Assembly: GCA_013215945.1 (NCBI GenBank)
Contig: JABSOM010000007.1
Location: 1 to 64,000, forward strand
Origin: Campylobacteraceae bacterium
Lineage (GTDB): Bacteria > Campylobacterota > Campylobacteria > Campylobacterales > Arcobacteraceae
Reading direction: 5' to 3'
Length of the DNA: 64,000 nucleotides
The notes below the pieces were generated by a model. The model was given only the letters and a program-made list of their open reading frames with translations. It had not been told where the DNA came from and made no database searches. A program made the position numbers and the translations under genes. Below are positions 1 through 64,000 of the stretch, in pieces. Position 1 is the first letter of the stretch; every line of letters starts with the position of its first letter.

Positions 1-696
1 GTCATTTCTGCCAATCCTCCTATGTTAATCTTTTCTCCTGTAAACAGAGGAAAAGATGCTTCTAAAAAAGATACTTTGCTTAATATAGAAGAAACAAAAG
101 AAGTTGTAATTAATATAGTTAATTATGAGATGGTGCAACAAATGTCTTTAAGCAGTGCGGATTACCCAAGGGGCGTAAATGAGTTTGAAAAAGCAGGTTT
201 TACTATGCTTGAATCAGAAAAAATAAAACCCTTTAGAGTAAAAGAAGCACCTGTTCAGTTTGAATGTATAGTAAAAGATATTATTCATATTGCTCCTAAT
301 GGAGGGGCTGGTAATCTTATTATTTGTGAAATAGTAAAAATGCACTTTAATAAAAATATATTAACGCCTAAAAACAGAATTGACCCTTATAAAATAGATT
401 TAGTAGCACGTGCTGGGGGTAATTTTTACTCACGTGCACAAACAGGATACTTTGAAATAGCAAAACCCTTTGCAGCTTTAGGTATTGGTTTTGAGAATCT
501 TCCAAAAGAAATATTAAACAGTGAAATTTTAAGTGGAAATGATTTAGGAAAACTAGCAAGTGTAGAAGTTTTACCAAAAGAAGAAGAAATAAAAGACTTT
601 AAAAATAATATTAAAAGTGATATAAATAGCCATGAATTAGCAAAAGCCTATTTAGAAAAAGATGAAATAATGAAAGCTTGGCTGGTTTTATTATAA
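1..696 (+). CDS. Flavin reductase-like protein (5' end outside window)
   Basis: This looks like a flavin-reductase-domain (split-barrel, FMN-binding) protein of the DIM6/NTAB type, a probable NAD(P)H:FMN oxidoreductase or flavin-binding protein. The frame is open from base 1 and reads VISANPPM before the first ATG at 22. That matches the 'F-N-x-I-S-x-x-P-P' FMN-binding stretch of the family, so the true start lies upstream of the window. A later segment ([10 protein letters not shown]) fits the family's barrel strand. The C-terminal third is lysine/glutamate-rich and not diagnostic. It ends 22 bases before hisC on the same strand. The physiological substrate is unknown. Confidence 0.8.
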
Positions 697-718
697 AAAT
701 TTAAACAAAGGAAAAACA

Positions 719-1825
719 GTGAATTTTAATAGTGTATTAGATAATTGTAAAACATATGAAGCTGGTAAACCCATTGAATTATTAGTAAGAGAATATGGAA
801 TAAATGCAAAAGATGTTATTAAATTAGCAAGCAATGAAAATCCTTATGGAACCTCTCCAAAGGTTGTTAAAAAACTACAAGAATTAAGTTCTAGTGTATT
901 TATGTATCCTGATGATTCGATGTATGAGTTAAAAGAAGCCTTAGCTTCTAAGTATGAAGTAGAAAAAGATAATATTATCATAGGTTCAGGAAGTGATCAG
1001 TTATTAAACTTTTGCGTAAAAGCAAAATGTAATGAAAACTCAAAAATGTTAATGAGTAAAACAACTTTTGCTTTGTATGAAATATATGGAAAACAAGTAG
1101 GGTGTAAAATTCTTAAAACAAAAGACGATGAGCATAATTTGGCACAATTTTTAGAGGTGTATAAAAAAGAAGGGGCAGATATTATCTTTTTATGTTTACC
1201 TAATAATCCTTTAGGTGAGTGTTTGGATAAAAAAGATGTGTATAATTTTTTAAATGAAATAGATTCCAATACTTTGGTAATTGTTGATGGTGCTTATCAA
1301 GAATATGCATCTTATAAGGACAAGAATAAAAAAATTAATCCTCATGATTTAATATCTACCTATTCTAACTGTATTTATTTAGGAACATTTTCTAAAGCTT
1401 ATTCTTTGGGTGGATTAAGAGTTGGTTATGGAATTGCAAGTAAAGAAATTATATCTTATTTACATAAATTAAGACCGCCTTTTAATATTACAAATTTATC
1501 TTTAGCAGGAGCAATTGAAGCTTTAAAAGATGAAGAATTTGTAAGTGCTTGTATTGTTAAAAACTTTGAAGAAATGAAACGATATGAAGATTATGCGAAA
1601 GAGAAAGGTTTTTCTTTTATTGAGTCTTATACTAATTTTATTACCTTAAAATTTGATGCTTTATATGTGGCTTCAAAAGTAGCAGATGCTTTATTGAAAA
1701 AAGGAATAATTATTAGAGACTTATCTCCTTATTCTTTAAATGCAATAAGAATAACAATAGGAAGAAAAGAACAAAATACAAGAGTATTTGAAGTCTTAGA
1801 TGAGATTTTACCATCGTGTAAATAA
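719..1825 (+). CDS. hisC: Histidinol-phosphate aminotransferase
   Basis: PLP-dependent fold-type I aminotransferase that converts imidazole acetol-phosphate to histidinol phosphate in histidine biosynthesis. Related enzymes can also act on aromatic keto acids. At 368 aa it has the usual family length. Visible motifs are LASNENPYG near residue 37, the PNNPLG loop near 161, VDGAYQEY with Asp190 contacting the PLP nitrogen, and [16 protein letters not shown] with Lys226 as Schiff-base lysine. The start is GTG at 719 after GGAAAA. A stem-loop follows and then phhA. The neighbourhood (phhA, phhB, an amino-acid symporter) makes a side role in aromatic amino acid transamination plausible, but that is inference. 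Confidence 0.92.
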
Positions 1826-1831
1826 ATACTA

Positions 1832-1854
1832 GGTCTTTTTTGGCTAAAAAGACC
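1832..1854 (+). terminator. Stem-loop between hisC and phhA
   Basis: GGTCTTTTT pairs with AAAAAGACC around a TGGCT loop (9-bp perfect stem), starting six bases after the hisC stop. No U-run follows, so it may be a weak terminator or an mRNA-stabilising 3' hairpin rather than a strong intrinsic terminator. phhA begins 21 bases later. Confidence 0.45.
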
Positions 1855-1875
1855 CTACAATATTAAAGGAATGTT

Positions 1876-2673
1876 ATGAAAGGGAATAGTAAATATACAT
1901 CCAAATTAATGGATGAAAATGGTTATATAGAGTGGAGTAAAGAAGAAAATGAAACCTGGTCTTTATTAATAAAAAGACAAATGAAATGTATTAAGGGTAA
2001 AGCATGTGATGAATTCATTGAAGGCTTAGATAAGTTAAATTTGCCTATGGATAAAATACCTCAGTTAAAAGATGTAAGCGCTGTGATGTATGAAAATACG
2101 GGTTGGCTTTGTGAAGCAGTACCTGCACTTATTAGTTTTGATAAATTTTTTGATCTTTTGGCAAATAAGAAGTTTCCAGTGGCTACTTTTATTCGTACAA
2201 AAGAAGATTTCGATTATTTAACAGAACCCGATATCTTTCATGAAATTTTTGGACACTGTGGCATGCTTACAAATAAAGCATTTGCAGATTATACCCATAA
2301 ATTTGGAGTTTTAGGACTTGCTGCATCAAAAGAAGACCGAGTTTATTTAGCAAGATTGTATTGGTTTACTATTGAGTTTGGTTTGATGAAAAAAAACGAT
2401 GAAATAAAGATATATGGTGGAGGAATTTTATCAAGTCCTAAAGAAACCTTACATATTTATAATAAAGAATCTAAGATTTACGATCTAAACGTTTTAGATG
2501 TTTTTAGAACGCCGTATAGAATTGATATTATTCAACCTGTTTATCATGCTATAAATAGTATTGATGATTTGTTTGATATTTCAAATATGGATTTAATGTC
2601 TTTGGTAGAAAAAGCAAAAAAACTTGGTTTGTATAAAGCCACTTTTGCTCCCAAAAATAAAATAGCTAGTTAA
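1876..2673 (+). CDS. phhA: Phenylalanine 4-monooxygenase
   Basis: Pterin- and iron-dependent aromatic amino acid hydroxylase of the short bacterial type (265 aa, no regulatory ACT domain), converting phenylalanine to tyrosine with tetrahydrobiopterin or another reduced pterin. The iron triad is visible: PDIFHEIFGHCGM supplies His122 and His127, and YWFTIEFGL supplies Glu167. EVP/AVPALIS-type and RTPYRIDIIQPVY segments fit the catalytic core. The ATG at 1876 is preceded by AAAGGAATGTT. phhB follows after 9 bases, so the enzyme and its cofactor-recycling partner are cotranscribed. Phenylalanine hydroxylase is patchily distributed in Campylobacterota, so lateral acquisition is possible; codon use looks like its neighbours. 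Confidence 0.94.
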   Translation: MKGNSKYTSKLMDENGYIEWSKEENETWSLLIKRQMKCIKGKACDEFIEGLDKLNLPMDKIPQLKDVSAVMYENTGWLCEAVPALISFDKFFDLLANKKFPVATFIRTKEDFDYLTEPDIFHEIFGHCGMLTNKAFADYTHKFGVLGLAASKEDRVYLARLYWFTIEFGLMKKNDEIKIYGGGILSSPKETLHIYNKESKIYDLNVLDVFRTPYRIDIIQPVYHAINSIDDLFDISNMDLMSLVEKAKKLGLYKATFAPKNKIAS

Positions 2674-2682
2674 AGGAAAAAA

Positions 2683-3024
2683 ATGTCTGAATTAAGTATA
2701 CAAAAATGTGAGGCTTGTAATGCCGACGCACCTAAAGTAAGTGATGAAGAATTGAAAAGTTTAATGAAAATGATTCCTGCTTGGACTCCTATTGTTGTTG
2801 ATAATGTTATGCAATTACAACGAGTATATAGCTTTAAAAACTTTAAAGAAGCACTTGCTTTTACAAATAAAGTAGGGGTATTAGCTGAAAAAGAGTTCCA
2901 TCATCCTGGTATTTTAACAGAATGGGGAAAAGTAACGGTTACTTATTGGACTCATGCTATAAAAGGCTTGCATAAAAATGATTTTATATGTGCCGCTAAA
3001 ACAGAAGACTTACTAACACAATAA
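2683..3024 (+). CDS. phhB: Pterin-4a-carbinolamine dehydratase
   Basis: Dehydrates the 4a-hydroxy-tetrahydropterin released by phenylalanine hydroxylase so the cofactor can be reduced again (PCD/DCoH family). At 113 aa it has normal length. Diagnostic residues are His73-His74-Pro in EFHHPGI and His91 in [13 protein letters not shown]. The N-terminus carries CEACNADAP, a short cysteine-containing extension common in bacterial PhhB. It lies 9 bases behind phhA with its own AAGGAAAAAA ribosome site. A hairpin terminator follows, so phhA-phhB (perhaps with hisC) forms a short operon. Confidence 0.94.
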
Positions 3025-3034
3025 ATATTATAAC

Positions 3035-3065
3035 AAAACGCTTTATTTAAGTATAAGAGCGTTTT
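3035..3065 (+). terminator. Probable terminator of the phhAB unit
   Basis: AAAACGCT (3035-3042) pairs with AGCGTTTT (3058-3065) around a 15-base loop, 11 bases after the phhB stop. The 3' arm ends in four Ts but is not followed by a longer T-run, so the call is moderate. Confidence 0.55.
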
Positions 3066-3315
3066 AGCTTAAAACATGGTTTTTTTCTTAGAAATAAGAG
3101 AATAAAATAATGCCAAAAAATAACTCAATATTATATTATTAAGTTATTAATACTAATTTATATATTAAAATAAATAATATATATTATATTATATTTTATT
3201 AGTAGATATTGTTATATAAGTATATATTATAATTTAAATAATTTATTCTTTGAATGTCATTAAAATGTCATTTAAAGAATTTATAATTAAATAATTAAAA
3301 TTAAGGAGTGAAGAA
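3066..3315. promoter_or_regulatory. Very AT-rich leader of the symporter gene with inverted and direct repeats
   Basis: This 250-base gap is almost pure A/T. Near its end ATTCTTTGAATG (3245-3256) and CATTTAAAGAAT (3269-3280) form a 12-bp inverted repeat with one G-T wobble. Inside it AATGTCATT occurs twice as a direct repeat. The structure ends 23 bases before AAGGAG and the TTG start of the symporter, where an operator or leader hairpin would act. No regulator is recognised. The rest of the gap shows nothing beyond many TATAAT-like strings, which are uninformative at this base composition. Confidence 0.4.
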
Positions 3316-4647
3316 TTGAATAAGTTTACTAGAATTGGATTTATTCTTGCAGCTGCTGGCTCAGCTGTAGGATTAGGAAATATATGGAAATTCCCTTATG
3401 TGACAGGTGAATTTGGAGGAGGAGCATTTGTTATTGTTTATTTATTAGCAATTGTTTTTATTGGTTTGGGTGTATTTATTGCTGAATCACTAATGGGACA
3501 ACATACAGAAGCTGACGTTTCTACAGCGTTTGTCAAAATGTCGAAATCAAACAATCCAAATTGGAAGTATGCTGGTTTTATGATACTTGCTGGTATGTTG
3601 ATTCTGTCTTTTTATTCTGTTGTTTTGGGATGGATATTAAATTATGTGGTAACATCTTTTTCTTCTTTGCCTACTGAATCAGGTGCTGCGGGGGCTACTT
3701 TTGGTGCTTTAACAAAAGATGTTGGAACTCAAATTTTTTATCATACATTAATTGCAGGAACAGTTATTTTTATTGTATTAAGAGGAATTAAAGAGGGAAT
3801 AGAAAAAGTAAATTTAATTTTGATGCCCTTATTAGCGGTAATTTTATTTGGATTATTACTTTATGCTATTTCTTTGGACTCTTTTTCAAAAGCAGTTTCT
3901 TTTATGTTTGTTGCAGATTGGAGCAAGATTGATGAACATGCACTCTTAGCAGCTCTTGGCCAAGCATTTTTTACTTTATCTTTAGCAACGGGTACTATGT
4001 TAACCTATTCTGCATCACTTCCTAAAGATGCAAACTTTGTAAAAACATCATTTACCGTTGCTTTTATTGATACTATGGTTGCTATTGTTTCAGGGCTTAT
4101 AATTTTTACATTTTTGTTTGAAGCAGGAGCTCCTAGTGCTGCTGGTCCTGGTTTAGTATTTATTTCTTTACCTGTTATTTTCTCTGGTTGGGGAATGTTA
4201 GGACAAGTTATTGCGATTTCATTTTTTATTGCTTTGGTTTTTGCAGGAATTACCTCTGCTGTTTCTATGATAGAACCTGCACTACTATTCTTTACAGAAC
4301 GCTTTAATATGACACGAAAAAAAGCTACTATTTTATGTGGAAGTATTTTTTATTCTCTTGGAATTATTGCTTTATTATCTATGTCAGATGCTTGGGGAGA
4401 AAGCTTGACTTTCTTTGGAAAGAATGCTTTTGATTGGATGGATTTCATTTCTTCTTCTATCTTGATGCCTTTAGGTGCAATTGTAACGTGTATCTTTATT
4501 GGTTTCTTTGTGGATAAAAATATCTTAGAAGAAAAGTTTGTTAAACATACTTCTATAGTAGTATTTAAGATTTGGTATACTTTAGTTAAATATATTATAC
4601 CACTTGCAGTACTGTTTTTATTCGCTAATAAACTGGGAATAATTTAA
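3316..4647 (+). CDS. Sodium-dependent transporter, NSS/SNF family
   Basis: Inner-membrane Na+:amino acid symporter of the neurotransmitter:sodium symporter family (443 aa, typical of bacterial members with 11-12 membrane spans). TM1 carries AAAGSAVGLGNIWKFPY (about residues 12-28), whose unwound segment forms the Na+ and substrate sites. SLATGTMLTYSASLP (about 221-235) matches TM6. The start is TTG at 3316, chosen because AAGGAG lies 8 bases upstream and the N-terminus MNKFTRIGFILA is normal for the family. Lying next to phhAB suggests an aromatic amino acid substrate; this is inference from context. A strong terminator follows. Confidence 0.93.
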   Translation: MNKFTRIGFILAAAGSAVGLGNIWKFPYVTGEFGGGAFVIVYLLAIVFIGLGVFIAESLMGQHTEADVSTAFVKMSKSNNPNWKYAGFMILAGMLILSFYSVVLGWILNYVVTSFSSLPTESGAAGATFGALTKDVGTQIFYHTLIAGTVIFIVLRGIKEGIEKVNLILMPLLAVILFGLLLYAISLDSFSKAVSFMFVADWSKIDEHALLAALGQAFFTLSLATGTMLTYSASLPKDANFVKTSFTVAFIDTMVAIVSGLIIFTFLFEAGAPSAAGPGLVFISLPVIFSGWGMLGQVIAISFFIALVFAGITSAVSMIEPALLFFTERFNMTRKKATILCGSIFYSLGIIALLSMSDAWGESLTFFGKNAFDWMDFISSSILMPLGAIVTCIFIGFFVDKNILEEKFVKHTSIVVFKIWYTLVKYIIPLAVLFLFANKLGII

Positions 4648-4676
4648 GTTTAAAACAGAATAGTTTGACTAAAAAA

Positions 4677-4702
4677 GGAGCGCTTACGGTGCTCCTTTTT
4701 TT
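4677..4702 (+). terminator. Rho-independent terminator after the NSS symporter
   Basis: GGAGCGC (4677-4683), loop TTACG, GTGCTCC (4689-4695), then seven Ts: a textbook intrinsic terminator. The run of As before the stem gives it some activity on the other strand too. Confidence 0.9.
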
Positions 4703-4794
4703 ATGCCTAATTTTTATTTCTTAAGTATTTTTATTCCTAATTAACAATAAATTAACAGGCCTTTACTATCATTCTTCAAAAATATGGAGAAAAA

Positions 4795-6054
4795 ATGCAA
4801 AGTAAAAATAATTATACAAAACACTTACATAAATGGATGTGGAAGTGGCACTTTATAGCAGGTATTATATTAATGCCTGTTATTTTATTTTTAATAATAA
4901 CAGGTACACTTTATTTATTTAAAAAAATATACGAAGATTATAGTTTTGCTAGTATGCAAAAAGTACAGCCCTCAGCTATTGTTTTATCGTATGAAAAACA
5001 ACGCGAAATAGTTGAAAAACATACAGGGATAAAAGTCTCTTTTTTAATAGTTTCAAAAGATAAAAATAAAGCGACTGCTTTTGAAATAGGAAAATGGAGC
5101 AAAAAAACGACTGTATATATTAATCAATATACAGGTGAAATCCAAGGAAGTATAAAAATAAAAGATACTTTGATGCATAAAATTAAAAAATTGCATGGAA
5201 ATCTTCTTCTTGGTTATTATGGAGAAAAAGCAGTTGAACTCACTGCTTCTTGGATGGTGATTTTAATATTAACGGGTTTATATATATGGTGGCCACAAAA
5301 AGGCTGGAAATTAAAAGGTTTGTTTTTAATACGAAGAGATGCTGGTAAAAGAATTTTTTATAGGGACCTTCATGCAGTAAGTGCTTTTTGGATGAGTATT
5401 TTTATGCTTTTAACACTTGCGGGTGGGCTTCCTTGGACCAGCGTTTGGGGAGAAGGTTTTAAAACAGTACAAAAACTAACAAATTCTGGTTATCCCAAAG
5501 ATTATTCTGGTAAAAAACTTTATTCACTGAAAGAAAATACACAAAAAATAAGTTTGGATGAGATGGTTATAACAGCTAATAAATTAGACTTAAAAGGAAG
5601 TGTATCTTTAAGTATTCCTCCTAATAAAAAAAGCGTGTATACGATTAAAAATAAAGCGCAAGATTTATATGAGCAAAAAGTATTTCATTATGATCAATAC
5701 TCACAAAAACTTATCAAATCTTTTACCTGGAATGATGTAGGTTCTATGATGCAGAGCAGACAATGGTTAATGCGTTTTCATCAAGGTTTATTCGGACTTT
5801 GGAACTGGATTTTAATGTTAGTTGTTTCTTTATTATTCTTTTTATCTGGTATTGCTGGAATTGTTTCGTATTATTTACGAAAAACAAAAAATGACTTTTC
5901 TATTCCTGCTGTGCCTATACAATTTAAAGTAGGCAAGGGAATTATCGTAATTCTTCTATTCTTATGTGTATTTTTTCCATTATTTGGTGCGAGTGTTTTG
6001 TTAATTGTAATTTTTGAGTTTATAAAAAAATATTTATTTGAAAGAAAAAAGTAA
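4795..6054 (+). CDS. PepSY-associated transmembrane protein
   Basis: 419-aa inner-membrane protein of the PepSY-TM (PiuB-like) family, often encoded near siderophore uptake or iron/copper reductase genes. LHKWMWKWHFIAGIILMPVILFLIITG gives TM1 (about residues 10-40) with the family's conserved histidines. A periplasmic PepSY-like segment follows (about 60-130), then further spans near 150-170, 195-215, 330-360 and 380-410. HGNLLLGYYG and FHQGLFGLWNW are family-like His motifs. The ATG follows TATGGAGAAAAA. Reduction of ferric siderophores is the usual suggestion for the family; no iron gene is adjacent here, so the substrate is unknown. Confidence 0.85.
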   Translation: MQSKNNYTKHLHKWMWKWHFIAGIILMPVILFLIITGTLYLFKKIYEDYSFASMQKVQPSAIVLSYEKQREIVEKHTGIKVSFLIVSKDKNKATAFEIGKWSKKTTVYINQYTGEIQGSIKIKDTLMHKIKKLHGNLLLGYYGEKAVELTASWMVILILTGLYIWWPQKGWKLKGLFLIRRDAGKRIFYRDLHAVSAFWMSIFMLLTLAGGLPWTSVWGEGFKTVQKLTNSGYPKDYSGKKLYSLKENTQKISLDEMVITANKLDLKGSVSLSIPPNKKSVYTIKNKAQDLYEQKVFHYDQYSQKLIKSFTWNDVGSMMQSRQWLMRFHQGLFGLWNWILMLVVSLLFFLSGIAGIVSYYLRKTKNDFSIPAVPIQFKVGKGIIVILLFLCVFFPLFGASVLLIVIFEFIKKYLFERKK

Positions 6055-6071
6055 ATCATTTTAAATGATTT
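6053..6071. terminator. AT-rich hairpin between convergent genes
   Basis: AAATCATT-TTA-AATGATTT is an 8-bp perfect stem overlapping the stop of the PepSY gene and followed by TATTTTAT. It could end both that gene and the small membrane ORF on the other strand, but the stem has only one G-C pair. Confidence 0.4.
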
Positions 6072-6086
6072 ATTTTATATTCTATT

Positions 6087-6215
6087 TTATAAATCAATAA
6101 AAAATCTGTTTTTCTCTAAATATACTATGTCATCTTTTATCACAAGTACAAACAATAATAAGATGACAAATACAAATAATAAAAATGAAAAAAAAGAGAT
6201 GATGATGTCTTTCAT
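6087..6215 (-). CDS. Small single-span membrane protein (42 aa)
   Basis: No family recognised. The frame can be extended to 6335, but the ATG at 6215 is preferred because AAAAGG sits 9 bases before it, while upstream starts lack a ribosome site. The peptide begins MKDIIISFFSFLLF and is a single hydrophobic helix (about residues 4-26) followed by a short charged tail IKDDIVYLEKNRFFIDL. It lies between the PepSY protein and the copper operon, reading away from the latter. CcoS/FixS (cbb3 oxidase assembly) is a similarly sized protein often near copper ATPases, but the CcoS tail signature is not convincing here. Confidence 0.45.
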   Translation of the reverse strand: MKDIIISFFSFLLFVFVILLLFVLVIKDDIVYLEKNRFFIDL

Positions 6216-6408
6216 TATCTGACCTTTTGGTAAAAAATCCTTAGCTCTATTAAATAAGACGAAATATTTGCAAAAAACGGACATATAAATAAGATATCTT
6301 TTATAATTTGATATCCATAGAATTAAGGCTCTCAAAATTTATAAGTGAATAATAATCAATGATATATTTAAATTAAAAATATTAAAATAATTTCAAAATT
6401 TGAAAAAC

Positions 6409-6462
6409 TTGACAAAAGAATAAACATATGTTAATATCTTCATATGTAAAAAATACCATATG
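6409..6462 (+). promoter_or_regulatory. Copper operon promoter with three CATATG boxes
   Basis: TTGACA (6409-6414) and TAATAT (6432-6437) are 17 bp apart, giving a good sigma-70 promoter. The hexamer CATATG occurs at 6425-6430, 6441-6446 and 6457-6462, each start exactly 16 bp from the last. The first is inside the palindrome AACATATGTT, which overlaps the -10 region. ArsR/SmtB repressors bind AT-rich inverted repeats over their own promoters, so this is the likely operator for the ArsR protein encoded 200 bases downstream (inference). Confidence 0.6.
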
Positions 6463-6472
6463 AAGGAATATT

Positions 6473-6676
6473 ATGAAAAAAACATTTAAAGCGGAGAACA
6501 TTTCTTGTCAGAATTGTGCAAATTTAATTAAAGGTTCATTGCAAGATGATTTTGGAGAAATTAGTGTTAATTTGGAGACTAATCCTAAAGAAGTGAGTCT
6601 TGACATTGAAGCTTCAAAAGAAGAAGAATTTAAAAGTGAAATGGCCGATATTGGTTTTAAGATTATAGAAAACTAA
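6473..6676 (+). CDS. Heavy-metal-associated (HMA) domain protein, probable copper chaperone
   Basis: 67-aa single-domain CopZ/Atx1-like protein with the ferredoxin-like HMA fold. The metal-binding loop reads NISCQNCANLI with Cys12 and Cys15. The usual Met before the motif is replaced (ISC rather than MTC), and the sequence is acidic overall, as in chaperones that dock to basic partners. It lies first in the operon, directly upstream of an ArsR regulator and a CopA ATPase, so delivery of Cu(I) to the ATPase is the natural reading. AAGGAATATT precedes the ATG. Confidence 0.88.
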   Translation: MKKTFKAENISCQNCANLIKGSLQDDFGEISVNLETNPKEVSLDIEASKEEEFKSEMADIGFKIIEN

Positions 6677-6677
6677 G

Positions 6678-7040
6678 ATGGGTGAAGATACAAAACTTCT
6701 TCGCTCTTGTTGTGAAGATGAATCTTATTTAGAAGAAATTCAAAACTCTTTACCAAAAGAAGAAGAACTTCCTTCTATTACCTGTGTGTTTAAAGCATTA
6801 AGTGATCCTGTAAGAGTAAAAATACTCTATGCTTTGCTTAATTATGAGATCTGTGTAGGTGAAATGGTAAGAGTGCTTGATTTACCTCAGTCACATGTCT
6901 CACATCAACTTAAGATTTTAAGAGAAAAAAACATTGTCACTTTTAGAAAACATAAAAAAATGTCTTTTTATAGCATATGCAATAACGACATCAAAAGTTT
7001 ATTAGAGACTGTTTTAAAAAGTAGCGCTGACAAAGGATAA
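6678..7040 (+). CDS. ArsR/SmtB-family metal-sensing repressor
   Basis: 120-aa winged-helix transcriptional regulator. VFKALSDPVRVKILYALL (about residues 37-54) is the ArsR signature, and SHVSHQLKILREKNIVTFRK (about 72-91) is the recognition helix and wing. Possible metal ligands are Cys11-Cys12 near the N-terminus and Cys59 in EICVGEM. Classical sensors have ELCVCD at that place, so one cysteine is missing and the N-terminal pair may complete the site, as in CadC-like sensors. It starts one base after the chaperone stop and ends two bases before copA, so it is translationally coupled and probably autoregulates the operon through the CATATG boxes. Confidence 0.9.
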   Translation: MGEDTKLLRSCCEDESYLEEIQNSLPKEEELPSITCVFKALSDPVRVKILYALLNYEICVGEMVRVLDLPQSHVSHQLKILREKNIVTFRKHKKMSFYSICNNDIKSLLETVLKSSADKG

Positions 7041-7042
7041 AA

Positions 7043-9211
7043 ATGAAGAATGAAAACATTAAATTAAATATATCGGGTATGACTTGTGTTAATTGCAGTA
7101 ATGGAATTAAAAAAGTAACTTCTAAAATGAAAGGTCTTATTAGCTCAGAAGTCAGTTTTGCGAATAATTCTGGCGAATTTGTAGTTGATACTGAATTTTT
7201 AGATAAATCCAAACTCATACAAAAGATAAAATCTCTTGGTTATGATGTAGTTGAAAATTTACATGCGCTGGAAGAGAATAAAGAAAAAGCCTATGTAAAC
7301 TTACGAAATATGTTTATTTTCTCTTTTATTTTAACAGCCGCTATGTTTTATTTAATGTTTAGACCTTTAGGAGATAATACTCAAACAATCGTTTTTGTTT
7401 TAGCTACTTTTGTGCAGTTTATTGCAGGTGGGCGTTTTTATGTACTTTCTTATCAGGCATTAAGTCATAAGAACTATGATATGAATGTACTTGTGGCATT
7501 GGGAACTTCTGCTGCGTATTTTTATTCTGCTTTTGTGGTTTTATTTTCAGAGCTGATTCCAGAAAATATGCGTTTTGTTTATTTTGATGGGGCCAGTGTT
7601 ATTATAACTTTTGTATTATTGGGACGTTTATTAGAAGAGCGTTCACGTGCACGTGCCAGTGATTTTTTAAAAAACCTTATGGATTTAAGTCCTGTAAATG
7701 CTAACTTAATACAAGAAGATGGAAGTATTAAAGAAATAGCTGCAAAAGACTTACAAATAAAAGACAGGGTTTTAATTAAACAAGGCGAAAAAATATCTAC
7801 AGATGCTCTTATTATTGAAGGAAATGCGCAAATTGATGCTTCTATGATTACAGGGGAGTCTTTAGCTGTATATAAAGAAGAAGGCGATGAAATTATTGCA
7901 GGAACTATTAATATACAAGGGACATTAAAAGTAGAGGTTTTAAAACGCTCCACAGATACCCAACTTTCAAAAATTATTGAATTATTAGCCAAAGCACAAA
8001 GCAAACAAATGCCTATTGCTAGGTTTGCTGATAAAGTAGCTAATGTATTTGTGCCTATTGTTATTCTAATAGCTCTTGCCACTTTTATTTTGTGGTACTT
8101 TTTTGTAGGCGATACTTTGAGTGCAATACTTGCTAGTATTTCTGTACTTATTATTTCTTGTCCTTGTGCTCTTGGTCTTGCTACTCCAATTGCAATAGTA
8201 AGCTCTGTTGCAAAAGGGGCTAAAGAAGGAATCTTAATTAAAAACCCTGAGGTCTTAGAAATAATAAAAGACATACATTATGCGGTATTTGATAAAACAG
8301 GTACGTTAACCAAAGGTGAGATAAGTATAAAAGAGATTCTAATTGATAAGGGTCATATAGAAGATATTGCAAGTATTGAGCTTTTAAGTGAGCATCCTAT
8401 TTCTAAAGCCATTGTTAAATATGCAAAAAACAATAATGTAGAAATGAATAAAGTTGTTGAAAACTTAAAAACAATTGCTGGTATGGGAATGGGTGCTAAT
8501 ATAGAAGGAAAAGAAATCTTTATTGGAAATATGCCTTTAATGAAAAAACATGATGTAATGATTCCCAAAGAGAAAGAAGACTTTTATAATGAAACCTTGA
8601 CAAAAGGAAATGGAGTTATTCTTTTAAGTGTTGATAAAATATGTATAGGGGTTATAAGCTTAGAAGATAAATTAAAAGAGGGTGCAATAGAGTTAATAAC
8701 TACTTTAAAGAAAAGAAATATTAAACCCGTACTATTAACAGGGGATAATGAAATAACGGCTAAAAGTGTAGCAGGTATTTTAGGAATAGAAGAAGTATAT
8801 GCACAAGTATTACCCAATGAAAAATATGAAATCATTAAAAAACTGCAAAAGAAATCAAAAGTGATGTTTATAGGAGATGGATTAAATGACTCTATTTCTA
8901 TTAAACAAGCTGATATTGGAGTAACTTTAAATTCTGGTTCTGATATTACTAAAGATGCAGGTGATATAATTTTAATGAACAATGATATAAAAATGGTAGA
9001 AAAAAGCATTGATTTGTCTTTTAAAACCATGAGAATTATAAAACAAAATCTTTTTTGGGCCTTTTTTTACAATGCTTTAGGTATTCCTTTAGCCGCTGGT
9101 GTTTTATATCCGTTTTTTGGAATTTTATTAAGTCCTATGTATGCAGGTATGGCTATGAGTTTTTCTTCTGTAATAGTTGTTTTAAATTCTTTACGATTAA
9201 AACTTTCATAA
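7043..9211 (+). CDS. copA: Copper-translocating P1B-type ATPase
   Basis: 722-aa inner-membrane Cu(I) exporter. It has one N-terminal HMA domain (GMTCVNCSNG, Cys15/Cys18), then transmembrane helices, the actuator TGES at 270-273, the ion-binding CPC motif at 373-375 (SCPCALGLATP), the phosphorylation site DKTGT with Asp417, an SEHPISKAI nucleotide-domain HP motif, and GDGLND in the hinge. A final membrane pair carries the YNALGIP and MSFSSV copper-site motifs of the CopA subgroup. All catalytic residues are intact. The ATG at 7043 follows AAAGGATAAAA. It is third in the operon after the chaperone and ArsR repressor. Confidence 0.95.
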   Translation: MKNENIKLNISGMTCVNCSNGIKKVTSKMKGLISSEVSFANNSGEFVVDTEFLDKSKLIQKIKSLGYDVVENLHALEENKEKAYVNLRNMFIFSFILTAAMFYLMFRPLGDNTQTIVFVLATFVQFIAGGRFYVLSYQALSHKNYDMNVLVALGTSAAYFYSAFVVLFSELIPENMRFVYFDGASVIITFVLLGRLLEERSRARASDFLKNLMDLSPVNANLIQEDGSIKEIAAKDLQIKDRVLIKQGEKISTDALIIEGNAQIDASMITGESLAVYKEEGDEIIAGTINIQGTLKVEVLKRSTDTQLSKIIELLAKAQSKQMPIARFADKVANVFVPIVILIALATFILWYFFVGDTLSAILASISVLIISCPCALGLATPIAIVSSVAKGAKEGILIKNPEVLEIIKDIHYAVFDKTGTLTKGEISIKEILIDKGHIEDIASIELLSEHPISKAIVKYAKNNNVEMNKVVENLKTIAGMGMGANIEGKEIFIGNMPLMKKHDVMIPKEKEDFYNETLTKGNGVILLSVDKICIGVISLEDKLKEGAIELITTLKKRNIKPVLLTGDNEITAKSVAGILGIEEVYAQVLPNEKYEIIKKLQKKSKVMFIGDGLNDSISIKQADIGVTLNSGSDITKDAGDIILMNNDIKMVEKSIDLSFKTMRIIKQNLFWAFFYNALGIPLAAGVLYPFFGILLSPMYAGMAMSFSSVIVVLNSLRLKLS

Positions 9212-9220
9212 AAAAGTCTT

Positions 9221-9237
9221 GTTAAGACATGGTTAAG
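9221..9237 (+). promoter_or_regulatory. Direct-repeat box resembling a CpxR/OmpR-type site
   Basis: GTTAAG occurs at 9221-9226 and 9232-9237 with a 5-base spacer (ACATG), an 11-bp direct repeat. OmpR-family regulators bind such tandem half-sites; the enterobacterial CpxR box is GTAAA-N5-GTAAA. It lies about 85 bases before the CpxP-like gene and two-component pair, so autoregulation is likely (inference). An AT-rich TATAGT at 9250-9255 could be the -10. Confidence 0.5.
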
Positions 9238-9285
9238 ATAAAGTTCATATAGTATTAAAAGAAGCATGTAATAATTTTAAATCAA

Positions 9286-9305
9286 AAACATCTTAGGGTG
9301 TTTTA
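9286..9305 (+). other. Leader hairpin before the CpxP-like gene
   Basis: AAAACATC (9286-9293), loop TTAG, GGTGTTTT (9298-9305): an 8-bp stem with one wobble, ending seven bases before AAGGACAAA and the ATG. It could affect translation of the envelope protein gene. No sequence similarity to a known riboswitch is seen. Confidence 0.3.
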
Positions 9306-9320
9306 ATTTAAGGACAAAAT

Positions 9321-9785
9321 ATGAAAAAAAGAATTATTACAGGAATGCTTATTTCTGCTGTTTTAGCTTCAGGTGTATTTGCAGGATCAATGCATAAAAA
9401 AGATGACAATCATAAGGGAAATTTTAAAAAATACCATATGATGAAACAAGGGAAAAAGATGCCCTTCTTTTCAAGCCTAAAAAAAGTATATTTAAGTGAA
9501 CAACAAAAAACTGAGATTAAAAAGATTATGGGTGAACATAAACGAACATCATTTACCAGTGATGCTTTTACATCTACTTCTTTTGATAAAAGTAAGTATA
9601 TCTCTCTTGTAAAAAACAAAAAAGAAAAGATGTTAGAATCAAAAGCCAATTTAATTGAAAAAGTATATGCAGTATTAAATACAAAACAAAAAGAAGAACT
9701 AAAAAAACGATTGGATGATAAAAAAGAAAGAATGTTATCACGACATAACAAAAGGTTTAATAATGACAAAGATATTAATGGTTGA
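9321..9785 (+). CDS. CpxP/Spy-like periplasmic protein
   Basis: 154-aa exported protein: MKKRIITGMLISAVLASGVFAGS is a clear signal peptide with cleavage near residue 22. The mature part is small, helical and very basic. Two segments, LSEQQKTEIKKIM and LNTKQKEELKKRL, are LTxxQ-like repeats, the hallmark of the CpxP/Spy/ZraP family of periplasmic chaperones and envelope-stress sensors. Its 3' end overlaps the following response regulator by 23 bases, so it belongs to that operon, the same arrangement as cpxP beside cpxRA. Binding of metals or misfolded proteins is inferred only. Confidence 0.75.
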   Translation: MKKRIITGMLISAVLASGVFAGSMHKKDDNHKGNFKKYHMMKQGKKMPFFSSLKKVYLSEQQKTEIKKIMGEHKRTSFTSDAFTSTSFDKSKYISLVKNKKEKMLESKANLIEKVYAVLNTKQKEELKKRLDDKKERMLSRHNKRFNNDKDING

Positions 9786-10437
9786 AGACGATAGTGAGTT
9801 AGCAGAAATGTTAACTCAATATCTTTTAAAATTTAATATAGAAGTAACAAATTTTGAAGATCCTTTTTTAGGACTTAGTGCTTTAAAAATAAATAAATAT
9901 GATTTGGTGATTTTGGATTTGACTCTTCCCGGAATGGATGGTTTGGATGTATGTAAAGCTATTTTAGAAAATCATGATATTCCTATTATTATTTCAAGTG
10001 CGAGAAGTGATATCAGTGATAAAGTTTCTGCTTTACAATTAGGGGCTGATGATTATTTGCCTAAACCTTATGATCCAAGAGAGTTAGAAATACGAATTAA
10101 AACCATTCTTAGGCGTTTTAATAAAAGTATTAAAATAAAAGAAGAGAAAAAAATCTTTGTTCTAGATGAAGAGAAAAAAACAATCAAAAAAAACAATCTT
10201 GTACTTAAATTAACAGCTGCTGAATATGAAGTACTGTCTTTGTTTTTGAAACGAGTGGATTTTATTATCTCAAGAGAAGACATATTTGAACATTCAAATT
10301 TATTAAATTCTGATTATGACAATGTTGGCTCATTATCTGTTATAATAAACAGAATAAGACATAAAATTGAAGAGAATACTAAAGATCCAAAATATCTTCA
10401 TACAATCCGAGGAATGGGGTATAAATTCACACAATGA
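9763..10437 (+). CDS. OmpR-family response regulator
   Basis: 224-aa two-domain regulator. The receiver domain occupies about residues 1-115 with acidic pocket Glu8-Asp9-Asp10, phospho-acceptor Asp52 in LVILDLTLPGMDG and the DDYLPKPY lysine. A winged-helix DNA-binding domain follows (LKLTAAEYEVLSLFLKR ... VINRIRHKIEENTKDPKYLHTIRGMGYKF). An in-frame ATG lies at 9715, but the start at 9763 is chosen because AAAAGG precedes it and MTKILMVEDD is the normal family N-terminus. It overlaps the CpxP-like gene upstream and the kinase downstream (ATGA), making a tight three-gene stress-response operon. Confidence 0.93.
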   Translation: MTKILMVEDDSELAEMLTQYLLKFNIEVTNFEDPFLGLSALKINKYDLVILDLTLPGMDGLDVCKAILENHDIPIIISSARSDISDKVSALQLGADDYLPKPYDPRELEIRIKTILRRFNKSIKIKEEKKIFVLDEEKKTIKKNNLVLKLTAAEYEVLSLFLKRVDFIISREDIFEHSNLLNSDYDNVGSLSVIINRIRHKIEENTKDPKYLHTIRGMGYKFTQ

Positions 10438-11702
10438 ACAGACAATCAATATTTTTTACAATAACAATATCCTTTATTATTTCACTAATACTTGTTACGA
10501 GCTCTTTTGTAGTTCTTTTAATTAATGATTATAAAAATGAAAACCGCGAATTAAAGAAACGATATTTTCCAATAGCTCAAATGGTGTTAACAAGCCAAAT
10601 GAAAAATAATAAACGTTATGCATCTTCATTTTCTAATAAAAAACATGCGAATTTTAAAGAAAACATAGAAGCAATGAATTTAGAGATTATTTCTAAACCA
10701 GGTGCTCAAAATGCAATCACGTATAATCCAATGACAAAAGTTTTGGTAAAAAAGAGTATTAAACATGGAGTAGTTCGTGTTATTTCCTTGAATAATTCTT
10801 TATACTTATATATAAAAGATAGAAAAAGAACTTTTTTATTAAAAGACAATAATGATGTTTTTGAGAATACAAGAATTTATTTAATCTTGGTTTTTGCTGT
10901 TATTTTTATTACCTTGATTGTTTCTTTTATCACAACCTTACGAAAACTCTATCCTTTAAAAATATTAAAAGATAAAGTAAAAATGCTGGGAGATGAACAT
11001 TTTGATTTTAAATGTTGTGATACTAATAAACTCGATGAGGTATCTGTTTTAGCCAAAGAATTTAAAAATGCGGCCGATAAATTAAAACAAATAAAAGAGG
11101 CAAGAAATATTTTCATTAGAAATATTATGCATGAATTAAAAACACCTATTACAAAAGGAAAGTTTTTAAGTGAACTTGATAATAGTGAAAAAAATGATGA
11201 AAAATTGAAGAATGTTTTTAATCGTTTAGAATCCCTTATTAATGAATTTTCTTCTATTGAGGAACTTATTTCTTCTACCAGTAATATTGAAAAAAATGAC
11301 TATTTTTTAGCCGATGTTATTGACAATGCTTCTGATATGCTTTTATTGGATGACGATGTAATTATTAATAAATACTCTAATAAAAAACTCAATATAAACT
11401 TCAAACTTTTCTCAGTTGCTGTTAAAAATTTATTGGACAATGCGATTAAATATTCAAATTCTTCAACGGTACGCATTGAGAGTAATGACGAAAATGAGAT
11501 TTTATTTATTAATGATGGAAAAAAACTTTTGCACCCTTTAGAAGATTATTTTGAACCTTTTTTCATGAATGAAGATAAAAGTAAAGAAGGTTTTGGCTTG
11601 GGTTTATATATTGTAAATGCGATTTTAAAAGCCAATGAATATGAATTAAAATATATTTATGAAAATGAAGAAAATATATTTATTATAAAAGCTAAATCCT
11701 AA
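10434..11702 (+). CDS. Sensor histidine kinase
   Basis: 422-aa inner-membrane kinase partnering the preceding response regulator (4-base overlap). TM1 is at about residues 6-30, followed by a basic periplasmic sensor region of about 110 residues, TM2 near 145-165, a HAMP-like linker, the H-box RNIMHELKTPITK with His233, an N-box NLLDNAIKYS and a G-box GFGLGLYIV. The ATP-binding domain is compact. The lysine-rich periplasmic domain would suit interaction with the CpxP-like protein encoded two genes upstream. The signal sensed is unknown; envelope stress is the best guess from context. Confidence 0.9.
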   Translation: MNRQSIFFTITISFIISLILVTSSFVVLLINDYKNENRELKKRYFPIAQMVLTSQMKNNKRYASSFSNKKHANFKENIEAMNLEIISKPGAQNAITYNPMTKVLVKKSIKHGVVRVISLNNSLYLYIKDRKRTFLLKDNNDVFENTRIYLILVFAVIFITLIVSFITTLRKLYPLKILKDKVKMLGDEHFDFKCCDTNKLDEVSVLAKEFKNAADKLKQIKEARNIFIRNIMHELKTPITKGKFLSELDNSEKNDEKLKNVFNRLESLINEFSSIEELISSTSNIEKNDYFLADVIDNASDMLLLDDDVIINKYSNKKLNINFKLFSVAVKNLLDNAIKYSNSSTVRIESNDENEILFINDGKKLLHPLEDYFEPFFMNEDKSKEGFGLGLYIVNAILKANEYELKYIYENEENIFIIKAKS

Positions 11703-11711
11703 GGACACGAT

Positions 11712-12857
11712 ATATACGACATTGCAATTATTGGAGCAGGTGCTAGTGGTTTGATGCTAGGCTCATTATTAAAGAAAAATCAAAAAATATGTATTATAGA
11801 TTCTAATGCCAAAATTGGCGCAAAAATTAGAGTAAGTGGTGGAGCTAAGTGTAATATCACGAATGAAGTAGTAACAAGTGATAATTATTTGGGTGAAAAA
11901 AACTTTGTTCAAAATATTCTTAATGCGTATTCTTCTGGAAAAATGTTAGATTTTTGTAAAAAGAATGCTTTAGAAACAATTTTTAATGAAAAAATTGTAA
12001 AAGGTACATACTTTTGTAGAAGCTCAAAAGATGTAAATGATATGTTTTCTAAACTAAATTCTCATGTAATATGGCATTTAAATACAACAGTTACTGAACT
12101 TTTATACAAAGATCATTATGAAATTAAAACATCAGCCAAAAGTATTTATGCCAAAAAAGTCATTATTGCCAGTGGGGGAATATCTTTTAAATCTTTAGGG
12201 GCCAGTTCTATTGCGTATGATATAGCTAAATCATACCAACATGAAGTCTCGCGATTAGATCCCGCGCTTGCTGGATTTACTGTACAAAAAGACCAGTTTT
12301 GGTTTAAAGAATTATCCGGCGTGTCTTTATATTGCCAAGCAAAAGTAGGACACAAAACCTTTAATGGAAATATTCTTTTTGCTCACAAAGGAATTACCGG
12401 GCCTATTATTTTAAATTCTTCTTTGTATTGGAATAAAGGGCTTATGTCTTTGGACTTTTTGCCCAATCAGGATTTAAAATCTTTTTTTAAATCCAATAAA
12501 AAGATTTCTTCGGCTCTTCCTTTGGTCAAACGTTTTGTTTTGGCTTTTTTAGCTTCAATTGATTTAGAAGATAAAGCTATTTCCTCTTTAAACAAAGAAG
12601 AAAAAGAAAAATTGTATAAACTAAAAAATTATGAATTCGCACCTGCTGGAAATTTTGGTTATACGAAAGCAGAAGTAACTAAAGGTGGGATTTTAACGTC
12701 ACAAGTAGATGATAAAACCATGGAGAGTAAAATACAAAAAGATTTGTATTTTATTGGAGAGTGTTTAGATGTAACAGGGGAGCTTGGCGGTTTTAATTTT
12801 CAGTTTGCTTGGTCAAGTGCATACGTATGCGCTAAAGCTTTAAACTCTAATATATAA
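11712..12857 (+). CDS. BaiN/HI0933-family flavoprotein (apparent ATA start)
   Basis: FAD/NAD(P)-binding oxidoreductase of the YhiN/HI0933 family, about 381 aa. The dinucleotide-binding motif IIGAGASGLM lies upstream of the first ATG (11751), so translation must begin earlier. The same-frame stop at 11700-11702 leaves only GGA CAC GAT ATA TAC before it. ATA at 11712 has AAGGA six bases upstream and gives the family-like N-terminus (M)YDIAIIGAG. Other family motifs are SGGAKCNITN, ASGGISFKSLGASS, HKGITGP, KGGI and ECLDVTGELGGFNFQFAWSSA. The start therefore looks like a rare ATA codon, or an ATG altered by mutation or sequencing error. Function in the cell is unknown. Confidence 0.85.
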   Translation: MYDIAIIGAGASGLMLGSLLKKNQKICIIDSNAKIGAKIRVSGGAKCNITNEVVTSDNYLGEKNFVQNILNAYSSGKMLDFCKKNALETIFNEKIVKGTYFCRSSKDVNDMFSKLNSHVIWHLNTTVTELLYKDHYEIKTSAKSIYAKKVIIASGGISFKSLGASSIAYDIAKSYQHEVSRLDPALAGFTVQKDQFWFKELSGVSLYCQAKVGHKTFNGNILFAHKGITGPIILNSSLYWNKGLMSLDFLPNQDLKSFFKSNKKISSALPLVKRFVLAFLASIDLEDKAISSLNKEEKEKLYKLKNYEFAPAGNFGYTKAEVTKGGILTSQVDDKTMESKIQKDLYFIGECLDVTGELGGFNFQFAWSSAYVCAKALNSNI

Positions 12858-12913
12858 GAGCCTTGATATAATGGCAAAAAATAATTCATAATTATGAATA
12901 CTTAGGACAGACA

Positions 12914-13726
12914 TTGAGAGTTGCATTTATTGGAGATATAGTAGGGCGTCCAGGCCGAAGAATTATTGAAGCAAATTTGAAAAAAATAATTGAAGAACAT
13001 AATATTGATTTTGTAATTGCAAATGGTGAAAATGCCTCTCATGGTTTTGGATTAACGGTTAAAAATGCCAATGAACTTTTTAAAGTGGGAATTGATTTAA
13101 TTACGGGTGGAAATCATTCTTTTGATAAAAAACAAGATATGTTTGCTCTTTTAGAAAGTTACAATGTATTAAGACCTGATAATTATCCCGCTGGTTTAGT
13201 TGGAAGTGGAATTAAAATTTTTGAAGTGAAGGGTGAAAAATTGGCTGTTATTAATTTAATGGGACAATTTTCTATGCCTACATGCGAAAATCCATTTAAC
13301 TGGGCTACAAGATTAGTTGAAGATTTAGAAAATCAAGGGGTTAAAAATATTTTTATTGATTTTCATGCTGAAGCTACGAGTGAAAAACGTGTAATGATGA
13401 TGATGTTTGAAGGCAGAGTTTCTGGCATTTGTGGAACACATACCCACGTAAGTACGGATGATTTACAAATTGTACGTGGTACTACGTATTTAAGTGATAT
13501 TGGTTTAACGGGATGCAGAGACAATGTTATTGGTATGGATAAAAAAGTTCCTATTCAAAAAGCAACTACAGGATTAGGTGGGCATTTTCAAGTTCCTACT
13601 TCTTGTAAACCTATTTTACAAATGTTAGTAATGGATTATGAAAATGGAAAAAGCATTGATGCGTTTAAAATTAAATACTTAGGCAATAAAAATGAAACAA
13701 TCATCACTAAAGCCATGCTTGAATAA
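12914..13726 (+). CDS. YmdB-family metallophosphoesterase
   Basis: 270-aa TIGR00282-type calcineurin-like phosphodiesterase; the Bacillus homologue YmdB hydrolyses 2',3'-cyclic nucleotides and affects RNA turnover and biofilm. Metal ligands are visible: Asp8 in FIGDIVGRPGR, Glu39-Asn40 in ANGENASHGFG, the GGNHSFDKK motif, DFHAEATSEK and GTHTHVSTDD. The start is TTG at 12914, where MRVAFIGDIVG begins as in the family. A TAGGACAGACA upstream supplies the ribosome site. It overlaps the next gene by 35 bases. The physiological substrate here is not known. Confidence 0.9.
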   Translation: MRVAFIGDIVGRPGRRIIEANLKKIIEEHNIDFVIANGENASHGFGLTVKNANELFKVGIDLITGGNHSFDKKQDMFALLESYNVLRPDNYPAGLVGSGIKIFEVKGEKLAVINLMGQFSMPTCENPFNWATRLVEDLENQGVKNIFIDFHAEATSEKRVMMMMFEGRVSGICGTHTHVSTDDLQIVRGTTYLSDIGLTGCRDNVIGMDKKVPIQKATTGLGGHFQVPTSCKPILQMLVMDYENGKSIDAFKIKYLGNKNETIITKAMLE

Positions 13727-14354
13727 AATAGAAAACTCTTATGAGCTTTTTTTATTTTTAAAAAAACAAAATCTTTTAGAAGGTGCCTCTTTATATTGGT
13801 GGCCTTCTAAAAATGATTTTGAAGTGTTAATCGGTGCTATTTTAACCCAAAATACTAAATGGGAAAACGCAGAAAAATCTCTTAAAAACCTCTCAAGCTT
13901 GCATTATGATAATTTGGAAAGCCTCGCTAATGCAGACCTAGAAACACTTATTATTGCTATTACTCCCAGTGGTTTTAAAAATCAAAAATCCATACGTATA
14001 AAAAAATTGTGTTTAAATATTATTGAAACTTTTGGAAGCTTTGAAAACTTCCAAAAACAAGCCACTAGGTCTTGGTTATTAGAACAAAAAGGAATAGGAC
14101 CTGAAACAGCTGATGCAGTAATGTGTTATTGTTTGCACAGAGATGAAATGGTAGTAGATGCTTATGCCAATAGATTATTGAAAAAATTTGATTATGATTT
14201 TGATTGTTATGAGGATTTGAAATATTGGTTAGAATATGGAATTAATGAAAATTTTGATAAAATATCCAAAATTTACCCCTATGAAATTGATTTAAATACG
14301 GTGTATTGTAGATTTCATGGAAAAATTGTTGAGTATATGAAAAAAAATAAGTAA
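13692..14354 (+). CDS. magIII: 3-methyladenine DNA glycosylase III
   Basis: 220-aa helix-hairpin-helix base-excision-repair glycosylase of the endonuclease III superfamily that removes 3-methyladenine. It resembles the Helicobacter pylori MagIII: WWPxxxxFEVLIGAILTQNTKW at about residues 36-57, the HhH stretch WLLEQKGIGPETADAVMCYCL (about 129-149), VVDAYANRLLKK carrying the catalytic Asp, and the C-terminal YCRFHGKIVEYMKK. The four-cysteine iron-sulfur cluster of Nth is absent, as in MagIII. It begins inside ymdB (35-base overlap), so the two are cotranscribed. Confidence 0.9.
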   Translation: MKQSSLKPCLNKIENSYELFLFLKKQNLLEGASLYWWPSKNDFEVLIGAILTQNTKWENAEKSLKNLSSLHYDNLESLANADLETLIIAITPSGFKNQKSIRIKKLCLNIIETFGSFENFQKQATRSWLLEQKGIGPETADAVMCYCLHRDEMVVDAYANRLLKKFDYDFDCYEDLKYWLEYGINENFDKISKIYPYEIDLNTVYCRFHGKIVEYMKKNK

Positions 14355-14366
14355 AAAGGTATTTCT

Positions 14367-15158
14367 TTGATAATAATTCCTCAAACTAAAGGTGGCGTTG
14401 GAAAATCTACAGTAGCTATGCAAATAGTAGCTCCTTATTTATATAAAAAACATGGCAAAAAAATTACCTATATAGAAATCGATGATGAAAACAATGATTC
14501 TAATTCTTTTACAAGAACGAATATTGTAAATAAAAGAATGCTGGGAACGAACCGCATTACAGAACTTGATGAACTTATTTTAATGGATGATAATCATCAC
14601 GTAATAGTAGATGTTGGTGGAAATAAAACATCTTCTTTGGTACTTGAAGAAATAAAAAAAGTAGGTTCTTTTGGTAATATTAAGTGGATTATTCCTTTAG
14701 GGGATGGAGAACTTGATGGTAAAAATGCCATAGCTACTATGAAAAAGATTAGAAAAATTGAAGACAATTCAGAAGACAACATTATTTTTGCTTTAAACAG
14801 AGCAATCTCGATGGAAGCTGATTATATAGAAGAACAATTTATAAACTTTTTTGGACATAAATATTTAGATTCAAAATCTGTTATTTGTGATTATGTAAAA
14901 AACCCTAATTATTTTGCAGTAAAAAATGATAAAGTAATTACCATGAGCAGATATTTAGGTTCAACTGTTTGGGAAATGGCATATAATAACACTGATTTTG
15001 CAAAAAAAGCGGTGGAAGCAAAAGAGTTAGGTGATATAGATATGGCTAGAAAGTATTTGTTTTTTAGACGTATTCAAACAGAATCAAAAGATTACGTATT
15101 AAATGTACTTAATCCAATTTTTTGTGAACTAGACAGATGGGTTGATATTAAAAAATGA
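14367..15158 (+). CDS. ParA/MinD-like P-loop ATPase, no ParB partner
   Basis: 263-aa deviant-Walker ATPase. The N-terminus MIIIPQTKGGVGKSTVAMQ carries the KGGVGKST signature of ParA/MinD proteins, and HHVIVDVGGNKTS supplies the Walker B-like strand. The middle and C-terminal parts do not resemble classical chromosomal ParA or MinD; they recall TraL-type or plasmid-derived ATPases, but this is only an impression. The start is TTG at 14367. No parB or parS-like repeat is nearby. The next gene, overlapping by 4 bases, encodes a small tail-anchored protein, so the two may form a two-component ATPase/membrane-anchor system of unknown function. Confidence 0.75.
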   Translation: MIIIPQTKGGVGKSTVAMQIVAPYLYKKHGKKITYIEIDDENNDSNSFTRTNIVNKRMLGTNRITELDELILMDDNHHVIVDVGGNKTSSLVLEEIKKVGSFGNIKWIIPLGDGELDGKNAIATMKKIRKIEDNSEDNIIFALNRAISMEADYIEEQFINFFGHKYLDSKSVICDYVKNPNYFAVKNDKVITMSRYLGSTVWEMAYNNTDFAKKAVEAKELGDIDMARKYLFFRRIQTESKDYVLNVLNPIFCELDRWVDIKK

Positions 15159-15403
15159 GTGAAATGAGTTTTAAGCAGGCAAAAGAAATTGTCGAGCATT
15201 TAGAATTATCAGAAATTTCATTAAAAAAGACATTAACCTATGTCCATAAATCTACAAACAATCTAAATCTTTCTCTTGTTAAACAACAAGAATTATTAGA
15301 TGCTGTGCCAAAAGCGCAAAAAAAAGTAAATACGTTAAAACTAGTACTTGTTTTAAATGTGGGCTTTATTTTGGGACTAATAGCTGGAAAATTCTTATTC
15401 TAA
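15155..15403 (+). CDS. Small tail-anchored protein coupled to the ParA-like ATPase
   Basis: 82 aa, no family recognised. The first 60 residues are soluble and predicted helical/coiled (FKQAKEIVEHLELSEISLKK, then NLSLVKQQELLDAVPKAQKK). The C-terminus is a single hydrophobic helix VLVLNVGFILGLIAGKFLF at about residues 64-82, which suggests a tail anchor in the inner membrane. The ATG overlaps the stop of the ATPase gene (ATGA), indicating translational coupling and probably matched amounts. It may tether or regulate the ATPase at the membrane; this is inference from gene arrangement only. Confidence 0.65.
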   Translation: MSEMSFKQAKEIVEHLELSEISLKKTLTYVHKSTNNLNLSLVKQQELLDAVPKAQKKVNTLKLVLVLNVGFILGLIAGKFLF

Positions 15404-15439
15404 AAAATTAAAAAATTAATATATATTCAAGGAAGACAA

Positions 15440-16150
15440 ATGGGTAAACAAGAAAAAATCGTATCAATGTTTGATGATATTGCAAAAACTTATGACATAA
15501 CCAATCGTGTATTAAGTATGGGAATTGATAAAACATGGCGACATAAAGCTTGTAATTTAGCATATTCTTTTTACGATAAAGAAAATATTCCAAAAATTAT
15601 TGATGTAGCTTGTGGTACAGGGGATATGATTGTTGAATGGAAAAAAACAGCAGCGAAAAATGGAATTTCTTTAAATGATATTGTAGGAATTGATCCAAGT
15701 GTTGGAATGATGGATGTTGCAAAAGAAAAACTTCCTGAAGTTGAGTTTATTGAAGCAGGTGCTGCTTCTATGCCTTTAGATGCAAAGAGTGCAGATATTA
15801 TCTCCATTTCTTATGGAATTAGAAATGTAGTAGAACGAAAAGAAGCGTTTAGAGAGTTTGCAAGAGTACTTAAAAAAGATGGTTTAGTGGTTATTCTAGA
15901 ATTTACAAAAAATGAAAAAAGAAATCCTCTTGATTATTTGACAGATTTTTATATGAATAAAATTCTTCCCATTTTAGGAGGACTTATTTCTAAGAATAAA
16001 GAAGCTTATACCTATCTTCCAAATTCAATTGATGAATTTTTAACACAAGATAATTTATCAAGAGAGTTAAAAGAAGCAGGTTTAGAGCCTATTTATGTAA
16101 AAGGGTTTTCCATGAATATATCTACCCTCTTCATCGCAAGAAAGGTGTAA
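15440..16150 (+). CDS. ubiE: Demethylmenaquinone / ubiquinone methyltransferase
   Basis: 236-aa SAM-dependent methyltransferase that completes menaquinone (or ubiquinone) synthesis by C-methylation of the quinone ring. Motifs: MFDDIAKTYDITNRVLSMGIDKTWR at the N-terminus, the SAM loop VACGTGDM near residue 58, GIDPSVGMMDVAK near 78, and SYGIRNVVERKEAFREFARVLK. Campylobacterota make menaquinone by the futalosine route, and a deaminase of that route lies at 62.4 kb, so MenG-type function is the better reading. The stop codon lies inside the outer arm of a long palindromic element. Confidence 0.92.
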   Translation: MGKQEKIVSMFDDIAKTYDITNRVLSMGIDKTWRHKACNLAYSFYDKENIPKIIDVACGTGDMIVEWKKTAAKNGISLNDIVGIDPSVGMMDVAKEKLPEVEFIEAGAASMPLDAKSADIISISYGIRNVVERKEAFREFARVLKKDGLVVILEFTKNEKRNPLDYLTDFYMNKILPILGGLISKNKEAYTYLPNSIDEFLTQDNLSRELKEAGLEPIYVKGFSMNISTLFIARKV

Positions 16151-16279
16151 TCTTACAGCTATTTTTAGCAAATTTCTGCGTTGAAAAAACATTTTTGTTC
16201 TCTCACGCACTTTGTGTGCGCTCCTTCTCAAAAATATTTTTTCGCCTTGAACTTTACTAAAACTATCTATAATATTACA
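16144..16279 (+). repeat. Long imperfect palindromic element, copy A
   Basis: The outer arms are GGTGTAAT (16144-16151) and ATTACACC (16272-16279). Between them most of the sequence can fold back on itself: GCG...TTTTTG arms at 16178-16197 pair with CAAAAA...CGC at 16229-16245, and CGCAC/GTGCG closes the centre. The arms align along nearly 55 bases with scattered mismatches. The element begins at the ubiE stop codon and ends before xseA. The block at 16171-16254 is shared, in inverse orientation, with 54326-54408: the 12-mer AAGTTCAAGGCG is identical in both and CAACGC(A/G)GAAATT differs at one base. It may act as a bidirectional terminator, an mRNA 3' stabiliser or a dispersed palindromic repeat. 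Confidence 0.7.
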
Positions 16280-16334
16280 CCTTCTTTTTAAATAATAAAT
16301 ACAAAACAAATAACAAGCACCCAGAAGGAAATTT

Positions 16335-17519
16335 ATGAACGCTCTTACGGTCTCTACTTTAAACAATCAAATCAAAGCTTTGTTGGAAACTACTTTTATG
16401 GGAGCTTATGTTGAAGGTGAGATTTCTAATTTAACCTACCATGCTTCTGGGCATATCTATTTCTCAATTAAAGATGAAACTTCATCTATTTCTTGTGTGA
16501 TGTTTAAAGGAAATGCAAGAAGCTTAAAATTTCAACTTGAAGTGGGAATGAAAATTTTGATTTCTGGAAGTATTACTGTTTATACTCCAAGAGGTTCGTA
16601 TCAATTAATGTGTAATAAAATTGAGCCAGCAGGACAGGGTGCTTTATCGTTAGCTTACGAGCAGTTAAAAAACAAACTTAAAGACAAAGGGTATTTTGAA
16701 GAAACAAGGAAAAAACCTTTAGTTAAATATCCTAAAAAAATAGCTTTGGTTACCTCTGGTACTGGTGCTGCTATTGAAGATATGAAAAAAGTTGCTTTGC
16801 ATCGCTGGCCTTTAGTAGAACTTATTTTAATAGCTACTTTGGTTCAAGGAGATAAAGCGGCGCAGGATATCGTGCATTCTTTAAATATTGCAGATAAATT
16901 AAACTGTGATTTAATTATTGTAGGTAGGGGTGGAGGGAGTTTAGAAGACTTATGGGCTTTTAATGAAGAAATTGTAGCAGAAGCTATATATACTTCCAAA
17001 ACACCTATAATCTCAGCTGTTGGACATGAGATTGATTATTTAATCAGTGATTTTGTAGCAGATGTAAGAGCTGCTACTCCTTCAAACGCTATTGAAATTG
17101 CTTTGCCTGATATTAACGAACACAGAATGTATCTTGATGGTTTAAACAATGAACTTAATACAAAATATGAGCATATACTTAGTAAAAAAGAAGAACAAAT
17201 TAAAAGTTATAAACACCTGTATGAACAGAACTCAATAGAAAATAAGTTTAATTTTGTACAAAATGAAATAAATTTAATGAAAGAAAACCTCTCCCGCCAG
17301 TTTAATCAAATTCTTTCTCATAAAGAATTAATACTGAATAATACCTTAAGTAATTTTGAATTAAATCATCCAAATAAAAAAATTAAAAAAGGTTTTGCAC
17401 AAGTAATAAAAGATGAAAAGATAAGCTCATTGGAATTATTAAAAACAGATGATGAGTTTTATTTACAGACTTCAACGGTACAAGCATTGTGTAAAATTAT
17501 AAATATGAAGAACATTTAA
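16335..17519 (+). CDS. xseA: Exodeoxyribonuclease VII large subunit
   Basis: 394-aa catalytic subunit of exonuclease VII, which degrades single-stranded DNA from both ends. The N-terminal OB fold covers about residues 1-100 (ALLETTFMGAYVEGEISNLTYHASGHIYFSIKDE). The nuclease core contains VTSGTGAAIEDMKKVALHRWP, VGRGGGSLEDLWAFNEE and the SAVGHEIDYLISDFVADVRAATPSNA block. A charged coiled-coil C-terminal part follows (about 265-350). The length is slightly below the usual 400-450. The partner xseB is not in this window. The ATG at 16335 has AAGGAAATTT upstream. Confidence 0.94.
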   Translation: MNALTVSTLNNQIKALLETTFMGAYVEGEISNLTYHASGHIYFSIKDETSSISCVMFKGNARSLKFQLEVGMKILISGSITVYTPRGSYQLMCNKIEPAGQGALSLAYEQLKNKLKDKGYFEETRKKPLVKYPKKIALVTSGTGAAIEDMKKVALHRWPLVELILIATLVQGDKAAQDIVHSLNIADKLNCDLIIVGRGGGSLEDLWAFNEEIVAEAIYTSKTPIISAVGHEIDYLISDFVADVRAATPSNAIEIALPDINEHRMYLDGLNNELNTKYEHILSKKEEQIKSYKHLYEQNSIENKFNFVQNEINLMKENLSRQFNQILSHKELILNNTLSNFELNHPNKKIKKGFAQVIKDEKISSLELLKTDDEFYLQTSTVQALCKIINMKNI

Positions 17520-17570
17520 GATAATAAAGGATAAAATAATTATAATTGAATTTAATTATAGGATTTTAAT

Positions 17571-18047
17571 ATGGAAAAAGAAGAACATGTAAACTGGGAA
17601 AATACAAGCGAGTATATGACATTTGTTTTAGGATCTATGAAGTATGCTATTGAGTTGCCAAAGATTAGAGAAATTCTTACTTATCCAGAAAATATAACTG
17701 TTTTACCAAATACCACAGGATGGGTTAAAGGCTTAATTAATTTACGAGGTGAAGTTGTACCAATTTTAGATTTAAGAATTAAATTTTCCACAGGTGAGGT
17801 TGAATACAACGAAAATACAGCTGTAATTGCAGTAATTACTGAGAACAAAAGAATGATAGGCATTGTTGTTGATAAGGTTGATGATGTACAAAGAATAGAT
17901 ACTAGTACCCTCGCACCTGTTTCTAAAATGGGTTCAGCAATACCAGCTAATTATTTAAAAGGTTTTGTACGTATTAATAATAGTGAAATGTTAGTTATTA
18001 TGGATATTGAAGCTGTTGTTCATAAAGAAGAATTGCAAAAATCTTAG
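17571..18047 (+). CDS. cheW: Chemotaxis coupling protein CheW
   Basis: 158-aa CheW-domain protein linking chemoreceptors to the CheA kinase. YMTFVLGSMKYAIELPKIREIL at the start and WVKGLINLRGEVVPILDLRIKF (about residues 46-67) are the family hallmarks. IGIVVDKVDDVQRID and NYLKGFVRINNSEMLVIMDIEAV complete the fold. It stands apart from other che genes in this window but is followed 62 bases later by a receiver-PAS protein, which may work in the same pathway. Confidence 0.93.
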   Translation: MEKEEHVNWENTSEYMTFVLGSMKYAIELPKIREILTYPENITVLPNTTGWVKGLINLRGEVVPILDLRIKFSTGEVEYNENTAVIAVITENKRMIGIVVDKVDDVQRIDTSTLAPVSKMGSAIPANYLKGFVRINNSEMLVIMDIEAVVHKEELQKS

Positions 18048-18109
18048 ATTAAAATTCTTGTTTTAATCTGCTAGAATTTACAAAATAAAATATCATCTGG
18101 AAATAACGA

Positions 18110-19477
18110 ATGGAAAGTAATGTACTTAAAAATTTAACTGTTTTATATGTAGAGGATGATGCATCAATAAGAAATGAGCTTAGTCTTTTGTTAGCTAAAT
18201 TTTTTAAAAATATTTCTACTGCAAATGATGGTGCTTTGGGTTTAGAAAAATTTATTAATAATCAACACTCTATTGATATAATAATTACTGATATTAATAT
18301 GCCTAATTTAAACGGCATAGATATGGTGAAAAAAATCAGAAAAATAAACTCTAGTATCCCTGTGTTATTTACTACTGCGTATTCAGATAAAGAATTTTTA
18401 AGTGAAGCCATAAAATTAAGAGTGAATGATTATATTATTAAACCTATTGATGTAAGAAAATTGTTGGGCGTTTTAAATACACTTGGAAAAGTAATTCACA
18501 ATGAAATTTTGGTAAAAAAACAAAACAAAGAACTGATAAATTATAAGAATGCAATTGATTTAAACAGTATTGTAATTAAAACAGATACTTCGCTAAATAT
18601 TACTTATGTGAATGATTTATTTTGTCGTACAACGTCTTTTACTCAAACGGAGTTAATAGGACAAAACTTTTCGTCTTTAAAACACAGCGATGTTTCTTCT
18701 TCTATCTTTAAAGAAATATACAGCAATATGCTGGAAAATAAAACGTGGAATGGCTGTATAAAATATATTACAAAAGAAAATAATACGCCTTATATTGCAG
18801 AAACATTTATTATGAGTACACTTAGCGATGAAGGCGTTATAACAGGAGCCATTTGTATTCAAAATGATATCACAGATGATTTAAGTAAAAAGAGAAATAC
18901 TCAAATAGCTTTGATGAAAGATAAGGGTGATATCTTTATTAAATCTAAAGAAGTGAGCGCAGAATCCAATATTTTGGTAAATGATTTAACGCTACAAATT
19001 AACAAACTAGAAGAAAATCTTCGCACTGTAAAACTTGAAAAAGATAAATTCATGTATGGTTTTGCTAAAGCAAAAAATGATTTAAAGATTACTAAAAAAG
19101 AATTAATGAATTTTAAAAATAATCCTGAACTTTTAGAAACTCAATCTACTTCTACACTAAAAACGAATAAAGAAAATGCAGATTTTAGAATTGAAGTTAA
19201 AAAAATGGCAGAAAAACTTGATGAATTGGAAAACAATAAAAAAAGAGCATTAAATCAACAAAAAATTAATTATGAAGTTGAAATTGATGATTTAACAACA
19301 GAACTAGAAGACTATAAAATAAAAATTGATAGTTTGGGGAATATTGAAATTATCAATCAAAAAATACAATACTGGAAACAAAAAGCAAAAACAGAATCCC
19401 GACGTGCAGAAGAAATAGAGCGAAAAGTTGTTCAAACAGGAGATGAATCTTTTTTAAAGAAAATATTTTCTAAGTAA
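18110..19477 (+). CDS. Receiver-PAS protein with long coiled-coil tail
   Basis: 455-aa soluble signalling protein. Residues 8-125 form a receiver domain (LYVEDD acidic pocket, phospho-acceptor Asp61 in IIITDINMPNLNGIDM, Lys111 in DYIIKPID). Residues about 140-260 form a PAS domain (TSLNITYVNDLFCRTTSFTQTELIGQNFSSLKHSDV, ending GAICIQNDITDD). The C-terminal 180 residues are a charged coiled coil rich in Lys, Glu and Asn. No kinase, GGDEF, EAL or HTH output is present, so output must be by protein interaction. It follows cheW, which hints at a role in chemotaxis or another array-linked behaviour. Confidence 0.85.
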   Translation: MESNVLKNLTVLYVEDDASIRNELSLLLAKFFKNISTANDGALGLEKFINNQHSIDIIITDINMPNLNGIDMVKKIRKINSSIPVLFTTAYSDKEFLSEAIKLRVNDYIIKPIDVRKLLGVLNTLGKVIHNEILVKKQNKELINYKNAIDLNSIVIKTDTSLNITYVNDLFCRTTSFTQTELIGQNFSSLKHSDVSSSIFKEIYSNMLENKTWNGCIKYITKENNTPYIAETFIMSTLSDEGVITGAICIQNDITDDLSKKRNTQIALMKDKGDIFIKSKEVSAESNILVNDLTLQINKLEENLRTVKLEKDKFMYGFAKAKNDLKITKKELMNFKNNPELLETQSTSTLKTNKENADFRIEVKKMAEKLDELENNKKRALNQQKINYEVEIDDLTTELEDYKIKIDSLGNIEIINQKIQYWKQKAKTESRRAEEIERKVVQTGDESFLKKIFSK

Positions 19478-19485
19478 GCGTTTTA

Positions 19486-19507
19486 AAGCGAAACTTTCGT
19501 TTCGCTT
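19486..19507. terminator. Bidirectional terminator between convergent genes
   Basis: AAGCGAAAC (19486-19494), loop TTTC, GTTTCGCTT (19499-19507): a perfect 9-bp stem between the receiver-PAS gene and the cyclophilin gene, which converge. Tails are only short T/A runs. Confidence 0.65.
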
Positions 19508-19509
19508 GT

Positions 19510-20028
19510 TTAATCTCTAATAGTGATTTTGATTATTTTTTGTGTTTCTAGAGGTATACTTCTATTTGTAGGAACATGCTCTAATTTTCTTACATTTTCC
19601 ATTCCTTTAATTACATACCCGAAAATAGTATGTTTACCATTTAACCAATAAGTAGGAACAGTGGTAATAAAAAATTGAGAACCATTCGTATTTGGCCCAG
19701 AGTTTGCCATTGCTAAGATTCCTGCTTTATCAAAAACTGCATTAGGTGCAAATTCATCTTTAAAAGCTTTATTCCAAATAGATTTTCCACCACGTCCCGT
19801 TCCTGTTGGATCTCCACCTTGAATCATGAACTGTTTGATGATTCTGTGAAAAACAATACCATTATAATAACCATTTTTAGAGTGAGTAATGAAATTCTCA
19901 ACAGCTAAAGGAGCAAGATCAGCTCTTAGTTCAATCTCAATGTTTCCTTGAGTAGTTTCCATAACTGCCACTGGATTTGTAGCAAAAAGTAACATAGCTG
20001 TAGATATTAGTAACAAAATTTTTTTCAT
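19510..20028 (-). CDS. Periplasmic cyclophilin-type peptidyl-prolyl isomerase
   Basis: 172-aa PPIase that catalyses proline cis-trans isomerisation during folding of exported proteins. A signal peptide MKKILLLISTAMLLFATNP occupies the first 19 residues or so. The cyclophilin core is intact: GNIEIELRADLAPLAVENFITHSKNGYYNG, FHRIIKQFMIQGGDPTGTGRGG carrying the catalytic Arg, and GILAMANSGPNTNGSQFFIT. WLNGKHTIFG supplies the usual tryptophan. It is PpiA-like in size. It faces panD across a 300-base divergent gap. Confidence 0.92.
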   Translation of the reverse strand: MKKILLLISTAMLLFATNPVAVMETTQGNIEIELRADLAPLAVENFITHSKNGYYNGIVFHRIIKQFMIQGGDPTGTGRGGKSIWNKAFKDEFAPNAVFDKAGILAMANSGPNTNGSQFFITTVPTYWLNGKHTIFGYVIKGMENVRKLEHVPTNRSIPLETQKIIKITIRD

Positions 20029-20329
20029 AATTTACCTTTATATTTTTAGCTAAGAGTATATAATTAATATTTTTAATACATGATTAAATACATATTATAA
20101 AAAGAAACAATTTTTCTTTAGTAGTTTTAGCTTAGTATAGTGCTAATACGAATTCATTTTTGAAAAACAAAAAAGATGATAAAAAGTAAGAGGTGAAATA
20201 TTTGGCGTAATATTTTATGAAATATTTCTTTTTTATGGATACAAAACAAAATCTTACTTCGTTTTATCTAAGCAAAATATAGATAAAATACAAAAATAAT
20301 AAGAAAACGAGAGAAGAAGGAAGACTGCA
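20029..20329. promoter_or_regulatory. Divergent intergenic region with nested inverted repeats
   Basis: This gap separates the cyclophilin (left) and panD (right). It contains GAAATATTT (20195-20203) with its exact complement AAATATTTC (20220-20228), and TTTTATCT (20262-20269) with AGATAAAA (20281-20288). GATAAAAAGTAAGA (20178-20191) also pairs imperfectly with the segment at 20252-20268, enclosing the first pair. These could form operators or a leader fold for the panD operon. AGAAGGAAGACTGCA gives the panD ribosome site. No known riboswitch is recognised. Confidence 0.35.
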
Positions 20330-20713
20330 ATGACATTTGAGATGCTTTATAGTAAAATTCACAGAGCAACAGTTAGTGATGCAAATTTGAATTATATAGG
20401 CTCTATTACAATTGATGAAGATTTGATGAAAGCTTCAAAATTAAGAGTAGGGCAAAAAGTTGAAATTGTTAATGTTAATAATGGAGAGCGATTTGCTACT
20501 TACGTTATTAAAGGAAAAGCAGGTTCAAAAGATATGTGTTTAAACGGAGCTGCTGCTAGAAAAGTTGAAATAGGTGATAAAATTATTGTTATTGCTTATG
20601 CCTCTTATAGCCAAGAAGAATTGGAAAACTACAAACCTACAGTGGTAATTGTTGATGAGAACAATGATATAGAATTAATTACAAATGAACTAATAGGATC
20701 AAATGATGTTTGA
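20330..20713 (+). CDS. panD: Aspartate 1-decarboxylase
   Basis: Pyruvoyl-dependent enzyme making beta-alanine from aspartate for pantothenate and CoA synthesis. The 127-aa proenzyme self-cleaves between Gly24 and Ser25 in [10 protein letters not shown]; Ser25 becomes the pyruvoyl group. Lys9 and Tyr22 contexts ([11 protein letters not shown]) and [31 protein letters not shown] match the family. The stop overlaps the start of the YbaB gene, with a prenyl synthase next, so three unrelated housekeeping functions share one operon. Confidence 0.95.
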
Positions 20714-21023
20714 AGGAATAGACTTAAGTAAAATCAATCTTAATGAGATGATGGGCCAAATGAACGAAATGGCTGAAAAAGCAAAAGATGCGAATAGCAA
20801 ACAAATATTCACAGCAAAAGCAGGGGCTGGAATGATTAGTATTTCTATTAACGGAAATTCAGAAGTAATTGATTTGCAAATTGAGGATTCTTTATTAGAA
20901 GATAAAGACTCTTTAAATATTTTGTTGATTTCTGCAATGAATGATGTGATTAAACAAGCACAAAACAATCAAAAAAATATGGCTATGAGTATGATGGGTA
21001 ATTTAGGAAGTATGGGAAAATAA
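20703..21023 (+). CDS. YbaB/EbfC nucleoid-associated protein
   Basis: 106-aa DNA-binding protein of the YbaB/EbfC family (tweezer-like dimer). Features are the helical N-terminal part ([18 protein letters not shown]), the conserved [26 protein letters not shown] core, and a C-terminal helix ending in a Met/Gly-rich tail ([14 protein letters not shown]). Two adjacent ATGs (20703, 20706) could start it; AGGATC lies before the first. It overlaps panD by 11 bases. Family members bind DNA broadly and can affect gene expression. Confidence 0.9.
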
Positions 21024-21026
21024 AGA

Positions 21027-21905
21027 GTGAAAGAATTATTAAATACTTTTGAAACTTATTTAGAAAACAATCTTCCTCTTTCTAAAAGTTTTCATCCTCA
21101 TTTTGAAACTGCTTTGGGTGAAATGTTATTAGCAGGTGGTAAACGTTTTCGACCAATGTTGCTTTTATGTGTTGCACATTCTAAGAACTCTTTATTAGTA
21201 AAGAGCTCTTTAAATGTGGCACTTGGGCTTGAAATGTTGCATACCTATTCTTTAATCCATGATGATTTACCTGTAATGGACAATGCAGATTTAAGAAGAG
21301 GTTTTAAAACCTTACACAAAAAATATGATGACGTTACCGCTGTTTTAGTGGGAGATGCTTTAAATACAGAAGCTTTTAAATTAATAGCAGATGCACCTTT
21401 GAGTGCGGATGTTAGAATTGATTTGGTAGCTGTTTTAGCTAATGATGGTGGAATTAATGGAATGATTATTGGACAAGCCATTGATTGTTATTTTGAAAAT
21501 AAAGTATTAAGTTTAGAACAGTTAGAGTTCTTGCATCAACACAAAACTGCAAAACTTATTGCTTCATCTTTAAAAATGGGTGCAATTATTGCTAACTATT
21601 CTAAAGAGTTACAAGATACTTTATATAATTTTGGTTTGGATATTGGATTATTATTTCAAATTCAAGATGATATTATTGATGAAACCCAAAGCAGTGAAGA
21701 AGCTGGTAAAACAACACAAAATGATGCTTGTAAAAATTCTTTTGTAAATTTATTGGGTTTAGAGGGCTCTGTAAAGGCAGCAAATACTTTAGCAAAAAAA
21801 TGTGAAGATACGCTTCTTTCATTAAATCCAAGTTTACAAAATGCGCTTAAAAGTTTATTAGAAGTTTATTTATACAGACATAATAAATTTACTAAAAACT
21901 CTTAG
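21027..21905 (+). CDS. ispA: Short-chain polyprenyl diphosphate synthase
   Basis: 292-aa trans-isoprenyl diphosphate synthase, probably farnesyl (or geranylgeranyl) diphosphate synthase for quinone side chains and undecaprenyl phosphate. The first aspartate-rich motif has the bacterial FPPS form DDLPVMDNADLRRG (about residues 78-91), and the second reads QIQDDIIDE (about 212-220). GGKRFRPMLLL (about 36-46) binds diphosphate. The start is GTG at 21027, three bases after the YbaB stop. Product chain length cannot be fixed from sequence alone. Confidence 0.9.
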   Translation: MKELLNTFETYLENNLPLSKSFHPHFETALGEMLLAGGKRFRPMLLLCVAHSKNSLLVKSSLNVALGLEMLHTYSLIHDDLPVMDNADLRRGFKTLHKKYDDVTAVLVGDALNTEAFKLIADAPLSADVRIDLVAVLANDGGINGMIIGQAIDCYFENKVLSLEQLEFLHQHKTAKLIASSLKMGAIIANYSKELQDTLYNFGLDIGLLFQIQDDIIDETQSSEEAGKTTQNDACKNSFVNLLGLEGSVKAANTLAKKCEDTLLSLNPSLQNALKSLLEVYLYRHNKFTKNS

Positions 21906-21924
21906 TCACTTATACTCAAACTAC

Positions 21925-21980
21925 TTGACAAAAAACCAAAAATTATATACAATTTAGCACTCAAAAAAATAGAGTGCTAA
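21925..21980 (+). promoter_or_regulatory. groESL promoter with perfect CIRCE operator
   Basis: TTGACA (21925-21930), a 17-base spacer and TACAAT (21948-21953) form a strong sigma-70 promoter. Directly after it, TTAGCACTC (21954-21962), nine bases, GAGTGCTAA (21972-21980) is an exact CIRCE element, the operator of the heat-shock repressor HrcA. groESL is therefore expected to be induced when HrcA is inactivated by heat. hrcA is not in this window. Confidence 0.95.
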
Positions 21981-22014
21981 TTATTAAATTACCCAAACTC
22001 ATAGGAGATATATA

Positions 22015-23911
<1,897 letters not shown>

Positions 23912-23922
23912 GTAGGGGTTAA

Positions 23923-23948
23923 AAAAACGTGAACTGCTTCACGTTTTT
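23923..23948 (+). terminator. groESL terminator
   Basis: AAAAACGTGAA (23923-23933), loop CTGC, TTCACGTTTTT (23938-23948): an 11-bp perfect stem ending in five Ts, just after groEL. Confidence 0.8.
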
Positions 23949-23955
23949 ACCCTAC

Positions 23956-23995
23956 GCAAGCAAAGCTGATGTACGAAGTACCAGCGTGCTCGCAG
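23956..23995. other. GC-richer imperfect hairpin after groESL
   Basis: GCAAGCA...GCTG...GTAC, three bases, GTAC...CAGC...GCTCGC can fold into an interrupted hairpin in about 40 bases. It is more GC-rich than its surroundings. It might be a repeat unit or RNA structure; no second copy was noticed in the window. Confidence 0.3.
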
Positions 23996-24040
23996 AGAAG
24001 TAATAATAAAGAGAAAACTTGTTTGTCATATAATCCCTAA

Positions 24041-24119
24041 TAAGGATTTATTTTGGCTCTTTATAACTTCTCACAAACCTAAGAACCCAAAGGAAAGGTA
24101 GAACACCTTTCCTTTTTTT
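24041..24119 (+). ncRNA. Possible small RNA ending in a strong terminator
   Basis: A TATAAT at 24029-24034 is followed by about 80 bases with no substantial gene and then a strong intrinsic terminator, GGAAAGGT (24092-24099), AGAAC, ACCTTTCC (24105-24112), seven Ts. groESL already has its own terminator 150 bases upstream, so this second one needs another transcript. A tiny ORF (TTG GCT CTT ... TAA, MALYNFSQT) preceded by AAGGA lies inside. No clear -35 is seen. The terminator is well supported; the RNA itself is a guess. Confidence 0.35.
24092..24119 (+). terminator. Strong intrinsic terminator without an obvious gene
   Basis: 8-bp stem GGAAAGGT/ACCTTTCC with a five-base loop and a seven-T tail. 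See the possible small RNA ending here. Confidence 0.85.
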
Positions 24120-24144
24120 ATGCAAAATATAATGTACTTTCAAG

Positions 24145-24219
24145 TAAAACAAAACAAAAAAATACTTTCTTCCCTCATACCCCTAAAACCTCCAATACAA
24201 AACTACTAAAAACAAAAAA
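24145..24219 (+). other. 75-base stretch lacking G on the + strand
   Basis: From 24145 to 24219 the + strand contains no guanine and clusters of C (CTTCCCTCATACCCC, ACCTCC). C-rich, G-poor, unstructured RNA is what Rho loads on, so this could be a rut site backing up the terminator just upstream. It may equally be compositional chance in a noncoding gap. Confidence 0.25.
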
Positions 24220-24269
24220 GCACTAATTCATCATTCTATTGTTATAATAAAACAACAAAGGAAAAAATA

Positions 24270-24746
24270 ATGCTTAAAAAATTACTTGTTTTTTTATTAT
24301 TAACAACCGCACTTTTTGCTGCAAAAGATTTATCCCTAAAAAAAGTGAAATTTTTTGGTGAACTTAAAGAACAAAGTTCTTTAAGGGTAAGTATAAAAGA
24401 TATTGAAAAACTGGGTTATCATGATTTTGTTATGGAAGATCCTCATTTATTAAAAGGTGCAAAATTTGGGGGAGTCTTTTTAAAAGATTTTGCGGCTTAT
24501 TATGGAAAAGCATCTCTTAGTTCTATCGTTTTTACAGCTATTGATGGATACGAAATAACTATATCAAAAGAAGAGTGGCAAAATGATATTATTCTTTTAG
24601 CTACGAAATACAATGATGAGTACACTTCTTATAAAACGAAGGGTCCCTTACGAATTGTTTATCCAAAATACAATTCAAATTCAAAAAAATACAGTAAAAA
24701 TCTTATTAATTGGATTTGGATGATTAAGACTATTGAGTTTAAATAA
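24270..24746 (+). CDS. Exported SUOX-like (molybdopterin-oxidoreductase fold) protein without cysteine
   Basis: 158 aa with signal peptide MLKKLLVFLLLTTALFAA. The mature part resembles the sulfite-oxidase/YedY-type molybdopterin-binding fold in short form: LKGAKFGGVFLKDFAAYYG, FTAIDGYEITISKEEW, IILLATKYNDEYTSYKTKGPLRIVYPK. The whole sequence has no cysteine, so the Mo-coordinating residue of catalytic members is missing. It is probably a binding or sensory protein rather than an enzyme. It shares a base (TAATG) with the next gene, a histidine kinase, suggesting it supplies that kinase with a periplasmic signal (inference). Confidence 0.7.
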   Translation: MLKKLLVFLLLTTALFAAKDLSLKKVKFFGELKEQSSLRVSIKDIEKLGYHDFVMEDPHLLKGAKFGGVFLKDFAAYYGKASLSSIVFTAIDGYEITISKEEWQNDIILLATKYNDEYTSYKTKGPLRIVYPKYNSNSKKYSKNLINWIWMIKTIEFK

Positions 24747-26095
24747 TGCCAAAGCATATTTCTAAAATAGTTTATGTATTTGCATTTGTAATGTTTACAA
24801 GTATTTACTTTTTTTATGCTTTTAAAGTTTACTTGCCCAAACAATCTATGAATACTGCTAATTATTTTATTACGAACGAATCGAGTCGACATATATTAAA
24901 GGTTTCTATTTTAAGTGAAAGAGCTTTAAGTGCTTATATAGAAGCACTGGAGTTTAGAAACGAGGATTTATTATACGATAGCATTGATTTAATGACTGCA
25001 GCTGGAGGTTTTTTAATAACCCCCTCTTTTAAAGGAATAAAAGAAGCAAAAAAAGTCATTTCATTGATTGATATGAATATTGTATTAATGGAAGAAAATA
25101 GCTATGATATTTCATCTAGACAACTAAAGATTTTAAAAGAAAATGTGAAAAATGTCAGTAGAATTTCTCAAACCATAGAGATAAAGAAATACAATAATTT
25201 ATTAAAAGGCGTTATTGATAGAGAAAGTAGAATATATGTTTTTTTAATTGGCATTGTTTATTTGGTTTTAAGTGTTATTTTACTGATTTTTTTATTATTG
25301 TTTGTATTATCTAGGAATAAGCGTCTAGAAGATGAAAATTTAAAACAACAAAAGATTTTATTAACACAATCTAAGATGTTGGCCCTTACAGAAATGTTAG
25401 GAAATATTGCCCACCAATGGAGACAGCCTTTATCTGTTATCACCTCTGCTGTAAGTGGTATGAAGTTTGAGCTTGAAGTGCAAGAAGATATATCAAGAGA
25501 ATCAATTCTTCGCTGTAGTGATGCTGTTATGAAACAAGCTTCTTATCTTTCTAAAACTATTGATGATTTTAAAGAGTTTATTGCAGAAGATAACAATGAC
25601 AAAATTGTACAAGTTAGTGATGTTTTTTTAAAACTAGAGAGTTTGGTAGATGAAATGTTTAAAACGAACTCTATAACACTTGTAAAAGATGTAGAAGAAA
25701 ACGTATCTTTAAAACTTAATGATAATATCCTTATTCAAGCTTTTATAAATATTTGTTATAACTCTAAAGATGCATTTGTATTAAATGAAGTTAACAAAGA
25801 GGAGCGTTATTTCTTTATTTCCTGTAAAAAAGATAAGAATAAGGTGACAATTTCTTTAAAAGATACAGCAGGAGGAATAAAAGAAGAAATTATTGACAAA
25901 ATTTTTGAACCTTATTTCACTACTAAACATAAAGCCAGAGGAATTGGAGTTGGTTTATATAAAACCAATGAAATTATTACAAAAAATCTTCTTGGAAGTA
26001 TTGAAGCCAAAAATGCATACTCACATTTAAAGAACAAAGAATATATGGGTGGGGAGTTTATTATAACCTTACCCGCTTTTTTTAAAAGGGCCTAG
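24746..26095 (+). CDS. Membrane sensor histidine kinase
   Basis: 449-aa kinase. TM1 lies at about residues 7-28 and TM2 at about 168-192, enclosing a periplasmic domain of about 135 residues rich in helical leucine/glutamate repeats. A short coiled linker leads to the H-box MLGNIAHQWRQPLSVI with His223, the AHQWRQPL type common in Campylobacterota and Deltaproteobacteria. The ATPase domain has NICYNSKDAF, DTAGGIKEEIIDKIFEPYFTTK and a GIGVGLYKTNEII G-box. No response regulator gene adjoins. It is translationally coupled to the upstream SUOX-like protein. Confidence 0.88.
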   Translation: MPKHISKIVYVFAFVMFTSIYFFYAFKVYLPKQSMNTANYFITNESSRHILKVSILSERALSAYIEALEFRNEDLLYDSIDLMTAAGGFLITPSFKGIKEAKKVISLIDMNIVLMEENSYDISSRQLKILKENVKNVSRISQTIEIKKYNNLLKGVIDRESRIYVFLIGIVYLVLSVILLIFLLLFVLSRNKRLEDENLKQQKILLTQSKMLALTEMLGNIAHQWRQPLSVITSAVSGMKFELEVQEDISRESILRCSDAVMKQASYLSKTIDDFKEFIAEDNNDKIVQVSDVFLKLESLVDEMFKTNSITLVKDVEENVSLKLNDNILIQAFINICYNSKDAFVLNEVNKEERYFFISCKKDKNKVTISLKDTAGGIKEEIIDKIFEPYFTTKHKARGIGVGLYKTNEIITKNLLGSIEAKNAYSHLKNKEYMGGEFIITLPAFFKRA

Positions 26096-26112
26096 TTTGG
26101 GGAAAAGAAAAA

Positions 26113-26140
26113 GGGAAGAACTTCTGTTCTTCCCTATCTT
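26113..26140 (+). terminator. Terminator after the SUOX-like/kinase operon
   Basis: GGGAAGAAC (26113-26121), loop TTCT, GTTCTTCCC (26126-26134): a perfect 9-bp stem followed by TATCTTTT, just downstream of the kinase gene. Confidence 0.75.
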
Positions 26141-26446
26141 TTAAGTACTTAAATAAAACTTTTTATTTAAGTTATCGCAACTTCTGCGAATGTAATTTTA
26201 ATTAGTTATTTAACAATACTAAAAATGAAAAACCTTCTTCATTGACACCTCCATACTGTTTAGGTATAGACAGTATGCGCCTTTTATATTTAAAATAAAC
26301 TTAAATATAAAAAAGATTTTAATATTTTTTATATTAGACCTATACAAAGAATAATATATAAATTATTTTTATACGAATTGTTTTAAAAGTAAAGATTAAG
26401 AGACTCTTTTGTATATTCCTTTTATATTTAATTTTAAAGGCATACT
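26141..26446. promoter_or_regulatory. Intergenic region with one perfect inverted repeat
   Basis: The gap upstream of the zinc-ribbon gene holds CATACTGT (26252-26259) and its exact complement ACAGTATG (26270-26277), separated by 10 bases. TTGACA-like ATTGACAC lies just before it at about 26241. An operator for an unidentified regulator is possible. The rest is featureless A/T-rich sequence. Confidence 0.3.
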
Positions 26447-26686
26447 ATGTTTGTTCCTGTATTTATAAAAGCTGTTCTGGCTATTGTTTTGATTTTGGCT
26501 CTAGGGCTTTTTTTTGTTATAAGTGAAAACGTTTTAATTATTCCTATTGTAATGATTTTGTCTTATCTTAGTACTAAGAATATACTGTGTCCTAAATGCA
26601 AAAAATCATTGTTTAAAACAAAAGAAAATAAGTTAAATGTTTTTATAAAAAAAACCTGTGATAAATGTGGAGAAAATCTTATTTAA
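26447..26686 (+). CDS. Small membrane protein with a C-terminal zinc ribbon
   Basis: 79 aa, no named family recognised. Residues about 5-45 form one or two membrane spans (FIKAVLAIVLILALGLFFVI, then NVLIIPIVMILSYL). The rest carries two CxxC pairs, CPKCKKS and CDKCGE, 20-odd residues apart, which looks like a zinc ribbon facing the cytoplasm. AAAGG seven bases before the ATG supports it as a real gene. It converges with the next small gene. Confidence 0.6.
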   Translation: MFVPVFIKAVLAIVLILALGLFFVISENVLIIPIVMILSYLSTKNILCPKCKKSLFKTKENKLNVFIKKTCDKCGENLI

Positions 26687-26698
26687 ACAAATAATAAG

Positions 26699-27007
26699 CT
26701 ATTTTGCATTTTTACAAATAAGGACTTTTTCATTAAAAAATGTATAGAATTTATTTTTATTTTTTAATAAACTGTCTTTATTTATGGTTTCTTGGACTTT
26801 ATTAAGTGCACAGGCGCAAATATTTTCATTTTTATTGTTTGTATTAATACATTGTTTCATTAGTTTATATTCATCTAATAAAGCATATCTATTGTTGTTT
26901 AACGAACCATCAAGATACATAGCTCCTACAGCCCCAAGCATTAAAATAAAAATAGAAGAAAGAATTACTTTTTTATCTTTTGGTGAAGATGTTTTTTTAT
27001 CAGGCAT
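26699..27007 (-). CDS. Hypothetical membrane-anchored protein
   Basis: 102 aa, function unknown. After a charged start (MPDKKTSSPKDKK) there is one membrane helix at about residues 13-33 (VILSSIFILMLGAVGAMYLDG), then a hydrophilic domain probably in the periplasm. That domain has four cysteines (QCIN, ICACAL, LICK), which could form disulfides. AAGGA before the ATG supports the start. Confidence 0.6.
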   Translation of the reverse strand: MPDKKTSSPKDKKVILSSIFILMLGAVGAMYLDGSLNNNRYALLDEYKLMKQCINTNNKNENICACALNKVQETINKDSLLKNKNKFYTFFNEKVLICKNAK

Positions 27008-27150
27008 TTTATTCCTTTTTAATAAGTTTTAAGAGTCTATCATTAATAATATTATAATTTTATTAGTAATTAAAATTATAATGATTGCAAAAAAACTGTT
27101 TTTTTGTTAGTATATTTGTATTAGAAGTTAGATTAAAAACAGGAGACAAA

Positions 27151-27999
27151 ATGATTGTATTTATTGATGGAGAATATGTAAAAGAAGAAGATGCAAAAGT
27201 ATCTGTAAATGACAGAGCTTATGTTTTCGCTGATGGTGCTTATGAGGGCTTTCGTGTTTATAATGAAAAAATATTTAAATATGAAGAACATAAAATACGT
27301 TTTCAGCGAAGTTTAGATGAATTACGAATTGATCATGTTATAAACAATGAAATACAAGATATTTACGAAGAATTAAAAAAAGTAAATAATTATGAAAATG
27401 TAGAATGTTTTTATTATATGCATATTACAAGAGGGCAAAGTCCTAGAGCACATGCTTTTCCTAGTAAAAAAACCAAAGTAGGTATTTATGCTTTTTTAAT
27501 GCCCAAAGCATTAAATATAAGAAACTATGATGAAGGAATATCTGTATGTACTGTTCCTGATAACAGATGGGCAAGATGTGATATCAAATGTATTTCCTTG
27601 ATTGCAAATTGTCTTGCAAGCCAAATTGCTGTTGAAAATGATTGTGCAGAGGCTCTCTTTGTACACGATGGTGTAATTACAGAAGGAACAAAAACAAATG
27701 TATGTTTTGTTAAAAACAATGAAGTGTATACTCATGCCAAAACAAATAGGATTTTAGCTGGGGTTACACGAAATACCCTTCTTGAATTATGTGTGAAAAA
27801 TGGAATTACTGTTCATGAGTTTCCTTTAACGCTTGATAAATTAAAAGATATGGATGAAGCATTTTTAACAGGTACTACAGAAGAATTAACACCTATTATT
27901 ACAATAGATGGTAAAAAAGTAGGTTCTGGAAAAGTGGGTAGTTTAACTAAAAAATTACAAAAGATATTTAAAGAAGAAGTTAACAGATATTCTTATTAA
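27151..27999 (+). CDS. dat: D-amino acid transaminase
   Basis: 282-aa class IV (fold-type IV) PLP aminotransferase. It matches the Bacillus D-alanine transaminase closely in its active-site residues, one position shifted: Tyr32, Arg99, His101 (RGQSPRAHAFP) and Schiff-base Lys146 in ARCDIKCISL. TTEELTPIITIDGKKVGSGKVG is the phosphate-binding C-terminal block. The frame is open to 27085, but ATG 27151 has AGGAGACAAA before it and gives the normal N-terminus MIVFIDGEYV. The likely role is interconverting D-alanine and D-glutamate for peptidoglycan; a branched-chain aminotransferase is less likely because of the RxH motif. Confidence 0.9.
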   Translation: MIVFIDGEYVKEEDAKVSVNDRAYVFADGAYEGFRVYNEKIFKYEEHKIRFQRSLDELRIDHVINNEIQDIYEELKKVNNYENVECFYYMHITRGQSPRAHAFPSKKTKVGIYAFLMPKALNIRNYDEGISVCTVPDNRWARCDIKCISLIANCLASQIAVENDCAEALFVHDGVITEGTKTNVCFVKNNEVYTHAKTNRILAGVTRNTLLELCVKNGITVHEFPLTLDKLKDMDEAFLTGTTEELTPIITIDGKKVGSGKVGSLTKKLQKIFKEEVNRYSY

Positions 28000-28002
28000 A
28001 AT

Positions 28003-28022
28003 AAAGAAGCTAAAGCTTCTTT
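28003..28022. terminator. Bidirectional terminator between convergent genes
   Basis: AAAGAAGCT (28003-28011), loop AA, AGCTTCTTT (28014-28022), flanked by A/T runs on both sides, between the D-amino acid transaminase and the symporter gene. Confidence 0.75.
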
Positions 28023-28035
28023 ATTCTTTTGGATG

Positions 28036-29397
28036 TTAATTTGACGTTTGAGTTTTAGAAATTATATCTTGCATTTCTTTTTCTACATCTTTTGAAATCT
28101 CTAAATCTTTATCGCTAATTAATCCAGCATCAGGGTCATTAAATACACTTTCATCAAATTTCCCTTCACTTTTAGCAACAATCACAGAAACAACAGCATC
28201 CCCAGATACATTAACAGCTGTTCTCATCATGTCCATTAATCTATCTACTCCTAAAATCAGACCAATTCCTTCAACGGGAAGACCCACTTGAGCAAATACC
28301 ATGGATAACATAATCAAACCAACACCAGGAACTCCTGCCGTTCCAATGGAAGCTAAAACAGACATTAAAATGACTGTTAAATAACCAGCTATTCCTAATT
28401 CCACCCCATAAACATTAGCAATAAATACAGTAGCAACTCCTTGCATAATGGCTGTTCCATCCATATTAATAGTAGCTCCAAAAGGAACAGTGAAAGAACC
28501 AACAGAGTTATTTACTCCTAGTTTTTTAGTAACAACTTCAAGTGTTACTGGAATGGTGGCATTTGAACTTGAGGTAGAAAAAGCAAATATTTGTGCAGCT
28601 CTTAGTTTTTTCATTAAAATTGAAATACTTAAACCCCTTGTGAATACTTTAAATACAATCATTAATGTAATGAATAAATGAATAGCTAAAGCAGACATAA
28701 GTACTAAAACATATCCTGCTAAATCAACTAATAATGACAATCCCAAATTAGATATTGCTTTTGCTATTAACGCAAAAACAGCATAGGGTGCGATACTCAT
28801 AATAATGTTTACCATGTTCATCATTACTTCATTTAACAATTCAACACCTTCAACAATTTTTTTCGCTTTATGTCCCATCATTAAAACTGAGATACCAAAA
28901 ATAATTGCAAAAAAGATAATTTGTAACATTTTGCCAAAAGCAAGAGCATTTACTGCATTACTCGGAATAATATCTATTAGTACTTGACTTAAAGCAGGTG
29001 CTTCTTTGGCTGTAAATGTAGCTGTACTAACAAGATTTGCACCTTCTCCAGGAGCAACAATTGCTGCAATTGTAATAGCCATAGCAATTGCTATTGCTGT
29101 GGTTAACATATACAAAGAAAAAGCTTTCCCTCCTACTTTTCCAAGAGTAGCAACATTTCCAATACCACAGACACCTGATATAAGTGAGAATAGAACCAAG
29201 GGAACTACTAACATTTTTAAAGCAGTAACAAACATCTTTCCAGCAATATGAAAAGCACCATTTACGACATATTCATTTACAAATGAACCACTTTGATTTA
29301 AACCACTAGTATTGATAATTAAACCAACAATAATACCAAGTAACATTCCAACAAGTACTTTCGCGGTTAAACTCATTTTATTTTTTTCTCTTGACAC
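28036..29397 (-). CDS. Dicarboxylate/amino acid:cation symporter
   Basis: 453-aa inner-membrane protein of the DAACS (SLC1/GltPh-like) family, taking up C4-dicarboxylates, glutamate/aspartate or a neutral amino acid with Na+ or H+. The HP1 hairpin reads FAFSTSSSNATIPVTLEV, TM7 carries GATINMDGTAIMQG, and HP2 carries IGTAGVPGVGLIML, followed by DRLMDMMRTAVNVSGDAV in TM8. All transport-site motifs are intact. The C-terminal tail is acidic and cytoplasmic. The Thr-rich HP1 and NMDGTA do not decide the substrate. Confidence 0.92.
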   Translation of the reverse strand: MSREKNKMSLTAKVLVGMLLGIIVGLIINTSGLNQSGSFVNEYVVNGAFHIAGKMFVTALKMLVVPLVLFSLISGVCGIGNVATLGKVGGKAFSLYMLTTAIAIAMAITIAAIVAPGEGANLVSTATFTAKEAPALSQVLIDIIPSNAVNALAFGKMLQIIFFAIIFGISVLMMGHKAKKIVEGVELLNEVMMNMVNIIMSIAPYAVFALIAKAISNLGLSLLVDLAGYVLVLMSALAIHLFITLMIVFKVFTRGLSISILMKKLRAAQIFAFSTSSSNATIPVTLEVVTKKLGVNNSVGSFTVPFGATINMDGTAIMQGVATVFIANVYGVELGIAGYLTVILMSVLASIGTAGVPGVGLIMLSMVFAQVGLPVEGIGLILGVDRLMDMMRTAVNVSGDAVVSVIVAKSEGKFDESVFNDPDAGLISDKDLEISKDVEKEMQDIISKTQTSN

Positions 29398-29562
29398 AAT
29401 TTATCCTTTAGAGCAATTTAGATGTTAGTTTATTGCAAGAAAGATTATATAATATTAAGTTATAACTTATAAAGTTATTTATTAAACTTAACAAAAGTAA
29501 TGGAGTTCAAAGTGTTAGAAGGGGGAATCTTAGAATATTTTAGCCATAGATATAATAAGGTT

Positions 29563-30132
29563 TTACAATAAGAGTAAAGATTCTAAATGCATTTGTAAGT
29601 ATTCATCACTGCTAGGGTGTTTGTATTTATAAAAGTTCATTCCTCTAATAATCAAAGCAATTTCAAAATCTTCTTTATTAAACTTTTCTAAATAAAAATG
29701 CGATTTCATAAATTTGTCTTGATAATTCTCAAAGAGTTCATTATGAAAAGATGGATTTATTTTCCCATCATTAATTATGTTTGAACCACTTTCTAATGCC
29801 GGACAGTTTGTATCAATATAGATATCATTTGATGGGCTAGGACTTAAGGGATAGTTTTTGCAAACGTTTGGGCGTTTATCATAAATAGTGCAGATGTTAT
29901 TTTTAATATAAACACAGTGTTCTGTGACTCTTGAAATAATTAAATTAGCTTTTAAATATCCCATCTCACTAAATGAAAATAAAATGACAAAGTGTTTATA
30001 TACTTTTTCAAATTCATCTATTGTTAGTTCTGAGAAATTAGAACCATATAAACCAGAACAGCATTTCGCACCACAGCCATCACAAGAAGAAAAAGAAAAA
30101 GATTTATTTTCTATACTTACAAAATTTTTCAT
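29563..30132 (-). CDS. YkgJ-family cysteine cluster protein
   Basis: 189-aa protein with the UPF0153/YkgJ arrangement of cysteines likely to bind zinc or an iron-sulfur cluster: CDGCGAKCCSG near residue 18, CVYIKNNICTIYDKRPNVCKNYPLSPSP in the middle, and a final NCPAL. Function of the family is unsettled. It stands alone between a symporter and glmS. Confidence 0.85.
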   Translation of the reverse strand: MKNFVSIENKSFSFSSCDGCGAKCCSGLYGSNFSELTIDEFEKVYKHFVILFSFSEMGYLKANLIISRVTEHCVYIKNNICTIYDKRPNVCKNYPLSPSPSNDIYIDTNCPALESGSNIINDGKINPSFHNELFENYQDKFMKSHFYLEKFNKEDFEIALIIRGMNFYKYKHPSSDEYLQMHLESLLLL

Positions 30133-30268
30133 AAAGCATAGTATAATAAAGTATTTTTAAGTCTAATTAAAATGTATTTTAAGCTTTTAAGTTTTACTCA
30201 AAAAACAAGCGCTTCTTTAGCATATTTTATATATAATTGCGGATTAAAAAAAATGAGGTTTGTATAAT

Positions 30269-32065
30269 ATGTGTGGAATTGTTGGATATATTGGAAATAA
30301 AAATACACAAGATTTATTATTAGATGGTTTGCGTGAGCTTGAGTACAGAGGTTATGATTCTACTGGTATTGCATTATTAAATAAAAATGAAATAAAAGTA
30401 TATAAAGCCTTAGGGAAATTAAAAAACCTTGAAGCAAAAGTTCAAAATGATAAAGATTTTCCAATAGGAATTGGACATACAAGATGGGCAACACATGGAA
30501 AACCAACAGAATTAAATGCCCACCCACATATGGCAAAATACTCTTGTGTGGTTCACAATGGTATTATTGAAAACTACAAAGAAATAAAAGAAAATTTAAT
30601 TAAAGAAGGGCATAAGTTTGTATCTCAAACAGATACTGAAGTAATTGTTCATTTATTTGAATACTTTTATAATAAAAATCCTGATTCCAAAGCTGCTTTT
30701 CTAAATACAATAAAAGAGCTTCGTGGGGCTTATTCTATACTTATCATTTCAAAATTAGATCCCGATAAGATTTTCTTTTTTAAGCATGGCACACCTTTAA
30801 TAGTAGCAAACGGAAACGAAGAAGGGGAAGTGCTTTTTTCTTCAACTGATGCTCCTTTGATTGGTTTATGTAAAGATGTTGTTTATTTAGAAGATGGTAT
30901 GGGTGGTATTGCTTCGTCTGAAGGCATAGAGTTTTTTTCTGAGGATATTGTTTGGGCCAGTCTTCCAACATCAAAACAATATGCGCAAAAAGACGGTTAC
31001 CGATTTTTTATGGAAAAAGAAATATACGAACAAAGTAATGTTGTAAGTGATGCACTTTTAGGAAGACTGGGAGAGAATGAAATACATTTTGATGAATTTG
31101 ACTCAAGTATTATTGAAAATATTGATGAAATTAAAATTTGCGCCTGTGGTACCTCTTACCATGCAGGGTTAACTGCTTCGTATTTATTTGAGCGTTTAAC
31201 AAAAATCAGGTGTTCAGTAGAAATTGCTTCTGAATTTAGATATAAAGAGCCTTTATTAAGTAAACGTACTTTATTTTTAGTGGTTTCTCAAAGTGGAGAA
31301 ACGGCTGATACCCTTGAAGCTTTAAAAATGGCAAAAAAAGCTGGTTTAAAAACATTGGTTGTTTGTAATGTGGATAATTCATCTATGACACGCGTTGCTG
31401 ATACTACTGTATTAACACGAGCTGGAATTGAAAAAGGAGTAGCTTCAACCAAAGCTTTCTCAACACAAACTGCTGTTTTATGGATGATGGCTTTGTATTT
31501 TGCAAAATATAAAAATACTATAAGTAGTGAAAAATTAGAAAAAGAATTGCATGCTTTAAGAGAAGTACCACAGGCTTTGATTATTAGTGATGAAATGCAT
31601 GAAAAAACCAAACGTTTATCTAAGAGATATTTACATGGACATGGTTTTTTCTTTATAGGAAGAGATGTATTTTTTCCTTTAGCACTAGAAGGCGCATTAA
31701 AATTAAAAGAAATTTCGTATTTACATGCTGAGGGTTATCCTTCTGGTGAAATGAAACATGGACCTATTGCTTTAGCTGATCCTGAATTATTCACCATAGC
31801 ATTAATGCCAGAAAATCTTTTATATGAAAAAATTAAATCCAATGTGGAAGAGTTAAGTGCAAGAGACAGTACTATTTGTACTATTTCCCCTCTTGATTTT
31901 GATTTAAGCGATGATTTTATTAAAACAAAAAAAACAAATCATTATATGCTTGAGTTTTTTGAAATGTTAGTGGCTTTGCAGTTATTATCAATGGAAATCT
32001 CAGTAAGACTTGGAAATGACGTAGATATGCCAAGAAATTTGGCGAAATCAGTTACTGTAGAATAA
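30269..32065 (+). CDS. glmS: Glutamine--fructose-6-phosphate aminotransferase
   Basis: 598-aa enzyme making glucosamine-6-phosphate for peptidoglycan and lipopolysaccharide. Translation begins at ATG 30269, giving MCGIVGYIG so that Cys becomes the N-terminal nucleophile after Met removal; an upstream in-frame start at 30260 would block this. The glutaminase half has GHTRWATHG and NAHPH. Two SIS domains follow (CGTSYHAGLTASYLFE; VSQSGETADTLEALKMAK; GRDVFFPLALEGALKLKEISYLHAEGYPSGEMKHGPIAL), ending in PRNLAKSVTVE, the family's conserved C-terminus. There is no glmS ribozyme upstream. Confidence 0.96.
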   Translation: MCGIVGYIGNKNTQDLLLDGLRELEYRGYDSTGIALLNKNEIKVYKALGKLKNLEAKVQNDKDFPIGIGHTRWATHGKPTELNAHPHMAKYSCVVHNGIIENYKEIKENLIKEGHKFVSQTDTEVIVHLFEYFYNKNPDSKAAFLNTIKELRGAYSILIISKLDPDKIFFFKHGTPLIVANGNEEGEVLFSSTDAPLIGLCKDVVYLEDGMGGIASSEGIEFFSEDIVWASLPTSKQYAQKDGYRFFMEKEIYEQSNVVSDALLGRLGENEIHFDEFDSSIIENIDEIKICACGTSYHAGLTASYLFERLTKIRCSVEIASEFRYKEPLLSKRTLFLVVSQSGETADTLEALKMAKKAGLKTLVVCNVDNSSMTRVADTTVLTRAGIEKGVASTKAFSTQTAVLWMMALYFAKYKNTISSEKLEKELHALREVPQALIISDEMHEKTKRLSKRYLHGHGFFFIGRDVFFPLALEGALKLKEISYLHAEGYPSGEMKHGPIALADPELFTIALMPENLLYEKIKSNVEELSARDSTICTISPLDFDLSDDFIKTKKTNHYMLEFFEMLVALQLLSMEISVRLGNDVDMPRNLAKSVTVE

Positions 32066-32178
32066 CTATTCTACAAATTGTTTAAAATCGTGCTGGAGTA
32101 TTTCTTATTTTTTCTCCAGCTCTAATGTAATTAAAAATAATGGAAAACAAACATGGAAAACCATAAAGGAAAACAAAA
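32066..32178 (+). promoter_or_regulatory. glmS-metK gap: stem-loop and duplicated metK start
   Basis: GCTGGAG (32092-32098) pairs with CTCCAGC (32114-32120) around a T-rich 15-base loop; there is no T-tail, so terminator activity is doubtful. Next, ATGGAAAACAAA occurs at 32140 and again at the metK start 32179, exactly 39 bases apart and in frame. The first copy gives a tiny ORF MENKHGKP followed by TAA. The second is used because AAGGA (32166-32170) precedes it. The duplication may be decay or a small regulatory uORF. No SAM riboswitch fold was recognised. Confidence 0.4.
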
Positions 32179-33390
32179 ATGGAAAACAAAAGTCAATATT
32201 TATTTACAAGTGAAGTAGTAGCACCTGGACATCCTGATAAATGTGCAGATATTATTGCTGATAGTATTGTTGATAGATTAATAATAGAAGATTCAACTTC
32301 AAGAGTTGCTTCAGAAGTATTTGTTGCTGGAAAGCATATTATTATTGGTGGAGAAGTTAAATCTAAGGCAAAATTATCAAACGATGATTATGTTGCTTTG
32401 GTTAAAAAAACGCTTGCTAAAATAGGATATGATGGAAAAAGTGCTTTTACAAAAGAGCAGTGTTTACATCCAGATGACATACAAGTACAAGTATTATTAA
32501 ATCAACAAAGCCCTGATATTAACCAAGGAGTAGATCAAGACTCTGGTGAAATTGGAGCAGGAGATCAAGGAATTATGTTTGGTTTCGCATCAGTTGAAAC
32601 AGCTGATTATATGCCAGCTGCAATCACTTATGCTCGAATGTTAAGCGATAAAGTATATAATTATGCGCTGGCTCATAATCATAAACTGGGTGTTGATATT
32701 AAAACACAAGTTACGCTAGATTATGGAAACAAAGAAAACTTTGAAAATTGTAAACCTCAAAAAATTCATACTATTGTAGTTTCTGCACCTTCTGTTGAAG
32801 CTATGGATATAGTAGAAGTGAGAGCTTTAATTCAAGGGTTAATTGATGATACAGGATTACCAACAGATTTATATGATCCTAAAAATACAATTATTCATAT
32901 CAATCCTACAGGAAGATATGTAAATCATTCCTCTTTACATGATTCTGGATTAACAGGAAGAAAACTTATTGTTGATTCTTTTGGGGGTTATGCACCAATT
33001 GGTGGAGGAGCTCAAAGTTCTAAAGATTATACAAAAGTTGATAGGTCTGGTTTATATGCGGCACGTTGGATTGCTAAACATATAGTTGCAGCAGGACTTG
33101 CATTAAAATGTAATGTTCAGCTATCATATGCAATTGGAGTAGCACGGCCTACTTCTGTATCTGTAGATACTTTCGGAACATATTCAAGTGTTAATGATGA
33201 TGTATTATCTTCTTTTGTACTGGATACTTTTGCTTTAACTCCTAAATGGATTACTGATAAATTTAATTTAGATAAACCAAGTGCAGAAACATTTCTTTAT
33301 GCTGATGTTGCAGCACGTGGTCAAGTTGGTCAAAGTGATTATCCTTGGGAAAAACTAGATGAATTAGAAAAATTTGAAGCTATAAAATAA
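32179..33390 (+). CDS. metK: S-adenosylmethionine synthetase
   Basis: 403-aa enzyme making SAM from methionine and ATP. Motifs: SEVVAPGHPDKCADIIADSIVD (about residues 10-31), GEIGAGDQGIMFGFA (signature, about 126-140), and the glycine-rich DSFGGYAPIGGGAQSSKDYTKVDRSGLYAARW P-loop-like block (about 265-297). Metal and K+ site residues lie in these segments. The start at 32179 follows AAGGA. It is the first of a run of same-strand genes with short gaps down to ftsH. Confidence 0.96.
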   Translation: MENKSQYLFTSEVVAPGHPDKCADIIADSIVDRLIIEDSTSRVASEVFVAGKHIIIGGEVKSKAKLSNDDYVALVKKTLAKIGYDGKSAFTKEQCLHPDDIQVQVLLNQQSPDINQGVDQDSGEIGAGDQGIMFGFASVETADYMPAAITYARMLSDKVYNYALAHNHKLGVDIKTQVTLDYGNKENFENCKPQKIHTIVVSAPSVEAMDIVEVRALIQGLIDDTGLPTDLYDPKNTIIHINPTGRYVNHSSLHDSGLTGRKLIVDSFGGYAPIGGGAQSSKDYTKVDRSGLYAARWIAKHIVAAGLALKCNVQLSYAIGVARPTSVSVDTFGTYSSVNDDVLSSFVLDTFALTPKWITDKFNLDKPSAETFLYADVAARGQVGQSDYPWEKLDELEKFEAIK

Positions 33391-33408
33391 ATACTATAAG
33401 GATATACA

Positions 33409-34272
33409 ATGGATTTAAAAAACTTATTTAATAAAATTACTTTTGATTTAAGTAAAAAAGAACAACCAACAAAAAAAGATGCACCCTCTCACTGGATTAA
33501 ATGTCCAGAATGTAACTCTTTGATGTTTTTTAAAGAAGTAGAAGCTCAAAACAATATTTGCCCCAAATGTAATTTTCATATGAGAATTGGCGCAAAAAGA
33601 AGAATTGAGATTTTATGTGATGAAGATACTTTTGTTGAATATGACAGTTCTTTAAAACCTGTAGATCCTTTGAATTTTGTAGATAAAAAATCCTATAAAA
33701 AAAGAGTAGATGATGCTATTGCTAAAACAGGCAGAAGTTCTTCTGTAATTGCAGGGGAAGCTAAAATAAATGGTTTACCCGTACAACTGGCTATTTTTGA
33801 TTTTTCTTTTATGGGTGGTTCTTTAGGAAGTGTTGAAGGCGAAAAAATTGTACGAGCAGCTAATAGGGCAATGGAAAAGAATCAAGGTTTAATTATTGTT
33901 TCTGCTTCTGGGGGTGCTAGAATGCAAGAAAGTACTTTTGCTTTAATGCAAATGGCCAAAACATCTGCAGCGCTTAAAAAACTTGATGCTTGTAAATTAC
34001 CTTTTATTTCTGTATTAACTGATCCAACTTTTGGGGGAGTTTCTGCTTCATTTGCTTTTTTAGGTGATATCATTATGGCTGAACCAGGTGCTTTAATTGG
34101 TTTTGCAGGTGCAAGAGTTATTAAACAAACTATTGGTGAAGACTTACCAGATGGATTTCAGCGAGCTGAGTTTTTACTTAAAAAAGGTTCTATTGATATG
34201 GTTGTTAATAGAGCAGATATGAAAAAAACAATTTCTGATTTATTAAAAATGTTTTATTCAAAAGCGAGCTAA
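33409..34272 (+). CDS. accD: Acetyl-CoA carboxylase carboxyltransferase beta subunit
   Basis: 287-aa subunit of the carboxyltransferase that makes malonyl-CoA for fatty acid synthesis; accA is not in the window. The N-terminal zinc ribbon reads CPECNSLMFF ... CPKCNFHM (about residues 28-51). The crotonase-like core has MGGSLGSVEGEKIVRA, SASGGARMQESTFALMQMAKTSAA, and DPTFGGVSASFAFLGDIIMAEPGALIGFAGARVIKQT. It overlaps the next gene by one base (TAATG). Confidence 0.96.
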   Translation: MDLKNLFNKITFDLSKKEQPTKKDAPSHWIKCPECNSLMFFKEVEAQNNICPKCNFHMRIGAKRRIEILCDEDTFVEYDSSLKPVDPLNFVDKKSYKKRVDDAIAKTGRSSSVIAGEAKINGLPVQLAIFDFSFMGGSLGSVEGEKIVRAANRAMEKNQGLIIVSASGGARMQESTFALMQMAKTSAALKKLDACKLPFISVLTDPTFGGVSASFAFLGDIIMAEPGALIGFAGARVIKQTIGEDLPDGFQRAEFLLKKGSIDMVVNRADMKKTISDLLKMFYSKAS

Positions 34273-34883
34273 TGCTTAAGTCAACACTGGAAGAAGTTTT
34301 GGGATTTAATCCTAAAACTTCATCCAATGAATTATATGCTTTATGTGACTATTCAACCCTTCAAAGAAAAAATCTCACGGTAGAAGACTTTATTTCTCTA
34401 GTTAAATCAATGAATGTTAAAATAATACAATACAGAGATAAAATTTCATCTAATGATGTTCAAATTAAACATCTGAAGCAAATAAAAGAAAAACTTAATG
34501 TTCTTCTTCTTATTAATGATAAAGTCGAATTAGTACCTTTTTGTGATGGAATACATCTGGGACAAGAAGATTTAGAAAAGATTCATGAAAATAAAGCTTA
34601 TGCAATAAAAATTCTAAGAAAAAAGATTAAAAACAAGTTTTTAGGATTAAGTACTCACAATGAATACGAAATATTACAAGCAAATACTTTGGATATTGAT
34701 ATGATAGGTTTAGGTGCTTATAGAAATACTAGTACTAAAGATATCACTAATATTTTAGGAGATAAAATATCGTATTTATGTCAAATATCTAAGCACCCCG
34801 TTTGTATTATTGGAGGAGTTAAAGTAGATGATAAGATAGAATATGCAAATTTTAATGTAGTAGGAAGTGATTTATATGAGTAA
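34272..34883 (+). CDS. Thiamine phosphate synthase / TenI-like protein
   Basis: 203-aa TIM-barrel protein resembling ThiE. Matching segments are IIQYRDK (for VQLREK), LLLINDKVELV, IHLGQEDL, GLSTHN, IGLGAYRNTSTK (the pyrophosphate loop is normally GPVFxTxTK) and a final IGGV. Several signature positions are substituted, so it may be a diverged ThiE or a TenI-type aldolase-like isomerase. It is translationally coupled to accD upstream (one-base overlap) and to rlmH downstream (8-base overlap), an arrangement without obvious pathway logic. Confidence 0.7.
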   Translation: MLKSTLEEVLGFNPKTSSNELYALCDYSTLQRKNLTVEDFISLVKSMNVKIIQYRDKISSNDVQIKHLKQIKEKLNVLLLINDKVELVPFCDGIHLGQEDLEKIHENKAYAIKILRKKIKNKFLGLSTHNEYEILQANTLDIDMIGLGAYRNTSTKDITNILGDKISYLCQISKHPVCIIGGVKVDDKIEYANFNVVGSDLYE

Positions 34884-35337
34884 GATAATTATCTACCAAA
34901 TTGCCAAAAATACTAAAGATGATTTTGAACCTATTATCAAAGAGTTTATTAAAATGAGCTCTAAATATTCAAAAGTACAAATTGTAAATCTCTTTAATAA
35001 AAACATTGGAAAAGCACAAACAATTTCAGAATTAGAAGCAAAAAAATCTTACTCTGCAGTTTTTGAACCCTTTTTAGAAAGTGGATATAATATAGCATTG
35101 GATGTAAAAGGTGAACGCATTGACAGTTTTAAGTTTGCAGATACAATCAGTAAATACTCCACAATTAACTTTTTTATAGGTGGCGCTTATGGATTTGAAG
35201 ATAAATTTCTTAAGTCTTGTGATAAAAAAATATCGCTCTCAGAATTGACTATGGCACATAAAGTGGCCAATTTAGTGCTTTTAGAACAAGTTTTTAGAAG
35301 TTTATGCATAATTAATAATCATCCCTATCATAAGTAA
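34876..35337 (+). CDS. rlmH: 23S rRNA (pseudouridine1915-N3)-methyltransferase
   Basis: 153-aa SPOUT-class methyltransferase that modifies pseudouridine 1915 in helix 69 of 23S rRNA. MSKIIIYQIAK begins the fold; NIALDVKGERIDSFKFAD and TINFFIGGAYGF match the family's D-x-x-G and FxIGGxxG motifs, with SLSELTMAHKVANLVLLEQVFRSLCIINNHPYHK as the knotted C-terminus ending in HPYHK. ATG 34876 is preferred to an upstream in-frame start at 34867 because it matches the family start. Confidence 0.94.
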   Translation: MSKIIIYQIAKNTKDDFEPIIKEFIKMSSKYSKVQIVNLFNKNIGKAQTISELEAKKSYSAVFEPFLESGYNIALDVKGERIDSFKFADTISKYSTINFFIGGAYGFEDKFLKSCDKKISLSELTMAHKVANLVLLEQVFRSLCIINNHPYHK

Positions 35338-35386
35338 TTTAGTTTAATTTGTGTATAATATGCAAATTTTAAAATCGGGGTATAAT

Positions 35387-35746
35387 TTGGCTAATAAAAA
35401 ACATATCGAAGAGTTGAGAATTACTCTGTTAGAAAGACAAGATTTAATTAGAAGAAATATAGACGAGAGTAGAGAAAGTATTAATGGTTTAAAAAACTCA
35501 GAATGTAATGATGAGTTTGATTATGCTGAAGTGTCAAGTGATTCATTTAAAGAAGGTATTATTGCTAATGCTCAAATAAAAGAGTTGCATGAAATTGAAT
35601 CAGCAATTAAAAGAATTGCAAAAGGTACTTATGGTGTTTGTGACATGTGTGATGAAGTTATTGCACTTGGTCGTTTACGTGCAAAACCTTTTGCAAAATT
35701 TTGTACACCTTGTAGAGAAATTTATGAGGAAGAAAAACAAAAATAA
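35387..35746 (+). CDS. dksA: DksA/TraR-type zinc-finger regulator
   Basis: About 119 aa. A coiled-coil N-terminal part (HIEELRITLLERQDLIRRNIDESRESI, then acidic NDEFDYAEVSSD) precedes a C4 zinc finger CDMCDEVIALGRLRAKPFAKFCTPC near the end. DksA binds in the RNA polymerase secondary channel and, with ppGpp, changes promoter output. The start is uncertain: TTG 35387 has GGGG upstream and yields MANKKHIEELR, while GTG 35351 and ATG 35360 flank a TATAAT (35354-35359), suggesting those bases are promoter. It sits between rlmH and a membrane protein, the order I recall from other Campylobacterota. Confidence 0.85.
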   Translation: MANKKHIEELRITLLERQDLIRRNIDESRESINGLKNSECNDEFDYAEVSSDSFKEGIIANAQIKELHEIESAIKRIAKGTYGVCDMCDEVIALGRLRAKPFAKFCTPCREIYEEEKQK

Positions 35747-35757
35747 AGGATTAAATT

Positions 35758-36771
35758 ATGGGACTAAAGAAGTATATAATTTCTTCAATATTGTTAATTG
35801 TTATTATAGGCGGCTATGTATTTAGTTTAGATGCTAATGAATATACAATTAAAATACTTGACTATGAATTGACTTTATTAATTGCCGTTTGGGCTATAGT
35901 ACCTACTAGCATTTTGTTAGTATTTACTATTTTACATATTTTATTTTATGGTTTTAGAAACTTTTTAGAAACAAGAGCCATTGAAAAAGATGAAGAGAAT
36001 ATAATCAATTTAATAAAAGATTTTCTTTTAGAGAATAAATCAAAACAAAAATTTAAAACAAAAGTCTTTAGTGATTTGTCAAGTGTTTTAATGCAAATGA
36101 ATTTGTCCTCTGTAAAAGATTTTAAGTCTGAGAATGAAGAATTAAATACAATTGTTTCTGTAATTAATAAAATTAATGAAGGTGAATATATTTCAATAAA
36201 AAACATGAAATTTAACCCTCATGGAAATGTTCATAAAAAAAACATATTAAATAAAATCAATGCAGATATTGATTTTGCGCTGGAAGTTGTAAAAAAAACA
36301 AATACGTATTCAAAAGAAGAAATAAAATGTGCTTTTACTAGAATCTTAGAAGAAAAATCTATGACAACTATTAAAAAAATAACACCTGCAATGGATTTAG
36401 ATAAAGACATGGTTTTAGCATTATTTCAAAAAGACAAAGAAGAAGCAGACTTTTCTATAGGTTTAGAAGAAATTAAAAGATATGCGAAAAAATCTAATTT
36501 TACAAAAAATGATTATATTGATTTGGTAAAACTGTATAAAGATACTTTTACTCCAGATGAAATTATCAAAATGAGTGAAGAATTATCTAATGATGAAGAT
36601 TTGGCGCTGGATGCTTACCTTTATATCTTATTAGAATTTGAAATGTTAGATGAAGTACGTGAGTTGTTAAATGCCTGTGCAGACGATGAATATACTGCTT
36701 TTAAAGCTTTAATTGATTTAAAAGACAATGGTAAACACTATAGTCTAGATACTATTAATTATAAAAATTAA
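35758..36771 (+). CDS. Membrane-anchored protein of unknown function
   Basis: 337 aa, family not recognised. Two membrane helices lie at the N-terminus (KYIISSILLIVIIGGYVFSL, about residues 4-24; TLLIAVWAIVPTSILLVFTILHILFYG, about 39-65). The remaining 270 residues are a cytoplasmic, charged, mainly helical domain with no catalytic motif seen. Its last part (DLALDAYLYILLEFEMLDEVRELLNACADDEYTAFKALIDLKDNGKHYS) reads like a helical repeat. It is packed between dksA (11 bases) and dusB (no gap). Confidence 0.75.
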   Translation: MGLKKYIISSILLIVIIGGYVFSLDANEYTIKILDYELTLLIAVWAIVPTSILLVFTILHILFYGFRNFLETRAIEKDEENIINLIKDFLLENKSKQKFKTKVFSDLSSVLMQMNLSSVKDFKSENEELNTIVSVINKINEGEYISIKNMKFNPHGNVHKKNILNKINADIDFALEVVKKTNTYSKEEIKCAFTRILEEKSMTTIKKITPAMDLDKDMVLALFQKDKEEADFSIGLEEIKRYAKKSNFTKNDYIDLVKLYKDTFTPDEIIKMSEELSNDEDLALDAYLYILLEFEMLDEVRELLNACADDEYTAFKALIDLKDNGKHYSLDTINYKN

Positions 36772-37716
36772 ATGAAGAAACTAGACTTTTCAAAACCTTT
36801 AGTGGTCTTAGCACCACTAGCAGGTTATACAGACTTACCTTTTAGACGGGTTGTAAAAAAATTTGGTGTTGACTTAACAATATCAGAAATGATCTCTTCT
36901 AATGCTTTGGTTTACAAATCCGAGCGAACACTAAAAATGATAGAAAAATCTCCCAGTGAAGATCCTTATTTTGTACAAATTGCAGGTAATAATGCTGATT
37001 TAGTACGTGAAGCAGTTGAAATTCTTAATGATGTAGAAGGTATTGATGGTATTGATTTAAACTGTGGCTGTCCAGCTCCTAAAGTATTTAATCACGGTTC
37101 TGGTTCAAACCTTTTAGGAGATTTGAAAAAACTGGAAGAAATATTGATGACGGTAAAAAAATACAGCAATAAACAATACACTTCTGCAAAAGTTAGAATT
37201 GGTGTGGATGAAAAAATTCCTATTGATATTGGTAAAGCGGTGGAAGCCTGTGGTGCAGATTTTGTTTCTGTTCATGGACGAACTCGAGCAGGAAAATACA
37301 AAGCGCCTGTAGATTATGATGCAATTAAAGCTATGGTTGATAATATTTCTATTCCTGTTATTGCTAATGGAGATATAAAAGATTATGCAAAAGCAAAAGA
37401 AGTACTTGCCTACACTGGTGCTGCTGGGGTTATGATTGGACGTGGAGCTATTGGTAAACCATGGATTTTTCATCAACTAAAAAATGATCAAGAAGATATA
37501 TCTGATGAGTTAAAACGGGAAATTATTTTAGAACATTTTGATTCGGTAATTGATTATCACGGTTTACATGGTGCTATTATGTTTAGAAAATTATTGCATT
37601 CTTATTCTAAAGGTTACAATGGGGCTGCTGAATTTAGAGATATGATTAATAAAATCAGTGATAAAGATATTATGAGAGATATTATTTCGACATTTTTCTC
37701 TACAGAAAAATTTTAA
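36772..37716 (+). CDS. dusB: tRNA-dihydrouridine synthase
   Basis: 314-aa FMN-dependent enzyme reducing uridines in the tRNA D-loop. FMN barrel and signature: LAPLAGYTDLPFRRVVKKFG (about residues 12-31), DLNCGCPAPKVFNHGSGSNLL (about 97-117) containing the catalytic Cys, VSVHGRTRAGKYKAPVDY, VIANGDIKD and GVMIGRGAIGKPWIFHQ. It begins immediately at the stop of the preceding gene. The DusB subgroup assignment is by general similarity; it could be annotated simply as Dus. Confidence 0.93.
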   Translation: MKKLDFSKPLVVLAPLAGYTDLPFRRVVKKFGVDLTISEMISSNALVYKSERTLKMIEKSPSEDPYFVQIAGNNADLVREAVEILNDVEGIDGIDLNCGCPAPKVFNHGSGSNLLGDLKKLEEILMTVKKYSNKQYTSAKVRIGVDEKIPIDIGKAVEACGADFVSVHGRTRAGKYKAPVDYDAIKAMVDNISIPVIANGDIKDYAKAKEVLAYTGAAGVMIGRGAIGKPWIFHQLKNDQEDISDELKREIILEHFDSVIDYHGLHGAIMFRKLLHSYSKGYNGAAEFRDMINKISDKDIMRDIISTFFSTEKF

Positions 37717-37724
37717 GGTTAAAA

Positions 37725-38534
37725 ATGAAAGAATTTTATTATGAGTTAAAAATCGAAGCAGATACTTCTTTAGATTTGTTTATTGATTTAGTAGACGCAT
37801 TACTTCCAAATGCTATAGAAGAGGGTGATAACTTTTTTATAATAAGAAGTGAAGATGAACTAAGTACTATTGAATATGGCGTAAAAGAATTTGCAAAAGC
37901 TATGAATTTAGACTGTAGTACATTATGTGAAAAAAAGAAAAATGAGGATTGGATAAAAAAATACCAAGAATCCGTAAAAGCGATAGAAGTATCTAAATTT
38001 TACATACGTCCTTCTTGGGTAGAGAAAAAAGAGGATTTAATTAATATTATTATTGATCCTGCTTTATCTTTTGGCTCAGGGCACCATGAAACAACCAATG
38101 CGTGTTTAGAAGCAATTTCTAAATATGTTAAAAAAGATAACGAAGTTCTTGATGTGGGTTGTGGTTCTGGAATTCTTAGTATTGCAGCAGCTAAACTTGA
38201 AGCAAAGGTTGATATTTGTGATACAGATGAAAATTGTATTAAAGACAGTGAAGTTAACTTTTCATTAAACAAAACAAAGTACAATAAGGCCTGGGTTGGA
38301 AGCTCAACTTTTTCTTCGAAAAAATATGACGTAGTTATAGCTAATATAGTTGCTGATGTTTTAATTATGATTTCAAAAGATTTAAAAAATTGTTTAAAAT
38401 CAAAGGGAACTCTTGTATTATCGGGTATACTTGATAAACATTTAACAAGAGTGCTTAAAAAATTCGAAGACTTAGAAATAGAAGAAACTATTCATAAAAA
38501 TGAATGGTGTACCGTTGTTCTCAAAGGAGTTTAA
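37725..38534 (+). CDS. prmA: Ribosomal protein L11 methyltransferase
   Basis: 269-aa SAM-dependent enzyme that trimethylates ribosomal protein L11. An N-terminal substrate-binding domain (about residues 1-80) precedes the methyltransferase core: SFGSGHHETTNACLEAI (about 111-127), LDVGCGSGILSIAAAKL (about 140-156) and VIANIVADVLIMI, where the NPP/NI-type catalytic loop lies. KKYQESVKAIEVSKFYIRPSW is typical of PrmA. It directly abuts ftsH (TAA then TTG). Confidence 0.93.
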   Translation: MKEFYYELKIEADTSLDLFIDLVDALLPNAIEEGDNFFIIRSEDELSTIEYGVKEFAKAMNLDCSTLCEKKKNEDWIKKYQESVKAIEVSKFYIRPSWVEKKEDLINIIIDPALSFGSGHHETTNACLEAISKYVKKDNEVLDVGCGSGILSIAAAKLEAKVDICDTDENCIKDSEVNFSLNKTKYNKAWVGSSTFSSKKYDVVIANIVADVLIMISKDLKNCLKSKGTLVLSGILDKHLTRVLKKFEDLEIEETIHKNEWCTVVLKGV

Positions 38535-40607
38535 TTGAACAATAATAATAATCAAGACAATAACAATAAAAACAATAAAAATGGAAACTTTTTTAATAAT
38601 AATCCTTTATTAATTTTCGTAATTTTCTCAATCGTTACTATAATGGCATTTAAAACTATGTTTCCAGAAAACCAAAATGGAATGAATAACACAGGAATTC
38701 AAGCCTTTGGTTCTACTAACAATAATAAAAATAAAACTATTGCGTATTCAGAACTTAAAAAATTAATGGCAAGTTCTCAAATTGACTATGTTGGAATTGG
38801 AAAAGTATATATTAAAGCAATTTCAAAAGGTTCTAATGGACAAATTACAACCTATACTGCAAGAAGAGTAATTCCTGATGAAACATTGATTAAAGCCTTA
38901 GAAGATAAAGGCATTAACTATGGTGGCATTAATGAAGAAAATCTTTTAGCTGATATTTTATTTGGTTGGATTTTACCAATATTTATCTTTTTTGCAATTT
39001 GGATGTTCTTGGCTAAACGAATGTCTAAATCTATGGGTGGAGGAGGCGGTGGTCTTCTTGGAATTGGTTCTTCTAAAAAAATGATTGATTCTGAAAAACC
39101 AAATGTAAAATTTGATGACATGGCTGGAAATAAAGAAGCAAAAGAAGAAGTTGCTGAAATAGTTGAGTTCTTAAGAAATCCAGACAGATACGTTAAATTA
39201 GGAGCACAAATTCCTAAAGGTATACTACTTGTGGGACCTCCAGGTACTGGTAAAACTTTATTAGCAAAAGCAGTTGCAGGGGAAGCAGAAGTACAGTTTT
39301 TATCTGTAACTGGTTCTTCTTTTATTGAAATGTTTGTAGGGGTTGGAGCTTCAAGAGTAAGAGATTTATTTGAACAAGCTAAAAAAGTAGCTCCCGCTAT
39401 TATTTTTATTGATGAAATTGATGCTATTGGTAAATCAAGATCTTCAGGTGGACCAATGGGTGGAAATGATGAAAGAGAACAAACCTTAAATCAGCTTTTA
39501 GCCGAAATGGATGGTTTCTCTTCCGCTGGTGCTCCTGTTATCGTATTAGCTGCAACAAATAGACCGGAAGTTCTAGATGCTGCACTATTGAGACCAGGTA
39601 GATTTGATCGACAAGTTTTGGTTGATAAACCAGATTTAGAAGGTCGTATTGAAATTTTAAAAGTACATATTAAAGATGTTAAATTAGCAAAAGATGTTGA
39701 TTTAAGAGAAGTTGCTGTTATGACTGCTGGTTTAGCAGGTGCAGATTTAGCAAATATTATTAATGAAGCAGCTCTTTTAGCAGGACGTGCTAATAAAGAT
39801 CAAGTTGAAAATGAAGATTTTAAAGAATCAGTTGAAAGACAAATCGCTGGTTTAGAGAAAAAATCTAAGCGAATTTCTCCTAAAGAAAGACGTATAGTTG
39901 CTTATCATGAATCAGGACATGCGCTTTTAGCTGAAATTACAAAAGGTGCTAAAAAAGTAAATAAAGTATCTATTGTTCCAAGAGGACTTGCTGCTTTAGG
40001 ATATACATTAAATACACCAGAAGAAAACAAGTACTTAATGCAAAAACATGAGTTAATAGCAGAAGTAGATGTTTTATTAGGTGGACGTGCTGCTGAAGAA
40101 GTATTTATTGGAGAAATTTCAACTGGGGCTGGAAATGATTTAGAGAGAGCAACAGATATTATTAAATCTATGGCTTGTGTTTATGGAATGAGTGATATTG
40201 CTGGATTAATGGTATTAGAGAAACGTTCAAATTCTTTTATAGGTGGACAATCGCATAAAGATTATTCAGACAATATGGCAATGGAGCTTGACAACTATAT
40301 TAAAGATACATTGAATGAGCGATATAAATCTGTATTAAACACTTTAAACGATCATAAAGAAGCTATTGAACAAATGACAGCTGAACTTTTAGAAACTGAA
40401 GTAATATCAGGTTTAAGAGTAAGAGAAGTTATTAAAGAAAATGGTGGAGTTGTTTTTGAAGCAGAAGATTTGCACAGTGAGTCATTAAAAAAAGATGATG
40501 AAACTAAGACAAGTGAAAACAATGTAAAAAAAGATGAAAAAAAAGAAGATAGTACTGAAACATCAGATGCTAAAAATAAAACAGAAGAAGAAAATAAAAA
40601 AGACTAA
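38535..40607 (+). CDS. ftsH: ATP-dependent zinc metalloprotease FtsH
   Basis: 690-aa membrane-anchored AAA+ protease degrading misfolded and regulatory proteins. It starts at TTG 38535 with an unusual asparagine-rich N-terminal tail (about the first 20 residues are mostly Asn/Lys). TM1 (NNPLLIFVIFSIVTIMAF) and TM2 (about residues 140-160) enclose a periplasmic domain. The AAA module has GPPGTGKT (about 232-239), IIFIDEIDAIG and the SRH TNRPEVLDAALLRPGRFDR; the protease site is YHESGHALL (about 456-464) with Asp in GAGNDLERAT. The C-terminal 45 residues are Lys/Glu/Asp-rich and probably disordered. Confidence 0.96.
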   Translation: MNNNNNQDNNNKNNKNGNFFNNNPLLIFVIFSIVTIMAFKTMFPENQNGMNNTGIQAFGSTNNNKNKTIAYSELKKLMASSQIDYVGIGKVYIKAISKGSNGQITTYTARRVIPDETLIKALEDKGINYGGINEENLLADILFGWILPIFIFFAIWMFLAKRMSKSMGGGGGGLLGIGSSKKMIDSEKPNVKFDDMAGNKEAKEEVAEIVEFLRNPDRYVKLGAQIPKGILLVGPPGTGKTLLAKAVAGEAEVQFLSVTGSSFIEMFVGVGASRVRDLFEQAKKVAPAIIFIDEIDAIGKSRSSGGPMGGNDEREQTLNQLLAEMDGFSSAGAPVIVLAATNRPEVLDAALLRPGRFDRQVLVDKPDLEGRIEILKVHIKDVKLAKDVDLREVAVMTAGLAGADLANIINEAALLAGRANKDQVENEDFKESVERQIAGLEKKSKRISPKERRIVAYHESGHALLAEITKGAKKVNKVSIVPRGLAALGYTLNTPEENKYLMQKHELIAEVDVLLGGRAAEEVFIGEISTGAGNDLERATDIIKSMACVYGMSDIAGLMVLEKRSNSFIGGQSHKDYSDNMAMELDNYIKDTLNERYKSVLNTLNDHKEAIEQMTAELLETEVISGLRVREVIKENGGVVFEAEDLHSESLKKDDETKTSENNVKKDEKKEDSTETSDAKNKTEEENKKD

Positions 40608-40616
40608 AGGTTAAAA

Positions 40617-41201
40617 ATGTTAGAAAACTTTATATTAAAAGAAGGCTATAAAAAGATACTCTATACTTTTCTTATATCTGTGTTCTTTGATATTTTCATA
40701 TCGAGTTTTTTGGCAAATTTAGGCTATGTTTTATGCCTCGTTTTACTTTTTATTTTTAGAAACCAAAATAAGTATTTTGGTCCTAAAAAGAATACTTTAG
40801 CTATATGCGATGGTACAATTTCTGCAATTGATATAAAAGGTAAAAAAAGTATTTTACACATTGATGTAAGTATATTTAATAAACACATCTTACGAGCTCC
40901 CCAAGATGGGAAGATTTCACTTATTTCAAAAAAACATGGTTTAAATTTGAATACTGATTCCTATATCTCAAAAAAGTTAAATAATAGCATTACTTTTATG
41001 TTTAATGATTTAAAAATCACCCTAATAGAGGGCTGTTTAAATATGCATACATCTTTAAGCAAAAAAGATGAAGAGTTCTCTCAAAACCAAAAAATTGGTG
41101 TTTTTACTTCGGGTAAGATTATCATTGAAATGAATTCTTTACTTAACAAGAAAATCACTTTGGGACAAAAATTAGTAGCAGGTGAAAGTATTTTAATATA
41201 A
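40617..41201 (+). CDS. Phosphatidylserine decarboxylase-related membrane protein
   Basis: 194 aa resembling the archaetidylserine/phosphatidylserine decarboxylase family in short form. An N-terminal membrane segment (FLISVFFDIFISSFLANLGYVLCLVLLFIF, about residues 14-43) is followed by family-like CDGTISAID, SIFNKHILRAPQDGKIS and a C-terminal LGQKLVAGESILI. The Gly-Ser autocleavage site that creates the pyruvoyl cofactor is not evident: the expected place reads IGVFTSGKIII. It may be inactive or need a different processing site. It lies behind ftsH; in relatives I recall pssA following, but here leuA comes next. Confidence 0.65.
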   Translation: MLENFILKEGYKKILYTFLISVFFDIFISSFLANLGYVLCLVLLFIFRNQNKYFGPKKNTLAICDGTISAIDIKGKKSILHIDVSIFNKHILRAPQDGKISLISKKHGLNLNTDSYISKKLNNSITFMFNDLKITLIEGCLNMHTSLSKKDEEFSQNQKIGVFTSGKIIIEMNSLLNKKITLGQKLVAGESILI

Positions 41202-41214
41202 AGCCTAATAAAGC

Positions 41215-41243
41215 TTGACAAATAAAATAAAATTGCTTATAAT
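41215..41243 (+). promoter_or_regulatory. Consensus sigma-70 promoter upstream of the leuA leader
   Basis: TTGACA (41215-41220), 17 bases, TATAAT (41238-41243): both hexamers match consensus exactly with ideal spacing. Transcription would start near 41250, just upstream of the leader ORF. Confidence 0.9.
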
Positions 41244-41270
41244 TATTCCACACAAATACAGGAGAGTAAA

Positions 41271-41348
41271 ATGAAAATATTCGATTTTTTTAATAATCAA
41301 TTCATAAAAAGTGTAAACACTCTCAATCTCTCAACAATTACCCTCTAA
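41271..41348 (+). CDS. Putative leucine leader peptide upstream of leuA
   Basis: A 25-codon ORF beginning ATG AAA ATA TTC, with CAGGAGAG eight bases upstream and a consensus promoter just before that. Its last eleven residues are VNTLNLSTITL, and all three leucines are CTC, a codon otherwise scarce in this AT-rich genome (TTA dominates). leuA, the committed step of leucine synthesis, starts 88 bases after the stop. That layout is typical of amino-acid leader peptides whose translation senses charged tRNA. A GC-rich attenuator hairpin is not visible afterwards; GAGAG of the leader ribosome site could pair with the CTCTC runs. Regulation by leucine is inferred. Confidence 0.6.
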   Translation: MKIFDFFNNQFIKSVNTLNLSTITL

Positions 41349-41436
41349 AACACAAATAAATATTCAAAAAATAATGACATCGTTTTCTTTTTATTTTAAA
41401 AAGATATAATAATACCATAGTATAAAAGGTTAGAAC
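41349..41436 (+). promoter_or_regulatory. leuA 5' region after the leader ORF
   Basis: This stretch has only a weak A/T hairpin, CTTTTTA-TTT-TAAAAAG, and TATAAT at about 41406, then AAAGGTTAGAAC before the leuA ATG. No classical terminator or antiterminator pair is seen, so control by the leader ORF, if real, may use Rho or translation coupling. Confidence 0.3.
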
Positions 41437-42990
41437 ATGGATAAAAATAGGATTATAGTATTTGATACTACATTAAGAGATGGCGAACAAAGCCCTGGCT
41501 GTTCAATGAATACAGATGAAAAAATTAAAATTGCTTTTCAATTAGAAAAATTGGGAGTTGATGTTATTGAGGCTGGTTTTGCAGCCGCAAGTCCTGGAGA
41601 TTTTGATGCAGTTTCTCAAATTGCTCAAAGTATTAAGAATTCATCTATTTGTTCATTATCAAGAGCAATTGACAATGATATTAAACAATCTGGTTTAGCT
41701 GTTCAAGCTGCAAAACTTAAAAGAATACATACTTTTATCGCAACTTCACCTATTCATATGAAATACAAATTAAAAATGAATGAAGCTGAAGTAATTAAAC
41801 GAGCAGTACATGCAGTGCAGTACGCAAAAACTTTTGTTGATGATGTTGAATTTTCACTAGAAGATGCGGGTAGATCTGATATGAGTTTTATGAAAGAAGT
41901 AATGGATGCAGTGATTGAAGCAGGAGCTAGCACTATTAATCTTCCTGATACTGTTGGTTACAGATTACCAAATGAATTAGGTGCAATGGTTAAAGAATTA
42001 GTAGCTTATGCTAACTCCAGAGCAATTATATCTGTACACAATCACAATGACTTAGGACTTGCTACTGCGAATACTTTGGAATGTGTGTTAAATGGTGCAA
42101 GACAAATTGAAGTGACTCTTAATGGTTTAGGAGAGAGAGCTGGAAATTCTGCTTTAGAAGAAGCAGTTATGGCTATTAAAACAAGACAAGATATTTTTAA
42201 AGGTTTATATACTGGTATTAATACAGTTGAAATCTATCCAAGTTCACGTTTAATTGCAACTATAACAGGTGTTGAACCACAGCAAAATAAAGCAATTGTT
42301 GGGAAAAATGCATTTTCACACGAAAGTGGAATTCATCAAGATGGTATGTTGAAAAACAAAGAAACGTATGAAATTATGAGACCTGAAGATGTAGGTGTAT
42401 TTAAAGAATCAACGTTAATTTTAGGAAAACACTCTGGCCGTGCTGCATTTAGAGATAAAATTAACAACTTAGGTTTTGATACGGTTACTGATGCTGAATT
42501 AAATGCTGCATTTGATCGATTTAAAATATTAGCAGATAAGAAAAAAGAAATTACAGATGATGATATTAGAATGTTAATTACGGATGAATCTTTAAACCAA
42601 GATCAAACCTATGAATTAATAGATTTGCAGATTTCTGACTGTACCAACGGTTTTCCAATGGCAGCGATATCGATTAAACATAATGGAGACATTTTAAAAG
42701 ATGCAAATATTGGATCTGGAACAATGGATGCAATTTTTAAAACCATTGATAGGTTAACAGGTTTTTCTGGAAAACTAGAAGACTATAAAGTAACTTCAGT
42801 AAGTGAAGGGAAAGATGCTTTAGCCAAAGTAATTACGCGAGTATCTTTTGATGAAAAATCACCATCAATTGTAGGACATGGTTTAAGTATTGATACTATG
42901 TTAGCAACTGCAAAAGCATATTTAGGAGCAGTAAACTCTTATGTATCACAAAAAGAAAGACTAAAACCAAAAAACACTCACCAAATTTAA
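41437..42990 (+). CDS. leuA: 2-isopropylmalate synthase
   Basis: 517-aa enzyme of the first step of leucine synthesis (acetyl-CoA + 2-oxoisovalerate). [18 protein letters not shown] (about residues 8-25) is the family signature, with metal ligands also in [14 protein letters not shown] (about 201-214) and [42 protein letters not shown] is present. The C-terminal regulatory domain for leucine feedback spans about residues 385-510. It starts with AAAGGTTAGAAC-ATG. A leader ORF and consensus promoter precede it, and a strong terminator follows, so leuA is a single-gene unit. Confidence 0.96.
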
Positions 42991-42995
42991 GAAAA

Positions 42996-43022
42996 GAAGG
43001 TAATTATATACCTTCTTTTTAA
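42996..43022 (+). terminator. leuA terminator
   Basis: GAAGGTA (42996-43002), loop ATTATA, TACCTTC (43009-43015), then a T-run: a clear intrinsic terminator six bases after the leuA stop. Confidence 0.88.
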
Positions 43023-43209
43023 ATAATATTTATACTACTTCCTTATATATAAATAACTTTTTTGACTAATTCAGTAATATATATGTAATAAAACTGTATT
43101 ATTAACGCTGATTAATAATAATAGTTCTTCTTAACTTTTCTAAATAAGCTTGTTTTTAGGCCACTGTTACTAGCGAATTATTAAATAATAACAAGGAGAT
43201 ATAAAAACT

Positions 43210-45192
43210 ATGATGCAATTTAACTTTTTTTTAAAGCTGTTAAAAGAATCATTTAGAGATTTGATTCCAATAGTAATGGTGATTTTATTTTTTCAATTAG
43301 TAATTATTCAAAGTGTACCAGAAAATTGGGTTTCAACTGCCATTGGTTTAGTAATCGTTGGAATTGGCTTAGCAATCTTTTTACAAGGTCTTGAAATAGG
43401 TATATTTCCCGTAGGTGAGGGATTAGCAAGAGATTTTGCAAAATCTGGATGGACAACATGGATACTTATTTTTGGGTTTTTAATTGGTTTTGGTACTACT
43501 ATTGCTGAACCTGCTTTATCTGTAATTGCTGATAAAGCTGCTTCTATTTCTGCTGGAAGAATTGATGCAACTGTACTTAGACTAGTTGTTGCAGCTTCTG
43601 TTGGTTTTGCGATAATGTTGGGAGTGTTTAGGATTATTAGAGGCCATCCCATTCATTATTATATTATCTTTGGTTATGTATTAGTAGTAAGTGTTACTTT
43701 TTTTGCTCCAAAAGAGATTATTGGATTGGCTTATGATTTAGGTGGAGTTACCACCTCGACTGTTACCGTACCTCTTGTTGCAGCTCTAGGAATTGGGCTT
43801 GCATCTTCTATAAAAGGAAGAAATCCAGTGATTGATGGTTTTGGGTTAATTGCATTTGCTTCTTTAACACCAATGATATTTGTTCAAATATATGGAATTG
43901 CAGTATACAATTTAGTTGATGCTAAAGAAGTGATACAAGTAGCAGTGCAAGCAAGTGTTAGCTCACCTACTGATATTACTTTAACTTCCTTAGTTGAAGG
44001 CCTAATTGCAGTTGCTAGAGATGTATTACCCATTTTAGCCATTATTATGTTTTTTCAATATGGAGTAATTAAAAAAAGAATTCCTAATTTAAATACTGTT
44101 TTAATTGGTTTTGCTTTAGTAATATTGGGGCTGTACGCATTTATTTTAGGGCTTGAACTGGGATTATTTTCTCTTGGTGAGACAATGGCTTATCAATTAA
44201 CCCAGGGTTCTTCTGTTTTAATTATTTATGCTTTTGCTTTTGCTATTGGTTTTTCAACCACAATGGCGGAACCTGCATTAATGGCAATTGCTAAAAAAGC
44301 AAAAGAAATATCTGATGGTAAAATTAATGATTTTGCGCTTCGTTTATTTGTTGCTTTAGGGGTTGCTATTGGTATTGCTTTAGGTTCTTTTAGAATTGTT
44401 AATGGTGGAGAAATTCATTATTACATAATAGTGGGATATTTATGTGTAATTATTCTTACTTTTATTGCTCCTAAGTATATTATTCCAATAGCTTATGATT
44501 CAGGAGGAGTAACAACATCAACAATTACTGTTCCTTTAGTAGCAGCCCTTGGTATTGGATTAGCTTCAAACATCGAAGGACGTAGTCCTTTAATTGATGG
44601 TTTTGGATTGATTGCTTTTGCTTCATTATTTCCAATGATTACGGTTATGGTTTACGGTATATTAAGTGAGAAACTGGGTGTTAAATCAGATACTGAAATT
44701 GAAGCTGCAAATATTTTAAGAGATACTTTGGTTGATGCTGAGAATATGGATTTAGCAACAATTAATATTGACGGCAGTGACAGACGGCATTCAATGCCAA
44801 TGGATTTTTCAGTGGTGGTTATAATAGTTCCTAGTGAGAAAAAAGTGGATGCTATTCAAGCAGCAAGTAAAGCAGGAGCTCCTGGAGTTACTGTTTTACG
44901 AGCAGATGGAATGGGACTTGGTCAAATGAATAACTTCTATAGAACGTCTTTTGATGCCAATGATGCTTTATTATTGTTTATTTTACCTCAAGGTATGGTA
45001 AACAGTGTTATTAAATCTATTATTCACTCGCTTCATATTACAACAACAGGAAAAGGGGTGGCTTTTGCATTTCCAGTAAGTCATATGAAGGGTATTTCCT
45101 TATCGCGTCATGAAATCTTTGAAAACAGAAAAGATCATAAAGTAGCAAACGTTGATACAAAAGAGTATGAGGAAGAACATGCATCAAGTTAA
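43210..45192 (+). CDS. Tandem DUF1538 membrane protein with C-terminal PII-like domain
   Basis: 660 aa. Two homologous membrane halves each contain DUF1538-type motifs: GFGTTIAEPALSVIADKAASIS with PLVAALGIGLASSIKGRNPVIDGFGLIAFASL in the first (residues about 90-225), and GFSTTMAEPALMAIAKKAKEIS with PLVAALGIGLASNIEGRSPLIDGFGLIAFASL in the second (about 340-480). The repeated AEPAL and DSGGVTTSTxTVPLVAA suggest inverted or tandem transport repeats. The last 130 residues (FSVVVIIVPSEKKVDAIQAASKAGAPGVTVLRADG ... GVAFAFPVSHMKGIS) look like a PII-type nucleotide-sensing domain. A PII-gated transporter is the inferred role; the substrate is unknown. Confidence 0.8.
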   Translation: MMQFNFFLKLLKESFRDLIPIVMVILFFQLVIIQSVPENWVSTAIGLVIVGIGLAIFLQGLEIGIFPVGEGLARDFAKSGWTTWILIFGFLIGFGTTIAEPALSVIADKAASISAGRIDATVLRLVVAASVGFAIMLGVFRIIRGHPIHYYIIFGYVLVVSVTFFAPKEIIGLAYDLGGVTTSTVTVPLVAALGIGLASSIKGRNPVIDGFGLIAFASLTPMIFVQIYGIAVYNLVDAKEVIQVAVQASVSSPTDITLTSLVEGLIAVARDVLPILAIIMFFQYGVIKKRIPNLNTVLIGFALVILGLYAFILGLELGLFSLGETMAYQLTQGSSVLIIYAFAFAIGFSTTMAEPALMAIAKKAKEISDGKINDFALRLFVALGVAIGIALGSFRIVNGGEIHYYIIVGYLCVIILTFIAPKYIIPIAYDSGGVTTSTITVPLVAALGIGLASNIEGRSPLIDGFGLIAFASLFPMITVMVYGILSEKLGVKSDTEIEAANILRDTLVDAENMDLATINIDGSDRRHSMPMDFSVVVIIVPSEKKVDAIQAASKAGAPGVTVLRADGMGLGQMNNFYRTSFDANDALLLFILPQGMVNSVIKSIIHSLHITTTGKGVAFAFPVSHMKGISLSRHEIFENRKDHKVANVDTKEYEEEHASS

Positions 45193-45505
45193 TTCTTTAA
45201 CAGAAATGAAAGATATTATTTCTACAGGAAAACCTGTATTAATATATTTTACAGGTGAGAACTGTAGTATTTGCCATGCTTTAAAACCAAAAATTATTGA
45301 GAGTTTTACAAAAGAATTACCTAATATTAAACTATGTGAAGTAAAAACAGATGTGCATAAAGAACTTACAAGCCATTTTACGGTATTTTCTTTACCAACA
45401 ATCTTAGTTTATTTTGATTCTAAAGAATTTAAAAGAATTGGGAGAAATATTTCTGTGGCTGTATTTATTCAAGATGTAAAAAGAGTATACGACTTGTACA
45501 TCTAA
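45179..45505 (+). CDS. Thioredoxin-like protein
   Basis: 108-aa thioredoxin-fold protein with redox-type motif CSICH (ENCSICHALKP) in place of WCGPC, followed by the expected cis-proline segment FSLPTILVYF. ATG 45179 is chosen over upstream in-frame ATGs (45152, 45167) because GAGGAAG lies just before it. Its first 14 bases overlap the end of the DUF1538-PII gene, so it is translationally coupled to that membrane protein. Disulfide exchange or redox control of the transporter is possible but unproven. Confidence 0.85.
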   Translation: MHQVNSLTEMKDIISTGKPVLIYFTGENCSICHALKPKIIESFTKELPNIKLCEVKTDVHKELTSHFTVFSLPTILVYFDSKEFKRIGRNISVAVFIQDVKRVYDLYI

Positions 45506-45533
45506 AATTTTATAGACTAAAATAAGAGTAATA

Positions 45534-45953
45534 ATGAAGAAAATAGTTTTTGTCTTTTTATTGGTAATAATTGCGATACAGTTTATTCCAAGGTATCAAA
45601 ATAATCCTGGGTATATTTTAAACAAAGAGATATCTGCGCCTTCTAATATAATGATGATGTTAAGAACATCATGTTATGATTGTCATTCTTATGAAACAAA
45701 GTGGCCAACATACAGTAAAATTGCTCCTCTATCATGGTTTATTACACAAAATGTTAATGAAGGTAGAAGGGCTCTTAATTTTTCTCTTTGGAAAGATTAT
45801 ACAAAAGAAGAGAAACAAAAAAAACTAAAAAGAATATATCAAAAAGTATATTCTTCTATGCCTTTGGCTTCTTATTTATTATTTCATGAAGAAGCAAAAT
45901 TAAATAAAAAACAACGTGAGATAATTAGAACGTATACAGGAGTAAGAAGATAA
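45534..45953 (+). CDS. Haem-binding domain protein
   Basis: 139-aa exported or membrane-anchored protein. MKKIVFVFLLVIIAIQFIPR is a signal peptide or anchor. CYDCHSYETKWPTYSKIAPLSWFITQNVNEGRRALNFS is the Haem_bd (PF14376-like) signature with a CxxCH haem c-attachment site at about residues 49-53. Role in electron transfer or as a peroxide/NO sensor is not known. Its stop shares a base with the MutS7 start, so the two are cotranscribed. Confidence 0.88.
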   Translation: MKKIVFVFLLVIIAIQFIPRYQNNPGYILNKEISAPSNIMMMLRTSCYDCHSYETKWPTYSKIAPLSWFITQNVNEGRRALNFSLWKDYTKEEKQKKLKRIYQKVYSSMPLASYLLFHEEAKLNKKQREIIRTYTGVRR

Positions 45954-48916
45954 TGTTAAAAGAAGAAGTTCAAGAATTATTAGATGATAAAAAAACCCTT
46001 TTAACCCTTACTTATTTTAAACTACAAAAATTGCTTGAAGAAAAATATGGAAATAATACGGTTGTTTTAATTGAAATAGGGACTTTTTTCGAAGTATATG
46101 AAATTAATAATGATGAACAAAAAATTGGAAAAGCAAAAGAAATTGCAGAGCTTTTAAATATTCAACTAACACGTAAGAATAAAACTATTTTAGAAAATTC
46201 AGCTGAAAACCCAATAATGGCTGGTGTTCCTGCTATTGCTTTTGATAAACATTTAGCAAGAATAATAGCAGAACAAAAATACACAGTAGTAATTATCAAA
46301 CAAAGAGGAACACCCCCTAATGTTTCAAGATACTTAGATACAGTTGTAAGTCCTGGTACTAACTTTGATTTTGTGATTGATCAAGATGAGAATAATATAA
46401 CTTCTTTATGTATTGATTGTAATAAAGATATTTTTTCTCTTGGTTATGCTGCTATTGATGTAACAACGGGTAAGTGTTATTACAATGAAGTCCATGGAAC
46501 AAGTGAAGATAAATATTATGCTTTGGATGAATGTTTTAATTATATGAACATGCATAAAACGAATGAAATTATTTTAAATTTTACAGACAAAAGTATTAAT
46601 CAAAAAGAAATTATTGATTATTTAGAACTTGGATTAAAAACTTTTCATATTAATGCCTTTAGACCAAAGATTGTATATCAAAATGAATTGTTTAAAAATG
46701 TTTTTAATATAGAATCTTTATTAACGTCAATTGAACACCTTGATATGGAACGAGTCCCTTTAAGTACAGAAGCTTTAGCGTCTTTAATTGATTTTGTTAT
46801 TTCACATGATGATAAAATTATTCAAAAACTCTCTTTACCAATAAAATTAGACGTCTCAAGGTATATATATTTAGGAAACAATGCTTTGGAGCAATTAAAT
46901 ATAATTGAGAGTACTAATAACCCCTCTCTTATAAAATTAATTAACAATACTTCTACTGCTATGGGAAAACGCTTGTTAAAAGAAAGGCTTTCTCATCCTG
47001 TAAAAGATGAAAAAGAATTATTAAGACGTTTTGCTTTGTCTAAAGAATTGTATGATTATCATGGTCCAATTGAAGGTGAGCTTGCTAATATTTATGATAT
47101 TGAACGTTTGACAAGAAGAATTAAATTATGTAGACTTCATCCTTTTGAATTAAATTATTTATATGACTCTTTAGTAAGTATAAAAGAAATTGTTAAATTT
47201 ATGGAAAATTACAAATTTTTTAGCTCCCCTTGTACCTCTGCTGAATTGGCTATTTTTATTGATTCTATTGATTCAACCTTTGATTTAAGTATATCTGGAA
47301 AATATATGTTAAAAGATGTTGAACATAATATGGTTTGTGAAGGTATTAATTCTAATATTGATGCATTAATGAAAGAAAATGCACTTCTAAAAGAAAAACT
47401 TGAGCTTATTAAAACACATATTCTTTCTTTTGTAAAAAACAAAGACAGTTCCTATGTAAGTATTAATCGTTTGGATAAAGAAGGTTTTTATTTAGGTCTT
47501 ACTAAAAGTAGATTTAATTTAATCAAAAACGATTTATTAAATTCTCACTTAATTATTGATGATGAATTACTTTTATTTAAAGACTTTAAAATTAAGATTC
47601 AAACCAATTCAGTAAAAATATCAAATGCTTTTACTGATGATATCTCAGATAAATATGTGCATAATTTAAGAAAAGTTATTGAATTAAATAAACTTGTATT
47701 TAAAGAAAAAGTACTTGAATTTGAGAAAAAATTTGCCACTTTATTAGAAGAGTTGGTTTTATTTATTGCAGAAATTGATTTAACCGTATCAAATATCAAA
47801 ACGTCTAAAAAATACAATTATGTTTGTCCTATTATTGTAAAAACACAGGATAAAGAAAACTTTATTGAAGTGATTGAATTAAGACATCCTATTATTGAAG
47901 CCAATGAAGAGCAGGGTGTTTATGTACCCAATGATATTATTTTAGGAGAACTAGGACTTGCTAGTGAAGAGTATAAAAACAATGTGATTATTAAAAACTC
48001 TAATCCTATTAATATTTTTGATAATAAAATGCATGGTATTTTATTATATGGTATTAATTCTTCTGGAAAATCTTCATTAATGAAATCTTTAGGTATTGCT
48101 ATTGTTTTAGCACAAGCTGGTTTTTTTGTACCGGCTAAATCCATGCGTTTCTCTATTTTTGATTCTATTTTTACACGAATTTCAGGGGCTGATAATATTG
48201 CAAAAGGTTTGTCTTCTTTTGCAGTTGAGATGTTAGAGCTTAAAAATATATTTAACAGAGCAACAAAACGCTCAATAGTTTTAGGAGATGAAATCTCTCA
48301 CAGTACAGAAACAATGAGTGGCGTAAGTATAGTAGCAAGTTCAATTTTAAAACTTGCAAAACTTGAAGCTTTGTTTTTATTTGCTACTCATTTACATCAA
48401 TTACCAGAGATAAAAGAATTAAAAAAACTAAAAAACCTTATTTGTCTGCATTTGTCTGTTTTGTATGAAGACAAAGAAGACAAACTTATTTTTAATAGAA
48501 AACTTCAATATGGAAGTGGCTCTTCAATGTATGGTTTAGAATATGCTAAGTCTTTACATATGGACAGAGAATTTTTAAGTGTTGCTAATGATATACGTAA
48601 ACGCTTATGCGATGATTATTCTTCTATTGAGCGATTAACGAAAAGAAAAACATCGAAATACAATAAAGACTTAATTGTAAGTACTTGTGTGATTTGTGCA
48701 AGACCTGTTGATGATGTACATCATATAAAAGAGCAAGCAAGAGCAAATAAAGAAGGATTTATTGGTCATATGAATGCCAATCATAAATATAATTTAATTC
48801 CTTTATGTAAAGAACATCATTTAATGGTTCATGATGGAAGAATAAATATTAATGGTTTTGTAGCAACATCAAAAGGTTTAGAATTACATTATACAAACGC
48901 GGAAGAGAATAAATAG
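45953..48916 (+). CDS. MutS7-type MutS protein with C-terminal HNH nuclease
   Basis: 987 aa. Domain I has IEIGTFFEVYE at about residues 40-50 (mismatch-recognition Phe45/46-x-Glu type). The connector, lever and clamp follow. The ABC-type ATPase carries Walker A GINSSGKSSLMKS (about 699-711), a Walker B VLGDEI near 776 and STETMSGVS. The C-terminus adds a zinc-bound HNH nuclease: CVICARPVDDVHHIKEQAR ... HKYNLIPLCKEHHLMVHDG (about 912-960). This MutS+HNH layout is the MutS7 class reported in some epsilonproteobacteria, mimiviruses and octocoral mitochondria. The nuclease could replace MutL/MutH incision (inference). It begins at the stop of the haem-binding gene. Confidence 0.88.
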   Translation: MLKEEVQELLDDKKTLLTLTYFKLQKLLEEKYGNNTVVLIEIGTFFEVYEINNDEQKIGKAKEIAELLNIQLTRKNKTILENSAENPIMAGVPAIAFDKHLARIIAEQKYTVVIIKQRGTPPNVSRYLDTVVSPGTNFDFVIDQDENNITSLCIDCNKDIFSLGYAAIDVTTGKCYYNEVHGTSEDKYYALDECFNYMNMHKTNEIILNFTDKSINQKEIIDYLELGLKTFHINAFRPKIVYQNELFKNVFNIESLLTSIEHLDMERVPLSTEALASLIDFVISHDDKIIQKLSLPIKLDVSRYIYLGNNALEQLNIIESTNNPSLIKLINNTSTAMGKRLLKERLSHPVKDEKELLRRFALSKELYDYHGPIEGELANIYDIERLTRRIKLCRLHPFELNYLYDSLVSIKEIVKFMENYKFFSSPCTSAELAIFIDSIDSTFDLSISGKYMLKDVEHNMVCEGINSNIDALMKENALLKEKLELIKTHILSFVKNKDSSYVSINRLDKEGFYLGLTKSRFNLIKNDLLNSHLIIDDELLLFKDFKIKIQTNSVKISNAFTDDISDKYVHNLRKVIELNKLVFKEKVLEFEKKFATLLEELVLFIAEIDLTVSNIKTSKKYNYVCPIIVKTQDKENFIEVIELRHPIIEANEEQGVYVPNDIILGELGLASEEYKNNVIIKNSNPINIFDNKMHGILLYGINSSGKSSLMKSLGIAIVLAQAGFFVPAKSMRFSIFDSIFTRISGADNIAKGLSSFAVEMLELKNIFNRATKRSIVLGDEISHSTETMSGVSIVASSILKLAKLEALFLFATHLHQLPEIKELKKLKNLICLHLSVLYEDKEDKLIFNRKLQYGSGSSMYGLEYAKSLHMDREFLSVANDIRKRLCDDYSSIERLTKRKTSKYNKDLIVSTCVICARPVDDVHHIKEQARANKEGFIGHMNANHKYNLIPLCKEHHLMVHDGRININGFVATSKGLELHYTNAEENK

Positions 48917-48929
48917 TTAGCTATGAAAA

Positions 48930-48961
48930 TATTATGAAGAAAAAAACTTTTCTTCATAATA
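48930..48961. terminator. Bidirectional terminator between MutS7 and hisA
   Basis: TATTATGAAGAAAA (48930-48943), loop AAAC, TTTTCTTCATAATA (48948-48961): a 14-bp perfect inverted repeat between convergent genes. Confidence 0.75.
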
Positions 48962-48966
48962 AGAGA

Positions 48967-49677
48967 TTATTTTAGTATTTTAAAAGCTTCTTCTAAATCT
49001 AAACTGCCTTCATAAAAAGCTTTTCCTACAATTACACCTGCTATATCACCATTATCTTGACAAGCTATGATATCGTTGATATCTTTTACTCCCCCAGAAG
49101 CAATAGTTGGAACTTTTGAAGTAAGTGCTATTTCTTGTGTGAACTCAACATTTACTCCACATAACATACCATCTTTTGCTATGTCTGTACATATAATAGC
49201 TTCAACACCTGCATTTGCAAATTCTTGTGCTAAATCAGTTGCTTTCATAGTAGATACTTCTGCCCATCCCTCAACTGCAACCATACCATTCATAGCATCG
49301 ATTCCTACAGCAATAGGGTATTTAGCAGCCATTTCTTTCACAAAAGCAGGATTAGTAAGCGCAATTGATCCTAAAATCAATCTGTCCACTCCTAAATCTA
49401 AATACATTTTTATAGTAGCTTCATCTCTAATTCCACCACCCAGCTCAATTTTTAAATTACAATTTTCTCTGATTTTTTTGATTTGTTCTAAGTTGGCAGG
49501 TTCCCCTTTAAAAGCACCATTTAAATCAACAATATGCAACCACTTAGAACCAAGTTCTTCAAAACGTTTAGCAACTTGCCATGGTTCATCTGAATATATT
49601 TTTGCACTGTCCATTAGACCTTTTGTTAGTCTAACTGCTTTTCCATCTTTTAAATCTATTGCTGGTAAAATATCCAT
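48967..49677 (-). CDS. hisA: ProFAR isomerase (HisA)
   Basis: 236-aa TIM-barrel isomerase of histidine biosynthesis. [20 protein letters not shown] carries the catalytic Asp8; [28 protein letters not shown] is the mid-barrel phosphate site; [14 protein letters not shown] carries the second catalytic Asp; [11 protein letters not shown] and [15 protein letters not shown] close the barrel. It is the last gene of the leftward hisH-epimerase-hisA unit. Confidence 0.95.
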
Positions 49678-49702
49678 ACTTTTTATACTCTCCTAATACG
49701 TT

Positions 49703-50557
49703 TTAATTTTTTAAACACAGGTTTTTAATAGCATCTTCAATACAAGAAAATTGAAAAGTAAAACCTGCTTCTTCTAAGCGTTTGGGATAAATACTTTGTC
49801 CATCACTTAATACTTTGGCACCTTCAGAAAAAATAGCTTCTAGAATAAATTCTGGAACCGTAAAAAGAAGTGGTTTTTTTAACTCTTTTGCTAATACTTT
49901 TGAGAAATTATCATTGGTAGTAGGAATACTTGCACATAAATTGTAAGCATGATGCAAAGAAGCATTCTCAATAGCAAAATAAAAGGCATTTTTTAAATCT
50001 TCTATATGAACAAAAGACAAAGCTTGATTTCCCGAAGCTATTTTAGCTCCTAAACCTAAACGAAAAACTGAAAGCATTTTTTTAAACATGCCTCCTTTTT
50101 TCCCAAGTACTATTCCAAATCTAAAATTAACTACTCTGCATTTTGCTTTTAGTGCTGTTGATTCCCACTCTTGACAAAGTTTTGATAAAAAATCATTTGA
50201 ATAAGAAGCATTGTCTTCATTGTAATGTTTTTTATTATCATAAATACCAAGTGCCGAAGCAGATATTAATAACTCTATGTTTTTTTTAGATTGATTAATT
50301 GCTTTTGTTAACAGAAGTGTTGTATCAATACGACTTTTATATATTTCTTCTTTGTATTCACTGCTCCAACGCTTTAGAATACTTGCGCCTGCTAAGTTAA
50401 ATACAATATCACTCTTATCAATTTTTTCTTGTAAAACAGTGGTATTTTTGAAATCATCTTTGTGTATTTGAATTATAGTAAAACCGCTCGTAGAAAAGAA
50501 CGTATTTAATTCTTTTCCGATAAAACCACTCGCTCCTGTAATTGCTATTGTTTTCAT
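49703..50557 (-). CDS. TIGR01777-family NAD-dependent epimerase
   Basis: 284-aa extended SDR (SDR39U1/YfcH-like). TGASGFIGKELN (about residues 7-18) is the Rossmann dinucleotide motif. DIVFNLAGASILKRW, SASALGIYD, RFGIVLGKKGGMFKKML and FVHIEDL, with YNLCASIPTTNDNFSKVLAKEL and a C-terminal LSDGQSIYPKRLEEAGF, match TIGR01777. Function in vivo is unknown. It lies between hisH (4-base gap) and hisA (25-base gap) in one operon, an uncommon insertion into the his cluster. Confidence 0.88.
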   Translation of the reverse strand: MKTIAITGASGFIGKELNTFFSTSGFTIIQIHKDDFKNTTVLQEKIDKSDIVFNLAGASILKRWSSEYKEEIYKSRIDTTLLLTKAINQSKKNIELLISASALGIYDNKKHYNEDNASYSNDFLSKLCQEWESTALKAKCRVVNFRFGIVLGKKGGMFKKMLSVFRLGLGAKIASGNQALSFVHIEDLKNAFYFAIENASLHHAYNLCASIPTTNDNFSKVLAKELKKPLLFTVPEFILEAIFSEGAKVLSDGQSIYPKRLEEAGFTFQFSCIEDAIKNLCLKN

Positions 50558-50561
50558 TTGT

Positions 50562-51167
50562 TTATATCTTAAGAAAATTTTTCAATATTTTCAATCCATT
50601 GTCATGAGACTTTTCTGGATGGGGCTGAAAGCCATAAATATTGTTTTTATTCACAGCAGAAGCAAACTCATAACCATAAGTGGTTGATCCGATTACATTT
50701 TCTTCTTTTGTATGTACATGGAAAGAGTGAACAAAATATAAATAAGGATCTTCTAAACCATCAAATAAAACAGATTTAGTATTGGTGATTTTGTTCCAAC
50801 CCATATGCGGAACTTTAAAATCTTCTTTCATTTTACTTTTATCAAATTTAAGAATTTTTCCATCAATTAGACCCAAACCTTCATGTGATCCAAATTCTTC
50901 TGAACTTTCAAATAATAATTGCATTCCTAAACAAATACCTATCATAGGTTTTCCTAATTTTGAGAAATCTAAAATAGCGTCTTTCATACCTGTTTGTTTT
51001 AAATGAAGCATTGCATCACCAAAAGCACCAACACCTGGAAGAATAATTCTATCAAAGTTTTTTAAGTCATCTGGATTTTTTACTATGCTGGCTTTTGTAT
51101 CTAATAATGAACATGCATTGTATACACTTGCTAGGTTTCCCATATTATAATCTATAATTCCAATCAA
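50562..51167 (-). CDS. hisH: Imidazole glycerol phosphate synthase glutaminase subunit
   Basis: 201-aa class I glutamine amidotransferase supplying ammonia to HisF. GIIDYNMGNLASVYNA begins the fold; the nucleophile Cys lies in IGICLGMQLLFE (about residues 76-87), and His/Glu in YGFQPHPEKSHDNG near the C-terminus. Family-specific GVGAFGDAM is present. hisF is not in this window. It heads the leftward operon. Confidence 0.95.
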   Translation of the reverse strand: MIGIIDYNMGNLASVYNACSLLDTKASIVKNPDDLKNFDRIILPGVGAFGDAMLHLKQTGMKDAILDFSKLGKPMIGICLGMQLLFESSEEFGSHEGLGLIDGKILKFDKSKMKEDFKVPHMGWNKITNTKSVLFDGLEDPYLYFVHSFHVHTKEENVIGSTTYGYEFASAVNKNNIYGFQPHPEKSHDNGLKILKNFLKI

Positions 51168-51314
51168 TATCTCACCTTTACTTTAAAAACCCCATTATAC
51201 AAGAATTTATAGTATTTTTGATTAAACTTAATTAATATAATAGATGCAAAAATTTAATGAATACTAAGAATATTACTATAGTATAAGAACCAAAAATATT
51301 ATTAAGGCTACGAT

Positions 51315-52553
51315 ATGAGATTACATAAATTATTTGCATTGAGTTTGGCAGCAGCTACTTCAATATATGCAGCGGGATACAAAATCCCTGAACAATCATT
51401 AAAAGGTACAGCACTTGCAGCTGCTTATGTTGCAAATGCACATGGAGCAGATGCTTCTTATTATAATCCAGCAAATATGGCTTTTTTTTCAAAAGGAAAT
51501 CAATTGGATTTTGGGCTTTCTTATATTCAAGCATCAGCTATTGATTTTGACAGTTCAGAAACTGTTGCAGCTTTAGGTGGAGTACCTGCTCAAAGTAAAT
51601 CTGAGAGTGAGTCTGTTTTTATTCCTACTTTGCATTATATTATTCCATCAAGTTTTGAAAATACAACCTTTGGTATTTCAATGGTTGCTCCTGCTGGATT
51701 ATCAAAAAGATGGAATACTACTTTTGCTAAAAAATCAGCAGAAGAATTTACGCTGAAAATTGTTGAATTAAATCCTACCGTAGCTTATAAAATCAATGAT
51801 AAGTTTGCAATTGGTGGTGGATTAAGACTTATTTATAGCGAAGGAGTTGTAAAAAGTTCTTTTGTAGCAGGAGCAACAGATATTACAAGAGACCTAGAAG
51901 CTGATGCGGTTGATTTTGGATATAACTTAGCTCTAACATATAGACCTACAAAAGAAACTACATTAGCTGCTACTTATCGATCTTATGTTGATATTACTGT
52001 AAAAGGGGAAGGTAAATTAACTTATACACCATCGGCTTCAACTTATTCAGGTGGAGCATCTGTAACGTTTCCTTTGCCTGCTGCTTTAAATTTAGCTGTT
52101 TCTCATGATTTTGGCGATTTAACGGCAGAATTAGTGTATGAAAGAACGTATTGGTCTACTTATAATGAGTTAGATTTTAATTATGATAATACGCTTACTC
52201 CAAGTGCTTTTCATACTGCATTTGATGCACCAAGAGAGAAAAACTGGAAAGATACTAATACTTATAGATTAGGACTTACTTACCAAGCAAATAAAGATTT
52301 AACTCTAATGGGTGGTTTTGCAATTGATGAAACACCAGTACCAGATGAAACAATTGGTTTTGAACTTCCAGATGCGGATGCTAAAATTTATTCAATGGGG
52401 TTTGAGTATAAATTAAATGAAAACTCAAGTATTGGTGCTGCTTATTTACTATCAATTAAAGATGACAGAGTTGCCAAAATTGATGGACAAAATGGAACGA
52501 TTACTAATTCAAAAGTGTCATTATTAACGATAGGTTATTCTTATTCTTTCTAG
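51315..52553 (+). CDS. FadL/OmpP1/TodX-family outer membrane protein
   Basis: 412-aa beta-barrel porin for hydrophobic compounds such as long-chain fatty acids. A signal peptide MRLHKLFALSLAAATSIYAA is followed by AGYKIPEQSLKGTALAAAYVANAHGADASYYNPANMAFF, the family's conserved hatch region with NPA motif. The barrel strands end in VSLLTIGYSYSF, a C-terminal aromatic residue required for outer-membrane assembly. It overlaps the convergent comF gene by four bases. Confidence 0.92.
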   Translation: MRLHKLFALSLAAATSIYAAGYKIPEQSLKGTALAAAYVANAHGADASYYNPANMAFFSKGNQLDFGLSYIQASAIDFDSSETVAALGGVPAQSKSESESVFIPTLHYIIPSSFENTTFGISMVAPAGLSKRWNTTFAKKSAEEFTLKIVELNPTVAYKINDKFAIGGGLRLIYSEGVVKSSFVAGATDITRDLEADAVDFGYNLALTYRPTKETTLAATYRSYVDITVKGEGKLTYTPSASTYSGGASVTFPLPAALNLAVSHDFGDLTAELVYERTYWSTYNELDFNYDNTLTPSAFHTAFDAPREKNWKDTNTYRLGLTYQANKDLTLMGGFAIDETPVPDETIGFELPDADAKIYSMGFEYKLNENSSIGAAYLLSIKDDRVAKIDGQNGTITNSKVSLLTIGYSYSF

Positions 52554-53125
52554 TTTCTATGTTTAGCATCCGTTAAACATAAAGCAAAAAGTACCTCATT
52601 GTTTAAGGAACAAATGTTAAAAGCTTCTTTTAATGTTGTTCCTGAGGTCAACACATCATCTACTAAAATAATCTTTTTGTTACGAATATTTTTAAGTATA
52701 AAATTTCGAGGATTCTTTTTTCTAAAAGAAAGTTTTTTTCCTGCATAAACAACTTTATTTTGCGCTTTTAAAACATTATAGGTGCTTATAATATTTTTAG
52801 AGTTTAAGTGTTTTGTCAATATTGCAGTATGTGAAAACTCATGCCTTGTATGGTCATCAATTGGAATAGCAAGTGTTTCTGTATTAAACAAGAATTCTTT
52901 TGCAAATAAAGCAAAAGAATTTAAAGCCAAAATATTTAATATGCGATCCCCACAAAAATGATATTTAGCAGATAATAAATCTTGTATTTCCTCATAATTA
53001 TAAAAAGAATAAATAAAAAAGTTTTTCCTTATTTCTCTTTTGTATAATCTTGGCTGTAAAAAATCATACTGGCACCTTTTGCAAATAATCAAATAAGACC
53101 AAACTTCACAAATAATACATTTCAT
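52550..53125 (-). CDS. ComF-family phosphoribosyltransferase-like protein
   Basis: About 191 aa from MKCIICEVWSYLIICKRC. The N-terminal CxxC...CxxC looks like a zinc ribbon and the C-terminal half has the PRPP-binding loop IILVDDVLTSGTTLKEA. ComF proteins are linked to natural DNA uptake, though many bacteria carry them without competence data. The frame is open to 53140; ATG 53125 gives the family N-terminus. The final four bases overlap FadL. Confidence 0.88.
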   Translation of the reverse strand: MKCIICEVWSYLIICKRCQYDFLQPRLYKREIRKNFFIYSFYNYEEIQDLLSAKYHFCGDRILNILALNSFALFAKEFLFNTETLAIPIDDHTRHEFSHTAILTKHLNSKNIISTYNVLKAQNKVVYAGKKLSFRKKNPRNFILKNIRNKKIILVDDVLTSGTTLKEAFNICSLNNEVLFALCLTDAKHRN

Positions 53126-53149
53126 ATTAAATAATATCATAAATTATAT

Positions 53150-53731
53150 TTAGATAAAATTGTTTTTAAGAACCTTTAAAAAATCACTTTTTATTTTTGC
53201 CATATCTAATTTTCCATTATATACATCGTACATTGCATAGGACTCTAGTGCAGTAGCCCCACAATATTTAAAGGTTTTATGCGTAGCTACATTTACTTCA
53301 TCTAAACTCAAACCTTCGAAAAACCCATTTTTATTTGAAAATGAATTTAAGGGGGCATTATACGTAAGACTTAACATATATTTTTTTTCTTTCATTAATC
53401 CACTTGTGCCATATTCATTATTCTTATTACCTTCCCCACCATCATACGTAACCGTGCCGTAACCAGCTGAAAAGATATCATCAATGTATTTTTTAGTAAG
53501 CCATGGTGTTCCCATCCAAAAAGTAGGAAATTGAAAAAAGATACAATCGGCCCAAGAAAACTTATCTAACTCTTCTTGAATATTATACTCATTTTGAATT
53601 ACTGTATGTTGTATTGTATAACCTGCCTCTTTTAAAAAATCATCTGCATGATTAACTAAAAACTGCGATAATCCCCCATTTGCTATACCTTCATATTTTT
53701 GGTGTCCATTAATAATTAAAACGTTTTTCAT
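53150..53731 (-). CDS. mdaB: NADPH:quinone reductase, MdaB-like
   Basis: 193-aa flavodoxin-fold oxidoreductase of the MdaB/NQO type, carrying out two-electron quinone reduction that protects against oxidative stress. MKNVLIINGHQKY starts the FAD site; FFQFPTFWMGTPWLTKKYIDDIF (about residues 63-86) is a strong MdaB signature; SLTYNAPLNSFSNKNGFFEG and a C-terminal FKYCGATALESYAMYDV follow. It is divergent from an HxlR regulator with palindromes in the gap, so it is probably the regulator's target. Confidence 0.9.
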   Translation of the reverse strand: MKNVLIINGHQKYEGIANGGLSQFLVNHADDFLKEAGYTIQHTVIQNEYNIQEELDKFSWADCIFFQFPTFWMGTPWLTKKYIDDIFSAGYGTVTYDGGEGNKNNEYGTSGLMKEKKYMLSLTYNAPLNSFSNKNGFFEGLSLDEVNVATHKTFKYCGATALESYAMYDVYNGKLDMAKIKSDFLKVLKNNFI

Positions 53732-53781
53732 TCTTATCCTTTAGTTTTTGTTCTCTTAGTATAAGCCTAAGTAGCTTAATA

Positions 53782-53843
53782 TATCCTTGGGATACTTTTG
53801 CATCCCAAGGATACATAAAATAACCAAGGATAAAAAAGTATCC
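53782..53843. promoter_or_regulatory. Palindromic operator cluster between mdaB and the HxlR gene
   Basis: TATCC-TTG-GGATA (53782-53794) and ATCC-CAA-GGAT (53802-53812) are each palindromic and together form a 12-bp inverted repeat (TATCCTTGGGAT / ATCCCAAGGATA) with 8 bases between. A third pair, GGATA (53828-53832) and TATCC (53839-53843), lies nearer the HxlR gene. The spacing places these over both divergent promoters. HxlR proteins bind such dyads; this is the probable operator. Confidence 0.7.
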
Positions 53844-53887
53844 CAAATTAAGTTTTATATGTTATACTTCAAATAAAAAGGCCTTAA

Positions 53888-54232
53888 ATGTATATTGTTG
53901 ACGGAAAAGAATATGTTTGTACTGTGCCTGTAACTTTATCGATTTTTAATGATAAATGGAAATTGGATGTTATTTGGTATTTGTTAGAAGGTGAAAAAAG
54001 ATATACAGAACTTTTTGACGTAATAAATAAAATCACCAAAAAAACGCTAACAGCAAAATTACGAGAATTAGAAGAAAAAGGTTTAATAAACAGAGTAGCT
54101 TATGCAGAAGTACCACCCAAAGTAATCTACTCGTTAACACCCTTAGGAAAAGAACTAAAGCCTTTATTAGAAGAAATGTATAAGTGGGGCATGAAATATG
54201 TCGAAGCAAGAGGAGAGATAGTAGAGGACTAG
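53888..54232 (+). CDS. HxlR-family regulator
   Basis: 114-aa winged-helix regulator. ILTL-type start: CTVPVTLSIFNDKWKLDVIWYLLEGEKRYTELFDVINKITKKTLTAKLRELEEKGLINRVAYAEVPPKVIYSLTPLGKELKPLLEEMYKWG fits the family over almost its whole length. Its single Cys, at position 11, is where HxlR redox/quinone sensors such as YodB, HypR and QorR have their sensing cysteine. It is divergent from mdaB with shared palindromes, consistent with thiol-based derepression of a quinone reductase (inference). Confidence 0.9.
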   Translation: MYIVDGKEYVCTVPVTLSIFNDKWKLDVIWYLLEGEKRYTELFDVINKITKKTLTAKLRELEEKGLINRVAYAEVPPKVIYSLTPLGKELKPLLEEMYKWGMKYVEARGEIVED

Positions 54233-54298
54233 ATATAAATGGAATGGATTTGTATTTTAAAAAAGATAGAATTGTTAGATTAGTTTAAAACGAAGTTT

Positions 54299-54435
54299 TG
54301 AAAATAGAGTGATTAGTTTTTGTTTAAGTTCAAGGCGGAAATGAAATTTTGAGTAGGATCCTAGTATTCTAGGTGAGTACTCAAAATTTTATTTACAACG
54401 CGGAAATTGAATAAAAAATAAGCGCTATAGTTTTA
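54299..54435 (-). repeat. Long imperfect palindromic element, copy B
   Basis: The core pairs AAATTTTGAGTA (54344-54355) with TACTCAAAATTT (54378-54389), a 12-bp perfect stem, and CCTAG/CTAGG (54360-54373) closes the centre. Outer arms extend with mismatches to about 54299 and 54435. It shares AAGTTCAAGGCG (54326-54337) and CAACGCGGAAATT (54396-54408) with copy A at 16 kb. Relative to lepA, which reads into it, the orientation is the same as copy A relative to ubiE; the lepA stop codon is inside the outer arm. Confidence 0.7.
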
Positions 54436-56212
54436 AAACAGCCATAAATGCTTCTTGTGGAACGTTAACTTTTCCTATTGATTTCATTCTTTTCTTCCCA
54501 GCTTTTTGTTTATCTAAAAGTTTTCTTTTTCTAGAAATATCTCCACCATAACATTTAGCCGTAACATTTTTACCTGTTGATTTTACTGTTTCTCTTGCAA
54601 TAATATTAGAACCAATACTTGCTTGAATCGCCACTTCAAAAAGTTGTCTAGGAATTAGTTCTTTTAAAGCTTTAATAAATTCTCTACCTTTTGACAAAGC
54701 TTTATTTTCTGGAACAATAATAGACAATGCATCTACAATATCTCCCGCAACTTTGATATCAAGTTTTTGTAAAACACCAGGTCTAAAACCTATTGGTTCA
54801 TAATCAAAAGAAGCATATCCTTTTGTAGTAGATTTTAATCTGTCATAAAAATCCATTACAATTTCATTCATTGGAATATCATATTCCAGCAAAACTCTTG
54901 TCCCTATGTAATCCATTTTAATTTGAATTCCTCTTTTATCATTAAGAAGTTTAATTACATTTCCTAAAAATTCATCAGGTACTAATACTGTAGCTTTTAC
55001 ATAAGGCTCAAAAATAGTATCTATATAATTTGGATCGGGTAATTCAGAAGGATTTTGAATATTAATCTTAGACCCATCTTTTTTTAGTACTTCATAAATA
55101 ACAGTAGGTGCAGTTGCTATTAATTCAAGGTTAAATTCTCGCTCCAGTCTTTCTTTAATTACTTCCATATGAAGCATTCCTAAAAAACCAGCTCTAAAAC
55201 CACTTCCAAGAGCAACTGAACTTTCTGGTTCATAAGAAATTGAGCTATCATTTAATTTTAATTTATCTAATGCATCTCTTAAATCTTCAAATTTATCTGT
55301 ATCAATTGGGTAAAGTCCTGCAAATACAAAAGGTTTAGCAGGTTCAAAACCATCAATAACTTCTGCTGTTGGGTTTTTAGCATCTGTCATTGTATCTCCA
55401 ACAGCAATGATATCTACTGTTTTAATACCAAGAACTACAATACCAATTTCACCTGTCGAAAGCTCATTTGTACTTTCTCTTTTTAATGGATGTGGATACA
55501 TAAGTGATAATACTTGTTGGTCATGTTCCGTATTCATCATTCTTATAACTTGACCTTTTTTAATACTTCCTTCATATACACGAACTAAAGCTAAAGCACC
55601 TAAATAATTATCAAACCAAGAATCATAAATTAACGCTTTAGTAGAAGCATTTTCATCTCCACTTGGAGCTGGAATTCTATCAACTATTGAGTCAATTAAA
55701 TCTTTAACTCCTTCTCCTGTTTTAGCTGAAATTAAATTACTATAGGTACAATCAACTCCAATAGCTTCTTCTACTTCTTCTAATACTCGATCTGGATCAG
55801 CAGAAGGTAAATCAATTTTGTTTACCACAGGTAATAATTCTAAATCATTTTCCATTGCAATATATACATTTGCAATGGTTTGTGCTTCTACCCCTTGGGT
55901 TGCATCAACAATTAATAAAGCGCCATCAGAAGAAGCAAGTGAGCGTGATACTTCATAAGAAAAATCAACATGACCTGGAGTGTCAATAAGATTTAAAACA
56001 TATTCTTGTCCATCTTTTGTATATTTAAGTCTAACACTTTGTGCTTTAATTGTAATTCCACGTTCTTTTTCAATATCCATAGTATCCATTACTTGTGCTG
56101 ACATGTCTCTATCAGCAACGGAACCACATTCTTGAATAATTCTATCTGCGAGTGTTGATTTTCCATGATCAATATGAGCAATAATTGAAAAGTTTCTTAT
56201 ATGTTTTTGCAA
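54425..56212 (-). CDS. lepA: Elongation factor 4 (LepA)
   Basis: 595-aa translational GTPase that back-translocates ribosomes or assists under ionic stress. G1 [14 protein letters not shown] (about residues 11-24), G3 [16 protein letters not shown] (about 77-92), [10 protein letters not shown], then the LepA-specific C-terminal domain ending [16 protein letters not shown]. Length is normal. The stop codon lies inside palindromic element B. Confidence 0.96.
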
Positions 56213-56338
56213 GATTTTTCCTAAGTACTAGTTTCTAAGCGTTAATCTTAGTTAATTTATAAAAATTATATATAGTTTTCGCGATTATAGCTAAAGTATT
56301 GTAAGAGTGATGTTAAGAGAATATAGTAGTACGTAATC

Positions 56339-56353
56339 TTGGGTTTAACCCAA
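56339..56353 (-). terminator. Small palindrome after the OmpA-like gene
   Basis: TTGGG-TTTAA-CCCAA, six bases downstream of the OmpA-like stop on the minus strand. There is no T-tail on that strand, so it is a weak terminator candidate. Confidence 0.35.
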
Positions 56354-56358
56354 AATTA

Positions 56359-57387
56359 CTATTTTGAAAGAATTGCTTCAACTCTTCTGTTTGCTAATCG
56401 TCCTTCTTTTGTTTGATTACTAGCAACAGGTTTGCTTTCTCCAAAACCTTTAGACATTAATTTTGATGCATTTACACCTAAATTTACCAATTTGTCATGA
56501 ACTGCTTTTGCTCTTTTATCAGATAAGATTAGATTATATGCTTCACTTCCTCTTGAATCTGTATGTGCAGCAATAACAGCACTTTTTTTAGATGCATTTA
56601 AATATAAAGCAAAGTTTTTCAGAACTTCAGAATAATCTTTATTCATTACATCAGAATCAGTATTGAAATTTACTTTTAAATTCATTACTTTTGCACAACC
56701 ATCAATGCTTACTCTTGTATTTAATGGGGTGTTTAAACATTCATCGTGGCGGTTAAATACACCATCGTTGTCATCGTCTTTATATACATCTTTCATTTTT
56801 TGAACCATTGGTTCTTCTTTCATTATTGGCTCTTCTTTTTTCATCATTACTGGCATTTTGTTAGCTTTTTGCCCAAAACCATAAGAAAGACCAACAGTAT
56901 ATAATAGATTGTTATCCCCATGATCTGCTTCAATTAAATGTCTAAGATCCATTTTTAAAGAGGTTCTATCTGTAAATTTATATTTATACCCAAGACCATA
57001 GTTTGCAAATAAACCATCTTCATTACGTGAACTATTAGAAAAAGATTCTACTCCAATCCCCACTAAAGCATAAAATGAAGAAGTATCGTTAATAGGATAA
57101 TCTTTAATTACATTTGTAAATACTCTTAAGACAGAGGTATCTTCTGTTGAGTTTTTAATATCTACATCTTGGATGCTTTTTAAAATTCCAAATTCGATTT
57201 GGTCAAAAATTGTACTGTCTAGTTTTGTACCTATACTTAAACCAATGTTTGCATAGTTTCTTTCCAGTTCTAAATTACCTTCTGTAAGAGCTCCACCTAA
57301 TAATAAACTTACTTCATGTGGATAGTCTGAGTTTGCTGATAATAAGATTCCTGCTGATAATAGGGTACTTAATAATATCTTTTTCAT
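56359..57387 (-). CDS. OmpA-family outer membrane protein
   Basis: 342 aa. A signal peptide MKKILLSTLLSAGILLSANS is followed by an N-terminal beta-barrel (about residues 20-175), a linker rich in Met/Lys/Glu, a thrombospondin type-3-like calcium motif DDDNDGVFNRHDECLNTPLNTRVSIDGC, and a C-terminal peptidoglycan-binding OmpA domain (AVIAAHTDSRGSEAYNLILSDKRAKAVHDKLVNLGVNASKLMSKGFGESKPVASN). The final NRRVEAILSK is typical. Confidence 0.93.
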   Translation of the reverse strand: MKKILLSTLLSAGILLSANSDYPHEVSLLLGGALTEGNLELERNYANIGLSIGTKLDSTIFDQIEFGILKSIQDVDIKNSTEDTSVLRVFTNVIKDYPINDTSSFYALVGIGVESFSNSSRNEDGLFANYGLGYKYKFTDRTSLKMDLRHLIEADHGDNNLLYTVGLSYGFGQKANKMPVMMKKEEPIMKEEPMVQKMKDVYKDDDNDGVFNRHDECLNTPLNTRVSIDGCAKVMNLKVNFNTDSDVMNKDYSEVLKNFALYLNASKKSAVIAAHTDSRGSEAYNLILSDKRAKAVHDKLVNLGVNASKLMSKGFGESKPVASNQTKEGRLANRRVEAILSK

Positions 57388-57498
57388 TTCAAGCCTTTGT
57401 TAAATTTTTATTATTATATTATAACAAAAGTAAATAATATATTAAATTATTATGACAAATATGTAGAAAATTAGCTACTATTATGACTAAAAGTACTC

Positions 57499-57521
57499 AG
57501 ATGCCTAAGAAGAAGGCATCT
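57499..57521 (-). terminator. Stem-loop downstream of prsA
   Basis: AGATGCC (57499-57505), nine-base loop, GGCATCT (57515-57521), 46 bases past the prsA stop on the minus strand. No T-tail is seen, so terminator strength is unclear. Confidence 0.4.
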
Positions 57522-57566
57522 AATTTACAAAAACAAATTTAAAATCTTTTGTTCTTGTAAAATATT

Positions 57567-58496
57567 TTATAAAAAGATAGAGTTTACTGATTGGTTATTG
57601 TGAATTCTATATATAGCTTCACCCATGATATCAGCTGCGCTTAAAACAGTGATTTTTTCATGATTTTGTTTTAAAGGAATAGTATTTGAAATTACCAATT
57701 CATCTAAGTCTTTTGAGTTTAAGTTTTCATAAGCTTTTCCTGATAATACACCATGAGTACAACAAGCCATTACAGAAGTTGCACCTCTTTTTTTAAGTGC
57801 TGCTGCTGCTTTTACAAGTGTTCCAGCAGTATCAACCATATCATCAACTAAAATAACGTCTTTACCTTCAACATCTCCAATAATATTCATAACTTCAGCA
57901 ACATTTGCTTTTTCTCTTCTTTTATCAACAATAACCAAGTCATAACCAAGTTTTGAAGCATAAGAACGAGCTCTAGTAACCCCACCAATATCTGGACTGG
58001 CAATAATTGGGTTTTTGAAGTTTTTTGCTTTAATATAATCAACAAATAAAATCGAACCAAATAAGTTATCTGCAGGAATATTAAAAAATCCTTGAATTTG
58101 AGCGGCATGTAAATCAATAGTAATAATTCTATCAATTCCAGCTTTTTCTAATAAATCAGCAACCAGTTTTGCAGTAATTGGTACTCTTGGCGCTGCTTTT
58201 CTATCTTGTCTTGCATATCCATAGTAAGGTACAACAGCAGAAATAGATTTAGCACTTGATCGTTTAAAAGCATCAATCATGATTAATAATTCCATTAAAT
58301 TATCATTAGTAGGCGCACAAGTAGGTTGTATTATAAATACATCATGACCTCTAACACTCTCAGTAATTTGTACTGAAATCTCACCATCTGAGAATTGTTT
58401 AACGCTCGCATCACCAACTTCTACATTTAAATATCTTCCTATTTCGTCTGCAAATGCTTTATTTGCAGTACCGCTAAATAGTTTAAAGCCGCTCAT
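57567..58496 (-). CDS. prsA: Ribose-phosphate pyrophosphokinase
   Basis: 309-aa enzyme making PRPP for nucleotides, histidine, tryptophan and NAD. KLFSGTANKAFADEIGRYL opens the fold; QFSDGEISVQITESVRGHDVFIIQPTCAPTNDNLMELLIMIDAF (about residues 34-77), the ATP loop VPYYGYARQDRK, and the PRPP loop VILVDDMVDTAGTLVKAA (about 214-231) are all intact. It stands alone as a single gene. Confidence 0.96.
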   Translation of the reverse strand: MSGFKLFSGTANKAFADEIGRYLNVEVGDASVKQFSDGEISVQITESVRGHDVFIIQPTCAPTNDNLMELLIMIDAFKRSSAKSISAVVPYYGYARQDRKAAPRVPITAKLVADLLEKAGIDRIITIDLHAAQIQGFFNIPADNLFGSILFVDYIKAKNFKNPIIASPDIGGVTRARSYASKLGYDLVIVDKRREKANVAEVMNIIGDVEGKDVILVDDMVDTAGTLVKAAAALKKRGATSVMACCTHGVLSGKAYENLNSKDLDELVISNTIPLKQNHEKITVLSAADIMGEAIYRIHNNQSVNSIFL

Positions 58497-58761
58497 AAAA
58501 TTCCTTTTTACTATGTTATTATCTTGCGATTATATCTAAAAAACTCTTAATTAAATTGAATGGTGTAAAAAATGCATATGAGGTAATATAGCTTTATATT
58601 TTAGGTGTATTTGTAATTATTTAGTAGTATTTATATAGAAGTTTATTCTAATTAATAATTTTTAAAAGTATAAACACTTTAAGATTGTACTTAAAGTATT
58701 TATTTTATTCCTGTAATCCATAATGAAACAATTACTTTTCAGTAATATAAAGTACAGATAA
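58497..58761. other. AT-rich intergenic region upstream of prsA
   Basis: About 265 bases that would hold the prsA promoter on the minus strand (GGAATTTTATG ribosome site). I see no clear repeat, terminator, RNA or coding region here. Confidence 0.5.
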
Positions 58762-58995
58762 TCAACCAGCAGTAACACCAAATTCAGGTTTTCCCAAATT
58801 AATACTTGCTACTGCATCTACAATTGTTACTTTACAAGATGCAGATTCTAAACGATATCTTAATTTAATACCACCGTTAAATTCAGTTTTAACAGTATGC
58901 ATATTTAAATCATTTACAAGTACTTGATTTACTTGAAGAACTTCTTTTTTTCAGCAACAATAGTATTTGTTTTAGAATTAATTGGGTATTTTTAA
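58762..58995 (-). pseudogene. Decayed reading frame without a start, frameshifted
   Basis: On the minus strand an open frame ends ...CKVTIVDAVASINLGKPEFGVTAG and TGA at 58762-58764, and reads back without stops through FNGGIKLRYRLESAS and LQVNQVLVND to a run of seven As at about 58945-58951. Upstream of that run the coherent frame (NSKTNTIVAEKK) is shifted by one base, so loss of one A would explain the break. No start codon or ribosome site is found; the frame begins straight after the mnmA stop. The protein family is not recognised. Downstream-of-mnmA remnant is the simplest reading. Confidence 0.4.
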
Positions 58996-60096
58996 TTAAG
59001 AGTAATCACTAATAAATCCACCACCTAGACAATACTCACCATCATACAAAACAAGACTTTGTCCCGAAGTCACTGCTCTTTGAGGCTTGTCAAATTTAAC
59101 TAGAACTTTGTCATTATTCGCTTGCGTTACGGTACACGCTTGCTTTTGTTGACGATAACGTACTTGTGCCATTAATTTATCGCCAACCTTAGGTGCTTCC
59201 TCTAATACCCAGTGCATATGACTGGCTTCAACATTACTGTTCATAAGTAAGGGGTGATTGGTATCTTGTACAATAGTTAATGTATTATTTGCCAAATCTT
59301 TTTTAGCTACATACCATGGATTATGCGTATTATTAGCTGTTTCAGTCTCTTTCATGCCTCCAATACCAATACCTTTTCTTTGACCTAGTGTGTAACAAAT
59401 AAGACCTTTATGTCTTCCTATTACTTTGCCTTTGTCATCTATAAAATCTCCGGGAATGGCTTTTAAATGTTGGGTAATAAATTCATCAAATTTTTGTTTC
59501 CCAATAAAACATATACCAGTACTGTCTTTTTTATCACTTACAGGTAGATTATGTTCTTTGGCTATTGCTCTTACTTCTTTTTTAGTTAAATCTGCAAGAG
59601 GGAATAAAGATTGTGACAATTGCGTACTTGATAAAGCGTGTAAAAAATACGTTTGATCTTTTGTATCATCTTTAGGCGTTGCTAGTACATGATGATTGTT
59701 ATATACATCTATTTTTGCATAATGCCCCATAGCTATCTTATCAACACCCATTTTTTTTGCTTCATTTAAAAATACATTGAATTTAATTTCGCGATTACAC
59801 AGTATATCTGGATTAGGAGTAAGACCTTTTTTCAAACCTTCTAAAAATACATCAAATACTTTGGTTCTATATTCTTCGACAAAATCTATGCCTTTTACTT
59901 CAATTCCTAATATCTTACCTACTTTTTTAGCATCTTCAAACTCTATACGGTTAGGACATAGACTACCTTCGATTCCATGCTCCCAATTTCGCATGAATAA
60001 GCCTATTACTTCATAACCTTGCTGTTTTAATAGTAATGCAGTAACAGAAGAATCAACACCACCAGACATTCCTACAACAACTTTCTTTTTGTTCAT
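58996..60096 (-). CDS. mnmA: tRNA-specific 2-thiouridylase MnmA
   Basis: 366-aa ATP-pyrophosphatase-type enzyme that thiolates U34 of tRNA-Lys, Glu and Gln. The P-loop SGGVDSSVTALLL is at about residues 10-22. The catalytic Cys pair lies in NPDILCNREIKF and KDSTGICFIGKQKF. The C-terminal barrel domain (about 250-360) carries GQRKGIGIGG and AVTSGQSLVLYDGEYCLGGG. Start at ATG 60096 after AAAGGTATAAA. Confidence 0.96.
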   Translation of the reverse strand: MNKKKVVVGMSGGVDSSVTALLLKQQGYEVIGLFMRNWEHGIEGSLCPNRIEFEDAKKVGKILGIEVKGIDFVEEYRTKVFDVFLEGLKKGLTPNPDILCNREIKFNVFLNEAKKMGVDKIAMGHYAKIDVYNNHHVLATPKDDTKDQTYFLHALSSTQLSQSLFPLADLTKKEVRAIAKEHNLPVSDKKDSTGICFIGKQKFDEFITQHLKAIPGDFIDDKGKVIGRHKGLICYTLGQRKGIGIGGMKETETANNTHNPWYVAKKDLANNTLTIVQDTNHPLLMNSNVEASHMHWVLEEAPKVGDKLMAQVRYRQQKQACTVTQANNDKVLVKFDKPQRAVTSGQSLVLYDGEYCLGGGFISDYS

Positions 60097-60220
60097 TTTA
60101 TACCTTTAAAAAGTTCCTTTTTTAAGAGAACCTACATTTAATAATTTCTTTTAGCACTTGAAATAAATTCAACTTAAAGCACCTTTTAGAAACAAATCCA
60201 AAAGAGAACAACTTCTTGTT

Positions 60221-60697
60221 CTACATGAGTTTTAAAGGAATAGTAACTGATTCTCTATTGTGCCAAGACTTATGGGGAATAATTAGTTTTTTAGTATTCA
60301 CTTTTTTATGAGCAAAAAATATTATATCTATATCCAAGGTTCTAGGCGCATCTTTAAAGGACCGCTTTCTTCCATATCTAATTTCTAACCTCTGCATATT
60401 TTTTAAAAATTCATTAGGGGATAGATTAGTTTTAAGCGTGATTATACCATTTAAAAAGTCTTTTTGATCCAAGAATCCAAAAGCAGGATTTTGTAAAAGT
60501 GGAGAAGTTTGTAAAATATCAAATCTTGTATCTTGTATTAGACATAAAAGTAACTTATCAAAAGTTTTTTTTACATCCCCAATATTTCCCCCAATTCCTA
60601 CGGTTACTTTATATTTTTTATTGCTTTTACTTTTTAGCTTTCGTGGGTAATTACTAGTATAAAAAAGGCTTAATTTTTTCGTTAGTTTTTTTTTCAT
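60221..60697 (-). CDS. folK: Hydroxymethyldihydropterin pyrophosphokinase
   Basis: 158-aa enzyme of folate synthesis that diphosphorylates hydroxymethyl-dihydropterin. GIGGNIGDVKKTFDKLL (normally GLGSNxGD) is at about residues 33-49, YGRKRSFKDAPRTLDIDIIFF is the strong PPPK signature (about 113-133) with metal-binding Asp pair, and a C-terminal PHKSWHNRESVTIPL closes it. The first 25 residues are basic and not part of the fold. It is the middle gene between the prolidase and mnmA. Confidence 0.93.
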   Translation of the reverse strand: MKKKLTKKLSLFYTSNYPRKLKSKSNKKYKVTVGIGGNIGDVKKTFDKLLLCLIQDTRFDILQTSPLLQNPAFGFLDQKDFLNGIITLKTNLSPNEFLKNMQRLEIRYGRKRSFKDAPRTLDIDIIFFAHKKVNTKKLIIPHKSWHNRESVTIPLKLM

Positions 60698-60781
60698 ATT
60701 TCTTTCTTATACAAGTCTTTAGTACTTTACTAAAGATTTGTATTTTGTATTTTTTTTAAAATCTTCTATTTTACTCTTATT

Positions 60782-61807
60782 TTAAAGTATATGGGCTTTT
60801 GAATTTATAATAGCAACAGTATCTTCAATTCTAACCCCAAATTCATTGGGAAGGTAAATTCCAGGTTCAATAGTAAAAACCATATTTTCTTCAATTATAA
60901 TCTCTGATTTTGCATTTATAAAAGGATATTCATGAATATCTAAACCAACGCCATGTCCTGTTGAGTGAATATAATATTTGCCATAACCAGCTTTATCAAT
61001 AATATCTCTTGTTAATTTATCTATATCTCTTGCTTTCATCCCAATTCTGGCTTTTGATATGGCATTTTCTTGTGCTTTTAAAACAATGTCATAAATTTTT
61101 TGATGTTTTGCTTTTGAAAACTTTTGTTCTCTTCCAAAAGAAAAATTATCAAAATCTACATAAGAAGTAGAGGTTCTATCACTGCAATAACGTTTATATT
61201 TTATACCCATATCAACCAGTAATAAATCATTTTTTCTTAAGATATTATCTGTTGGTTTGGCATGAGGATTCGCTGCATTTTCATTAATCGCCACAATAGG
61301 ATCAAAACTTACTTCTAATTGTCCTTTTTGGGTCATTTTTTCATAGGCTTTAAAAGTAAGTAGTTTTTCACTTTGTTCAAAACCATTTTTCTGAAGATAT
61401 TTAGCAAAACGTTCAAAACCTTTTCTTCCTAGTTTTGCAGCTTTATGCAAAATAGTAATTTCATCATCACTTTTAATCATACGTTTTAATTGAGAGAATT
61501 TTTCTTTGTTTACAAGTTCAATATCTAATGCTTGTTTTAATTTTGAAAATAAAGAGTAGGTAAAATCATTGCCATCATATACAAGACTCTTTATATTGGA
61601 TTTTTTTATTATCTTAAGTGCCTCTTCTATTAAGTTAGCACTTATAATAACACTGGCTTTGTGTACTTCCTTTTGGGCTTCTTGCATATACCTAGAATCG
61701 GTTATAAAAAATGCTTCGCTTCCCAGTTTTAAATATAAAACATTGTCACAAGAATATGAACATTCGTAATAAATTGCATTTTCATTTTTTAAAATATAAT
61801 TTTCCAT
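60782..61807 (-). CDS. M24-family Xaa-Pro aminopeptidase
   Basis: 341-aa dimetal peptidase of the pita-bread fold. ATG 61807 is chosen because AAAGG lies five bases before it; a TTG further upstream would add 12 residues. The C-terminal catalytic domain carries the five metal ligands: LLVDMGIKYKRYCSDRTST (two Asp), HSTGHGVGLDIHE (His), FTIEPGIY (Glu) and FGVRIEDTVA (Glu). The N-terminal domain is creatinase-like. PepP/PepQ-type cleavage of X-Pro peptides is expected. Divergent from aroQ. Confidence 0.93.
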   Translation of the reverse strand: MENYILKNENAIYYECSYSCDNVLYLKLGSEAFFITDSRYMQEAQKEVHKASVIISANLIEEALKIIKKSNIKSLVYDGNDFTYSLFSKLKQALDIELVNKEKFSQLKRMIKSDDEITILHKAAKLGRKGFERFAKYLQKNGFEQSEKLLTFKAYEKMTQKGQLEVSFDPIVAINENAANPHAKPTDNILRKNDLLLVDMGIKYKRYCSDRTSTSYVDFDNFSFGREQKFSKAKHQKIYDIVLKAQENAISKARIGMKARDIDKLTRDIIDKAGYGKYYIHSTGHGVGLDIHEYPFINAKSEIIIEENMVFTIEPGIYLPNEFGVRIEDTVAIINSKAHIL

Positions 61808-61903
61808 AAAAACCTTTGGATATTGAATATAGTGTATTAACAAGCGTTATTTAACTATAAATTAAATATAATCATAGCTAAAAATTATAAAAGGAATCAT
61901 AAT

Positions 61904-62398
61904 ATGAAAATAGCAGTAATACAAGGTCCAAACCTTAATATGTTAGGTGTTAGAGAGCAAAATATTTACGGACCAATGTCAATGGAACAAATTCATGAAC
62001 AAATGAAAACAACAGCTTCACAAAATGGAGTTGAATTAGAGTTCTTTCAATCAAACTTAGAAGGTGAAATTGTTGATAAAGTTCAAGAATGTTTAGGAGA
62101 AATTGATGGTATTATTATTAATCCAGCAGCATACTCACATACATCAATAGCAATTGCAGATGCACTAGCAGCTGTGGCACTACCAACTGTAGAAGTACAT
62201 ATCTCAAATATTTATAAAAGAGAAGAATTTAGAAAAACATCAATAACAGCAGCTTCTTCAACGGGTGTTATTACTGGTTTTGGTCCTTTTGGATACCATT
62301 TAGCATTATTATCATTAACGCAAATTATTAGTGAATTTAAAGCAATGCAAGAACAACAAAATGCAGCAGTTGCACAAGAAGAAACACAAGCTAATTAA
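61904..62398 (+). CDS. aroQ: 3-dehydroquinate dehydratase, type II
   Basis: 164-aa dodecameric enzyme of the shikimate pathway. [23 protein letters not shown] holds the catalytic lid with Arg and Tyr; [34 protein letters not shown] with the catalytic His (about residue 83) and [18 protein letters not shown] follow. About 15 Gln/Ala-rich residues at the C-terminus exceed the usual length. It shares a base with the next gene. Confidence 0.95.
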
Positions 62399-63618
62399 TG
62401 AAGATTTTAAAAGCTTCATGGCTGATATCTTGTGATAGCAAAGTAGGCATTATTAAAAATGCTGCTTTGGTATACAATGATAAAATTATTGATGTGGGTG
62501 ATGCAGATTTTATTCTTAATAAATATCCTAACTGTGAAATTAAAGATTTAGGTGAAAACTCTGTTTTAATGCCTGGACTTATTAATTCTCATATACATCT
62601 CGAATTTTCTGCCAATACTACCAGTTTAGATTATGGTAATTTTATGTCATGGTTAAATTCTGTTATTGTAAACCGAGAAACACTTATAGAAAAAGCAAAT
62701 TCAGAATTTATTTCAAAAAAACTCGACACGATGTTAAAAACAGGAACAACAACAATTGGTGCAATATCTTCTTATTCTTATGATTTAGATGCTTGTGCAA
62801 AAAGTGCTATGAATACTGTATTTTTTGCAGAAGCCATTGGGTCAAAAATGGATATGGTTGATACTTTATTTAGTGATTTTAAAGCAAGATTATCTGAAAT
62901 AAAAAGCCATGCTTCAGGAAACTTTTTTCCAGGTGTTGCTATTCATTCTCCTTATTCGGTTCATCCTTTTTTAGTAAGAGAAGCTTTAAATTTAGCAAGG
63001 GCTGATAACTTAGCAGTAAGTACACATTTTATGGAATCCCCAGAAGAAAAATTATGGTTAAATAAAGATGAAGGTGGTTTTTTAGAGTTTTTTAAAAACT
63101 TTTTACAGCAAGAAAAAGCAGTAACGAAACCCCTAGAGTTTTTAAATAATTTTAAAAATATCAAAAAACTTTCTTTTACGCATTGTGTTGAAGCCAATGA
63201 AGAAGAACTTCTGCTAATAAAAGAATTAGGTGGGGTGATTAATCACTGTATTACTTCAAACAGATTATTAAACAATACGAAACTAGATATTTCGGCACTT
63301 AAAACAGCTTATAGTATTGGAACAGATGGTTTAAGTTCTAATAATTCTTTATCTATGTTTGATGAATTACGAAATGTTCTTATGATGCATGAGAATAAAG
63401 AAATAAATGCTTTTGCAGCTGCTTTATTAGTAAGTGCCACTAAACATGGTTCTGATGCTTTGGGTTTAAATAAAGGTATCTTAGCTAAAAACTTTGATGC
63501 AGATATTATTTCTTTGCTTTTACCAGATAGTGTGGAAGACGAAAAGAGTTTATGTACTCACGTTATATTACATACAAAAAGAGTTAAAAACGTTATTATT
63601 GGAGGCTTAAATGTTTAA
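62398..63618 (+). CDS. mqnX: Aminofutalosine deaminase
   Basis: 406-aa amidohydrolase-superfamily enzyme. The first metal site is MPGLINSHIHLEFSANTT (about residues 59-76); FFPGVAIHSPYSVHP, STHFMESPEEK, THCVEANEEELLLI and IGTDGLSSNNSLSMFDELR complete the active site. In Helicobacter and Campylobacter the homologue beside aroQ deaminates 6-amino-6-deoxyfutalosine in the futalosine menaquinone route. The same context (aroQ before, sppA after) supports that role here. It overlaps sppA by eight bases. Confidence 0.88.
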   Translation: MKILKASWLISCDSKVGIIKNAALVYNDKIIDVGDADFILNKYPNCEIKDLGENSVLMPGLINSHIHLEFSANTTSLDYGNFMSWLNSVIVNRETLIEKANSEFISKKLDTMLKTGTTTIGAISSYSYDLDACAKSAMNTVFFAEAIGSKMDMVDTLFSDFKARLSEIKSHASGNFFPGVAIHSPYSVHPFLVREALNLARADNLAVSTHFMESPEEKLWLNKDEGGFLEFFKNFLQQEKAVTKPLEFLNNFKNIKKLSFTHCVEANEEELLLIKELGGVINHCITSNRLLNNTKLDISALKTAYSIGTDGLSSNNSLSMFDELRNVLMMHENKEINAFAAALLVSATKHGSDALGLNKGILAKNFDADIISLLLPDSVEDEKSLCTHVILHTKRVKNVIIGGLNV

Positions 63619-64000
63619 ATTTATTGCTTGGTTATTTTCACCCATTGTTGCTGTATTGGATTTTATTACAAAATATTTTAAAACCATTGTTTTTTTGAGT
63701 ATTGTATATTATTTTTCTTATGGTTCAAATCAAGATGTTTTGAGTGATTCAAATGCATCCTATGCAAATTTACAAAAGATAGAACTTTTTGGTCCTATTT
63801 TATCTGCAGATAAGGTATTGGAAGATATTGAAAAAGCAAAAATGAATGACAATATAAAAGGGGTTTTATTTATAGTTAATTCTCCTGGTGGTGCTGTTTC
63901 TCCTTCTGTTGAACTTATGTATGCTATTAAAGAATTAAGAGCGATTAAACCCGTCGTTGCATATGCTTCTGGAACAATGGCAAGTGGTTCTTATTATGCT
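63611..64000 (+). CDS. sppA: Signal peptide peptidase SppA (3' end outside window)
   Basis: The first 130 codons are present and the frame stays open at the end of the window. MFKFIAWLFSPIVAVLDFITKYFK leads into a membrane helix (TIVFLSIVYYFSYG, about residues 25-38), then the ClpP/crotonase-like fold: KIELFGPILSADKVLEDIEKA, IKGVLFIVNSPGGAVSPSVELMYAIKELR and VVAYASGTMASGSYYA, where ASGSYY carries the catalytic serine. It would degrade cleaved signal peptides in the inner membrane. Start ATG 63611 overlaps the deaminase stop. Confidence 0.93.
   Translation, partial: MFKFIAWLFSPIVAVLDFITKYFKTIVFLSIVYYFSYGSNQDVLSDSNASYANLQKIELFGPILSADKVLEDIEKAKMNDNIKGVLFIVNSPGGAVSPSVELMYAIKELRAIKPVVAYASGTMASGSYYA

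Follow-up and report, generated by a model that had tools for sequence, protein, structure and literature searches.

The leader and its surroundings

Directly upstream of leuA, in the 64,000-nt stretch of DNA analysed here (the window), there is a very short open reading frame with leucine codons at its end. Is it a leader that controls leucine synthesis and, if so, how could it act with no evident terminator hairpin behind it? The gene order is a phosphatidylserine decarboxylase-like gene, the promoter P1, the ribosome site AGGAGAGT, the leader (leuL) and leuA, with 88 nt between the stop of the leader and the start of leuA (Table 1). A 25-codon frame with its own ribosome site, placed between a perfect promoter and leuA, was what an earlier note on this DNA had described, and all of these elements are present.

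Table 1. Features of the leuL-leuA region, in positions of the window
Feature	Position	Strand	Remarks
Promoter P1, TTGACA-N17-TATAAT, for the leader transcript	41215..41243	+	12/12 match, 17-nt spacer
Leader ribosome-binding site AGGAGAGT	41260..41267	+	read from sequence; 3 nt before ATG
5' arm of proposed helix, GAGAGT	41262..41267	+	within leader ribosome site; covaries with Leu tract across the order
leuL leader ORF	41271..41348	+	25 codons, MKIFDFFNNQFIKSVNTLNLSTITL*; conserved in Arcobacteraceae
Leu-codon tract, 3' arm of proposed helix	41319..41332	+	ACTCTC 41319-41324, or CTCTC 41328-41332; complementary to 41262-41267
C-rich, nearly G-free stretch, candidate Rho loading region	41319..41393	+	17 C, 2 G in 75 nt
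Last sense codon CTC and TAA	41343..41348	+	final CTC in 70/70 class leaders ending in Leu
A/T palindrome TCTTTTTA-TTT-TAAAAAGA (41386-41404), then TATAAT (41405-41410), candidate P2	41386..41410	+	conserved, arms covary
leuA ribosome site AAAAGG	41424..41429	+	read from sequence
leuA, 2-isopropylmalate synthase, 517 aa	41437..42990	+	NCBIfam NF002086 and TIGR00973 above cut-off; Pfam HMGL-like, LeuA_dimer

P1 is kept upstream of the leader in 19/20 class representatives (TTGACA, the 17-nt spacer and TATAAT, TATACT or TAAACT), and the sequence of the spacer itself is not conserved. Since the 3.24-Mb genome has 27 copies of its exact pattern and only two of the reversed control pattern, P1 is a good promoter, though not a unique one. 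A close relative is 'Arcobacter sp. NORP36', whose LeuA is 100% identical by rounded identity.

The decarboxylase-like gene (40617-41201) directly precedes the leader; this place appears to be taken by a pssA-like gene in Campylobacter and others, and the best pssA-like match of this genome is found on another contig. Beyond leuA, a single ORF (43210-45192) joins two halves of the DUF1538 type, which match UmpA and UmpB, subunits of a Na,Li,K/H antiporter, and has a P-II-like domain at its C-terminal end, and 45953-48916 encodes a MutS-type protein (987 aa) that scores below the MutS equivalog cut-off and has a C terminus that looks HNH nuclease-like (CVICARPVDDVHH...CKEHHLMVH).

The leucine codons of the leader occupy positions 18, 20 and 25, and all three are CTC. 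This had been pointed out before, together with the claim that CTC is rare in this genome, and the count proposed at the time agrees: CTC is far from common, and in 357 long ORFs, taken from 464 kb of the 3.24-Mb genome, it accounts for 290 of the 13,136 leucine codons (2.2%). From this share, the chance of three CTC out of three is about 1e-5. The tRNA-Leu(GAG), which is the natural reader of CTC and CTT, has a single gene, compared with four genes for tRNA-Leu(UAA), among the 38 tRNA genes read out of 47 family hits. Two of the traits by which the LeuL of Campylobacterota can be recognised are present, namely an ORF of 20-35 aa with a ribosome site directly upstream of leuA (25 aa, AGGAGAGT) and several C-terminal leucines in rare codons (3/3 CTC). 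A search of positions 41150-41500 against Rfam gave no match, even at E 10. The hairpin AGUG-UAAA-CACU within the KSVN codons was discarded; it is not conserved, and disappears where residue 17 is Ser instead of Thr.

Conservation of the leader

Given the low GC content of this genome (28.7% in 464 kb), an ORF of 25 codons is by itself weak evidence, and it is the conservation that makes the leader real. Following the comparison suggested in the earlier note, the leuA upstream regions were collected from the family Arcobacteraceae and from the order, and both the short ORF and its leucine codons proved to be conserved. A leader with a leucine-rich end was found upstream of leuA in 12 families among those sampled. 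In most Arcobacteraceae the leader reads MKIFxFxNNxFIKSVN(T/S)LLLLxKSL* (75 distinct sequences), with a conserved N-terminal half, and the leaders of other families end in LPKIEIKN-xLL or in other leucine runs. The leader was not recognised in several genera of Arcobacteraceae (g2, g8, g14, g20), and in some other families the search gave only poor candidates. Changes at the first, second and third codon positions of the Arcobacteraceae class leaders amounted to 5789, 3306 and 10348; the third position dominates, and the leaders are therefore translated ORFs. The internal leucine codons of this type vary among CTT, CTG, CTA, CTC and TTG. Leader-peptide control of leuA, as had been proposed, is well supported by the conserved ORF and leucine codons, and we consider it highly likely that leuA is subject to leader-peptide attenuation.

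The peptides themselves are conserved as well. LPKIEIKN is nearly invariant in the 42 leaders of that type while its codons vary widely, and the N-terminal half of the Arcobacteraceae leaders is conserved too, as would be seen if an LPKIEIKN-xLL or FIKSVN-xLLLL peptide stalled the ribosome from within the exit tunnel in response to leucine or some other signal, much as the nascent peptide TnaC senses tryptophan. The leaders of leuA belong to two unrelated peptide types and to many others, however, and the only features common to them are the leucine codons and the complementarity to the ribosome site, so that we regard control by the nascent peptide as decidedly unlikely. The LPKIEIKN motif, almost unchanged and with codons free to vary, is shared by several families (loci L117-L122, L137-L139 and others), as would be expected if the nascent peptide had a function besides codon sensing.

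Proposed pairing of the leucine codons with the leader ribosome site

The earlier note had also suggested that the leader ribosome site pairs with the leucine codons (GAGAG with CTCTC). The helix is short in the window, 6 bp and -8.8 kcal/mol, an energy reached by 8.6% of the strong-site ORFs of the genome, and the fold of the whole leader is here no better than that of shuffled sequences. Since the helix and the fold of the window are unremarkable when taken alone, the claim rests on the order-wide comparison. The orthologues have helices of 6-12 bp with compensatory changes, for example AGGAGGATAGA/TCTATCCTCCT (11 bp), AGGAGCAG/CTGCTCCT, AGGAGAGAA/TTCTCTCCT and AGGAGGTTG/CAACCTTCT, and in the aligned leaders the bases outside the core of the ribosome site also match the reverse complement around the leucine run.

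Because any purine-rich ribosome site pairs to some degree with CTC codons, we have compared the native pairs of ribosome site and tract with pairs exchanged between species (swap test), using 71 representatives with less than 70% peptide identity. The native pairs had a mean of -11.30 kcal/mol against -10.10 kcal/mol for the swapped ones, and the native value was met by 0/20,000 permutations. Chance complementarity of purine-rich sites with CTC accounts for the base level (the swapped mean of -10.1) and not for the native excess. Five other pairings, those of the leader site with codons 2-13, with the post-leader RNA and with the start region of leuA, and those of the leuA site with the tract and with the post-leader RNA, showed excess in none and avoidance in two by the swap test in the 71 representatives. 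Disjoint contrasts between nearest relatives favoured the native pair in 53 cases and the swapped one in 18 (p=1.9e-5; control 31:47), with 'nearest' being approximate, as distances were taken from 69 nt of leuA without realignment. The script used to call leaders rewards a good ribosome site and a leucine-rich end, a bias that affects native pairs and swapped ones alike. When the swap test is limited to the Arcobacteraceae class, its signal points the right way but falls short of significance (n=11, z=-1.2). In most representatives, the ribosome-site core and the leucine tract are predicted to pair at 0.5 or more, and in the window at 0.65; some lineages (several PKIEIKN-type leaders) have almost no such pairing. 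Judged from this comparison of sequences, the helix between ribosome site and leucine tract is very probably a real feature of the whole order; of the pairing proposed before, the complementarity is upheld by covariation across the order, and what the window itself offers is a helix of modest length.

The same data bear on the ribosome site of leuA. If the leader RNA sequestered it unless a ribosome stalls on the leucine codons, control would be exerted on translation, for which Actinobacteria provide a precedent (the LEU element, see below), and in one predicted fold of the window UUAGA, near the start of leuA, does pair with UCUAA at the stop of the leader. Yet the leuA site does not covary with the leucine tract (z=+0.7) and pairs less with the post-leader RNA than swapped partners do (z=+5.1), which means that the leuA site is kept free. 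Sequestration by the tract or by the post-leader RNA was accordingly rejected, and this type of attenuation appears very improbable here.

Probable termination between leader and leuA

The lack of an evident terminator hairpin, already remarked in the earlier note, stands: in the window, the interval from leader to leuA contains none on the + strand, and none is conserved in the order. Hairpins followed by a U tract are candidates in 10/71 loci against 5 expected from shuffles, mostly in Sulfurovaceae and a few others, with clear candidates at L108, L110, L112 and L178. As candidates were overall about two times as frequent as in shuffles, and none lay on the + strand here in the window, a conserved intrinsic terminator was discarded. 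These numbers also weigh on attenuation of the classical enteric type, in which a stalled ribosome switches between exclusive hairpins, one of them an intrinsic terminator before leuA. The window leader does have the codons for the regulated amino acid that such an attenuator needs, and the clear candidates in some Sulfurovaceae and a few others fit it, but the mutually exclusive antiterminator and terminator hairpins are missing from the window, where no terminator was found and the fold is like that of shuffles. With such hairpins rare in the order, we consider the classical mechanism unlikely. As some Sulfurovaceae have terminator-like hairpins, the termination step may differ between families.

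From the leucine tract onward, the RNA is instead of unusual composition. The C/G skew of 41319..41393 is equalled by only 0.08% of 75-nt windows when both strands of 464 kb are counted, and the order-wide means are 23% C and 7% G. RNA that is rich in C and poor in G is the kind that Rho prefers, and the genome has a rho gene whose product scores above the profile cut-off. Two marks of a tnaC-like, Rho-dependent system, a weakly structured RNA with more C than G behind the leader and a rho gene, are found. From this composition we infer that Rho, masked by a stalled ribosome, is a plausible terminator and the one to be favoured.

A second candidate promoter

Between the leader and leuA there is another conserved element, an A/T palindrome followed by TATAAT (candidate P2, Table 1). 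A P2-like block is found in most members of the Arcobacteraceae class, mostly 25-28 nt before leuA. Variants of the palindrome such as TATTTTTT..AAAAAATA and ATCAATTTT..AAAATTGAT have other letters with the symmetry kept, and when the halves were exchanged between species the average fold was weaker in all 20,000 permutations (0/20000 swaps match native). A covarying palindrome before TATAAT was also seen at L012, L013, L030 and other loci. With up to 3 mismatches allowed, the block has no second copy in this genome, and its being a general type of promoter was ruled out, as the 5/37 genomes with a match have one copy each, beside leuA.

Such strong conservation, with a TATAAT, a nearly fixed distance to leuA and a single occurrence in the genome, could mean that P2 is what mainly drives leuA, the leader being a minor passenger and P1-leuL either weak or acting by transcriptional interference. 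Against this, P1 and the leader are just as widely conserved and P1 is near consensus, and we find this reading improbable; P2 probably supplies a basal level of leuA.

In the Sulfurovaceae, the block conserved in the interval between leader and leuA is another one (AACC..TATTTAGGTAAAATTAGAC). At L108-L115, L185-L193 and L226-L240 a TTTCTAATAACC..TATTTAGGTAAAATTAGACAA block lies between leader and leuA, followed in some of them by a terminator-like hairpin. This block is possibly a second promoter of another design.

A possible mechanism

The sequence features can be arranged in the following way. P1 would strongly make a short RNA, on which a first ribosome would load before the leucine tract is transcribed. 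With ample leucine, the ribosome would reach the stop codon and leave, and the freed tract would pair with the leader ribosome site; the closed site would prevent repeated translation of the leader, and the naked RNA, rich in C and poor in G, would be terminated before leuA, most likely by Rho. When leucine is low, the ribosome would stall on the CTC codons and keep the tract off the ribosome site, so that further ribosomes could queue; the stalled ribosome would also mask the Rho loading region, and the polymerase would continue into leuA.

On balance we favour leuL as a cis-acting sensor of charged leucyl-tRNA, with a self-closing leader, probable termination by Rho and a basal supply from P2. 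For self-closing and Rho exactly as drawn above we would put the chances at even or slightly lower. More tentative still is the extension to an order-wide attenuator of the Campylobacterales. Its control codons would at the same time serve as an anti-ribosome-site, so that one completed round of translation shuts the leader, and the transcript would be ended by Rho and not by a hairpin; pairing with the leader ribosome site would set both the choice of leucine codons and the residues just before the leucine run. If true, leucine synthesis in a whole order would be under the control of a leader whose control codons also govern its own translation, with no terminator hairpin, a simple design for decisions taken by one ribosome. 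It would also explain the rare CTC and CTG codons of these leaders and show why searches based on hairpins miss attenuators in AT-rich genomes.

Comparison with known systems

The earlier note had suggested that a Campylobacterota version without an evident hairpin would be a different mechanism; for the leader itself, the claim of novelty does not hold. Porcelli et al. (2013, PMC3847290) predicted and named LeuL in C. jejuni, a peptide of 28 aa with five rare leucine codons, with orthologues in most Epsilonproteobacteria that have leu genes; its RNA ends shortly behind the stop codon and attenuation was proposed. The start codon of C. jejuni LeuL was confirmed by Ribo-seq in 2025 (PMC11955535), and tBLASTn in that study detected LeuL nowhere beyond C. 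jejuni or its relatives in Campylobacter; traced by position and leucine codons, it is found here across the order. The likeness to our leader is close: both are short ORFs upstream of leuA that have a ribosome site of their own and rare C-terminal leucine codons, and a coupling of leuA transcription to leucyl-tRNA has been proposed (PMC3847290). The pairing of ribosome site and tract, the peptide classes, the invariant final CTC and the second promoter are not described for LeuL in the accessible parts of these two papers. Our search of the openly available literature on LeuL found no mechanism beyond the general proposal of attenuation; subscription papers and supplements lay outside it, and the pairing may be described there. 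The existence of the leader was thus already known, and its anatomy, with a helix between its own ribosome site and leucine tract, appears to be new. C. jejuni LeuL, being visible in Ribo-seq, makes the idea directly testable.

As in the enteric leuL (Salmonella and E. coli leuABCD), a leader peptide with leucine codons would control leuA, but here there is no conserved intrinsic terminator and the leucine codons serve as the 3' arm of a helix whose 5' arm is the leader ribosome site itself. Short leader ORFs followed by C-rich, G-poor RNA, where a stalled ribosome could mask the loading of Rho, are also known from tnaC and other Rho-dependent leader peptides; in our case the signal would be uncharged leucyl-tRNA, and Rho is a candidate suggested by composition. 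Finally, in the actinobacterial LEU element (2005, PMC1262725) a run of leucine codons in a leader upstream of leuA likewise forms pairs with a ribosome site. In that element it is the leuA site that takes part, with a pseudoknot in addition; for the pairing of leucine tract and leuA site we found no covariation (z=+0.7). In our leader the counterpart of the tract is the ribosome site of the leader itself, and that of leuA is left unpaired.
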